Shown piece by piece: positions 1 to 37,474 of a stretch of 37,474 nt of DNA (positions are counted from its first letter, which is position 1; the number at the start of each line of letters is the position of its first letter). Made by a program: the position numbers and the translations under genes. Location of the stretch: positions 1 to 37,474 of IMG/VR virus record IMGVR_UViG_3300023118_000242. One strand, given 5' to 3'. Under the pieces are notes generated by a model. The model worked only from the letters and a program-made list of their open reading frames with translations. It had not been told where the DNA came from and did not search any database. Source of the stretch: a virus.

Positions 1-735
1 ATGGACAAGATAGAAAACCCGGCAGCTAAGCTTCTGGTTATTGTGGAGGCGCTGCGAAAGCAGAGTGGAGACCTGTCAACGCTGCAAGCCGTCGCAGCAG
101 TATTCGAAATTGAGCCGTCCCACGCGATTGCGGTTTCCAGAAAACTGATTGAAATTGCGGACCTTTGCCAAATTGCAAAACTAGCAACGAAAAAACATAT
201 TTTCGGCAACACAGAAATCTACTTAGCGCCGTTCACTACCTTTGAGTCCTTCATACTCAACATTAATCTTGCATCCCTCTGGAAACATTACGCTCCCAAG
301 CTGAACGGCACGCTGGTCACTGAGCTGACATTCGCCGATCACTTCCTTGAAAATGCGATAGAAAGCGCAAGCTCGGAAAAATCATTGGTAGCTATTGACT
401 TAATCTCCAAGCTTGATCAACTCCTTGAGGACTGCCTCCAGTCTGACCTTGCTCCTGAGATTCAAGATCTGTTTGCCAGCTACCTTCAAAAGCTCCGCTC
501 GGCGTTGATCGACTATAGAATCTATGGCGATGACGCATTGCAAAAAATATTAGATGAAACTGTTGGCTCGATTCATCGTCACAGCGCTGAAATAAAGACT
601 CAATCAGACAAGGGCAAGCGGTTTGTCGGCTACGTTTTTGAAGCGATCGGAAAGATGAATGACCTAGTTTCCTCTCCCGATAGCGTTAAAGCGTTGGCGG
701 CAACCGCAGTCTATTTTTTGCCGATACTGAGCTAG
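1..735 (+). CDS. Hypothetical protein, 244 aa, accessory gene at the left end of the element
   Basis: I do not recognise this family. The protein is soluble-looking and mostly helical, with no signal peptide or clear membrane span; the last ~15 residues are hydrophobic but short. The N-terminal ~65 residues could hold a winged-helix-like fold (alternating helices and a short turn), but no motif is decisive. The coding sequence is visibly more AT-rich than the prophage structural genes, like the ParA-like gene at the other end, so I read it as a cargo (moron) gene. The window starts exactly at its ATG, so no promoter or ribosome binding site can be judged. It has no partner gene in an obvious operon; 540 bases of non-coding DNA follow it. 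Confidence 0.6.
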   Translation: MDKIENPAAKLLVIVEALRKQSGDLSTLQAVAAVFEIEPSHAIAVSRKLIEIADLCQIAKLATKKHIFGNTEIYLAPFTTFESFILNINLASLWKHYAPKLNGTLVTELTFADHFLENAIESASSEKSLVAIDLISKLDQLLEDCLQSDLAPEIQDLFASYLQKLRSALIDYRIYGDDALQKILDETVGSIHRHSAEIKTQSDKGKRFVGYVFEAIGKMNDLVSSPDSVKALAATAVYFLPILS

Positions 736-1176
736 TGCGGCGCGGTGCATACCCCTGTTGAAGCTCGATGGCATAGGTCTCCATTCCTAGCTAGCATCCG
801 CCGACATTTGTTTTGACACGGTATTGCAGCAGTATGGGCTGGAGAAGCGCGCAGGGCACGTTATTCGGACATTTCAGAAGATATATGCCTAAAACTCTTA
901 TGCAAGATAGCGCCTGTCTTGGCCAATGAAACCGAGTTAGGCAGAGGTAGTATTAGACAGAATTTTCAGCGGTTCGCGGTGGATTCCTGATCACAGGGTC
1001 AATTTTGAGAACTGTTTAGCGAGGTTGCTGTCAGATGTTAGGAATGGCTTCATCAAGGCATTCAGACACCGAAATTTCGGCCGATACACTCTGTGTGGAG
1101 AGCAGACAAATGACGAACGGGCTTCCCGATAGTTATTTTTCATTGACTTCATGCGTTGACATATGAAGAATCGCCC
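736..1176. other. Non-coding stretch between the first gene and the toxin module
   Basis: No convincing gene is visible on either strand. It contains a 12-base perfect palindrome, CCGAAATTTCGG, at 1069-1080 and a TTGACA hexamer at 1156-1161 that could be the -35 of a promoter for the downstream toxin module, although no good -10 is found 16-18 bases later. Base composition is lower in GC than the prophage body. Confidence 0.4.
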
Positions 1177-1177
1177 T

Positions 1178-1211
1178 CCACTTTAAGTGGACCGTAAATT
1201 ACGTTTTACGG
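1178..1211 (+). promoter_or_regulatory. Two tandem perfect palindromes upstream of the Doc-like module (operator candidate)
   Basis: CCACTT-T-AAGTGG (1178-1190) is a 6-base-arm palindrome. It is followed one base later by CCGTAAA-TTACGT-TTTACGG (1192-1211), with 7-base arms. Neither is followed by a T-run, so they are unlikely to be terminators. Their position 66 bases upstream of the first toxin-module gene fits the operator of an autoregulated toxin-antitoxin operon; the regulator is not identified. Confidence 0.45.
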
Positions 1212-1276
1212 AGCATGAAGACCATTTCTAGACCAGTTATGGCATTCCCCGGCACCGCCGGGACGAGGAGAAAACC

Positions 1277-1447
1277 GTGGGACACGCACTGAAAAAAACC
1301 GATCGCATCTACATCCCGCAGCGCGACAAATCGCGCGTGGCGGAACCACGTTCGGCTGAAGGCGTATACCAGGCTCAAATCGAAAAGGCCTTCTGCACAG
1401 CATTCCTTCGTTATGAAAAGGCTTTTGAGGCTCTCGCGAAGGTCTAA
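1277..1447 (+). CDS. Small protein (56 aa), putative antitoxin partner of the Doc-like toxin
   Basis: The frame opens with GTG at 1277, eight bases after a strong Shine-Dalgarno (GGACGAGGAG, 1261-1270), and stops at 1447, three bases before the toxin start. The product is basic in its first half and helical in its second. It resembles neither Phd (AbrB/Phd fold) nor a class I Fic antitoxin with an S/T-x-x-x-E-G motif as far as I can see. Its role is inferred only from being a small gene directly upstream of and nearly touching a Doc-type toxin. A 25-codon frame starting at ATG 1215 overlaps its beginning and could be a leader peptide or chance. Confidence 0.55.
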   Translation: MGHALKKTDRIYIPQRDKSRVAEPRSAEGVYQAQIEKAFCTAFLRYEKAFEALAKV

Positions 1448-1450
1448 TTT

Positions 1451-1954
1451 GTGTCGACAATGGAGCCGTCTGCGCTAAGCGAGCATCTGGAGGGGATTCG
1501 CTATCTCACTCCAGATGCCCTCATATGGATCAACAAACGGCTAATTTTAGCGCAAACCCCAGCGGAGCCGTTGGGTGTCCTCAGTGAAGAACTTCTTCAC
1601 TCCTCACAGGCAAGGCCTGCGACTCATAGGTACTACAATCAGACAAACGATATGTTTTGTCTTGCTGCTGTCCTTATGGAAAGTCTCATCAAAAACCACT
1701 GCTTTGCGAACGCCAATAAGCGAACTGCGGCAGCAGCTGGGTATATTTTTCTCCTGCTGAATGGTTACGAGCTAACCGCACCTAGCGACGAATTTGTCGA
1801 CATTATGGTTGGCGTCGCAACTCACGAGTACAGCGTTGAAGACCTTGAAAACTGGCTTGCTCATTGGTCGCGGGATTTTGATGCCGCCGACCTTGATGGC
1901 CCAAATGACTACATAGCAATGTTCGGGCATTTGACAGTCAAACCAGCCTGCTAA
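1451..1954 (+). CDS. doc: Fic/Doc-family toxin, Doc type
   Basis: The central motif HCFANANKRTAAA matches the Doc variant of the Fic motif (HxFxxANKRT); the catalytic His is followed by Asn-Lys-Arg-Thr instead of the Gly-Asn-Gly-Arg of AMPylating Fic proteins. Doc of phage P1 phosphorylates elongation factor EF-Tu and arrests translation, so the same reaction is the first hypothesis here. The length (167 aa) is a little longer than P1 Doc (~126 aa), with an N-terminal extension. GTG 1451 is chosen because AAGG at 1439-1442 lies 8 bases upstream; ATG 1460 in the same frame is the alternative. It is translationally adjacent to the small gene at 1277-1447 and convergent with the spanin genes, 37 bases away. 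The module probably acts as prophage stabilisation or phage exclusion (inference). Confidence 0.8.
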   Translation: MSTMEPSALSEHLEGIRYLTPDALIWINKRLILAQTPAEPLGVLSEELLHSSQARPATHRYYNQTNDMFCLAAVLMESLIKNHCFANANKRTAAAAGYIFLLLNGYELTAPSDEFVDIMVGVATHEYSVEDLENWLAHWSRDFDAADLDGPNDYIAMFGHLTVKPAC

Positions 1955-1991
1955 CCGACCCTCCACGGCGCTCTGCCGAACGAACACCAAC

Positions 1992-2249
1992 CTACTGACA
2001 CGCAACAACCGCCGCCGCCAGCTGACGCTCATAGCCGACCCGCTGCCGTCGCTCGGCCAGCAAAGCCCGCACCTTCACTTCCAGGCTGTCGGACTTCCTC
2101 AGGCCCTGCGCCGCCCACGGCGGTACCGCCACCGTCCTCGTCTTGCACGGAACCTGTACCGGAACTTCCACCCGGACAGTGCGCATCTCGGGCTCCCTGC
2201 CCGCGCACCCAGCTAGCACCATGACCAGCATCACCAGTAGCAGCTTCAT
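1992..2249 (-). CDS. Rz1: Outer-membrane spanin lipoprotein (Rz1/LysC-like)
   Basis: The 85-residue product begins with a short hydrophobic signal sequence ending in the lipobox L-A-G-C (Cys15), which predicts cleavage and lipidation by signal peptidase II and attachment to the inner leaflet of the outer membrane. A short Pro/Val-rich stretch follows, as in Rz1 proteins. It overlaps the end of the upstream spanin gene by four bases (ATGA), so the pair is translationally coupled. With the inner-membrane partner it would fuse inner and outer membranes in the last step of lysis. It is the last gene of the late operon and faces the Doc-like gene tail to tail. Confidence 0.75.
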   Translation of the reverse strand: MKLLLVMLVMVLAGCAGREPEMRTVRVEVPVQVPCKTRTVAVPPWAAQGLRKSDSLEVKVRALLAERRQRVGYERQLAAAVVACQ

Positions 2250-2617
2250 AGTCCCAACTCCTGATCGATGATCGAAGCGGCAGCCTGGGCCGGATCACCG
2301 CCAATCCGCTCCCGCAATAGCTGATTGGCTGCGGCGTAGTCTGGCTGAGCCTCTTGGCTGGCTTTCTCCTGTGCCAGCGCGGCATTCCGTTCCCGCAGTT
2401 GACCGGCCAGCACCAACTCACCGAGCTTCTGCCCCTGCTCCTGAGTTAGCGTGATCAGGTTGTCACGGGCAGCCTTAGCACTGACCAGATCGCCATTGGC
2501 CGCATCAAGCAGCGGCCGGTAATGGATCGCGGCGAGCCAGACCCCGGCGCCGGCTCCTACGAACAGCAGCAGCGCCACGACCAGTCCCAAGCCGATCAGC
2601 CTCTCCAGTGGCGTCAC
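2246..2617 (-). CDS. Rz: Inner-membrane spanin (Rz-like)
   Basis: The GTG start at 2617 overlaps the endolysin stop codon (GTGA), which is why I prefer it to an upstream in-frame ATG at 2722. The product (123 aa) has one N-terminal transmembrane segment (about residues 7-32, rich in Leu/Val/Ala/Gly) followed by a long Ala/Gln/Glu/Leu-rich helical region typical of the periplasmic coiled coil of Rz i-spanins. It lies between the endolysin and the lipoprotein gene, the classic order of a Gram-negative phage lysis cassette, although the holin gene is far away at 25054-25398. Confidence 0.75.
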   Translation of the reverse strand: MTPLERLIGLGLVVALLLFVGAGAGVWLAAIHYRPLLDAANGDLVSAKAARDNLITLTQEQGQKLGELVLAGQLRERNAALAQEKASQEAQPDYAAANQLLRERIGGDPAQAAASIIDQELGL

Positions 2618-3123
2618 GACATCACCCCGCCCGCCAGTCGGTATTGCTTCAGCAGATCCTCCAGTCGGTGTTCGCGCTGGCCATACCCGGCACCCGGCAG
2701 GCTGGCCCAAATGTTCCGGCATTTCGCGATAGCCGTCTCGATCCGCCCGGCAAGGACATCAGGCAGCGCCCGGCACTCGCGGATGTGCTGCATCGCCACC
2801 AGGTCCTGACTGATCGGGCTGAAGTCGGGCAGCTTGAGCAAGGCCTTATAATGCGGCCAGTCTTTCAGCATCTGCTGGTACCGGCCTGAGGCGTTGGACG
2901 TGAGCCCTTTGCTGTTGATTACCTTCGACTTGCGACCATTTTCGAAAGGATGTCGCGAGTATTCAGTGAACAGCTCAAGCTCGCCATCAATACCCGTCAC
3001 AATGACGTTGTAACCATCGTCCGAGCGCTTGAGGTAGTCCGCCCCCAGTTCAGACCAAGCGAGCACATCAAGGAAGGCGGATATGTTGTGACCGCCGGCG
3101 GCGGCATCGGAAATACGCGGCAT
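2614..3123 (-). CDS. R: Endolysin, lambda R-like lytic transglycosylase (GH104)
   Basis: The product (169 aa) aligns by eye over its whole length with lambda R. Shared blocks are FLDVLAWSE near the start (catalytic Glu), YNVIVTG...GELELFTEYSRHP, S-x-A-S/A-G-R-Y-Q, FSPISQDLVAMQHI, RECRALP, and CRNIWASLPGAGYGQREH. Lambda R cleaves the MurNAc-GlcNAc bond of peptidoglycan, forming 1,6-anhydro products. No signal peptide is present, so it should wait in the cytoplasm for the holin. ATG 3123 is preceded by GGAG at a good distance; an in-frame upstream ATG (3153) lies within the terminator and is less likely. It overlaps the next gene by four bases. Confidence 0.9.
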   Translation of the reverse strand: MPRISDAAAGGHNISAFLDVLAWSELGADYLKRSDDGYNVIVTGIDGELELFTEYSRHPFENGRKSKVINSKGLTSNASGRYQQMLKDWPHYKALLKLPDFSPISQDLVAMQHIRECRALPDVLAGRIETAIAKCRNIWASLPGAGYGQREHRLEDLLKQYRLAGGVMS

Positions 3124-3138
3124 ACTTTTCTCCAGACA

Positions 3139-3163
3139 ATAAAAAACCCGCACTAGGCGGGTT
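3139..3163 (-). terminator. Intrinsic terminator between tail fibre and lysis genes
   Basis: Read on the minus strand, AACCCGC-CTAGT-GCGGGTT is followed by TTTT, a 7-base-pair stem and T-run. It sits between the tail-fibre gene (ends 3199) and the endolysin gene (starts 3123), so it would attenuate lysis-gene expression. The same 19-mer occurs on the + strand at 36859-36877. Confidence 0.75.
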
Positions 3164-3198
3164 GTTGCGATCGCAGTAGCGAAGAGAGGCAGAGGAAC

Positions 3199-5751
3199 TT
3201 ACAAGGGCAACACCGCCAGACCTACCAGGCCGGTGGGCTGCGACGTCGCTGATGTGATGATGAGCTCATAAATGCTTCCCGCAGCGACGTCAGTTTGATT
3301 GCCGTTGGCCAAAGAAGCGCCGCTCGCGTTGGCAGAAATAGTCATTGAACCGATCAATGTCCGCGAAGGCCATTTGGCCCGGTAGACCTCGACTGACACG
3401 TCTTGGGCGATGATCTCTGTCAGAAACACCTGGAGGGTCGCACCATCAAACATTCTGACCGGGCAGTGGACAAAGCACCGTGCATCCTTGGCGTGTGGCA
3501 CAACACTGCGCTGAGCAAACACCGCCTCTTGAGCACGGGGGCTGGGCGCTGAGTCATCAAAGACGATGGCGCAGGCTTTGCCCGAATAGGCGGAGTAATC
3601 ACCTGACTTCAACAACCGAAATGTCCGTATGGCACTCGTACCATTGCGCGTAACAGTGAATCCCGAAAGGCTCAGGGTGGTATCGCTGCCGCCGCCAATC
3701 AACAGCTTGCCCGCCAAGACGCCCTCTATGTACTTGGTCGAAGGGCGCCCCTCAGCAGCATCCAATACCACGTCGATGTAACCGTTGCCGGAGCCACTCA
3801 CCCTGCCCATGAAAGCATCACGCGGGCGTATGCTCGCAAACTGGGCCATCAGGTAGGCATCGGTGGTTTTGGCACTGCTCGCCGCCTGGTAGATCTCGAT
3901 CTCACCAATGGCCGCCTGCATCAAAGAGGATGGGGCAACTCCGGTGAGACGAGTGTTTGTTCCAGACGCATTGGCGGTGTAGGTCAAAAAAGCTTGAGCA
4001 GCGATGCCGCCAATCGCCACATAAATAGGCTTGGTGGAGTCGACCTGTCTCAAGAAGTCGGCCAGCATCACAGAAAGATCGAAGTAGTTGGCTCCTATCC
4101 CGATCCACGAATCGACACGTAACACACGCTTGTAGGTGGGATTGTCACGGAAGTAATGCGGGTAGTAAGCCCAGGCGTCTCCCCCTATTGCCGCCGCGCG
4201 CAGATCTGCTTCAATCCGCCGAGATGCTTTGCCGGTCGCTTCTGGGGCAAGGACACCCACCAACGCATCCGCCAGACGCACATAACCTAGGCCGCTGGGA
4301 TGAACCAGGTCACCCAAAAACTTTAGCTCGGTCCCTGCCGTCAGCGTGGTGTTGGAGTCACCAAACACCAGGGGCCAGGTGTCGAACAAAATCGTACGGG
4401 GGAAACCTGCTCGTACAGCCAGGTACGCACCGCGCAGGCCTCGGTTCCACTTTTCGACCAGCGCTTGATCGGTGGCCAGGTCACTACCAAAGTTTGGATA
4501 CGCCGCTGCAGAAGGAAAACCTGCACTGGCCACGTACGGACGGGCTGTCATCGGATTGGGCATCCGTAACACGATCTCATCACCCGGAAATGCTGCGTTA
4601 ATTCGGGTGATGACCGCTCTCAGGCGCTGGGCGATGTAATCCGTAATCTCAGCTTGCGAGAGGTTGCCTACTGCGGCATTGAGAATGCAGTCGTTGATAC
4701 CGAAGCAGGACACCCAGACCACTTTGGCGGTCTGCTGAGCCCTCCACGCCAAAGCTGTCCCAAGGCTGATAGAACCCACCGGCTTATGCCCGTAGTAGTC
4801 CCATTCGGAAACAGCCCCCACTGAGTTGCTTTGAATCACGGGGGGCGCTACAGCGGGGTCATTGAGAAAACCGTTAAGGGTATAGCCAGAACCGCCGAAG
4901 TTGATCGTGCCCAGAACACCGGCAAACCGGCCACCATTCTTGCGGTGCAAATTGGTCAGGCGGTCAAAGCCGTATCCGGCCCCCTTCATCTGCTCAGTCG
5001 TGGAGTCGCCGCAGAAAATCAGGAGCTTCTGGTCGACAGTAAAATCGCCGAGGCCGCCCGATGCGCCAGCTCGTATCGCATCACCGACGTCTATTGCCCC
5101 TGCTCCCTGACCTGCAGGCTTAAAACGAAGCCATCCGGTTGGAATTCTGCCCTCTGCGTCTGCAATGGGCATCAGCCCCGGTGCAGGATTGAGAGACGCG
5201 GTACCGCCGGTGACAACGGCCACAGCGTTGTCGGCGCTGGACTTTGCTGAGGCTGCACTATCAGCGGCGTGATCGGCAGCATCCTCAGTTGCGTCTTTCT
5301 TATGGGTGATCTCGACCAGCGCGGTTTCGACGTACTGCGCCGCAGCCGTTGTCGAATTCACCGCTGAACTCAAGGCACTGGCAGCAGGATAGCGTTTTTG
5401 CTCAACCGCACTGCCGGCGACATTTTTGTACAGAATGATGTACTCAGAGGATTCTGGGCTGGGCACGCTGAAATAGCTGCCGTTGACAGTGCTTGCCAAG
5501 CCTGCTGCTGTAGAGGCGTACGTCATCGCCCCCGCCATCTGCGCAGCTACATCAACCAGCGCCGAGGTGACTTTGGCTTGTGACAACACAGCTTGCTTGG
5601 CGAGCGAGGGCACAGGACCCGATTCGGTTGGCACGTCCGTTGATGCATCACTGTGCACAACCGCGTGCTGTACTTGTGCCGAAGAAGTAGCAAGTTCAGC
5701 CGCCTCAGCCAACCGACCGGCATACGCCTCCAGAGCTGAAATATCAGTCAT
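3199..5751 (-). CDS. Tail fibre protein with SGNH/GDSL hydrolase domain
   Basis: The 850-residue protein starts with ~180 residues rich in Ala, Ser, Asp and Lys, typical of the helical/coiled trunk of a tail fibre. From about residue 243 it holds an SGNH hydrolase domain: block I IFCGDSTT (Ser near 250), a block III-like GIND (near 352), and block V DLVHPSG (Asp and His near 481 and 484). Such domains in tail fibres usually remove O-acetyl groups from lipopolysaccharide or capsule; the substrate here is unknown. The C-terminal ~340 residues are beta-rich with lectin-like sequence and may bind receptor. ATG 5751 is used because GGAG precedes it; the ATG follows an in-frame TTG. It is the last tail gene before the lysis cassette. 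Confidence 0.75.
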   Translation of the reverse strand: MTDISALEAYAGRLAEAAELATSSAQVQHAVVHSDASTDVPTESGPVPSLAKQAVLSQAKVTSALVDVAAQMAGAMTYASTAAGLASTVNGSYFSVPSPESSEYIILYKNVAGSAVEQKRYPAASALSSAVNSTTAAAQYVETALVEITHKKDATEDAADHAADSAASAKSSADNAVAVVTGGTASLNPAPGLMPIADAEGRIPTGWLRFKPAGQGAGAIDVGDAIRAGASGGLGDFTVDQKLLIFCGDSTTEQMKGAGYGFDRLTNLHRKNGGRFAGVLGTINFGGSGYTLNGFLNDPAVAPPVIQSNSVGAVSEWDYYGHKPVGSISLGTALAWRAQQTAKVVWVSCFGINDCILNAAVGNLSQAEITDYIAQRLRAVITRINAAFPGDEIVLRMPNPMTARPYVASAGFPSAAAYPNFGSDLATDQALVEKWNRGLRGAYLAVRAGFPRTILFDTWPLVFGDSNTTLTAGTELKFLGDLVHPSGLGYVRLADALVGVLAPEATGKASRRIEADLRAAAIGGDAWAYYPHYFRDNPTYKRVLRVDSWIGIGANYFDLSVMLADFLRQVDSTKPIYVAIGGIAAQAFLTYTANASGTNTRLTGVAPSSLMQAAIGEIEIYQAASSAKTTDAYLMAQFASIRPRDAFMGRVSGSGNGYIDVVLDAAEGRPSTKYIEGVLAGKLLIGGGSDTTLSLSGFTVTRNGTSAIRTFRLLKSGDYSAYSGKACAIVFDDSAPSPRAQEAVFAQRSVVPHAKDARCFVHCPVRMFDGATLQVFLTEIIAQDVSVEVYRAKWPSRTLIGSMTISANASGASLANGNQTDVAAGSIYELIITSATSQPTGLVGLAVLPL

Positions 5752-5792
5752 CAAAAATCTCCGAAAGAAAACTTATCAGGCGGGTGAAAGGC

Positions 5793-6533
5793 CTAGAAAC
5801 CGGGCGCCTTTCCTATCGCCCGCCAGTGAACCGTGACCCCGTAGTTCACCGTGTCGTTGAACAGGCGGTATTGGGTGTTGCTGATCGCATAAGCCCCCGC
5901 CGCGTTACCGTCACCGTCTGTGGCATTGGGGGATACTTTGTTGCCAAAACAGTTGTAGACCTCGGCAAAGGGTCTTGGGAAATCTATTGGCCCGCTCACC
6001 CCGTCGGCGCCTACACCACCCTGCCCCCACTGCTCTAATAGCCCCGTAGCGCTGTCCAGCTTCCATCCGTTCGCGCTCAACAACGCCGTGTTCTTGTTTT
6101 GCTTTTGGAGATCAAGGGTGTCCAGCGCAGCCTGGATAGTCTGATGCAGTGAGTTGAGGAGTGAATCTGTAGCCGTCTTGGTATAGGCATCGCCAATGCC
6201 ATAGCCGCCCAACGTGATGGCGTTGTTGGCCTTCCCGGACAACAGATAGTCGGTCTGATTTTTCGTGTAAGCATCAAGGATGCCGTACCCAGCTAAGGAC
6301 GTTGCCTTGACCGCGTAGTTGGCGATTGCTGCTTGAATCGCCTTGAGCACTTGAGCGTTATCCTCAACATCCAGGGCAGGTAGATACCCGAGGATCAAGT
6401 TGCACAGTTCCTCCTGGACGGCGTTCAACCATTCAGCCTTGATCGGGGTGGGGCTCACACCTCCCACGATGGTGCCGTAGCGAAACCGGCCAAGCGCCGA
6501 GACCAGATCGGTCCAACTGGAAATTCGCTGCAT
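5793..6533 (-). CDS. Tail fibre/tail collar protein with gp53-like C-terminal domain
   Basis: The product (246 aa) begins with a stretch common in baseplate-attached fibres (FRYGTIVGGVSPTPIKAEWLNAVQEEL), continues with two similar repeats containing GYGI-x-DAYTK, and ends with a domain resembling phage gp53-like tail-fibre C-termini (NGWKLDSATGLLEQWG...PFAEVYNCFGNKV). ATG 6533 lies one base after the stop of the preceding gene and is preceded by GAGGAG. It probably links the baseplate to, or acts beside, the large hydrolase-bearing fibre encoded next. The duplicated GYGI/DAYTK units suggest a trimeric shaft (inference). Confidence 0.7.
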   Translation of the reverse strand: MQRISSWTDLVSALGRFRYGTIVGGVSPTPIKAEWLNAVQEELCNLILGYLPALDVEDNAQVLKAIQAAIANYAVKATSLAGYGILDAYTKNQTDYLLSGKANNAITLGGYGIGDAYTKTATDSLLNSLHQTIQAALDTLDLQKQNKNTALLSANGWKLDSATGLLEQWGQGGVGADGVSGPIDFPRPFAEVYNCFGNKVSPNATDGDGNAAGAYAISNTQYRLFNDTVNYGVTVHWRAIGKAPGF

Positions 6534-6534
6534 G

Positions 6535-7179
6535 CTACAACTCCTCAAGGCCGGCGATCGCTGAGGGCATCACGTAATGGATCGCGTTAAAAAAGGTGTC
6601 AACCTGACTAAAAATGCCGTCGACGACTTCCTGTCCGAAACCCAACACCACGTCGGTGTATTCAGGGGCCTCCAGCTGCAGCCGGCAGTCCAGCGTGGCC
6701 GCTTCTGCAGTACCAAAGGCATCGATAGGTGCCGACGCCAGCCAACTCCAGGGCCAACCCTCGCCATACAGGAAATCTCCCGCATTGGTGGAGCCGACAC
6801 GTGCAGGTCGGAACTCATCAATGGTGACGCTGATGCCGGTCTGCGTAGCCATCCGCAGGTAGTACGCAAGCTGGGGCGCTCCGGTCGCGCTCATCTTGTT
6901 AAGCACCGCCTGACGGCGCTCCGCTACCGTCTGCGACCCCGGCACAACACAGGTGTCAGGAATACCCAGGTACTCTTCCCAGTCGGTTAAAAGTTGGGTA
7001 ACGCTGGCAGGATTGAGCTCAGCTTGAAGTCCATCCAGGGCAACATCAATGCGCCAGAATTCGGGAGCGAAGGCCGCGACCAGTGCCGCAATATCTGGCT
7101 GAAGTTCAATATCAAACGCCGGCCCCGGCGGCAGCAGCTGTTGCATTTGCTGCTTGTAGTCGTCTTCACTCAGAGCCAT
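6535..7179 (-). CDS. Mu gp48-like tail protein (DUF2313/YmfQ family)
   Basis: The 214-residue product starts with DDYKQQMQQLLPPGPAF, the hallmark opening of the YmfQ/Mu gp48 family, followed by a region with LTDWEEYLGIPD and RRQAVLNKMSATGAP, also conserved in that family. In Mu-like phages this protein is part of the outer baseplate between the gp47 wedge and the tail fibre. It overlaps the upstream gp47-like gene by ten bases and is followed directly by a fibre gene, the standard Mu gene order. Confidence 0.8.
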   Translation of the reverse strand: MALSEDDYKQQMQQLLPPGPAFDIELQPDIAALVAAFAPEFWRIDVALDGLQAELNPASVTQLLTDWEEYLGIPDTCVVPGSQTVAERRQAVLNKMSATGAPQLAYYLRMATQTGISVTIDEFRPARVGSTNAGDFLYGEGWPWSWLASAPIDAFGTAEAATLDCRLQLEAPEYTDVVLGFGQEVVDGIFSQVDTFFNAIHYVMPSAIAGLEEL

Positions 7180-8213
7180 GTGATCACCCCAAGTGAGCCG
7201 ACTTCGTTATTGGCGATGACCACACCGGCAGTGGGAAACGTCAGCACATGATCGGTCTCGCCGGCGGTGTTGCCGATCACTCCACTGATATGGGAAAGCG
7301 GCAGGGTAGAGTTGGATCCCGCTTCATCATTGATCAGCGCTGCCAATGATTGCGTTACCGCCGTACGCAGCGCAGTACTATCAGGCGTCAACTTAATCGA
7401 GAAGTTGAGCACCCGATCGATCGGTGCGAAGGCGTAGACCTCAGCGGTAACCGGGCGCCTGGCATCCAAATGGGCCTGAACCTCTGCCACCTGGGCAGGC
7501 GTGGGGAAAATGCTCACATCCGCGTCACGGACAAAGGTCAGGCCAAATGTGCCCGGCCCCATCCAGCGCGGCAGAGCCCAGGCCCGAGTCACCCCCGGCA
7601 CCTCCAAGGCCCATTCAACAAAGTCCGCACCGTTCCCCACCTTGCTCGGGTTCTTGAACGCCTGCCGTACCCTGGACCGCAACGCCTCTACCGTTTCCTG
7701 ATCGGTTCCACCGACGATGCCATCGCCACCGATGGTGGCCGTGGAGTTGACGCCGATCACTGGAGAAACCGCCGTCAAGTTGCCCCCGGCAAGGTTTCCA
7801 ATCGTCCCGACATCATTGGACCTCACCGGCACAAGAGCGGAGCCGGCCACCAGAGTGGTGGTTTGCGAAACGGTATAGAGACGCCCATCCTCATACTGGT
7901 AGACGACGCCGGTGTCGACCAAGGCGCCAGACGCCCCGGTGACAGCAATCAGCCCCTTGGCAGCCACTGCATCTGTTCTGCCCTTCTCCAGCCGCCAGTC
8001 CGCCCAGCGCAGAAGGTTTTCTTCATCGCAGGTAGCCGGATGCGATTGCTTGGCGATCCATTGCTGGTAGCCGTACAGCTCGAAGGCGGTGCCGCTGTGT
8101 GCACGGGCAGCGGCCTTGGCGTCAGATCGGCGCAACGCATCGGGGGCGTTTCGCTCAAAGTCTGCCTCCGTGCGCGTAATCAGCGCAGGGAGTGTGGGGA
8201 TCTCATAAGGCAT
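7170..8213 (-). CDS. Baseplate J/gp47-like wedge protein
   Basis: The 347-residue protein has the baseplate J-like organisation: an N-terminal segment beginning PYEIPTLPALITRTEADF, a central beta-rich region, and the typical LRSRVRQAF...GNGADFVEWALEVPGVTRAWALP block. In Mu and P2 relatives it forms the wedge with the gp46/W protein and changes conformation during sheath contraction. It overlaps both neighbours by about 10 bases (gp46-like upstream, gp48-like downstream), fitting a translationally coupled baseplate operon. Length is close to Mu gp47. Confidence 0.9.
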   Translation of the reverse strand: MPYEIPTLPALITRTEADFERNAPDALRRSDAKAAARAHSGTAFELYGYQQWIAKQSHPATCDEENLLRWADWRLEKGRTDAVAAKGLIAVTGASGALVDTGVVYQYEDGRLYTVSQTTTLVAGSALVPVRSNDVGTIGNLAGGNLTAVSPVIGVNSTATIGGDGIVGGTDQETVEALRSRVRQAFKNPSKVGNGADFVEWALEVPGVTRAWALPRWMGPGTFGLTFVRDADVSIFPTPAQVAEVQAHLDARRPVTAEVYAFAPIDRVLNFSIKLTPDSTALRTAVTQSLAALINDEAGSNSTLPLSHISGVIGNTAGETDHVLTFPTAGVVIANNEVGSLGVITWL

Positions 8214-8592
8214 TGATTAAACTCCAGGTATCCTCAAAGGCCAGTTCCAGCGTTTCGCCGTTTGCCTCGATCAACAGCACCCTCATGCGCATACCGTTGA
8301 TGCCATAGCGCTCAACCGTAACCGTGACCTCCGCGACAATGCCGTCCGCGACCATCCAGGCCAGGGCCTCATCGGCATAGTCCTTGGCATCCTTGAAGGT
8401 GTCCGGCACCAGCGATCGCCGGCGCAACAGCCAAAGGCGTGAACCTATCTGGTCACCCGCCACGGTGGGCACACTGTCCCCCCACCAACCCTGGCGATCG
8501 CTGTCGTCCAAGTCATCGTCATCATTGGCTCGGCGCCAGGAAAACAAGCTGATGGTTACGGCGCGGCGAAGAAGCTGTTCACGATCGGTCAT
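8203..8592 (-). CDS. Mu gp46-like baseplate protein
   Basis: The 129-residue product contains the GP46-family block RQGWWGDSV followed by IGSRLWLLRRR and AKDYADEALAWMV. GP46 family proteins are baseplate wedge components corresponding to P2 W / T4 gp25. The gene lies between the spike (gp45-like) and the gp47-like wedge, overlapping both by one to ten bases. A cluster of Asp residues near positions 24-31 is likely a surface loop. Confidence 0.85.
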   Translation of the reverse strand: MTDREQLLRRAVTISLFSWRRANDDDDLDDSDRQGWWGDSVPTVAGDQIGSRLWLLRRRSLVPDTFKDAKDYADEALAWMVADGIVAEVTVTVERYGINGMRMRVLLIEANGETLELAFEDTWSLINAL

Positions 8593-9107
8593 TAAGCGCC
8601 TCCAGCAGGAACAGGCGGCCCGCTTTGATCAGTCCCTCTCTGGACATTTTCATGAGGGTGATTGATCTGACTCACGCCGCCGGCAACCTGATCTCCATCC
8701 GATTCAATGCGACCAGTCGTTTTGATCAGCGGCGTATCAAAGTTCACAGACTCCGTGGCCTTCACATTCAGCGTCACGGTTTCAATGTCGATGATCCGTC
8801 CACGCTTGAAGTGGAGCTTGTCGCCCTCATCGGTGTACATGGCCACCTCCCCTGAGCTCAGACCTTGCAGCCGAAACCGACGGTCCGCGACGACGATCAC
8901 CACCGCGTGACTGCGATCGCCACCAATAAAACCGGCCAGGGCCTCAGCACCGGCATGCGGACAGGCCGTGAAGCCATACGGCTCCAGGTGTTCAACCTGG
9001 TCCTTCACCTCACCAGCCAGCAAACGAAGCTGCAGGCTTTGCAACTTGCTGGCTGAGTTGGCCAAGGCAACCACGCCACGCGCGAGAAAGTTCGTCAGTG
9101 CGCTCAT
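8592..9107 (-). CDS. Mu gp45-like baseplate spike (gpV-like)
   Basis: The 171-residue protein resembles Mu gp45, the trimeric central spike that pierces the outer membrane. An OB-fold-like region (residues ~35-100) is followed by beta-repeats (TVTLNVKATESVNF, GRIESDGDQV), and a terminal HPH motif (NHPHENV) occupies the place where Mu/P2 spikes coordinate an iron ion at the needle tip. It overlaps the neighbouring genes by one to four bases. Confidence 0.85.
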   Translation of the reverse strand: MSALTNFLARGVVALANSASKLQSLQLRLLAGEVKDQVEHLEPYGFTACPHAGAEALAGFIGGDRSHAVVIVVADRRFRLQGLSSGEVAMYTDEGDKLHFKRGRIIDIETVTLNVKATESVNFDTPLIKTTGRIESDGDQVAGGVSQINHPHENVQRGTDQSGPPVPAGGA

Positions 9108-10216
9108 GAGGGCTTGTAGTCCGCAGGAATGAGGTATTCGAAGTTGTCAGTTTTCTTGCCCTTGCGTAGCTTGCGCTTCTCGTAGGCATCGTTCGGCTCG
9201 GGCAGAAAACCGTCAGGCGGAGCGACGCTGAGCGTGGCAAAAGTGCCTTGCTCGCCGAGTTCGTAACTGATTTCGGTGATCAGCATATCTCGGTCAAAAC
9301 CAACGATTGGATCCACCACACGCACAATCATGTTGTGTCGCCACAGCTCGCCGTTGCTCTGCCGCCATCCTTGGTATTTGTATGTGGCCGCCAGGGCCTT
9401 GCTGATGGCATTGGCGCGCTCCCACACGACACGCGCACGTGCGATGGCTGGGGTAAGTTGGCCGGACTGCTGGATGACCTTGACGCGTTTGCGACCGATT
9501 CGATCATCGGTAACCGATGCCTCGACCTCTGTTGCAGCGACACCGAAGCTCGTGTCGGTGCCGCTGCGCTGCCCCTTGCTGACGTATTTGGAGAACACAT
9601 TGGAAAAATCCATCTGTGCATCGCCGGTCAGGATGTTCTCCCCCAACACCAGCCGATCAGCCGCACGGCCAGCACTCCCTGGTGAGGCGATGATCAAACG
9701 TCCGCGACCATCGTCAGTGCTGAACAGGCGAGACAGCGTCAGTAACCGGTCGATGCTCTCGAAAGCCGTTTCGCCGGGCTCGATCGTGTGGTCATCGATT
9801 GCTTGCGCCAGGCCGGAATCATCAATAACGGTGATCCCGTACTCACCCGCCAGTGCTGCCACGATGCTCTGCACGCTCTGGGCGCGCCATTGACCAGGGG
9901 TATTGATCGCTGCGCAGTCAACCAAGTCGCCCGTGCGTGACTTTCCTGAGATCGACAAATTGACGGCCCGACCATCGTATTGAACGGGGGCTGCTGACAC
10001 ATACCCTGTCAGGATCAGCTCTCTGCCGATCCGCACTTCGACCGCCTCACCCGGCTTGATGCGTACCGGTACATCACCGCCGCCTGGCCAGCTCCAGGTG
10101 ATGCCCAACTCAAAGTCGCGCGCCTGGCGCTCCAGGCCGGCACTGATCCGCACCGATTTCCACCCGGCGTAGTCGTACCCGCCAGCGCTTAGGGTGACGA
10201 TATTGGATTGATCCAT
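9104..10216 (-). CDS. Mu gp44-like baseplate hub protein (P2 D-like)
   Basis: The 370-residue protein opens with NIVTLSAGGYDYAGWKSVRISAGLE and contains EAVEVRIG-x-ELILTGYV and the SGKSRTGDLVDC block seen in Mu gp44 tail proteins, which form the trimeric hub between tube and spike. C-terminal residues include NMIVRVVDPIVGFDRDMLITE, also typical. The gene precedes the spike gene with a four-base overlap and follows the gp43-like gene, exactly the Mu order. Confidence 0.85.
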   Translation of the reverse strand: MDQSNIVTLSAGGYDYAGWKSVRISAGLERQARDFELGITWSWPGGGDVPVRIKPGEAVEVRIGRELILTGYVSAAPVQYDGRAVNLSISGKSRTGDLVDCAAINTPGQWRAQSVQSIVAALAGEYGITVIDDSGLAQAIDDHTIEPGETAFESIDRLLTLSRLFSTDDGRGRLIIASPGSAGRAADRLVLGENILTGDAQMDFSNVFSKYVSKGQRSGTDTSFGVAATEVEASVTDDRIGRKRVKVIQQSGQLTPAIARARVVWERANAISKALAATYKYQGWRQSNGELWRHNMIVRVVDPIVGFDRDMLITEISYELGEQGTFATLSVAPPDGFLPEPNDAYEKRKLRKGKKTDNFEYLIPADYKPS

Positions 10217-10218
10217 AA

Positions 10219-11478
10219 TCAGCTCTTGGCGACTTGTAGCTCGGTTGCCGGCACGAAACCGGGATGACGGATACGGTTGCGCGAAACGATCTCAGCACCA
10301 CGCAGCGCATCGCCGTAAAGGCTGTACGCGATGACAAGCGACGGAACAGTTTGCCGTGGGGTGAAGGCCCGTAACCAAACACCACTGCGGGCCACTTCGG
10401 TCAAATGGCGATCGAGGCGTAGCCGTGCATCACTGAGGACGCTGAAGTGATCTGGAGCACTGTCAGCAGCAACAGCCCATACCGCCTCGCTGATAGCGTC
10501 ACGCAATTCAAGAATGTCGTCAGCGACCGGGACACTGGTCAGTTCGGCAGCACCCGCTACCGTCGTCAGCCCCTGCTCGCCCAGTTGGGCGGCCAGGCTC
10601 GCGGCCTGGCCAGAACTGGACACATCAGCAATGGGCACCTCTGCCATGTCCAGCACCAGCCCAAGAATGGCAGCGTCTTGGATCAGCCCGATGACCGCCG
10701 CCTGAATCGCAGCCTCGTCAGCGGTCGACGTCACAGGTGCCCCAGTGTCAAGCGCCGGTATAGCATCTGCCATGGCCTGGCTGCTCTTCAGCTGACTGCC
10801 TGCGCCAAAGCCGTCAAACGTCCTTTCCAAACGAACCAGGTCACTCAACAAGCTCGCCGCAAAAGCCTGCGGGGCGTTCAGCAGCCCATCGACGAACGCG
10901 TCTAGATCCGACGCCAACGACGTCATGGGTTTCAGAAAGTTGATACCGAAGGCGTACACACTCGACAGCGCTGTACGTAAAGCCCGAGCTCGCTGCCCCG
11001 CCAAGTTGACAGCGGCCATCGCCGTGCTGAACCGGCTCTGTATAGATGCCAGCAACAAATCCTGCTGTTTGACCAACTGCTGTTTGGTGTTGGGGGCCTG
11101 GACAGGAAACTCCAACGTGCCGTCGATGAACTCCAGCGCGAAGCGAACCATGCCCCCCTCATCCCGCGCATGAGAGACCTCGCATTCCCCCGCCGTGACC
11201 GTCAGCCGGCCAAACCAGGGGTGAAGCAACTCGCCCGCCCCCGGTTTGTCCAGCGCGGTCAGCAGGCGGTCACGTTGCGACAAACAATCATCACCCACGA
11301 CAAACCCCGAAAACCGGTATTTGCGCGTCTGGCGACCCATATCCTCTGTGTAAGGCTGATCACGCTGGGGGTATTCGTGGACCTGCGTGCGCCGGCCCAC
11401 CGGTACGTTGTCGGTATCAACCCAAAACGGGATCCCACGAAAGGATGCGGCCTGTTTTCGGTCACGCCACTCACTCAT
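10219..11478 (-). CDS. Mu gp43-like / DNA circularisation N-terminal family tail protein
   Basis: The N-terminal ~100 residues (SFRGIPFWVDTDNVPVGRR, HEYPQRDQPYTEDMGR, YRFSGFVVGDD) match the family called DNA circularisation protein N-terminus, of which Mu gp43 is a member. Despite the name, in Mu-like phages it is a baseplate or tape-measure-capping protein. The rest (~300 aa) is Ala-rich and helical. It overlaps the tape measure gene by four bases and is three bases from the hub gene. Confidence 0.8.
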   Translation of the reverse strand: MSEWRDRKQAASFRGIPFWVDTDNVPVGRRTQVHEYPQRDQPYTEDMGRQTRKYRFSGFVVGDDCLSQRDRLLTALDKPGAGELLHPWFGRLTVTAGECEVSHARDEGGMVRFALEFIDGTLEFPVQAPNTKQQLVKQQDLLLASIQSRFSTAMAAVNLAGQRARALRTALSSVYAFGINFLKPMTSLASDLDAFVDGLLNAPQAFAASLLSDLVRLERTFDGFGAGSQLKSSQAMADAIPALDTGAPVTSTADEAAIQAAVIGLIQDAAILGLVLDMAEVPIADVSSSGQAASLAAQLGEQGLTTVAGAAELTSVPVADDILELRDAISEAVWAVAADSAPDHFSVLSDARLRLDRHLTEVARSGVWLRAFTPRQTVPSLVIAYSLYGDALRGAEIVSRNRIRHPGFVPATELQVAKS

Positions 11479-13394
11479 GGTGCATCTCCCGATAAGGACC
11501 GATAACCAACCTTCGGTGTAATGGAAAGCCCTGGTTGACTGGTTTTAGCCGGGTCTACCCGCATCCCCGGCGGAGCGTTTTGAAAGCGCATCACCAGCTC
11601 GCCGTTGAGCTGCGTTTTGTTCGCCGCTGCCGTCTGCTGGAGCAGCGAGCCAGGGGCAGGTAAGACGGGGACGCGCAGCAACTGATTCGGATCCAGCCCA
11701 GCCTGGCTCGCGTTACGCTGGGCCTGCTGACTGCGCATGGTCTGCGGTGCATCCGCCAACAGGAACGCCCCCGTACCACCACCCGGCCCGGCATTGCGAA
11801 TGCGCTGCGCCTCGGCCTGCTGCTGGACTTTGGCGGTCAGCCCGACGCCCCCCTCCTCCATGCCAAACAGCTTCAAAATCGGCTGAATGTAGGGCTGGAT
11901 GTCCTCCCACAACTTCCTGAAAAACTCCGTGATCGGCGTCCAGTTTTTAATGATCAGCGCCATGGGCGTCCAACCAAAAACCGATTTCATGAAGTCGATG
12001 AAGGGGGTGGTGTAAGCCTTGATCAGATCCCACAACGCCGTGAAAAAAGGCCCGACGGTTTCCCAGTTGGCAACGATCAAGCCAGCCGCCGCCGCGATCG
12101 CCACCGCAATGATGCCGATCGGGGTGGCCGCGAAGGCGACACCCAGCACCCGTACGGCCACGGTCGCGGCAAAAACACCCGCACGAAGCGCCGTGAAAGC
12201 GATACCCGCAACGGCCAGGCCCTTAACCAATTGGGGATTGGCCTGAACAAACTCAGCGACCTGCACGATCATTGGTCGAAGTGCATCCACCACTGAGTTG
12301 ATACCTGGGAGTAAAGCGTTACCCAAAGCACGTGCGACGCCGTCGACGCTTTGACGTAACAGCTGCAGGTTATTTGCCGTTGTGTCCGCCCTTGATTGGT
12401 ATTCCTTTTCCATCGAGCCGGCATACTTGGTGGCATCCCCCACCTTCTGCAAATTCGTGCGTAACAGTTCGACGTTGGTGAGCAAGGGTGTAATAGCCGC
12501 TACGGACTCGCTGCCAAACAACTCAGTTAACAGGGCAGGACGCTTGGCGGCATCGACCATTGAGATACGCGTGAGGACATCAAGTAGCGTTTTTTGAGCA
12601 TCCTTCTGCATGCCCTCGGCAACGTTTTTTGAGTCCAGGCGTAACGACTTAAAGGCCTGCGCCTGGCTCTTGGTCGCAGCTGTGCCCTTGGTCATCGACA
12701 GCATGAAGTTTTTGATGCCTGTCGCCGCCACATCTTGTTTCACACCGACGCCGGCCATCGTCGCACCGAGTGCCGCAACCTGAGCCGCTGACAAACCCGC
12801 AACTTCTCCTAGCCCTCCTACCTCCGTGACAATGGCCGACACTTTCTGCGCATTGGCCGGCCCGGTGTTCCCCAGGTAGTTGATTTGGTCGGCCAGGCGG
12901 ATAGCACCCTCTTGGGTCATCCTGAAAGCAGTTCGCCAGGTGGACATCATGTCGCCGCTTTGCTCGGCGGTCTGGTCGAATGCAATCCCCATCTTCACCG
13001 CAGACTCCGCGAAGCCCAGGAGCTCTTCACGCGCAAAGCCCGCCTGTCCGCCCGCCGCTACAATCTTGGCAATGTCGCCAGCAGCCATCGGCAAGCGGTC
13101 AGACATTCGTCCAATGTCATCCGCCATCTGCTTGAACTGCTGCGGCGTGTCGAAGTTAACCACCTTCCTCACGTCTGCCATTTGCGACTCAAAATCAATG
13201 GCCGCTTTGGCACCCGCTACAAACGGGGCAGCCAATACGCCACCGGTCACAATGTCGCTGAACCCAATTTTGCCAAGGCCCGTTTTATCGAGCCCCTTAC
13301 GGAAAGCCGCGACGTTTTTACGGGCGCCGGCCAACATAGGCGAAAGCTTATCAACGCCGGTGATCAACGCCTTGAGCTGAAACTTATCGGCCAT
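11475..13394 (-). CDS. Tail tape measure protein
   Basis: The 639-residue protein is the longest structural protein after the fibre. It has a family-typical N-terminus (AGARKNVAAFRKGL, AAIDFESQMADVRKVV), a phage-related minor-tail block with GDMMSTWRTAFRMT and a metal- and Gly-poor helical region, and one strongly hydrophobic double segment around residues 390-450 (FAATPIGIIAVAIAAAAGLIV) that may form a membrane channel during DNA ejection. ATG 13394 overlaps the stop of the frameshifted chaperone frame (TGATG); the GTG just upstream is the alternative. Its length sets tail length. The C-terminus is Gly/Pro/Gln-rich. Confidence 0.9.
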   Translation of the reverse strand: MADKFQLKALITGVDKLSPMLAGARKNVAAFRKGLDKTGLGKIGFSDIVTGGVLAAPFVAGAKAAIDFESQMADVRKVVNFDTPQQFKQMADDIGRMSDRLPMAAGDIAKIVAAGGQAGFAREELLGFAESAVKMGIAFDQTAEQSGDMMSTWRTAFRMTQEGAIRLADQINYLGNTGPANAQKVSAIVTEVGGLGEVAGLSAAQVAALGATMAGVGVKQDVAATGIKNFMLSMTKGTAATKSQAQAFKSLRLDSKNVAEGMQKDAQKTLLDVLTRISMVDAAKRPALLTELFGSESVAAITPLLTNVELLRTNLQKVGDATKYAGSMEKEYQSRADTTANNLQLLRQSVDGVARALGNALLPGINSVVDALRPMIVQVAEFVQANPQLVKGLAVAGIAFTALRAGVFAATVAVRVLGVAFAATPIGIIAVAIAAAAGLIVANWETVGPFFTALWDLIKAYTTPFIDFMKSVFGWTPMALIIKNWTPITEFFRKLWEDIQPYIQPILKLFGMEEGGVGLTAKVQQQAEAQRIRNAGPGGGTGAFLLADAPQTMRSQQAQRNASQAGLDPNQLLRVPVLPAPGSLLQQTAAANKTQLNGELVMRFQNAPPGMRVDPAKTSQPGLSITPKVGYRSLSGDAP

Positions 13395-13579
13395 CACTCC
13401 CCCTCCAACACATTGTTGATGCGCTGGGCGTGCGCAATAGACTCAAGAACGATGTCCAGCGACCTGGCCATCACCAGCTCTGGGTCCGTTTTCCAGAAGT
13501 AGGCCAGGTCGTAGGCAACGGCTATTAGGCCGTCAAGGTCGCAGATGCCGGCGTCATAAAAAAACCAGCAATCAGCCAA
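13394..13579 (-). CDS. Tail assembly chaperone, -1 frameshift extension (GT-like)
   Basis: This open frame has no good ribosome binding site and overlaps the end of the chaperone gene in the -1 frame. It most likely supplies the C-terminal 54 residues (from YDAGIC onward) of a fusion made by ribosomal slippage at the T7 run 13558-13564, as gpG-T in lambda and the equivalent pair in Mu. The fusion would be about 142 aa. Its stop overlaps the tape measure start, which matches the usual order chaperone, frameshift extension, tape measure. Confidence 0.65.
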   Translation of the reverse strand: MADCWFFYDAGICDLDGLIAVAYDLAYFWKTDPELVMARSLDIVLESIAHAQRINNVLEGE

Positions 13580-13821
13580 CTGAGACTGTTGAGGTCAGCC
13601 AGATCCAACTGGTTGACCGAGGACGACGGGATACCCGCGCACACGACGATGTACTTGGCGGCGATGTCCAGATCGATCGATACCGCCTCATCCTTGTCGA
13701 TCTTGTAGGGCAACCCCTTGATGGCCCTGGCTTCCTGCGGAGTAGGCCGGCGGATGGTCAGCTCGCTCAATTGCTCGCCGTGTGCCTCAATGGGCGCGGA
13801 CAGCTTTACGACTTCGCTCAT
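13525..13821 (-). CDS. Tail assembly chaperone (Mu gp41-like, G-like)
   Basis: The 98-residue product starts SEVVKLSAPIEAHGEQLSELTIRRPTPQEARAIKGLP, a pattern of the phage tail chaperone family of Mu-like phages. Such proteins bind the tape measure protein until tube polymerisation. ATG 13821 is preferred over an ATG nine codons upstream because it lies at the four-base overlap with the tube gene stop (13818). The zero frame ends just after the slippery run with MTPASATLTA. Confidence 0.8.
   Translation of the reverse strand: MSEVVKLSAPIEAHGEQLSELTIRRPTPQEARAIKGLPYKIDKDEAVSIDLDIAAKYIVVCAGIPSSSVNQLDLADLNSLSWLIAGFFMTPASATLTA
13558..13564 (-). other. Slippery heptamer for -1 ribosomal frameshifting
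   Basis: Seven T residues on the coding strand read T-TTT-TTT in the zero frame of the chaperone gene (codons GGT TTT TTT ATG). Stepping back one base gives TTT TTT TAT and enters the open frame ending at 13394. The heptamer fits X-XXY-YYZ and its place just before the end of a tail chaperone gene is the conserved position for this event. Confidence 0.7.
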
Positions 13822-14165
13822 TGCCACACTCCCTTGGTGCCATCCCATTGGATGTCGATGGTCCCGTCATCGCCCTTCGACGCCGGCTCACCGATGACGT
13901 AGGCGCCCGACAAAACGTAGACACCGCCGTTCTTGAACTCGACGGTAATGGTCTGATCGGTGGCTCGCGTGATTTGCTTGATGGGCAAGTCAGGGGAATG
14001 AACGATGGTGGCTTTCACATAGGGCACCAGATCCTCTTCCTTGAAGAATCCCGGCGCAATCGACTCGCGCTTAACGTCACTGAGCGGGCATTCCACACCC
14101 CCCGTGGTTGTGAACTGAATACCGTCCGCCTTGATGTAGACGGTGCCGGCGACTTTCTGGCCCAT
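13818..14165 (-). CDS. Tail tube protein (Mu-type)
   Basis: The 115-residue protein (GQKVAGTVYIKADGIQF...KNGGVYVLSGAYVIGEPASKGDDGTIDIQWDG) matches Mu-like tail tube proteins in length and in its beta-rich pattern. It lies directly after the sheath gene, but an intrinsic terminator (14180-14202) separates them. Its start has no overlap with the sheath gene, so it relies on its own ribosome binding site (AGGAGT-like sequence upstream of ATG 14165). Confidence 0.85.
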   Translation of the reverse strand: MGQKVAGTVYIKADGIQFTTTGGVECPLSDVKRESIAPGFFKEEDLVPYVKATIVHSPDLPIKQITRATDQTITVEFKNGGVYVLSGAYVIGEPASKGDDGTIDIQWDGTKGVWQ

Positions 14166-14179
14166 GGCCTTACTCCTAC

Positions 14180-14202
14180 AAAAAAGCCCGCACTAGGCGG
14201 GC
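14180..14202 (-). terminator. Intrinsic terminator between sheath and tube genes
   Basis: On the minus strand GCCCGC-CTAGT-GCGGGC is followed by TTTTTT. The stem-loop core equals that of the terminator at 3139-3163. It would let part of the transcription stop after the sheath gene. Confidence 0.75.
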
Positions 14203-14219
14203 CAGGGTTGTTCGATCCG

Positions 14220-15716
14220 TCACGCCGCGTCGGCGGCGTACTGCAGGCGGAACTGATACTGCAGCGCGAAGATGCGCAACTGATTGATCAGATCAGGCGG
14301 ATACAGGACGTTGACCCGGTTGGGGTTGGTCGAGGATCGCGTAACAATGAGGTTTTCAGCGAACGCGTCAGCGTTCTCGACGATGCCCAGTTGCTCAAGC
14401 GCGTAGTAACCCGCGATCAGCTCGGCGCGGATAACCGACGGGGTCACGATCGCCTGGCCAGCGCCAAAGCGGGTACCGTCGTCGGCCAGCTTGTGACGGC
14501 CATACTTGCTGGTCACCCGCGTTTTCAGGAAGTTGATGACATAGGCCGAGGTGTGCAACGTCTCACTGTCCAGGTAGGAATCATCGCTTTGATCAAACGC
14601 ATTGCGCTGATAAGTGGTGATTGCCCGTTCGATGCGGACTGCACCGCCACCGTAGTAAGCCGTGGCGACGCCGTGCGTCAGCAGCGATTGCCGCTCAAGC
14701 AGCAGAAAGCGGCTACCCGCCGGCGCTGGGTTAACGCCAGTCAGCTCGCCGGTTTGTGTGGGGCGAGCCGGATCAGCGGAAATAAACACTGCCTGGCGCG
14801 CCGCATAGCCCGCTGCCACTTTCCAAAAGGGATCTGGCACAAGAGCCTCGAACCCGTGCACCGTGACGTGCTGATCGTTGCGCGCCGATCCGAATGCCAC
14901 CAGGGAACCCAGCGTGCCGCGTTTCGCGGCATACACATGGCCATAGATTTGCTTGGCCCAGCTCCAGCGACCGCTGGAATCCCCCATGAACTCCTTCCAG
15001 GCATCGAGCGAGGTCGTATCCGACCAGGGCGCACAGATGAACTCGAAAGGTTCATCACCAAGATTTGCCTGAGCGACGGCTACATCTGGCGAGCCAACGC
15101 CGCCAGTCATTGGGGCAAGAACGACCGTCAGGCCTGCTGGGGTAGTCTCACCATTGTTGCGGCCAAGCCGGTTGAGCTGCAGCGCGATGTCGTTGCCACT
15201 ATCACCCGACCACTTACAGGTCAGGGTTACAACCCCCGCGTCAGCTGCAGCAGTGACCGCCAGGCCGGCAGCATTGATGGACGCCACCAAGGCAGCCGCT
15301 GCCACCGTAGGACTGGCACCGGTCGCCACCGTGGCGCGTACGCGGGTTCCGCCGATGTACAGGTTGATCACCCCACCGGCAGTAACAGCCCCCGTGATGG
15401 TGACGGTGCCAGCGGCCTTGGTGCCCAGCCCTTTTACCGGCAAGCACCACACTTCGCCGGCGGGATCGCTGGCGCGCCAGGTTTCGTACATCTGCGCCAG
15501 CATTGAGCCCACACCGCCGATACTCTTGGCCAACCCAAGGCTGGAGACCAAGGTCAAGCGTCCGATCTCCTCGGCAGCCGAGTCATCGTTGACCTGGGCG
15601 ACGATGAGGCGCGCCATGCTGGATGTCGCATTGTTCGCCTGGCTGTTGTCCACTTCGGCATAGAACAGCGGCACCCGAATGTCACTGGGAATAGTGTTAA
15701 AGCTGACTTCGCTCAT
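14220..15716 (-). CDS. Contractile tail sheath protein (Mu gp39/gpL-like)
   Basis: The 498-residue protein shows the Mu-like sheath pattern: VSFNTIPSDIRVPLFYAEVDNSQA at the N-terminus, a central GDSGNDIALQLN segment, and a conserved C-terminal domain including DSYLDSETLHTSAYVINFLKTRVTSKYGRHKLADDGTRFG. Sheath subunits wrap the tube and contract to drive the spike into the cell. Length agrees with Mu-type sheaths (~495 aa). The start codon overlaps the stop of the small gene upstream (TAATG), and a terminator follows. Confidence 0.92.
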   Translation of the reverse strand: MSEVSFNTIPSDIRVPLFYAEVDNSQANNATSSMARLIVAQVNDDSAAEEIGRLTLVSSLGLAKSIGGVGSMLAQMYETWRASDPAGEVWCLPVKGLGTKAAGTVTITGAVTAGGVINLYIGGTRVRATVATGASPTVAAAALVASINAAGLAVTAAADAGVVTLTCKWSGDSGNDIALQLNRLGRNNGETTPAGLTVVLAPMTGGVGSPDVAVAQANLGDEPFEFICAPWSDTTSLDAWKEFMGDSSGRWSWAKQIYGHVYAAKRGTLGSLVAFGSARNDQHVTVHGFEALVPDPFWKVAAGYAARQAVFISADPARPTQTGELTGVNPAPAGSRFLLLERQSLLTHGVATAYYGGGAVRIERAITTYQRNAFDQSDDSYLDSETLHTSAYVINFLKTRVTSKYGRHKLADDGTRFGAGQAIVTPSVIRAELIAGYYALEQLGIVENADAFAENLIVTRSSTNPNRVNVLYPPDLINQLRIFALQYQFRLQYAADAA

Positions 15717-15934
15717 TACTCAGCGCTCCCAGGTTCAGCCGCGGCCACAGCGGCGACAGGTTTGGTGGTGGCCTTGGTTTTTTTTGGTGCCTCTTCAGTG
15801 ACGTCCTGATCACTCAAGCGCCGCAACCAATAGGTGTTGCGAGGGACTGCACGGCCTTCGGGCGGCAAGTAATCACCGGCCTCCGGATCCGGGGTCTTCC
15901 GGCCCTCAGCCGGGTACACAGTGATGCGGGACAT
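15716..15934 (-). CDS. Mu gp38-like small protein (DUF2635)
   Basis: The 72-residue product begins SRITVYPAEGRKTPDPEAGDYLPPEGRAVPRNTYWLRRL, which is the DUF2635 signature found directly upstream of the sheath gene in Mu-like phages. Its function is unknown. The C-terminal half is a low-complexity Lys/Ala/Pro tail. It overlaps the sheath gene by one base. Confidence 0.8.
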   Translation of the reverse strand: MSRITVYPAEGRKTPDPEAGDYLPPEGRAVPRNTYWLRRLSDQDVTEEAPKKTKATTKPVAAVAAAEPGSAE

Positions 15935-15945
15935 GAGAAATCCTC

Positions 15946-16539
15946 TTACGGTTGGGGAAGGTCTACGGAAAACTGCGCGTCGATCCGGCCATCAGGGCCA
16001 GGCGCTTGTAGGTTGGGATCAGAGGGCTCGATAAAATCGACTTTAACGTCCAGGCCCTCAAACGCCGGGAGGCCGTCAAGTTTCCACTCCTCCCAGGTTT
16101 CAGCAGGCTCGGATGCCCGGTTTCGTCCCAACTGAAACGCCGCCTCAAAGCTGAAGCGGTACACAACACGGGCGCGATTGATGAAGATCAAACTTCCTCC
16201 GCCGTACGTGATGGGGTCGTACTCGACGCCGGGCTTCCAGCCCACCAGCGCTTTCCACAAGCTCGCACGCAAATCGTGCAGCAGATCTGCAGCCTCCTGG
16301 CCGCGCTCATCGGTGCTATCAAGCACCAGGATCACGTCAAACAGGTCGGTAATATCCTGGCGGATGGCGTTGGCCACATCGTTGGCGGACGCTTCGTCAC
16401 CTGCCGCGATCACGTAGGCCGAGGGGTGACTTAGCTTTGCGCTACTGGCCACGGCGTCCCAATCGATACCCCCCGATACCCTGTTGGAAAAGACAGGACA
16501 GTACGCACGCAACTGCGCGACGATCAGACTGATTTTCAT
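15946..16539 (-). CDS. Mu gp37-like tail terminator / tail completion protein
   Basis: The 197-residue protein (KISLIVAQLRAYCPVFSNRVSGGIDWDAV... ending in the conserved-looking SLIFINRARVVYRFSFEA) resembles phage tail terminator proteins of the Mu gp37 group, which cap the tail and join it to the head. ATG 16539 is preceded by TGGA at about 8 bases; an upstream in-frame start (16569) has weaker support. It sits between the gp10-like protein and the DUF2635 gene. Confidence 0.65.
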   Translation of the reverse strand: MKISLIVAQLRAYCPVFSNRVSGGIDWDAVASSAKLSHPSAYVIAAGDEASANDVANAIRQDITDLFDVILVLDSTDERGQEAADLLHDLRASLWKALVGWKPGVEYDPITYGGGSLIFINRARVVYRFSFEAAFQLGRNRASEPAETWEEWKLDGLPAFEGLDVKVDFIEPSDPNLQAPGPDGRIDAQFSVDLPQP

Positions 16540-16582
16540 CGTGTGTTCCAGGGTTAAAGGTGCCAACAAAAACTGGCGGGAG

Positions 16583-17104
16583 TCAGCTCAGAGCAGCGGC
16601 GAACGCCGCAGAGAGGATGGCTTGCACTTCGGACTTGGAGTCCTGCAGTGCGTCGGCCATGTAGTTGTCGCGGGGTTTGATCCGCCATTCACCTGCCGCA
16701 CGCGCAGCAAGAGCAGCTGCGCGCGCTCCGGCGGCGCGGCGGTTAGATTTACCCCTGCCTTTACCAGGAGCCAACTTGCCGAGCCGTGAGCCTTTCTTCA
16801 CCCCGTAGTGCAGGTAGGCCGGGTAGTAATCTTCCATCCTGCTGGTCTTATGAGGTGCGACCTTCACCAGGAAGCCCGAGCGGGACACCTTGAACGTGAT
16901 CGACTCCAAGGTCGCACCGGTACGGTTGACGGGGTATCCCTCCTCTCCCCGAGCGAGCGCAAGATTCATCTGTGCTCGTTGCATCACCAACCGTCCGGCC
17001 TTACGCATGCCGGCACGAATTTTTCGCTTATCGAAAATATCGCGCGGCAGGTTGTTGTAACCCTCAATGTGCAAATAGCCGTCTATAGAAGCCGAATTAG
17101 ACAT
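16583..17104 (-). CDS. HK97 gp10-like tail/head completion protein
   Basis: The 173-residue product is strongly basic and has HK97 gp10-like features: an N-terminal helix pair (KRKIRAGMRKAGRLVMQRAQMNLA), TGATLESITFKVSRSG, YYPAYLHYGVKKGSR, then an Arg/Ala/Lys-rich insertion and W-R-I-K-P-R-D-N-Y near the end. This family is a neck or tail completion component of HK97-like phages. It overlaps the preceding head-tail joining gene by eight bases and marks the border between head-type and Mu-type tail modules. Confidence 0.7.
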   Translation of the reverse strand: MSNSASIDGYLHIEGYNNLPRDIFDKRKIRAGMRKAGRLVMQRAQMNLALARGEEGYPVNRTGATLESITFKVSRSGFLVKVAPHKTSRMEDYYPAYLHYGVKKGSRLGKLAPGKGRGKSNRRAAGARAAALAARAAGEWRIKPRDNYMADALQDSKSEVQAILSAAFAAALS

Positions 17105-17459
17105 AGATGCCTCCGCCGGTTTTGATGGCGCCCAACTCTTCTACCTCCAGCATCGTGAAGCGCCGGGCGCCATTCATGTCAGCAACGCGGCGCACCCGAT
17201 AAATGGAATTACCGTGCACGACCTCATGTGCCTCGCTCATGCCCTTCAAGAAATAAAAGATGATCCGATGGGTGACTTTCACGTCCGTTTGTACACCGTT
17301 TGCATAAACAGCGGTGCCAACCGGCTCGATCTTTGCCCACCGCTTTTTCTGATCGGTGAACACCGAATCAAGCCCCAGGTCCTGGGCGGGTATGTCAGAC
17401 CGCAGCCGCACCAAGACGCGACGGTCCAACTCGCCGGCACTCGGTTCGCGCATGGCCAT
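17097..17459 (-). CDS. Head-tail joining protein (SPP1 gp16/HK97-type stopper)
   Basis: The 120-residue product (from MAMREPSAGELDRRVLVRLR) has the small SH3-like beta-barrel pattern of head closure/stopper proteins, including DQKKRWAKIEPVGT, VTHRIIFYF and SIYRVRRVADMNGARRF. I place the start at ATG 17459, two bases after the upstream stop and preceded by GAGG; the longer open frame upstream of it overlaps the connector gene and lacks a ribosome binding site. Confidence 0.75.
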   Translation of the reverse strand: MAMREPSAGELDRRVLVRLRSDIPAQDLGLDSVFTDQKKRWAKIEPVGTAVYANGVQTDVKVTHRIIFYFLKGMSEAHEVVHGNSIYRVRRVADMNGARRFTMLEVEELGAIKTGGGIYV

Positions 17460-17461
17460 AT

Positions 17462-18013
17462 TCAGAACCTCGGAGGAACGGTGATATCCGCCACTAGGTG
17501 ATCGAGGAATGTCGAGGGCAAATCGGCAAGCGTCTGCCCGACCAGGAACATTTCCGGGTGTCGATAGATCGTCGCGGCGGCCATCAACAACCAATTGCGC
17601 ACGCCAGGGTGCAGGTCAATATCAAGCTCTGCCTTGTACCTGATGCGCAGCCGCCCAGCAGGCCGAACCGCAGGAAAGTGCAGAAAACTTTCCCGCTGTC
17701 CCCGTTGCAAATCAAACGGCCCAACCTGCTCGATCCAACTGCCGCTAGCCTGCAGAGCGAACACCGAAACAATCTCGGTCGCCTGGCCGACATCCAGCGC
17801 GTCACCGCCCTGCCGATCCGCTGGCCACTCTTCCTCGTACACAGCGCCCCGAATTGCCGCGCCCGTTTTCGACTCGCATTGAGCCGTGACGCCAGGGATG
17901 ATGATTTGCTCGATCAGCTCCGGCGCCATGTCCTCCGGCTCAACACGGCATTGGAACGCCACCTGGGCTAGGGTCAGGACCGGAGCACCGATGTACTCCA
18001 CTCGACGAGCCAT
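17462..18013 (-). CDS. Head-tail connector protein (HK97 gp6-like adaptor)
   Basis: The 183-residue protein has an N-terminal helical bundle pattern (LTLAQVAFQCRVEPED, EQIIIPGVTAQCESKTG) and a C-terminal segment (DLHPGVRNWLLMAAATIYRHPEMF) typical of gp6-like adaptors that ring the portal. It follows the small charged protein by three bases and precedes the stopper gene, the usual connector order. Confidence 0.75.
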   Translation of the reverse strand: MARRVEYIGAPVLTLAQVAFQCRVEPEDMAPELIEQIIIPGVTAQCESKTGAAIRGAVYEEEWPADRQGGDALDVGQATEIVSVFALQASGSWIEQVGPFDLQRGQRESFLHFPAVRPAGRLRIRYKAELDIDLHPGVRNWLLMAAATIYRHPEMFLVGQTLADLPSTFLDHLVADITVPPRF

Positions 18014-18016
18014 GAC

Positions 18017-18421
18017 TTAAGGCTTCTCTTCGATTTCTTCGGTTTCCTCTTCTTCCTGCTGTTCTTGCTGTTCTTGCTGTTCTTGCTGTTCTTGCTGTTC
18101 TTGCTGTTCTTGCTGTTCTTGCTGTTCTTGCTGTTCTTGCTGTTCCGGCTGAGTTTCAGGCGGCGTCTGCTCTGGCGGTTTTTCTTCGAGATTTTCCTCC
18201 GAAGGTTGTTCAGCAGGCTTTTGGGTCGCATTCTTCTTGCCGCCGGTTTTCTTACCACTAGGTGGGGTGACTACCTTTTCCGAGGCAGTCTTTTCAACAT
18301 AAAGCTTTGCCCGGCCCGCCTCAATCAATGCATCAGCAGCGGCAGAATCAAAACCAGCGGTTTCCCCGGCGGCGTAGCCACGCCAAGCCTTCTTGAAGGT
18401 GACGATTTTCATATCGGTCAT
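18017..18421 (-). CDS. Small head-region protein with long Glu-Gln-Gln repeat tail
   Basis: The first ~45 residues (KIVTFKKAWRGYAAGETAGFDSAAADALIEAGRAKLY) form a small domain seen in phage proteins encoded just after capsid genes. The rest is Lys/Pro/Glu-rich and ends in about ten EQQ triplets and an acidic tail. The repeat is encoded by nine identical 9-base units (18062-18142), so length variation between strains is expected. Function is unknown; the position between capsid and connector genes recalls lambda FI or head-decoration proteins, but that is inference. Confidence 0.7.
   Translation of the reverse strand: MTDMKIVTFKKAWRGYAAGETAGFDSAAADALIEAGRAKLYVEKTASEKVVTPPSGKKTGGKKNATQKPAEQPSEENLEEKPPEQTPPETQPEQQEQQEQQEQQEQQEQQEQQEQQEQQEQQEEEETEEIEEKP
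18062..18142. repeat. Tandem repeat, nine exact copies of TTCTTGCTG
   Basis: Nine perfect adjoining 9-base units lie in the coding sequence of the small head-region protein, flanked by degenerate copies on both sides. On the coding strand each unit is CAGCAAGAA and encodes part of Gln-Gln-Glu. Units are in frame, so gain or loss changes protein length by three residues. Confidence 0.95.
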
Positions 18422-18472
18422 ATTGTTGCCTGCTCAAGTAATTGGCCCTGCCTGTTGGTAGGGCCAGGGGAA

Positions 18473-19783
18473 TTACATACCGGCGCCCCAGGTGATGCCG
18501 GTACCCACGGACACAGACTCAACGTGACGCGGACCGAAGTCGTGCTTACTGATCACACGGATCAAGGTCTGGTCGCGCTGGAATGCGCTGACAGTGTTAC
18601 CGGCTGCGTCCTTGTAGGACGCTTCGGTACTGATCGCGATGGCCAGCGTGGTGTCTTCACCGATGTAGCAGTCAGCGAAGTTCACGAAGTAGATCTCGGA
18701 CTCATTACCGTTGGTGCCCAGATTGACCGGTACCTGAGTGGTCAATGCCACCGGGTAACCTTTCAACATGCCGCCGTCGATTTCCGGATAGGCCTTGTTA
18801 CCGTTGCCGTCGCGCAACGATTGCAGCCAGCGGATGGTGCGCGGCGCCATGATCCAACCGCAGCCGGTCAGGTCCACGTTGGCGCCTTCAAGACGCAGCA
18901 TCATGCCGCCCAGGTACAGGTCAACAATCGCGAGCGTTGCACCTGCAGGTGCCCCCATTACATTGCCAGGCAGAGCCCAGTAGCGCAGGCCCTTCGGTAA
19001 CGAGCCGGTACCAGCGCTGCGAATAAAGTGAAGATCCTCGGACAGCCCCATGCTGACAGCTAGATCTAAGCTGACCTGAGAGTCGATACGCGGGTTAACG
19101 CCAGCATATGCCAGCAGGTCATTGGAGATCGGAACGATCGCCGCAGCCTTCTTGGCGGAAAGCTTGAGGTCACCGAACTGCATTTCGGTGACCGAAATGT
19201 CCTCTTCGGTGCCCAGGTAGGTCACCTGCGTGTTACCCAGCACGCGGGGCATGGTCAGGTTACCGTTGTTCAAAGGCAGGCTGACTGCGCCCATCTTGCG
19301 CACTACAGACTTGGGCCGCAGCGACTCGATAACGCTGGTACTGAAATTCTCCGGCACCATCACGCCGCCAGATCCAGGGGTAACAGTAGACAGTGCCATG
19401 TGCACATCAGCGCCGTAGCCGCCGGTCTTGGCCATCTCGGCGGCCACCTGCTGATTACCCCCGGCCTGTACCATCAGACGCACCATCTGCGCCATTGCGA
19501 CACCCGGTTTGGTGGGTTCGCTATGCGTGCTTATGTGCGTCGGGGAGCCTTTGTTGCCCTGGGCGCTTTCCTCGACAGGTACCGCAGTTTCTGCCGCGAT
19601 ACGCTCTGCGCTTTCGGCGCGAGTAATCTTTGCGGTTACATCCTTGATCTGGGTTTCCAGTTGAGCAAACTGGGCCAGCTGTTCGACGGACAATTCACCG
19701 CCGTCCGATTCGATCTTGGCCAGAGCCTGGACCTGCTCATTGAGCTTGGCGCGTTCGCTACGCAATTGAAGTACAAGGGACAT
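18473..19783 (-). CDS. Major capsid protein, HK97 fold
   Basis: The 436-residue protein has an N-terminal ~105-residue helical, Glu/Gln/Lys-rich region resembling the HK97 delta (scaffold) domain, which a phage protease would remove. HK97-fold markers follow: GGVMVPENFSTSVIESLRPKSVVRKMGA, MPRVLGNTQVTYLGTEEDISVTEMQFGDLKL, and near the C-terminus GCGWIMAPRTIRWLQSLRD and FQRDQTLIRVISKHDFGPRH. It is flanked by the protease gene and the adaptor genes. An intrinsic terminator separates it from the protease gene, so its level may be set independently. Confidence 0.9.
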   Translation of the reverse strand: MSLVLQLRSERAKLNEQVQALAKIESDGGELSVEQLAQFAQLETQIKDVTAKITRAESAERIAAETAVPVEESAQGNKGSPTHISTHSEPTKPGVAMAQMVRLMVQAGGNQQVAAEMAKTGGYGADVHMALSTVTPGSGGVMVPENFSTSVIESLRPKSVVRKMGAVSLPLNNGNLTMPRVLGNTQVTYLGTEEDISVTEMQFGDLKLSAKKAAAIVPISNDLLAYAGVNPRIDSQVSLDLAVSMGLSEDLHFIRSAGTGSLPKGLRYWALPGNVMGAPAGATLAIVDLYLGGMMLRLEGANVDLTGCGWIMAPRTIRWLQSLRDGNGNKAYPEIDGGMLKGYPVALTTQVPVNLGTNGNESEIYFVNFADCYIGEDTTLAIAISTEASYKDAAGNTVSAFQRDQTLIRVISKHDFGPRHVESVSVGTGITWGAGM

Positions 19784-19796
19784 GGTGCCTCCTGGG

Positions 19797-19822
19797 CATT
19801 AAAAAACCCGCACAGAGCGGGC
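19797..19822 (-). terminator. Intrinsic terminator between protease and capsid genes
   Basis: Read on the minus strand, CCCGC-TCTGT-GCGGG is followed by TTTTTT. It lies in the 62-base gap between the protease stop (19846) and the capsid start (19783). A terminator upstream of the most abundant structural protein is unexpected unless late transcription is antiterminated or a promoter follows. Confidence 0.65.
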
Positions 19823-19845
19823 TTCGATGAGTGCCGCGAACGCGG

Positions 19846-20790
19846 TCAGCTCAGTGTTTGAAGATTCAGTGCAGCAGCGCGTACCGCGATACGACCGCCC
19901 TGGCGGTTGGCCCGGCTTACCGAAACGGAATGAGCAAGGTCGTCAACGGCCTGTTGCGGGTTCTGCATTCGATCTGCCAACCCGGCGCTGATGCCGGCCT
20001 GGCCTCGATAAAGGCCCGCTTCCGTCGCCATGACCTGCTGTACGGACAGCCCTCGGTATTCGGCAACGGCGTTGACGAAGAGCTGGTAACTTTCTTGCAC
20101 CACATCGTTGAGGTACTTGAGCGACTGATCACTTAAGGGCTCGTGAGGGCTGAGGTCATTTTTGTGGGCACCGGCGAATACCGTGGTCACCTTGACGCCC
20201 ATACCCTCTTCCATCTTGGAGCGGTCTATGTGACTGGCGATTACCCCGATGGAGCCGACGCCGCTGGTCTGGCTCACCACCAGTTCGCTACATGCCGAGC
20301 CGAGCAGGTAGCCGCCGCTGTAGGCCATGAAGTTCACGATGCCGGTGATGGGCTTCTGCTGGGACATCGCGCGGATATCTGCCGCCAGCTCGAATGCCCC
20401 TACGGCAGAACCGCCGGGGCTGTCGATGTCCAACACAATGCGCTCGACCATCGGATCAGCAACTGCGTTTCGGATCTGGCCCCGCAGCTGTTCATAGCTG
20501 GTCATCGTTTCGCACATACCGATATGACTGCCCCGACTGACCAACACACCACTGACCGGAATCACCTCAATGCCAGTGCGGGCGATCGCAGTTCGGCGCT
20601 CTTCTTCACGCTGGGCGATGCGGTCCATGCCGTCATCCGACCACAGGCCGGGAGCGCCCTGGGCGCCGATGTTGACGATGTTCAAGCTCATCACCTGGTT
20701 GGCCCAGCGAACACCCAGGTCCAACATGTCCGGCATCACCAACAGCGGCTGATTGAACAGCAGGCTGGAGGCTCTCAGGTAGTTTTTCAT
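19846..20790 (-). CDS. Capsid maturation protease, S49 (SppA-like) family
   Basis: The 314-residue protein has the S49 core: GIEVIPVSGVLVSRGS, IVLDIDSPGGSAVGAFELA, FMAYSGGYLLGSA (nucleophile Ser158) and a Lys about 52 residues later (Lys210 in GAHKND), the Ser/Lys spacing of SppA-type enzymes. Phage members (lambda C type) process the capsid or scaffold during prohead maturation. Unlike lambda C it lacks a long C-terminal scaffold (Nu3) domain; the scaffold role is probably played by the capsid N-terminus. ATGA overlap with the portal gene. Confidence 0.88.
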   Translation of the reverse strand: MKNYLRASSLLFNQPLLVMPDMLDLGVRWANQVMSLNIVNIGAQGAPGLWSDDGMDRIAQREEERRTAIARTGIEVIPVSGVLVSRGSHIGMCETMTSYEQLRGQIRNAVADPMVERIVLDIDSPGGSAVGAFELAADIRAMSQQKPITGIVNFMAYSGGYLLGSACSELVVSQTSGVGSIGVIASHIDRSKMEEGMGVKVTTVFAGAHKNDLSPHEPLSDQSLKYLNDVVQESYQLFVNAVAEYRGLSVQQVMATEAGLYRGQAGISAGLADRMQNPQQAVDDLAHSVSVSRANRQGGRIAVRAAALNLQTLS

Positions 20791-22058
20791 TGCGCCAGAA
20801 TCCTCTCAATTTCAGCGTGCTGCATTTCGAGTTGCGCGCGCACAGCAGGGTTGGTCAAGTCGCCGCCGCTTTTGCCGGCGTCAACCATGTTCAGCGGCTG
20901 CATGTAGATGTCACCGCCAGGTACCGGCGGCATGTTTTCCAAGCGGCGGATGTCATTGGCACTCAGCCACCCCCACTGCCGCCCAATCGCATAGGCTTCA
21001 TAGCGGCTCTTCTGGTCACCACGCAGCAACCCGGACAGGTTGAATTCGATGAAGTAGTTGCGCCGATCGGTAGGCAACAGGAAGTCGCGCATCATCGACT
21101 GTTCGTGGCGCTTGACCCACGGAAGCAACGCGAACACCACGAACTGAATCATCAGTTGCTCAAGGGTGTTGTAGTTGGACTTCTCCAGGTCGTTGACCAT
21201 CGGCAACGGGATCTTGTAGATCCGGGCAATATCGGTACCGGTGGTTTTGAGGATCCCCAACACCTCGGCGTCGACGTTGTTCATGGAGACGGGCTTGAAG
21301 GTCATACCCTCTTGCAGCAAAGCGACCTTCTTGGCGTTGTCCATGCCGCCAAACTTCTGCCCCCATTGATCGACGATCTTGTCGATGCTGCCCTGGTCTT
21401 TGATGGGCGGTGCTTCACGCGGTCTCTCAATCACACCAGATACCGTCACACCGTTGGCGAAGCTCTTACCCGTGTACTGCCTTACGGCCTGGGCCAAACC
21501 CAGTGAATCGGCGTGCACCTCGATCGGCGACAGCCCCACATAGTGATTGGTGCTGAACCATCGCACATGATGAATCATGCGCATCGGCAGCGCGTCGCCG
21601 CCGGCGATCCGGTAGTACGGCAGCATGTCGCCGCCCTTGAGCACCTGTACCTTTTCGTTGCACAGCGGCCACAACGCCATCACATTGCCGTCATCCCGAC
21701 GGTCAATGAAGCTGTAACCGTTGCCCCGCAAACCCGCAGCGCCTTGCATGCACTCCATGTATTCGTACGGCGTCTGAAAGCCATTGGGCTGGTACCGAAG
21801 AACGTCATACGCCGGATGGTTGATCGCCGCTTCGCGCTGGCCTTTGTCCAAGCGCTTGTACATCTCGCACGGCAACTGGCCCATGGTCTCGGCCAGCAGC
21901 GTCACGCAGTTTTGCAGGATTGGCAGACCCAGCGCCGTCTCGGGCGTGACCTTCACGCCGGTGCTGTTGCGTCCGCTACCAATAAGGCCGCGCCAGAAAC
22001 CACTGCCTGTATCCGTGAGATTGCCGCGACCTTCGCCGAGCACGCTTGAAAAGAACAT
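20787..22058 (-). CDS. Portal protein, HK97 family
   Basis: The 423-residue protein shows HK97-type portal blocks: LPILQNCVTLLAETMGQLPCEMYKR, GLRGNGYSFIDR, HHVRWFSTNHYVGLSPIEV, FANGVTVSGVIERP, IARIYKIPLPMVNDLEKSNYNTLEQLMIQFVVFALLPWVKRHEQ, and RRLENMPPVPGGDIYMQPLNMV. It forms the dodecameric DNA gate. ATG 22058 is preferred because AGGAGG lies six bases upstream; a TTG two codons earlier is in frame. Confidence 0.92.
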   Translation of the reverse strand: MFFSSVLGEGRGNLTDTGSGFWRGLIGSGRNSTGVKVTPETALGLPILQNCVTLLAETMGQLPCEMYKRLDKGQREAAINHPAYDVLRYQPNGFQTPYEYMECMQGAAGLRGNGYSFIDRRDDGNVMALWPLCNEKVQVLKGGDMLPYYRIAGGDALPMRMIHHVRWFSTNHYVGLSPIEVHADSLGLAQAVRQYTGKSFANGVTVSGVIERPREAPPIKDQGSIDKIVDQWGQKFGGMDNAKKVALLQEGMTFKPVSMNNVDAEVLGILKTTGTDIARIYKIPLPMVNDLEKSNYNTLEQLMIQFVVFALLPWVKRHEQSMMRDFLLPTDRRNYFIEFNLSGLLRGDQKSRYEAYAIGRQWGWLSANDIRRLENMPPVPGGDIYMQPLNMVDAGKSGGDLTNPAVRAQLEMQHAEIERILAQ

Positions 22059-22060
22059 GC

Positions 22061-22240
22061 TCAACCTCCTTTGGGTTTAGGTTTCAGTGCAGCAGCTGCG
22101 CGATCCGCCAGCCGGGACCAGGCCATCAGCCCAACACCCGCAACGACACACGCAGCGGGCACATGCATCATCGCCACGCCACCGACTAGCAGGCCGAAAC
22201 CCAGCAAGCCGGATAGCCAGGACAGGATGACCAATTTCAT
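22061..22240 (-). CDS. Small membrane protein (59 aa) between terminase and portal genes
   Basis: This gene starts at ATG 22240, overlapping the terminase stop by ATGA, and ends at 22061, three bases before the portal start. The product has two hydrophobic segments (about residues 3-25 and 28-42) and a Lys/Pro-rich C-terminus, so it is probably a two-span inner-membrane protein. Small hydrophobic proteins at this place occur in other Pseudomonas prophages, but I know of no assigned function. The frame contains the ribosome binding site of the portal gene near its end. Confidence 0.7.
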   Translation of the reverse strand: MKLVILSWLSGLLGFGLLVGGVAMMHVPAACVVAGVGLMAWSRLADRAAAALKPKPKGG

Positions 22241-24054
22241 ATACTGATCCCTTCGTCATAAATGGATGTACCGCTCGCACCGCCGGACTTGCTGCTGATG
22301 CCGGTGGCCATGATGGAGGCGACAATGCCGTCGATGCGGCCCGTTGCCTTGGCCTTGTCGGCTTTGCGGTTGTTGGCTGGGTCGGAAACAATCACCGCGT
22401 TGCCGGCGTTCCAGGTCATCACCGGGTTGCCGTCATGGCGCAGTGTTTCGACTGTCTCGCTTTCGACGAGCTCCCACTCGCTAGGATCGAGGTCAGTCAC
22501 GCCCTCTTCCTCAGGGGCCAAGCCCAATAGGCGCCGCTCAAACTCGTCAACAGCAGGCCCCATATCCTTGAACCCCTGGCCGAAACCCACCATCTCCGGC
22601 AGCGTGATGTCGTACTCGGACATCAACTGCAGCAGGTCTTCGATCCGCCAGCGGTCATAGGCGATGCGCTCAACGCCGAAGTAGGCGGTGATCGTCACCA
22701 GGCGCCGCAACACATGCAGCTTGCTGATCGCCCGCCCTGGTGTGGTTTCAAGGTGTTTGGCCTTGACCCACATGGCATAAGGCACCTTGTCGCGATCCTC
22801 CCGCCCTTGCAGGTCATCGTCTGGGATCCAGAAGTACGGCAACAACCGCCAGTGCGGATCGTGGGGCGCCGGCCAGAACAACAGAACGAATGCCGTTAAA
22901 TCCGTGGTGCTCGCCAAATCCAGTCCGCCAACGCACCGGCGGTTGCGCAACATGCGCATCGGCACGCGCTCTTCTGCCTGTTTCCAAACCGCCCAGGAAA
23001 TCCACGGCGCATCGGCCTGGGTCCATTCGCAAAAGTTCAGGCGTCGCACCACCGACTCTTGAGCCGGCAACCCCCGCGCGGCCTTCACCTGCTCGCGCAG
23101 GTACTTGCGACCAGGGATGCCGTCGGCCTGTCCTTCGGCGATGTGGTCAAGCGAGGGGTTAACCTTCGCCCAGCAACTCTCGTCCCTGAACGGATCGTCA
23201 CCCTCATCAAGCGAACAGATGAATGCGAAGAAACTGTCGTCATCCTCAATGCCGGCACAGATCCGCACACCCAGGTCGTGATACTGACCACAGACGGTTT
23301 TCTTGTCGGAGCCGCTGTTGGTGATCATCACCACCATGGCCTTGCGCCGGTTCTTGGTACCGGCGCGCATCATGTTCACGGTCGCGGCGGTTCTGTGTTC
23401 GTGCACCTCATCCAGCAAACCGATGTGTGGACGCGGTCCTGACTTGCCTTCGTCGGCACTGATTGGCCGGAAGAAGGAGTTGGTGTTGGGGTAAAACAGG
23501 TTCCAAACTTTTTCGTCCCGGCCCGATTGCACCAGTCGTGAGCTGAGTTTTTTCGACATGTCGACCATCGACACGGCATCACGGAACAAGATCATGGCCT
23601 GGTCGCGCTTGGTCGCAGCGGCATAGATCTCTGCGCGCTGCTCACCATCAGAGACCAGGCCGTACAGGCCAATCCCGGCCACCAACGGGCTTTTGCCCGA
23701 GCCTTTGCCGGTTTCGATGTAGCCCAGACGGAAGCGGCGAAATCCGTCCTCCGTCATCCAGCCGAACAAACTGCCAACGACGAACGCCTGCCACGGGGCC
23801 AGCAGGAAGGGCATGCCTTCGTAGTCGCCACCGTTGAGGCAGAGCACCTCTTCGAAAAAACCGATGGCGCGGTTGGCTTTGGCCAGATCCCATATCAGGC
23901 CGCGAGACGGCCCGTTTTTCAGGTCAAGCAGATGCCGCTTACAGGCGTTGCGAACATCAGGGCCGGCGACGGTTTCACCGGCCAACACAGCCAGGGCGAA
24001 TGCGCTGATGCGATCATCAGTTGAAGTACTTGTCTGCAGCGTCTCGTTGGTCAT
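22237..24054 (-). CDS. terL: Terminase large subunit (packaging ATPase/nuclease)
   Basis: The 605-residue protein matches HK97/P27-type large terminases. The ATPase domain has a Walker A-like ETGKGSGKSPLVAG (residues ~114-127), Walker B IGLLDEVHEH (~211-220) and coupling motif MVVMITNSG (~242-249). The C-terminal nuclease domain begins with GGLDLASTTDLTAFVLL (~376) and includes AYDRWRIEDLLQ and NPVMTWNAGNAVIVSDPANNRK. ATG 24054 has a Shine-Dalgarno-like AAGGTGAG about 11 bases upstream and overlaps the small subunit gene by 38 bases. It drives DNA into the prohead and cuts it at cos or pac. Confidence 0.92.
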   Translation of the reverse strand: MTNETLQTSTSTDDRISAFALAVLAGETVAGPDVRNACKRHLLDLKNGPSRGLIWDLAKANRAIGFFEEVLCLNGGDYEGMPFLLAPWQAFVVGSLFGWMTEDGFRRFRLGYIETGKGSGKSPLVAGIGLYGLVSDGEQRAEIYAAATKRDQAMILFRDAVSMVDMSKKLSSRLVQSGRDEKVWNLFYPNTNSFFRPISADEGKSGPRPHIGLLDEVHEHRTAATVNMMRAGTKNRRKAMVVMITNSGSDKKTVCGQYHDLGVRICAGIEDDDSFFAFICSLDEGDDPFRDESCWAKVNPSLDHIAEGQADGIPGRKYLREQVKAARGLPAQESVVRRLNFCEWTQADAPWISWAVWKQAEERVPMRMLRNRRCVGGLDLASTTDLTAFVLLFWPAPHDPHWRLLPYFWIPDDDLQGREDRDKVPYAMWVKAKHLETTPGRAISKLHVLRRLVTITAYFGVERIAYDRWRIEDLLQLMSEYDITLPEMVGFGQGFKDMGPAVDEFERRLLGLAPEEEGVTDLDPSEWELVESETVETLRHDGNPVMTWNAGNAVIVSDPANNRKADKAKATGRIDGIVASIMATGISSKSGGASGTSIYDEGISI

Positions 24055-24550
24055 TGGGGAATAGCTCACCTTGCGGCGCCGCCGACGTTTTCAGGTTACG
24101 TCGGGACACGGGCGACAGACCGAACTGCGCGCCAGCGGTGTTGGCGCGTTTTTCCGCGTCATTCGCAAGCTGGCGAAGTACGTGCATTTGCTGGGCGCCG
24201 GTTTTGAACGTCTGGATTTCGCCGCCAAGGTCATCATCGGAGGCGTCGTTGCGCTTCGCGATCAAGCGCTGATAGCGGCGCCAATCAGCGGTAGCCTGGC
24301 AGTAGGTGGCCAGCGCCATAGCATCTAGCTGCGAAACGATGCCCAACGAAATCAGCGCAGGGACCAGTTGCTCCCACTCAGCGATGGCTTCAGGAGACAG
24401 CACATCGGGCATGGGCGGTGCGCCGACTGGAACCGACGGCGCCGCGACTTCGGCCAGCAGGTCGCTGATATTTTCCCGACCACGATTTCCCTGCAGCAGT
24501 TTGAGCGCCGCTGGTTTCCCAGGGCGCCCCGAATTTCCGTTTCCGGCCAT
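24017..24550 (-). CDS. terS: Terminase small subunit, P27 family
   Basis: The 177-residue product begins AGNGNSGRPGKPAALKLLQGNRGR, a hallmark of P27-family small terminases, followed by a helical core (SPEAIAEWEQLVPALISLGIVSQLDAMALATYCQATADWRRYQ) and a C-terminal part with FGLSPVSRRNLK. It recognises the packaging site for the large subunit. ATG 24550 is chosen; an upstream frame extension to 24589 lacks family similarity. An HNH nuclease gene lies just upstream, the arrangement of cos-type HK97-like phages. Confidence 0.88.
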   Translation of the reverse strand: MAGNGNSGRPGKPAALKLLQGNRGRENISDLLAEVAAPSVPVGAPPMPDVLSPEAIAEWEQLVPALISLGIVSQLDAMALATYCQATADWRRYQRLIAKRNDASDDDLGGEIQTFKTGAQQMHVLRQLANDAEKRANTAGAQFGLSPVSRRNLKTSAAPQGELFPNDQRDAADKYFN

Positions 24551-24575
24551 AAAAATAACCCCTACCTGTTGATAC

Positions 24576-24617
24576 CCCCCCTCCCTCATTTATCCCGACG
24601 TTGCGCACGGAGGGGGG
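24576..24617 (-). other. Candidate packaging (cos) region with 9-base inverted repeat
   Basis: The 154-base gap between the HNH nuclease and small terminase genes holds a perfect inverted repeat, CCCCCCTCC at 24576-24584 and GGAGGGGGG at 24609-24617, and a second C-run near 24655. In HNH-containing HK97-like phages the cos site usually lies here. No overhang can be read from sequence alone. Confidence 0.3.
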
Positions 24618-24704
24618 CGAGCGGTCTAGAACGAATCCCGGAAAAAGTTTTTCACCCCCCCTACCCTGGGGAGTGCCATTTTTTGGTGCATTTTCGCCCC
24701 CTGG

Positions 24705-25073
24705 TCATCGGTTCCAGTGATGCCCAGGATCCACGGGGCGACCGTCAGGGTTGCAGCCTGGAACCGTGCCAGTCCGCTCCATCCGCTGCTTGGTCGAGTC
24801 GTGACAGAATTTGCAGAGACTGGCCCAGTTCGCCGGGTTCCAGAAAAGCTTCCATGCCGCCTTGAGGCGCACTGGATCGCCACTGTCCTTGGCGTCCTTG
24901 AGCTTGGGCGCAATCTTGTGGTCGACGACTGTTGCCGCGACGGGCCGCTGGTCAGTCGAACACATCGTGCAGTAGGGGTTCTCCCGCAGATGCCCTTCGC
25001 GGGACTTCTGCCACTTGTACCCGTAACCGCGCTCCGTGCTACTGCCGCGACGTTCATTGCTCTGACTGGACAT
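24705..25073 (-). CDS. HNH endonuclease, packaging-associated
   Basis: The 122-residue protein has the zinc-ribbon HNH pattern: Cys35-x-x-Cys38, Asp-His (51-52), Asn82 in NPANW, and Cys87-x-x-Cys90-His91. Phage HNH proteins encoded beside the terminase stimulate terminase cleavage at cos (shown for HK97-like phages), so this is probably an essential packaging factor and not a homing nuclease. ATG 25073 lies within the end of the holin gene (20-base overlap). Confidence 0.88.
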   Translation of the reverse strand: MSSQSNERRGSSTERGYGYKWQKSREGHLRENPYCTMCSTDQRPVAATVVDHKIAPKLKDAKDSGDPVRLKAAWKLFWNPANWASLCKFCHDSTKQRMERTGTVPGCNPDGRPVDPGHHWNR

Positions 25074-25398
25074 CGGCAGAAACCTCACGCACGCCCAGCC
25101 GCTTGGCGGCCCAGCGTTCGTACAACCCAATGGCAACGTCAGCGCCCGCCATTGCTGTCAGGCATCCAAGTGCGCCAGAGGTCCAGATCGACATGCCCGC
25201 CGCGTACAGCAGCATGATCGCCGACACCCCGCACACCACGCAGGCGCCGGACCGAAGGGCCAGCCGCCGGATTAGTGCCCAACCTCGCGCCCCTTCTTTG
25301 TCCGCGCGCCACATCTCGCCCGACACGCCGCCCACCAGGGCCAGGACGATCACTAACCAGATCGGCATTTCTGCCAGTGCTTGTTGTTCGTTCGTCAT
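25054..25398 (-). CDS. Holin (three transmembrane segments, LydA-like)
   Basis: The 114-residue protein has three hydrophobic segments: MPIWLVIVLALVGGVSG (near residues 11-27), GACVVCGVSAIMLLYAAGM (~52-70) and WTSGALGCLTAMAGADVAIGLY (~73-94), with a charged stretch between the first two and a hydrophilic C-terminus. This fits the phage holin family found in Pseudomonas prophages, which permeabilises the inner membrane to release the endolysin. It is the first gene of the late operon, some 22 kb from the endolysin and spanins. ATG 25398 is chosen since the longer frame runs through the leader terminator. Confidence 0.75.
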   Translation of the reverse strand: MTNEQQALAEMPIWLVIVLALVGGVSGEMWRADKEGARGWALIRRLALRSGACVVCGVSAIMLLYAAGMSIWTSGALGCLTAMAGADVAIGLYERWAAKRLGVREVSADVQSEQ

Positions 25399-25418
25399 TG
25401 CCGGCCCCCATAAACGCG

Positions 25419-25442
25419 AAAACCCGGCGCGAGGGCCGGGTT
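25419..25442 (-). terminator. Leader terminator upstream of the late operon
   Basis: On the minus strand AACCCGGC-CCTCGC-GCCGGGTT (8 perfect base pairs) is followed by TTCGCGTTT. It lies about 40-60 bases downstream of the predicted late transcription start and immediately before the holin gene, the position of tR' in lambda. It is a natural target for the Q-like protein encoded at 25906-26265. Confidence 0.65.
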
Positions 25443-25485
25443 TGTGGTGAGGTCGCTGGTTACGTACCTCTCTGAACATGACTGA

Positions 25486-25514
25486 TTTATACCCCTCCAG
25501 TCCGGTGGCAGCAA
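25486..25514 (-). promoter_or_regulatory. Predicted late promoter (TTGCTG-N17-TATAAA)
   Basis: Minus strand -35 TTGCTG at 25514-25509, 17-base spacer, -10 TATAAA at 25491-25486; start expected near 25479. The weak -35 suggests a need for an activator. It is overlapped by one arm of a 9-base hairpin (GGTGGCAGC 25504-25512 with GCTGCCACC 25524-25532), which also separates the promoter from the P-box-like array. Confidence 0.55.
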
Positions 25515-25534
25515 GCGTTTAGCGCTGCCACCCC

Positions 25535-25600
25535 GCAATCAACGGCCATCAACGGCAATCAGCGGACATATACGGGCAATCAACGGCCATCAACGGACAT
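25535..25600 (-). promoter_or_regulatory. P-box-like array of phased decamers (PrtN-type binding site candidate)
   Basis: Read on the minus strand the region is a run of six adjoining 10-11-base units, ATGTCCGTTG, ATGGCCGTTG, ATTGCCCGTAT, ATGTCCGCTG, ATTGCCGTTG, ATGGCCGTTG, then ATTGC. A 21-base segment (25535-25555) recurs exactly at 25576-25596. The units match the pyocin P-box pattern ATTGnn(n)GTnn(n), described as the site through which PrtN activates pyocin genes. They are spaced one helical turn apart, just upstream of the late promoter. Confidence 0.65.
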
Positions 25601-25696
25601 ATAACGTGACTGGCTATGGCCCCGCAGGGCAGTGACCGACCTGCCCCACACAACTAAAGACAGGTGCGCCAATTGCAGCCCCCAAGAATCAAAGCG

Positions 25697-25887
25697 CTGA
25701 CCTACCGTCCTACTATTTATTACCTTTTCCCCCGTATAGAGAGAGATTAATAAACGCTGCGCGTGACACGCGCGTGCGAGGGTGTACGCACTACGCGGGG
25801 AAATCCCAGAAAAGGTAGGACAGTAGGTCAGAGCCCCGATTGGCGGGCGCTGCGCCTGCTCCACCAGCAATAGCACCAGTAGGTCAG
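25697..25887. other. Candidate replication origin: inverted repeat, iterons, AT-rich segments
   Basis: A 17-base inverted repeat with one mismatch (25697-25713 with 25815-25831) encloses ~100 bases containing AT-rich tracts (25714-25723, 25746-25754) and a 15-base palindrome GCGCGTG-A-CACGCGC (25759-25773). CAGTAGGTCAG occurs directly repeated at 25821-25831 and 25877-25887, and its relative is inverted at 25697. No gene is supported across 25601-25905. The position just downstream of the primase/helicase and antiterminator genes suits an origin, but no function is proven. Confidence 0.4.
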
Positions 25888-25905
25888 GCAAGCCAAAAGG
25901 CACAA

Positions 25906-26265
25906 TCACGCTGCGCGCTCCAGCAACAAACCCGCTATCTCCAGATGGGCAGCATGCAAGCGCTCATAGAACTGCGTACGTCCGCATCCACAATGTGCCC
26001 ACTTCTGCCGTTCCAGGCTGGATCTATTCAGATAATGCTCACGCACCACCTGCTCCAACGGCCACGCCAGATGCTTGTTCACGATCAATTCTATATCTGC
26101 GCTGTAGGGCAGAAGCATCCTAGATCCACCGCACGATCCACGTATCAACTCACCCCGGCAATCCATCAACTGTCCCAACATACTGCTGACACCGCCGCCG
26201 GCCCCCGTGCCTCCATGCATATCCAGCGCCCAGAGTTTCAGCATCTCATCCATTTCAGGAATCAA
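25906..26265 (-). CDS. Q: Q-like late antiterminator (Phage_antitermQ type)
   Basis: The ~119-residue product resembles Q-type antiterminators of lambdoid prophages: an MDEMLKLWALDMHGG start, R-G-S-C-G-G-S, DIELIVNKHLAWPLEQVVREHYL, and a C-terminal helix-turn-helix-like segment with GCGRTQFYERLHAAHLEIAG. I use TTG 26265, which overlaps the primase stop (TTGA) and has AGGAG eight bases upstream; ATG 26253 in frame is the alternative. It lies directly before the late promoter and leader terminator, as Q does in lambda, and should load onto RNA polymerase there to read through the terminators of the late operon. Confidence 0.7.
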   Translation of the reverse strand: MIPEMDEMLKLWALDMHGGTGAGGGVSSMLGQLMDCRGELIRGSCGGSRMLLPYSADIELIVNKHLAWPLEQVVREHYLNRSSLERQKWAHCGCGRTQFYERLHAAHLEIAGLLLERAA

Positions 26266-28484
26266 AATGCAGTCTCCTGTGTGGGCTCGATAATTCTGCG
26301 CTTCCACTCAGCCGGCTTCAAATACTCATAACCACGAACGCCAGCAGGGCCACTAGTACGGCGTCGGCGCGGCCATTTCAGCCGATGCATAATCTTGCCG
26401 ATCCGCATCTGCTCAGGCTTGCCCCAGTGGCTCGGGTCAATATTCAGCGCATGCTGCAACAGGTGTGCGCCCGTCACAGTTTCGCCGAGATGCTTGGCTG
26501 CCAGGTAGTGAACCACTGGTTCTTCCCACATATCCGCCTGGAAGCGCTTATCCTGCTCAGCCGCAAACAGTTCGTTCTCTTCACGCTCAGCCCACCAAAT
26601 ATCACCCGCGCGAAAACAGGCTACCGCCTCGGCCCAGAGTTGATCACGCTCAGCCCGCAGGCCATCCAGATCAACCTTCGTACACGTCACCGGCCAATAA
26701 CGGCGGTTGCCCGTGTCATCCTTTAGGTACTCATCCTGGTTAGTGGTGCCGATAAATACACTCTGGCGCGGCACACTCAAATGCCGCCGCCCGTAGCTCT
26801 CTCGGTAATGGTCCGTAGCCGATGAAACAAATTGCTTGGCCTTTGTTGTATCGGACTTATTCAGTGCATCCAGTTCCGCCATCTCGATGATCCACTTACC
26901 CCGGATCGCCTGATACGCATCCTTGCTGCTCATGTCGAATGCCGTATCCATAAACCACTTACCGGCAAGTATGCCTGCAGCAGTCGACTTACCCTCCCCC
27001 TGCAACCCCTCCAGAATGAGCATCACATCGACCTTACAGCCAGGCTGGAAAACACGTGCTACAGCAGACAGCAACCAGCGCTTACCCACCTTCCGCGTGT
27101 AATCACTATCAGCAACGCCCAGCCGATCCTGTAGCCAATGCTCCAGTCGCGGAGCGCCATCCCACACCAACCCGCCCAAATAATCGCGCACCGGATGAAA
27201 GGCATTGTCATGCGCAACTGAGTTAACCGCCTCAAACACATTTGGTGACTTCACGGACAACCCGTAAACCTCGGCCAGCCACATCATCACCTTAATATCG
27301 TCTATATCCTCCCAGTCACCTGCATTGCCACCAAAAGGCGGTGTACGAGCCTTAATAATTTTCGACGCGAACGAATCCCACGCAATCACCCCGCTCCAGC
27401 GCGAGTCATTACCCAGAATCAATCCGACGTTATAAGGGTGCGCCAAAATCCCACCCTTAGCAGACCGCAACAGCTTTTCATGCCATCCGGCATCCGTCGC
27501 CGGTCTTACCAGCGCCAACACCTGGCGGCGCACCGCATCTAAACCCTCAGCACAATGCAAGTCGTTAAAATCCGTCCAACCAGCCTCACGGTCATTATCG
27601 AAGATCGGCAATACCACCTGACCACCAACGACCACCGCCGCGTTCTCCGCTTTCACCTTGCCCGTGTTGAACGGCTTGCCCTGCACCTGGGTTTTCCAAT
27701 CATCATCGGCACAGAACAACAGCGGGCGACCGGGGTAACGCACACGCAGGCCCTGCGCTACCGGCAACAGATTGCCAGCATCGAAGCACACAGCCACCGT
27801 CAGCGCCGTCGCCATATGCAAGCTCGCTCCGGTCACGTACCCCTCGCACACCAGAATCGCATCACCGGGCTCAGGTTCAGGGCCGATCAAATGCACTGCC
27901 CCCTCTTTCTCCAAGCCCGCCGGCCAATACGTCTTATTACGCCCCAGCTTGGGCTGCACTTCGGGGAACAACACCTGCAGGCCGATCACCTCCCTGGTTT
28001 TGACACTGCGCATTGGTACAAGCGCACAGCCCGATTTGTTCTTATAACGCAGGCCAAAACCGGCCACACGCTTCGCATCCAGATATGCGCAATGGCCCTT
28101 TACCTCCAAATGCTTCCACATACCCGCAGCACGGCGCGCGGCAGTTCGATGCTTGCGTGCCTCGGCTTCAGCCGCCTTACGCTGACCCTCCTCGGCCCGC
28201 GCCCGCATCACTGCCCGATCCTCAGCGCTCAACCGGCCACCCTTGACCTTAATCTTCTGCCAACTCCCCTTTTCACCCTGGCGCCAGTCACCAAACGCAC
28301 CGCAATACAACGTCTTGCCGCCAGTCAGATGTTCATAGATCACATACCAGCCCGTTTTTTCGGGGGCCTTATCACCGTCGCACTCACTGCGCGTCCGTTT
28401 ACCAATCACCAGTGGAGTTTCAGGTTTAAGCCCGTAGTCCTGCAGTTGGGCCAACACATCATCGAGCAGTTCGTGATTAGTCAT
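26262..28484 (-). CDS. Phage primase/helicase with TOPRIM and VapE-type domains
   Basis: The 740-residue protein joins an N-terminal region (no clear zinc-finger), a TOPRIM domain (CEGYVTGASL with Glu214; CADDD 258-262) and a C-terminal VapE/D5-like ATPase: Walker A GLQGEGKST (493-501), Walker B IIEMAELD (532-539), sensor IGTTN (578-582) and GNRRYWPV (592-599). This is the P4-alpha-like layout of primase plus helicase and probably starts phage DNA replication. Neighbours overlap by four bases on both sides (zinc-finger protein upstream, Q-like protein downstream). Confidence 0.9.
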   Translation of the reverse strand: MTNHELLDDVLAQLQDYGLKPETPLVIGKRTRSECDGDKAPEKTGWYVIYEHLTGGKTLYCGAFGDWRQGEKGSWQKIKVKGGRLSAEDRAVMRARAEEGQRKAAEAEARKHRTAARRAAGMWKHLEVKGHCAYLDAKRVAGFGLRYKNKSGCALVPMRSVKTREVIGLQVLFPEVQPKLGRNKTYWPAGLEKEGAVHLIGPEPEPGDAILVCEGYVTGASLHMATALTVAVCFDAGNLLPVAQGLRVRYPGRPLLFCADDDWKTQVQGKPFNTGKVKAENAAVVVGGQVVLPIFDNDREAGWTDFNDLHCAEGLDAVRRQVLALVRPATDAGWHEKLLRSAKGGILAHPYNVGLILGNDSRWSGVIAWDSFASKIIKARTPPFGGNAGDWEDIDDIKVMMWLAEVYGLSVKSPNVFEAVNSVAHDNAFHPVRDYLGGLVWDGAPRLEHWLQDRLGVADSDYTRKVGKRWLLSAVARVFQPGCKVDVMLILEGLQGEGKSTAAGILAGKWFMDTAFDMSSKDAYQAIRGKWIIEMAELDALNKSDTTKAKQFVSSATDHYRESYGRRHLSVPRQSVFIGTTNQDEYLKDDTGNRRYWPVTCTKVDLDGLRAERDQLWAEAVACFRAGDIWWAEREENELFAAEQDKRFQADMWEEPVVHYLAAKHLGETVTGAHLLQHALNIDPSHWGKPEQMRIGKIMHRLKWPRRRRTSGPAGVRGYEYLKPAEWKRRIIEPTQETAF

Positions 28485-28699
28485 GAGCGCACCCCACGCC
28501 GGTCGGCCAGTTCCTGGCAGTCAGTGCAGCGTGTACAGCCGCGATCAAGCATCGCCAGCCGCCGAGCCTCAAGAATGCCCTCCCCGCAGTCCACACACTC
28601 AAGAGCGCATTGACCTGGGTTGGCGGTAGGTCGAGCGGCCATGGCCAGCGCGAGATTAAGGGCGATAACATCATCAGCAACATCTGCATTGTCAGACAT
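28481..28699 (-). CDS. TraR/DksA-type C4 zinc-finger protein
   Basis: The 72-residue protein contains C-x-x-C-G-x17-C-x-x-C, as in CVDCGEGILEARRLAMLDRGC and TDC, the zinc finger of TraR/DksA-family proteins. F-plasmid TraR binds in the RNA polymerase secondary channel without ppGpp; phage-encoded short members are thought to act likewise or to be remnants of that fold. GGAGG precedes ATG 28699. It overlaps both neighbours by 4-8 bases, so it belongs to the early left operon. Confidence 0.8.
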   Translation of the reverse strand: MSDNADVADDVIALNLALAMAARPTANPGQCALECVDCGEGILEARRLAMLDRGCTRCTDCQELADRRGVRS

Positions 28700-29201
28700 G
28701 GGTCAGATCCTCCGCGTGTTTCTTGCGGAGCACCGCGCGCAATTTGAACACCGCCTGGACCATGCGCTCGGCCAGCAGCTCAAACTCAGCCAGCTCGTCA
28801 TCATCCAACTTGTCATCCTTAAGCGCGGTCGACACATGCGTGGCCAACTCACCTTCGCGGGAGAGCAACTCCCCAATGACAGCCATCAGCGACTGCGCCG
28901 TGTCGGTGTCACTCAACTCGGAAACGTCGATTCCCACCCAACCGATGGGATGCAACAACGCATCTACGATGCGCGGATCGCGCGTGGCATCCAATACCAA
29001 CTCAAGATCGCCAATGTTAGGCGTGTGGCTGGTGTTGGTCAGGCTCAGCTTGTGATTGAGAGTGGTGGCGTTACCACCGTCGATAGCGGCAATGGCAGTA
29101 GCGCCGCCCGGATAATCACGTGCGGCGTGAAGCAAAGCTTGCGGTAGAGTCAACAGCGAACGCCGTGCGCGCTCAATGGAATTGAACTGTTTACGGTTCA
29201 T
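28692..29201 (-). CDS. CII-like regulatory protein (phage CP76 family)
   Basis: The 169-residue product has the CP76/CII-family layout: ERARRSLLTLPQALLHAARDYPGGATAIAAIDG near the N-terminus, NATTLNHKLSLTNTSHTPNIGDLELVLDATRD in the middle, a DNA-binding-type helical region, and a C-terminal Leu/Glu-rich helix (AEFELLAERMVQAVFKLRAVLRKK). In related Pseudomonas prophages it is annotated as phage regulatory CII family protein. GGAG precedes ATG 29201. It is the first gene of the leftward early operon after the structured non-coding region. Confidence 0.75.
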   Translation of the reverse strand: MNRKQFNSIERARRSLLTLPQALLHAARDYPGGATAIAAIDGGNATTLNHKLSLTNTSHTPNIGDLELVLDATRDPRIVDALLHPIGWVGIDVSELSDTDTAQSLMAVIGELLSREGELATHVSTALKDDKLDDDELAEFELLAERMVQAVFKLRAVLRKKHAEDLTHV

Positions 29202-29224
29202 GGCAAAACTCCAAAAACTCTGCC

Positions 29225-29533
29225 AGTGACCGCCGCGTGCCTGTTTGGTACAGTTGCGCCGTGGTCACTCACAGGTGGTCGCATGCAGCCGGGCGCTCTG
29301 TGGTAGAAACTCCGGCTGCACCCCAATGGCAAGGCACACGCTCCGCATGCGCCCTGCCGTTAAAGCCTGAAGACCGTGGTGGGTTATCAGGCAACCCAAG
29401 GCATCCGTGCCTTGGTAGCGCGATAAAGGGAGGCGGTTTGCATGTGGTTTGCCCGCCTACCTTCATCGTGACCCGACAGCACTGTGGTGGTGTGTGCCGG
29501 GAGGAAACGGGCGGCCTTTCGGTCGCCTTTTTT
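29225..29533 (+). ncRNA. Highly structured non-coding region between cII-like and cro-like genes (RNA candidate)
   Basis: No gene is convincing in the 339 bases between the CII-like and Cro-like genes. The + strand has a series of perfect stems: 29225-29231/29263-29269 (7 bp), 29284-29292/29312-29320 (9 bp), 29396-29403/29408-29415 (8 bp), 29431-29436/29453-29458 (6 bp), and ends with GGCGGCC-TTTC-GGTCGCC followed by six T (29510-29533), an intrinsic terminator on the + strand only. GGGTT 29381-29385 can pair AACCC 29393-29397 only if the third stem opens. An RNA antisense to the cro-cII transcript, comparable in position to lambda OOP or P1 C4, is the simplest reading. The 5' end is not located. 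Confidence 0.4.
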
Positions 29534-29540
29534 CTAAGAC

Positions 29541-29828
29541 CTATGCGGCGGCCTGGAAGACAGGAGCCGGGAACAGGTCTGGTAGATCTGGGCGCAGCTC
29601 ATGAGGCAGAACCTTGCCCTCCGAGGCCCGAGCAACAGAATGAACACGCTCTGTAGGAACGCGACCCGTCTTGAGCCACTTCCAAACGTGCGGCTGCTTG
29701 ACGTTGCAGCGCCGCGCTAATTCAGACTGGTTGTTACCACAGACTTCAAGAACTCGCATTAGCGCGGCGTGGCCCTCGGGAATGGAACCGGCGGGCGGCA
29801 CATTTTGTTCAAGGCGATTTGCAGTCAT
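29541..29828 (-). CDS. Cro-like repressor (YdaS-type helix-turn-helix)
   Basis: The 95-residue protein contains HAALMRVLEVCGNNQSELARRCNVKQPHVWKWLKTGRVPTERV, a helix-turn-helix of the YdaS/Cro family (recognition helix around VKQPHVWKWL). It is transcribed divergently from the CI-like repressor with 106 bases between the start codons, the usual genetic switch. GAGGTG lies upstream of ATG 29828. It probably represses the repressor promoter during lytic growth. Confidence 0.85.
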   Translation of the reverse strand: MTANRLEQNVPPAGSIPEGHAALMRVLEVCGNNQSELARRCNVKQPHVWKWLKTGRVPTERVHSVARASEGKVLPHELRPDLPDLFPAPVFQAAA

Positions 29829-29859
29829 GGGAACACCTCAATGAGTAAACGACGCAGAG

Positions 29860-29926
29860 ATTATAACTTTAGGATTAATTGATCAACAACCTTAGCTGTT
29901 GGACATTCTATAACCACAGTTATAAC
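29860..29926. promoter_or_regulatory. CI/Cro switch: divergent promoters and operators
   Basis: For cro (minus): TTGTTG (plus 29884-29889), 18-base spacer, TATAAT (plus 29860-29865). For the repressor (plus): TTGGAC 29899-29904, 16-base spacer, TATAAC 29921-29926. Operator-like elements: TATAAC-CACA-GTTATA (29909-29924), CAACA-N8-TGTTG (29884-29901), and ATAACTTTAGG (29863-29873). The palindromes cover the -10 of the repressor promoter and the -35 of the cro promoter, so both are likely autoregulated. Confidence 0.6.
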
Positions 29927-29934
29927 CTGCACCT

Positions 29935-30720
29935 ATGAACTATTTAGATAAAACTCAGCTACCTACCCTCGCAGATCGCCTGAGTTACGCGATGTCTCAG
30001 TGCAATTTCAGCCAAGAAGCCCTGGCTTCAGCTGCTGGATGCACGCAAGCCAGCATTCAGAAGATAAGCTCTGGAAAGTCTCAAAAAAGCCGATTCTTGC
30101 CTGCAATTGCACGAGCACTGCAGGTCGACATAGATTGGCTTGAGCTGGGCGTGATCCCGATCCCCCAATCAACCAACGAAACCATCCGCAAGTACCGCCC
30201 ACAAGACGGAACCCCACTTGCGCTGGGCGAACTTTCGTTATGGGACGACTCAACTCCAATGAAAGGCGAAGAGATCGCCTTGCCCCTTTATAAGGAAGTC
30301 GAGATAGCTTCAGGACTGGGAAAGTCGTCAATTCAGATTGACGATGGGCGCAAGGTTTGGTTTTCCAGCTACACATTGCGTAAAGCAGGCGTAGATCCCT
30401 CTAACGCCGCTTGCGCCACAAACACAGGTAATTCTAATCATCCCCTGATCCTAGACCGCGCGACACTTGGCGTTGATAAAGGAACGACGAAGATCATCGA
30501 CGGGCAAATTTATGCGCTCGAGCATGACGGTCTTTTGAGGGTCAAATTCCTTTACCGCATCTCCGGCGGCATTCGCCTAAGAAGCTTCAACCACGAAGAG
30601 TACGCCGACGAAGACTATTCCTTCGAAGAGGTGATGGAACAACGCATTCAAATAATCGGCAGAATTTTTTGGTGGTCCACCCTAAACCTCATAAATTCTT
30701 CACTCCTCCCCAAAAATTAA
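29935..30720 (+). CDS. cI: CI-like repressor, S24/LexA-type peptidase fold
   Basis: The 261-residue protein has an N-terminal helix-turn-helix (about residues 12-60; FSQEALASAAGCTQASIQKISSG) and a C-terminal S24 domain. The nucleophile block reads TGNSNHPLI (Ser167), compared with the family GNSMEP, and a Lys204 follows in LRVKFLYR, so the Ser/Lys dyad is kept. The usual Ala-Gly cleavage site appears as Ala125-Ser126-Gly127 in EIASGLG, a possible change in self-cleavage. It resembles PrtR-type repressors of Pseudomonas and should keep the prophage silent until DNA damage. Confidence 0.88.
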   Translation: MNYLDKTQLPTLADRLSYAMSQCNFSQEALASAAGCTQASIQKISSGKSQKSRFLPAIARALQVDIDWLELGVIPIPQSTNETIRKYRPQDGTPLALGELSLWDDSTPMKGEEIALPLYKEVEIASGLGKSSIQIDDGRKVWFSSYTLRKAGVDPSNAACATNTGNSNHPLILDRATLGVDKGTTKIIDGQIYALEHDGLLRVKFLYRISGGIRLRSFNHEEYADEDYSFEEVMEQRIQIIGRIFWWSTLNLINSSLLPKN

Positions 30721-30731
30721 TCGCTAGGTTA

Positions 30732-30760
30732 TTGAACCAAATTAAAACCTAAGTTATTTT
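30732..30760 (+). promoter_or_regulatory. Predicted promoter of the rightward small-gene operon with operator-like sequence
   Basis: TTGAAC (30732-30737), 17-base spacer, TATTTT (30755-30760). The spacer and -10 contain AACCTAAGTTAT, whose complement ATAACTTAGGTTTTAATT closely resembles ATAACTTTAGGATTAATT in the CI/Cro switch (29863-29880). The same repressor may therefore control this operon. Confidence 0.5.
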
Positions 30761-30796
30761 TGCCTCACTCTCCCACCACAGAGCGAGGCAATTCCC

Positions 30797-30967
30797 ATGC
30801 AAACCGCAACCTTGCACGTACTCCCAACGTGCCCAGAAAGCCGCGTTTTCGAGGTGCGCCGCCTAGCCATAATCTACGGCTGCGCCTTCGCCCCTTCCAA
30901 ACGCAAATCAACCACCAGCCCTAAGCCTGCCCCCTTCCCTCCTGACGATGGAGGGCGTGCAGCATGA
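30797..30967 (+). CDS. Small hypothetical protein (56 aa), first gene of the rightward operon
   Basis: ATG 30797 is the first start after the predicted promoter; the frame ends at 30967 with an ATGA overlap to the next gene. The product has a short N-terminal beta-like region (MQTATLHVLPTCPESRVFEVRRLAIIYGCAF begins it) and a basic, Pro/Lys-rich C-terminus. No family is recognised. GAGG upstream of the start serves as ribosome binding site. Confidence 0.55.
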   Translation: MQTATLHVLPTCPESRVFEVRRLAIIYGCAFAPSKRKSTTSPKPAPFPPDDGGRAA

Positions 30968-31521
30968 GCAGACTGTCTCTCAACGCTAGTGCCTATATAC
31001 GCCTACAGGCCCAGGTTAACCTCAGCGGCACCTTCAATCACTCCCTGCACTCGCGTGATGGCGGTCAATCCGTATCTGCTCAGGTCGAGATCGAGCAGTG
31101 CACCGTCGGCATCATGGTAATTGTGCACATTTGCGGGACGCTCAATTCCGTCACCCTCGATAAGCACCGCAAAGACAACGCCACTCGCGTAGCAAGCTTT
31201 ATCGAAAGTATCGCCAATGGCCGCAGTCCTACCGGCGCGCGCGAAGTAGATGAGCATGAGGCTGTCAGCGATACAGAAGCCACCCTACGTCTAGCAATCC
31301 GACGTGGGCATGGCAAATGGCGGGTGATCGCTGACGAACTGGAGCCCTCGATCCAGATTCAGCGCAACCGTAACGGCGGCAGAACGGTCAAGATCGATCT
31401 CGACAACGCCGGCTGCGTGATCACCCTGCCCGCCGACAACCAGCGCGCATACGCAATCTTGGCTGAAAACCTCAACCAGTTCCTGCAAGGCTACCGCAAT
31501 AGTCTCGCAGCCGCCGCGTGA
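30964..31521 (+). CDS. Hypothetical phage protein, 185 aa
   Basis: No family is recognised. The sequence looks like two halves joined by a charged linker near residue 95 (SPTGAREVDEHEAV), each with beta-rich character; the second half ends with a long helix (NQRAYAILAENLNQFLQGYRNSLA). The start overlaps the preceding stop and the gene is followed within ten bases by the KilAC-like gene, so it belongs to the rightward operon under the promoter at 30732. Confidence 0.65.
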   Translation: MSRLSLNASAYIRLQAQVNLSGTFNHSLHSRDGGQSVSAQVEIEQCTVGIMVIVHICGTLNSVTLDKHRKDNATRVASFIESIANGRSPTGAREVDEHEAVSDTEATLRLAIRRGHGKWRVIADELEPSIQIQRNRNGGRTVKIDLDNAGCVITLPADNQRAYAILAENLNQFLQGYRNSLAAAA

Positions 31522-31530
31522 GGTGCCGTC

Positions 31531-31821
31531 ATGAGCCTATCCCTCAAACGCGCAGCCGAACGCCTGGGCCTGGGTCACCGCGAGCTGATGAAACGCATGC
31601 GCGACAAAGGTTTGCTGGATAAAAAAAACCTTCCAGCTAACCCAGCCGCAACCAAAGACTTTCTAGTCACTCGCGAGAGCCGCTGGTTTCACGAGGAGTA
31701 CGGGCTGCAATACCAGCGCACCACGCGCGTGACCGATATCGGCATCTCCTGGCTTGCCAAGCAAGTCGGTATTGAGCGTCCAGCCCCACCCGCCGTGCCC
31801 GATCCGCGAGAAGTCGCGTAA
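31531..31821 (+). CDS. KilAC-domain protein (phage antirepressor C-terminal type)
   Basis: The 96-residue protein is essentially a stand-alone KilAC-like domain: LKRAAERLGLGHRELMKRMRDKGLLDKKN, then TRESRWFHEEYGLQYQRTTRVTDIGISWLAKQVG. In antirepressors this domain follows an N-terminal BRO or Rha domain that is missing here. It may bind DNA or a repressor. It overlaps the next gene by one base (TAATG). Confidence 0.65.
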   Translation: MSLSLKRAAERLGLGHRELMKRMRDKGLLDKKNLPANPAATKDFLVTRESRWFHEEYGLQYQRTTRVTDIGISWLAKQVGIERPAPPAVPDPREVA

Positions 31822-32003
31822 TGAGACAGCCCGAAGCCTGGCCGCGCCAGTACGCGCGCCAGATCACGGCGATGCGAACCCGTGAGGAACGCATCGCCGC
31901 GCTGGCAGAAGTACCGGATCACCTACGCGAACTGGTACGCACCCACGTCGAGATCGCCTGGAACCACCCCCGAGGTAACACACATGGACCGCAAACTGAT
32001 TGA
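31821..32003 (+). CDS. Small hypothetical protein (60 aa)
   Basis: The start overlaps the KilAC-like stop codon by one base and the end overlaps the next gene by 20 bases, so translation is probably coupled. The product is helical and rich in Arg, Glu and Ala (RQPEAWPRQYARQITAMRTREERIAALAEVPDHLRELVRTHVE), a pattern often seen in short phage proteins next to replication genes. No function is assigned. Confidence 0.6.
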   Translation: MRQPEAWPRQYARQITAMRTREERIAALAEVPDHLRELVRTHVEIAWNHPRGNTHGPQTD

Positions 32004-32451
32004 CACTTTACTGATCGAGCTGCTGAACCTGCCCGAAGAACGTCGTACGGCTGAGAAGATTCTTGCCAACCTCACCTTGGCTGCCACCGCCGCCGGCGCT
32101 TCCCTCACCATCACTGGCGCGCCGCTGCAAATCGAGCACCTACAACTGGCGGCTGCTCTCGACCAACTCGTCGTCGATCTCGGCCCCAACTACCGTGCTC
32201 GCGCCATGCTGCGCCTTGGCTACGGCATTGAGGGAGTTGAGCTAGGTGCAGTGCTCGAACCGCTCGACAGCACCTCCACACTGCCGCGTTTCGTGGCCTT
32301 TGGCAGCACAGCACGCACAGCGCTGGCAGCCATCAACCGCGACATCCGAGCAAGCCACCTACCTCATGCCAAAGCAGCGCCGCAACGTAAAACTGGAAAA
32401 CTGACGCTCGGCAGCCTCCAAGCGCAAATAGATAAGGCCAACGCAGCATGA
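31984..32451 (+). CDS. Hypothetical phage protein, 155 aa
   Basis: ATG 31984 is preceded by GAGGT at a good distance, so the longer frame back to 31882 is rejected. The product (DRKLIDTLLIELLNLPEERRTAEKILANLTLAA...) is helical with a Lys/Arg-rich C-terminus. No family is recognised. It ends with an ATGA overlap to the PrtN-like gene, which makes it a member of the same coupled operon. Confidence 0.6.
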   Translation: MDRKLIDTLLIELLNLPEERRTAEKILANLTLAATAAGASLTITGAPLQIEHLQLAAALDQLVVDLGPNYRARAMLRLGYGIEGVELGAVLEPLDSTSTLPRFVAFGSTARTALAAINRDIRASHLPHAKAAPQRKTGKLTLGSLQAQIDKANAA

Positions 32452-32783
32452 CGGCCTCCCCACAGCGCGAACTGCGCCTGCCGAAAGTGCCCAGAAGTCA
32501 AACGGTTGAGCTGCTGTACCGAATCTTCGGGGACCTGCTCGTCCCCTTCGAACAGGTACGCGAACGCTACTTCAGCAATCTCAACCAGGACAACTTCACT
32601 CGCGCACTAACAAGTGGCCGTGTGGCGCTGCCTATCACCACCCTGGATACCAGCGCCAAGCGTTCCCGCTTCATCGACATCCGCCATCTGGCCATCTTCA
32701 TTGATACGCAGGCGGATGCCGCAGATGAGGAGATGGCAAAGACTCAATCTCACACGTTAACCGATACCCCCAACAACAGCTAA
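32448..32783 (+). CDS. prtN: PrtN-family transcription activator
   Basis: The 111-residue product resembles the pyocin activator PrtN across residues 18-97: TVELLYRIFGDLLVPFEQVRERYFSNLNQDNFTRALTSGRVALPI, then KRSRFIDIRHLAIFIDTQADAADEEM. In P. aeruginosa PrtN is held down by PrtR and, after DNA damage, activates pyocin genes through the P-box. Here it would be released with the CI-like repressor and act at the P-box-like array 25535-25600. ATG 32448 overlaps the preceding stop (ATGA). Confidence 0.75.
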   Translation: MTASPQRELRLPKVPRSQTVELLYRIFGDLLVPFEQVRERYFSNLNQDNFTRALTSGRVALPITTLDTSAKRSRFIDIRHLAIFIDTQADAADEEMAKTQSHTLTDTPNNS

Positions 32784-32839
32784 ACCACCGCAACCGCTGC
32801 ACCACCAGCCAAGCGGAACACAACCCAGGAGCAAACCAC

Positions 32840-33238
32840 ATGAAAGCACTTGAAATTTGCGCACTGATCGCCGTCGTAATCTCGGTCGCCATTCTTTACT
32901 GGAGTGGTTATCGAGGCGGACTGAAGGATGGCTGGAGCGAAGGCTACGACGACGGCCACGCTAAGGGCTACATCGAAGGCATTGAAGAGGGCGAGTCGTC
33001 GAGTGCTACCGCTCTCGAAAAGGCCACGCGCCGATGCGAACGCCTGGAACTGATTTTGATCAGGGAACCCCAGGACCGTCAGATCCTTTTGGATATCGCC
33101 GGAAAGCTCAAACTCGCTGCCGATACATTCCGCGCATTGCAATCCGAAAGCCACGCCACCCAAGCACTCGTTTTGCGTGACCACGCATTGAGCATGGCCG
33201 ACGAGTTGGATTCCTTTCACCAGGAGGATCCAGCATGA
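32840..33238 (+). CDS. Membrane-anchored hypothetical protein, 132 aa
   Basis: One N-terminal transmembrane helix (about residues 5-22) is followed by a Gly/Asp/Tyr-rich stretch with repeated GY-x4-GxxxGY spacing (residues 23-50) and then a long helical region. The orientation is probably N-out or N-in with a cytoplasmic coiled coil; the topology cannot be fixed by eye. No family is recognised. The stop overlaps the next start (ATGA). Confidence 0.6.
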   Translation: MKALEICALIAVVISVAILYWSGYRGGLKDGWSEGYDDGHAKGYIEGIEEGESSSATALEKATRRCERLELILIREPQDRQILLDIAGKLKLAADTFRALQSESHATQALVLRDHALSMADELDSFHQEDPA

Positions 33239-33456
33239 GCCGCCCAATCCCAATGCTGCGTCTGACGCCCCAGGCCGCCGGAACACTGCAGCAGCAGTAC
33301 ACCAAGGCCATGAAGGAACTGAGCGCGGTGACTCGCCATAACAAAGAGTTCGACCGGCAGTTGAAAGCGCTGATCGGTTACGACGCCCTGCGCGAATTGC
33401 ATAAGGCAGCTGACAACGCCTTGCTGCTGGTCGATCTCGTAAAGGAGGCCGCATGA
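33235..33456 (+). CDS. Small helical hypothetical protein (73 aa)
   Basis: The sequence is helical and charged, without cysteines or membrane spans (LTPQAAGTLQQQYTKAMKELSAVTRHNKEFDRQLKAL). AGGAGG precedes ATG 33235 and both ends overlap neighbouring genes by four bases, so it is likely to be real and expressed with them. Function is unknown. Confidence 0.6.
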   Translation: MSRPIPMLRLTPQAAGTLQQQYTKAMKELSAVTRHNKEFDRQLKALIGYDALRELHKAADNALLLVDLVKEAA

Positions 33457-33995
33457 ACTGGATCCTCACCCACACCGGCAAACGTTTTGATCTGTTCGAG
33501 CCTGACGCCGACATGATCGATCCAAGGGATATCTCCCACTCACTGGCACACCTCTGCCGCTTCAACGGGCACACCCGCGAGTTCTACAGCGTGGCGCAAC
33601 ACAGTTGCATCGTCGCCGAGCTGGTGCCAGAAGAACACAAGCTCGCGGCCTTGCTCCACGACGCGCCAGAGGCATACCTGGGCGATATGACCAGACCGCT
33701 CAAGCAGTGGATGCATGCGTACCAGGACTTCGAAGACTGGGTATGGCAACGCGTGTGCCAGCGCTTCGCCATCACTGCTGAACTCCCTGCTTGCATTCAT
33801 CAGGCCGACTTGATTGCGCTGGCCACCGAACGCCGCGACCTCATGCCAACCGATACGGCTATCTGGGATTGCTTGGTCGGCATACAACCCATGGCTGAAA
33901 CCATCCGCCCGTGGCCTGCCGCAGAAGCCCGACTCACCTACCACCAGCGACTGATGGACCAACTCTCTATCGAACATCGGAGGAAAGCGGCATGA
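33453..33995 (+). CDS. HD-domain phosphohydrolase (YfbR-like)
   Basis: The 180-residue protein has the metal-binding HD pattern: His50 in SVAQHS, His69-Asp70 in ALLHDAPEAYLGD, and Asp119 in HQADLIALATER. Related HD proteins are 5'-nucleotidases or dNTP hydrolases; YfbR removes the phosphate from deoxynucleoside monophosphates. In a phage it may adjust nucleotide pools or counter host defence (inference). It overlaps the genes on both sides by four bases. Confidence 0.8.
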   Translation: MNWILTHTGKRFDLFEPDADMIDPRDISHSLAHLCRFNGHTREFYSVAQHSCIVAELVPEEHKLAALLHDAPEAYLGDMTRPLKQWMHAYQDFEDWVWQRVCQRFAITAELPACIHQADLIALATERRDLMPTDTAIWDCLVGIQPMAETIRPWPAAEARLTYHQRLMDQLSIEHRRKAA

Positions 33996-34279
33996 AGAAC
34001 CAACAGGAAAAAATCAGCGCCGGTGCCGCTTTGCTCCGCAGCACCAGTGGTGTCGACACGCCAGTAATAAACAGTCTCTGCTGCGCAGCAGCAGGCATTA
34101 TTGCTCTTCCCAGCGCCACTGCCGAGGCACGTCCCCCCCACGAAAAGCTGCGCGGGGCAGCGGTCAGTGATGCAACGCTTACCGCTTCGGCACGCCCGCT
34201 CGCGCAGCCTGTCGTGGAGTATACGCAAGTTTCAGAACTTTTAGATTGCAATACCACGCGATTACCCATGGAGCGATGA
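33992..34279 (+). CDS. Hypothetical protein, 95 aa
   Basis: ATG 33992 overlaps the HD gene stop. The product is Ala/Ser/Thr-rich with low complexity, an unusual composition for this operon, and ends within the excisionase leader. No family is recognised, and part of the frame may be untranslated leader; I give it modest confidence. Confidence 0.45.
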   Translation: MKNQQEKISAGAALLRSTSGVDTPVINSLCCAAAGIIALPSATAEARPPHEKLRGAAVSDATLTASARPLAQPVVEYTQVSELLDCNTTRLPMER

Positions 34280-34284
34280 GGCTT

Positions 34285-34560
34285 ATGCGCTACATGACCA
34301 TCAGGAAGTTCGCCAGCGAGTCTGGCTACACAGAAGACGCGATCCGCTCAAAAATCCGCGATGGGATCTGGCGGCTCGGTGAAATTTGGACCAGAGCGCC
34401 GGATGGCCGGACGCTGATTGACGTGGAAGGGTATGAGTCATGGGTAGAGGCGGGAGGGGAGTTCGGGCAGTCTCCGATTCGAGTATCGAAATCACGTTCA
34501 TGTATCGGGGCGTCAGGTGCCGCGAGCGGATCACGCTCAAGCCCACCGCCACTAATCTGA
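34285..34560 (+). CDS. xis: Excisionase-like protein (Xis)
   Basis: The central motif MTIRKFASESGYTEDAIRSKIRDGIWRLGEIWTRAPDGRTLIDVEGYESWVEAG is a winged-helix excisionase pattern found next to DUF3596-type integrases. ATG 34285 is used; ATG 34294 and 34276 are alternatives. The C-terminal ~30 residues overlap the integrase start by 121 bases, which is typical of xis-int pairs and suggests coordinated expression. Confidence 0.75.
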   Translation: MRYMTIRKFASESGYTEDAIRSKIRDGIWRLGEIWTRAPDGRTLIDVEGYESWVEAGGEFGQSPIRVSKSRSCIGASGAASGSRSSPPPLI

Positions 34561-35600
34561 AGAAGGCCGAACTACACAAAGCTGCGATCGAACATGCCAT
34601 ATCAATTGGCACCTTCGACTACTCGGTGACATTCCCGAGATCTCCCCGTGCGGCAAAGTTTGCACCTGAGACTTCCCGGGAGACGCTTAGTGGTTTCTTG
34701 ATCAGGTGGTTGAATGCTAAAGAACAGCACGTCGCCAGTAGCACCTTCGATGGCTACCGGAAGCTGGTCACTTTGCGTTTGATACCGGCTCTGGGCGACA
34801 CAATGCTCGTGGACTTAAAGCGCAAAGCAGTTCGAGATTGGCTCAATACTCTCGAAGTCAGTAACAAGACGCTTAGAAATATCCAGAGCTGCCTGCGATC
34901 GGCCCTCAACGATGCTGCTGAAGAAGAACTTTTAGAATTGAATCCGCTGGCTGGCTGGACTTACTCACGCAAGGCGGGACCGCCAAAAGAAGATGATATT
35001 GATCCTTTCAGCCCAGACGAACAGCAAAAAATCCTGGCCGTACTATCCGGGCAGGCTCGTAATATGATTCAGTTCGCTCTGTGGACGGGGCTGCGTACAA
35101 GCGAGTTGGTAGCATTAAATTGGGGCGATATTGACTGGCAGCGCGAAGAAGTCATGGTTAGGCGCGCGATGACACAGGCCAGTAAGGGAAAAGCGGAAAC
35201 TACAAAGACCGCTGCCGGACGTAGACGCGTGAAGCTTCTAAGGCCAGCGCTGGAAGCGTTGAATGCTCAGAAGGCGCACACGTTTCAAGCAAATGCAGAG
35301 GTATTCCAAAACCCACGCACGATGAAGCGATGGACCGGCGATGGACCTATTCGGAAGACGATGTGGATGCCAGCGATGACAAAGTCTGATGTCCGTTACC
35401 GCCGCCCCTATCAGACCCGCCACACCTTCGCTTCAATGATGCTGTCTGCAGGCGAGCACCCTATGTGGGTTGCTAAACAGATGGGTCACACCGACTGGAC
35501 TATGATTGCCAGGGTGTACGGGAGGTGGATGCCGTCTGCTGATACTGAGGCTGGATCCAAAGCTGAACGTCTTTGGCATATCGAAGTTGGCCCTCCATGA
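34440..35600 (+). CDS. int: Phage integrase, tyrosine recombinase
   Basis: The 386-residue protein has an N-terminal arm-binding domain of the DUF3596 type (GVRAVSDSSIEITFMYRGVRCRERITL), a core-binding domain (ETLSGFLIRWLNAKEQHVASSTFDGYRKLV) and a catalytic domain with Arg219 (TGLRTSE), Arg327 (YQTRHTFAS; the first His of the HxxR box is Tyr324, as in relatives), His350 (MGHTD) and nucleophile Tyr360. It should recombine attP with the host attB; the nearby tmRNA-like fragment is the likely crossover end. Confidence 0.92.
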   Translation: MGRGGRGVRAVSDSSIEITFMYRGVRCRERITLKPTATNLKKAELHKAAIEHAISIGTFDYSVTFPRSPRAAKFAPETSRETLSGFLIRWLNAKEQHVASSTFDGYRKLVTLRLIPALGDTMLVDLKRKAVRDWLNTLEVSNKTLRNIQSCLRSALNDAAEEELLELNPLAGWTYSRKAGPPKEDDIDPFSPDEQQKILAVLSGQARNMIQFALWTGLRTSELVALNWGDIDWQREEVMVRRAMTQASKGKAETTKTAAGRRRVKLLRPALEALNAQKAHTFQANAEVFQNPRTMKRWTGDGPIRKTMWMPAMTKSDVRYRRPYQTRHTFASMMLSAGEHPMWVAKQMGHTDWTMIARVYGRWMPSADTEAGSKAERLWHIEVGPP

Positions 35601-35704
35601 TCGTCGGCTGAATGAGATGCACCTCAAAGAAAAGCTGCGAAGATTTAACAGTAATAGCGTGGCATGGTTTAGCATGCGCTGAGTCGAATTTGGAGGAGGC
35701 TGGA

Positions 35705-36763
35705 ATGGCAATTTATGCGGTTTGGAACAATAAAGGCGGGGTTGGGAAAAGCTATCTGACGTTCCAGATCGCCTCTGAGTACGCTCGTCAGAATCCTGAC
35801 AAGAGAGTTTTGGTGATTGACGTGTGCCCTCAAGCCAACTCATCTTCAATGATTTTGGGGGGCATCGAAGACGGCGAAAATGCTCTTTCGGCAATCCACC
35901 AGGGCAATCCAAGACGGACAATAGCGGGCTATATTGAAGACCGCATCTTGAGTCCATACGTGAACCCGAATACTGGTGCCAATTTTGTCACGCATGCAAG
36001 AACCATTAACGTTAGTGTTCCAGACAACTTATATCTTGTAGTTGGGGACGAACAATTAGAGATCCAGGCGTCGCGCGTAATGTCGGCGACTTTTCCGGGG
36101 CCTCAGGATGCATGGCGGATAGTACATACTTGGCTTAGCGACTTAATAAATGATGTCGCAAATAGCTGGAATCAGGGCGAACACACTGTTTTCATTGACT
36201 GCAACCCGAGCTTCTCTGTGTATACCGAGCTGGCAATGTCAGCTGCCGATCGTCTGCTGATACCTTTCTCCGCTGACGGTTCAAGCAAGAGAGCTGTGCG
36301 GGCAGTGCTGTCTCTTGTATACGGTATAGCTAGACAACCAGGCCAGCAGCAGTCGGAATTTTTCATCAACACAACTCGATACCGAATGAGCTTTCCGGAC
36401 ATATATATGTATATCGGAAACCGACTCACTCAGATGAATCAATCTTCAGCAGCTGCATTTAAAACTGTTGTAAATGAGATCGGTGACGAGATTTACGAGG
36501 TATGGAAATCGAATGCTAACTTATTCTGCATTCACCCAAACGGCACTGCCATTCCGAGCAATAAACGCTTGTTTAAATCAATGTTTCAGTATGAAGTAAA
36601 CGACGCAAATACAGCATCGGTGGTATCAGGGGCATCCGGAATTCCAATTTCCACCCTTCGCTCCGGGCAAGCAAACGTGCTGGGTAAGTCTGTTACAGTC
36701 AATCAGAGCCAACTCGACAAACAAGTACCCAACATTGTGGATCTAGTTAGCGCCATCGAATGA
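35705..36763 (+). CDS. ParA-like ATPase without a ParB partner (cargo gene)
   Basis: The 352-residue protein has the deviant Walker A NNKGGVGKSYLT (signature Lys10, Lys15), Walker A' VLVIDVCPQAN (35-45; Asp39, Gln43) and Walker B TVFIDCNPSF (161-170). The C-terminal ~140 residues do not resemble plasmid ParA and may carry a target-recognition domain. The gene is more AT-rich than the phage genes, sits between integrase and the right attachment site, has its own GGAGGAGG ribosome binding site and no adjacent ParB. This place is a common one for accessory or defence genes, but its function is unknown. Confidence 0.8.
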   Translation: MAIYAVWNNKGGVGKSYLTFQIASEYARQNPDKRVLVIDVCPQANSSSMILGGIEDGENALSAIHQGNPRRTIAGYIEDRILSPYVNPNTGANFVTHARTINVSVPDNLYLVVGDEQLEIQASRVMSATFPGPQDAWRIVHTWLSDLINDVANSWNQGEHTVFIDCNPSFSVYTELAMSAADRLLIPFSADGSSKRAVRAVLSLVYGIARQPGQQQSEFFINTTRYRMSFPDIYMYIGNRLTQMNQSSAAAFKTVVNEIGDEIYEVWKSNANLFCIHPNGTAIPSNKRLFKSMFQYEVNDANTASVVSGASGIPISTLRSGQANVLGKSVTVNQSQLDKQVPNIVDLVSAIE

Positions 36764-36802
36764 CAGCAAAATGGCAGCAAAATCGCTGAAAGCCTTGATA
36801 CA

Positions 36803-36841
36803 GGGGGGTTGGACGAAGGTTCAAATCCCCCCGGCCCACCA
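36803..36841 (+). other. tmRNA/tRNA 3'-end fragment, probable right attachment site (attR)
   Basis: The segment GGACGAAGGTTCAAATCC (36811-36828) followed by a C-run, GG and CCCACCA to 36841 resembles the T-arm and acceptor 3' strand of tmRNA (compare E. coli GGACGCGGGTTCAACTCC ... CCACCA). The acceptor strand appears one base short and the T-stem 5' strand does not pair well, so this is a fragment and not a working gene. GGGGGG at 36803-36808 can pair with CCCCCC at 36827-36832. The intact gene would lie to the left of this window if the element is integrated at ssrA. Confidence 0.5.
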
Positions 36842-36858
36842 ATTCGAAGCATCGACAG

Positions 36859-36879
36859 AACCCGCCTAGTGCGGGTTTT
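36859..36879 (+). terminator. Intrinsic terminator after the tmRNA-like fragment
   Basis: AACCCGC-CTAGT-GCGGGTT (36859-36877) followed by TT. It is a plausible terminator of the host RNA gene. The 19-mer is identical to the one read on the minus strand at 3145-3163. Confidence 0.75.
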
Positions 36880-36880
36880 G

Positions 36881-37207
36881 TTGTTTCTGGGGTTTGAAAA
36901 GCCCGACAGGATGAACCTTCAGAATTTTCCTTCAAGCTATCGCGCCCTTGATGAACTGGCGCAACCCGCGCCACACAGCTAACTTCCTCCCGTCGCTGCT
37001 CATCAGCGACCGGCTTTGACAGGCCGAAAAGTGTAACCTTTCACACCCCTTGATAAGACGGCATGCTTGACGCGTTCCGCCTCGCTCATGGCGGCTGTGC
37101 GTGGGGCATCTTCGGGTGCGCCGGGTTCCTACACTTCCGGTCTGTCAACCCGCGTACAGCTGCCATCCATTCCTGTTTGACAGCAGGGGGCGGTAGCTCC
37201 TTAAACA
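36881..37207 (+). other. Host intergenic region with structured leader of the DUF6124-type gene
   Basis: No gene is supported. The + strand shows an 11-base-pair outer stem (37088-37098 with 37156-37166, one G-U), an inner stem CGGGTT/AACCCG (37122-37127 with 37147-37152) and a hairpin with CATC-TTCG-GGTG. This compact multi-stem structure just upstream of a DUF6124-type gene suggests a regulatory leader RNA. I recall similar leaders upstream of this family in other Pseudomonas genomes, but cannot verify it here. Confidence 0.45.
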
Positions 37208-37474
37208 GTGTGGGAGCTTCATTATGAAAAAGATCCCCCCAATCCACCCTCGACAACCCTCTTCACCCTCGCCCCAGATCTCTCCCCCGAAACCCTGCTG
37301 ATCCAAGCCAGCGAAACCCTCGCCTCACTCAACGCCATGACCACCGACCTCGCCTTCGAACTCGAAGGTGCCAGCCGCCACAAGATGCTGGCCAGCCAGC
37401 AATTGATCGTGCTGAGCGAACTGTTGGTAGAGCGCGTGCTGGTGCTCACCCAAGATACCCAAACACTCCAATAA
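37208..37474 (+). CDS. DUF6124-type (formerly DUF3077) protein, start disturbed
   Basis: The frame encodes KDPPNPPSTTLFTLAPDLSPETLLIQASETLASLNAMTTDLAFELEGASRHKMLASQQLIVLSELLVERVL, the family pattern of short Pseudomonas DUF6124 proteins (~85 aa). The natural start would be ATG 37224, but only five A follow (37227-37231), so ATG runs into another frame that stops after 25 codons. Family members begin M-K/x-K-x-x-P-x-P-P, which would need six A. As it stands, translation must start at GTG 37208 with 16 extra bases of frame. Function is unknown; the gene lies outside the prophage. Confidence 0.65.
   Translation: MWELHYEKDPPNPPSTTLFTLAPDLSPETLLIQASETLASLNAMTTDLAFELEGASRHKMLASQQLIVLSELLVERVLVLTQDTQTLQ

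Follow-up and report, generated by a model that had tools for sequence, protein, structure and literature searches.

The window analyzed here, meaning the whole 37,474-nt stretch of IMGVR_UViG_3300023118_000242, carries on its minus strand a cII-like gene, a DksA/TraR zinc-finger gene, a VapE-type primase-helicase gene and a PA0613-type gene, followed by ~300 bp, a repeat array, a promoter, a terminator and the holin gene, with the terminase large subunit further on. The plus strand encodes an S24-type CI repressor, three small genes, a PrtN homologue, further small genes, an excisionase, an integrase and a ParA-like ATPase (Table 1).

Table 1 Features of the late-gene control region and the neighboring repressor and integration genes in the window (strand "." where none applies).
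Feature	Position	Strand	Basis
Holin, first late gene (PF16085)	25054..25398	-	PF16085 E 2e-54
GC-rich terminator-like hairpin AAACCCGGC/GCCGGGTTT, 9-bp stem, weak U tail	25420..25443	-	
Predicted leader-RNA hairpin GAGGU..ACCUC	25449..25470	-	Weak covariation
-10-like CATGTT in the initially transcribed region, candidate sigma-dependent pause element	25475..25480	-	
Late promoter: -35 TTGCTG (25514-25509), 17-bp spacer, -10 TATAAA (25491-25486)	25486..25514	-	
Inverted repeat GGTGGCAGC-N11-GCTGCCACC across the -35	25504..25532	-	
Six 10/11-bp direct repeats, P-box-like, candidate PrtN sites	25540..25600	-	Chain search, shuffles
PA0613-family gene, candidate Q/AlpA-type antiterminator	25906..26265	-	NF051483
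Primase-helicase gene, inserted between ptrB-like and PA0613-like genes; missing from the pyocin module	26262..28484	-	
DksA/TraR zinc-finger gene, pyocin ptrB counterpart	28484..28699	-	
Two repressor-operator-like sites upstream of cI	29862..29925	.	
S24-type CI repressor, 52% identical to P. aeruginosa PrtR	29935..30720	+	
Two further operator-like sites, between cI and the prtN operon	30717..30758	.	Motif derived from same sites
prtN homologue, candidate late-promoter activator	32448..32783	+	PF11112
Separate excisionase (34246-34560, PHROG 9668) and tyrosine integrase (34440-35600, PHROG 1, PF00589)	34246..35600	+	

An earlier note, made from the letters of this DNA, had described six phased minus-strand decamers matching ATTGnn(n)GTnn(n) upstream of the late promoter. 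Six helically phased repeats are indeed present, reading ATGTCCGTTG, ATGGCCGTTG, ATTGCCCGTAT, ATGTCCGCTG, ATTGCCGTTG and ATGGCCGTTG from 25600 to 25540, with a degenerate seventh unit (ATTGCGGGGT) extending the array to 25530; the strict motif is matched by only two of the six, the others deviating at positions 3-4 or 8, and all six match a relaxed P-box that allows two-way choices at positions 3, 4 and 8. The array is not a chance product: the longest P-box chain in 300 Markov shuffles was two units, and a chain search of the whole window found no chain of more than one unit elsewhere. Across loci, a 10/11-bp periodicity upstream of the -35 was detected in 67 of 107, versus 4 of 107 in a control stretch, whereas by the same test the R-pyocin arrays of P. 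aeruginosa are irregular, with no significant periodicity. PrtN has been reported to bind a P-box at the R/F cluster promoter of P. aeruginosa (PMC8609362), and the repeats here are likely PrtN binding sites. Phages Haddon (L152), vB_Pae_U5 and LPPA36 share with the window the PrtN, PrtR-like repressor, DksA-like, primase and PA0613-like genes as well as the promoter and terminator, but their array is built of an 11-bp unit of other sequence (TCCGGGACGAG) in place of the P-box; at L152, L153 and L154 this array stands upstream of the same promoter and PrtN is 53% identical. By these comparisons, either the PrtN recognition site must have drifted, or the reader of the array must be a protein other than PrtN, and a change of PrtN specificity is possible.

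The late promoter stands as the earlier note had read it, sigma70-like with a weak -35, and a generic promoter scan called no sigma70 consensus site there; a sigma54 reading of TGGCA..TTGCT was ruled out by its wrong spacing. When loci were searched with an anchor of TTG-N20-T..AAA plus a terminator, which leaves the intervening sequence and everything downstream of the -10 unconstrained, exactly one late promoter was recovered in 115 of 128, and most of the remaining 13 fail the strict terminator rule alone; about 115 other Pseudomonas loci share the promoter. In each of the 107 unique promoters, [C/T]AnnnT starts exactly 5 nt past the -10 hexamer, the sole offset at which it occurs (TAnnnT instead of CAnnnT in three). 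Three spacer bases, A(-10), T(-8) and G(-1), numbered back from the start of the -10 hexamer, hardly vary among them. The spacer in the window contains CGGACTN5GGTA, resembling the AlpA binding motif GGGACGN5GGTA (PMC7969949), and scores 8/10 against it, as does the R-pyocin spacer; over the 107 promoters the mean score is 6.57/10 at the spacer register and at most 3.95 at other registers, one of the ten letters being fixed by the promoter anchor. Both Q and AlpA depend on two elements, one -10-like and located in the initially transcribed region, the other embedded in the promoter, with a terminator downstream (PMC9371919). Judged from sequence, the late promoters have this Q/AlpA-type anatomy, and the spacer element is a putative binding site. 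The inverted repeat across the -35 can also be written TGGCA-N17-TGCCA, which places its half-sites about two helical turns apart; ~100 phage promoters conserve it, and the R-pyocin promoters lack it.

Between the promoter and the holin gene, a terminator lies ~60 nt past the promoter in nearly all loci. The terminator that the earlier note had placed before the first late gene was recovered in the window as an inverted repeat at 25443-25420, although a terminator consensus scan of the window did not call it; the T run that follows is short, and with such a U tail the terminator may be leaky here. The PF16085 match begins at residue 28 of the longer holin ORF. A hairpin also lies between the start site and the terminator in most loci, with a sequence that differs from locus to locus. 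A joint alignment of all leaders mixed unlike hairpins, and class-wise alignments were used instead; as covariation in these is weak, we do not claim a conserved leader RNA element. An Rfam search at the late promoter returned no match.

The gene that the earlier note called Q-like, and took to end just upstream of the promoter region, ends at 25906, with about 300 bp between it and the array, and Pfam and PDB sequence searches found no similarity of its product to known Q families. It belongs instead to the PA0613 family (NCBIfam equivalog NF051483, 166.7 bits versus a curated cut-off of 100), matches PHROG 4300 (database label 'unknown') and has no Pfam match; its TTG start overlaps the primase stop. 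Since AlpA, 21Q and lambda Q are themselves mutually dissimilar in sequence (PMC9371919), the lack of resemblance to Q says little. Structurally, AlphaFold predicts with confidence a C-terminal helix-turn-helix (HTH) resembling sigma region 4, and a flexible N-terminal loop (residues 19-49, pLDDT <50). Foldseek ranked sigma region 4 first among 69 matches to this model, which also included Q21 chains 6p19, 6jnx, 6p18 and 6p1a and AlpA 7xya, at E-values of 1.5-4.1 that are not significant (TM at most 0.5; 0.48-0.50 for Q21). The protein is probably the module's antiterminator.

The PrtN homologue proposed earlier is borne out by its match to PF11112 (E 9.7e-25, 86.9 bits, cut-off 24.2) and is 59% identical to P. 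aeruginosa PrtN of L003; Foldseek on its model gave generic winged-helix matches only. A palindrome-like motif occurs four times around cI, twice at positions preceding the prtN operon, an arrangement that is suggestive of repression of prtN by CI, the motif having been derived from these very sites.

Pyocins are phage-tail killing particles, and the R/F-pyocin region of P. aeruginosa (prtN-prtR-ptrB-PA0613-hol, with PrtN acting at the P-box) has the same genes in the same order as the phage. At L003 (OQ658366) and L142 (P. aeruginosa PA7), prtN, prtR, a ptrB-like zinc-finger gene and PA0613 are followed by repeats, the promoter, the terminator, the holin gene and tail genes, with PA0613 positioned between ptrB and hol. 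Also shared are the repeats before the late promoter, the architecture of -10, -10-like element and terminator, and the holin as first late gene, whereas the phage module adds the primase-helicase, cII and accessory genes and the TGGCA/TGCCA repeat spanning the -35, and its 10-bp array is more regular. A search with the PA0613-like protein returned 50 loci in viral contigs and 77 in genomes, Pseudomonas wherever a name is given, and the layout is common to about 120 Pseudomonas loci, P. aeruginosa R-pyocins included; the module is therefore not peculiar to this phage. In 25 genomes of the genus of PA7, a PF11112 gene lies within 8 kb of 22 of the 23 PA0613-family genes, and PF11112 is present in 18/18 genomes with PA0613 and in 1/7 without it, counts that come from related genomes and do not amount to a formal test. 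From sequence comparison, then, this is a late-gene control module common to a family of Pseudomonas temperate phages and the R-type pyocins, and in the window it is carried by a whole phage. The P. fluorescens tailocin EU982300 was ruled out as a source of the whole module, as the stretch examined shares the holin but lacks prtN, PA0613 and the P-box array. Contig L059 carries PrtN and PA0613-type genes in tandem, two of each, and may hold a pyocin-like module beside a phage module.

With AlpA and Q21 the late promoter shares, as candidate elements, an element between the -35 and -10, a -10-like sequence after the start and a terminator downstream, and the predicted PA0613 fold shares an HTH of the sigma-R4 type; it differs in that PA0613 has no detectable sequence similarity to them and in its added upstream activator array. 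The closest precedent for a two-lock logic appears, by analogy, to be the Caulobacter gene transfer agent (GTA), in which GafY and IHF activate and GafZ antiterminates (PMC11150451), so the pairing of activation with antitermination is already known. Under the series model proposed below, both would have two-tier control at one promoter, by an activator and an antiterminator with a site between the -35 and -10, but the GTA terminator follows the first gene, and the likeness is one of logic, the systems seeming otherwise unrelated.

Functionally, we consider it probable that PrtN activation and PA0613 antitermination act in series at the one late promoter. SOS cleavage of the PrtR-like CI would free two operons (their order of release is inferred), one making PrtN and the other, with the dksA-like, primase and PA0613-like genes, making the PA0613-family protein last. 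A row of PrtN molecules on the phased repeats would then recruit RNA polymerase to a promoter with a poor -35; the polymerase would pause at the -10-like CAnnnT, the PA0613 protein would load at its spacer site between the -35 and -10, and the polymerase, now modified, would pass the terminator ~60 nt downstream into the holin, terminase and structural genes. PrtN would thus act at initiation, and PA0613, encoded by the last gene of the early operon, at elongation. The series arrangement had been put forward in the earlier note, and the array, the Q/AlpA-type anatomy, the terminator and the 22/23 linkage fit it; neither the idea that such a combination is unusual nor the idea that pyocins use PrtN alone is supported: at L003 and L142 the R-pyocin cluster matches the phage in gene order and in its repeats, promoter and terminator. 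We count in favor of the series model the clade of the PrtN homologue, the non-chance array, the R-pyocin gene order, the promoter anatomy, the linkage, the repressor-like sites and, at the level of a predicted model, the sigma-R4-like HTH of PA0613. Against it we count the absence of a significant Foldseek match to Q21 or AlpA and of sequence similarity to Q, the short U tail of a terminator not called by the consensus scan, the strict P-box in only two of six units, the TCCGGGACGAG arrays of Haddon, U5 and LPPA36, and the non-periodic R-pyocin arrays of P. aeruginosa.

A simpler scheme, in which PrtN alone switches the late operon, the PA0613 protein is otherwise employed (for example in modulating lysis or replication) and the terminator does no more than limit leakage or gives way to strong transcription, strikes us as unlikely. 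PrtN is the sole published pyocin activator that we found (PMC8609362), the open-access papers examined that name PA0613 with pyocins give the protein no function, and the short U tail would suit such a terminator; yet a -10-like element at a fixed offset and a conserved spacer would be superfluous for simple activation, the predicted HTH fold and the gene position of PA0613 match those of Q genes, and the terminator before the holin is kept in nearly all loci. Antitermination by RNA, with the leader hairpin acting like HK022 put RNA and PA0613 as a DNA-binding co-activator, we hold to be highly improbable: the hairpin ahead of the terminator does recur with differing sequences, but covariation is slight (one pair changed on both sides, in three sequences of a class-wise alignment), and RNAalifold on the other leader class found no consensus hairpin of the GAGGU..ACCUC kind.

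It is also quite improbable that the PrtN homologue is the prophage excisionase, or recombination directionality factor (RDF), with the repeats having another binder or role. PHROG 1300, which the protein matches, is labeled excisionase, prtN lies about 1.5 kb from xis-int, and RdfN of the dusA-specific islands, likewise of the PF11112 family, is a proven RDF (PMC8409611). Against this, the prophage encodes a separate Xis beside Int, so the PrtN homologue would not be the element's sole RDF. In a PF11112 tree, from which RdfN is absent, the window protein falls together with P. aeruginosa PrtN, apart from a separate clade of integrase-side copies (support for the split 100/100; branches long); phages Haddon, L055 and L074 carry a second PF11112 gene, which adjoins the integrase in Haddon and L074. 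R-pyocin clusters, moreover, keep prtN beside prtR, and the stretches of them examined contain neither terminase nor replication genes. Activators of the PrtN clade are annotated 'excisionase' in the Haddon, U5 and OQ658366 records, a name that probably traces to PHROG 1300, and these comparisons suggest that the label given by phage pipelines is wrong. Most improbable of all is an origin reading, in which the primase-helicase, whose gene lies just upstream, would use the repeats as replication-origin iterons: direct repeats do stand close to a replication gene, but R-pyocin loci keep the region right upstream of the same promoter without a primase, and in every phage the repeats directly adjoin the -35.

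Returning to serial control by PrtN and PA0613, we lean toward the view that PA0613 represents a further, sequence-unrelated lineage of Q/AlpA-type processive antiterminators, and that late transcription of R/F-pyocins and of phages in Pseudomonas needs both locks. If so, the model in which PrtN switches on pyocins would lack a second essential regulator, located inside the cluster itself, and pyocin production would be gated at elongation as well as at initiation. Such gating could account for why pyocin expression and lysis are tightly silenced and set in late. Pyocins and a family of intact phages have one control module in common, and a testable function is offered for PA0613, a conserved gene of the R-pyocin cluster.

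At the integrase-side end of the prophage, the ParA-like ATPase gene (AAA_31, 35612-36763) occupies an unusual location between the integrase and the tRNA-like end. Just outside this end and its tRNA-3'-end-like sequence (~36815-36841), Rfam identified a C4 antisense RNA (36979-37030) and an a1/b1 target (37084-37170; RF01695 and RF03163). These are immunity elements of P1 and P4, and the pair is perhaps the remnant of another element.
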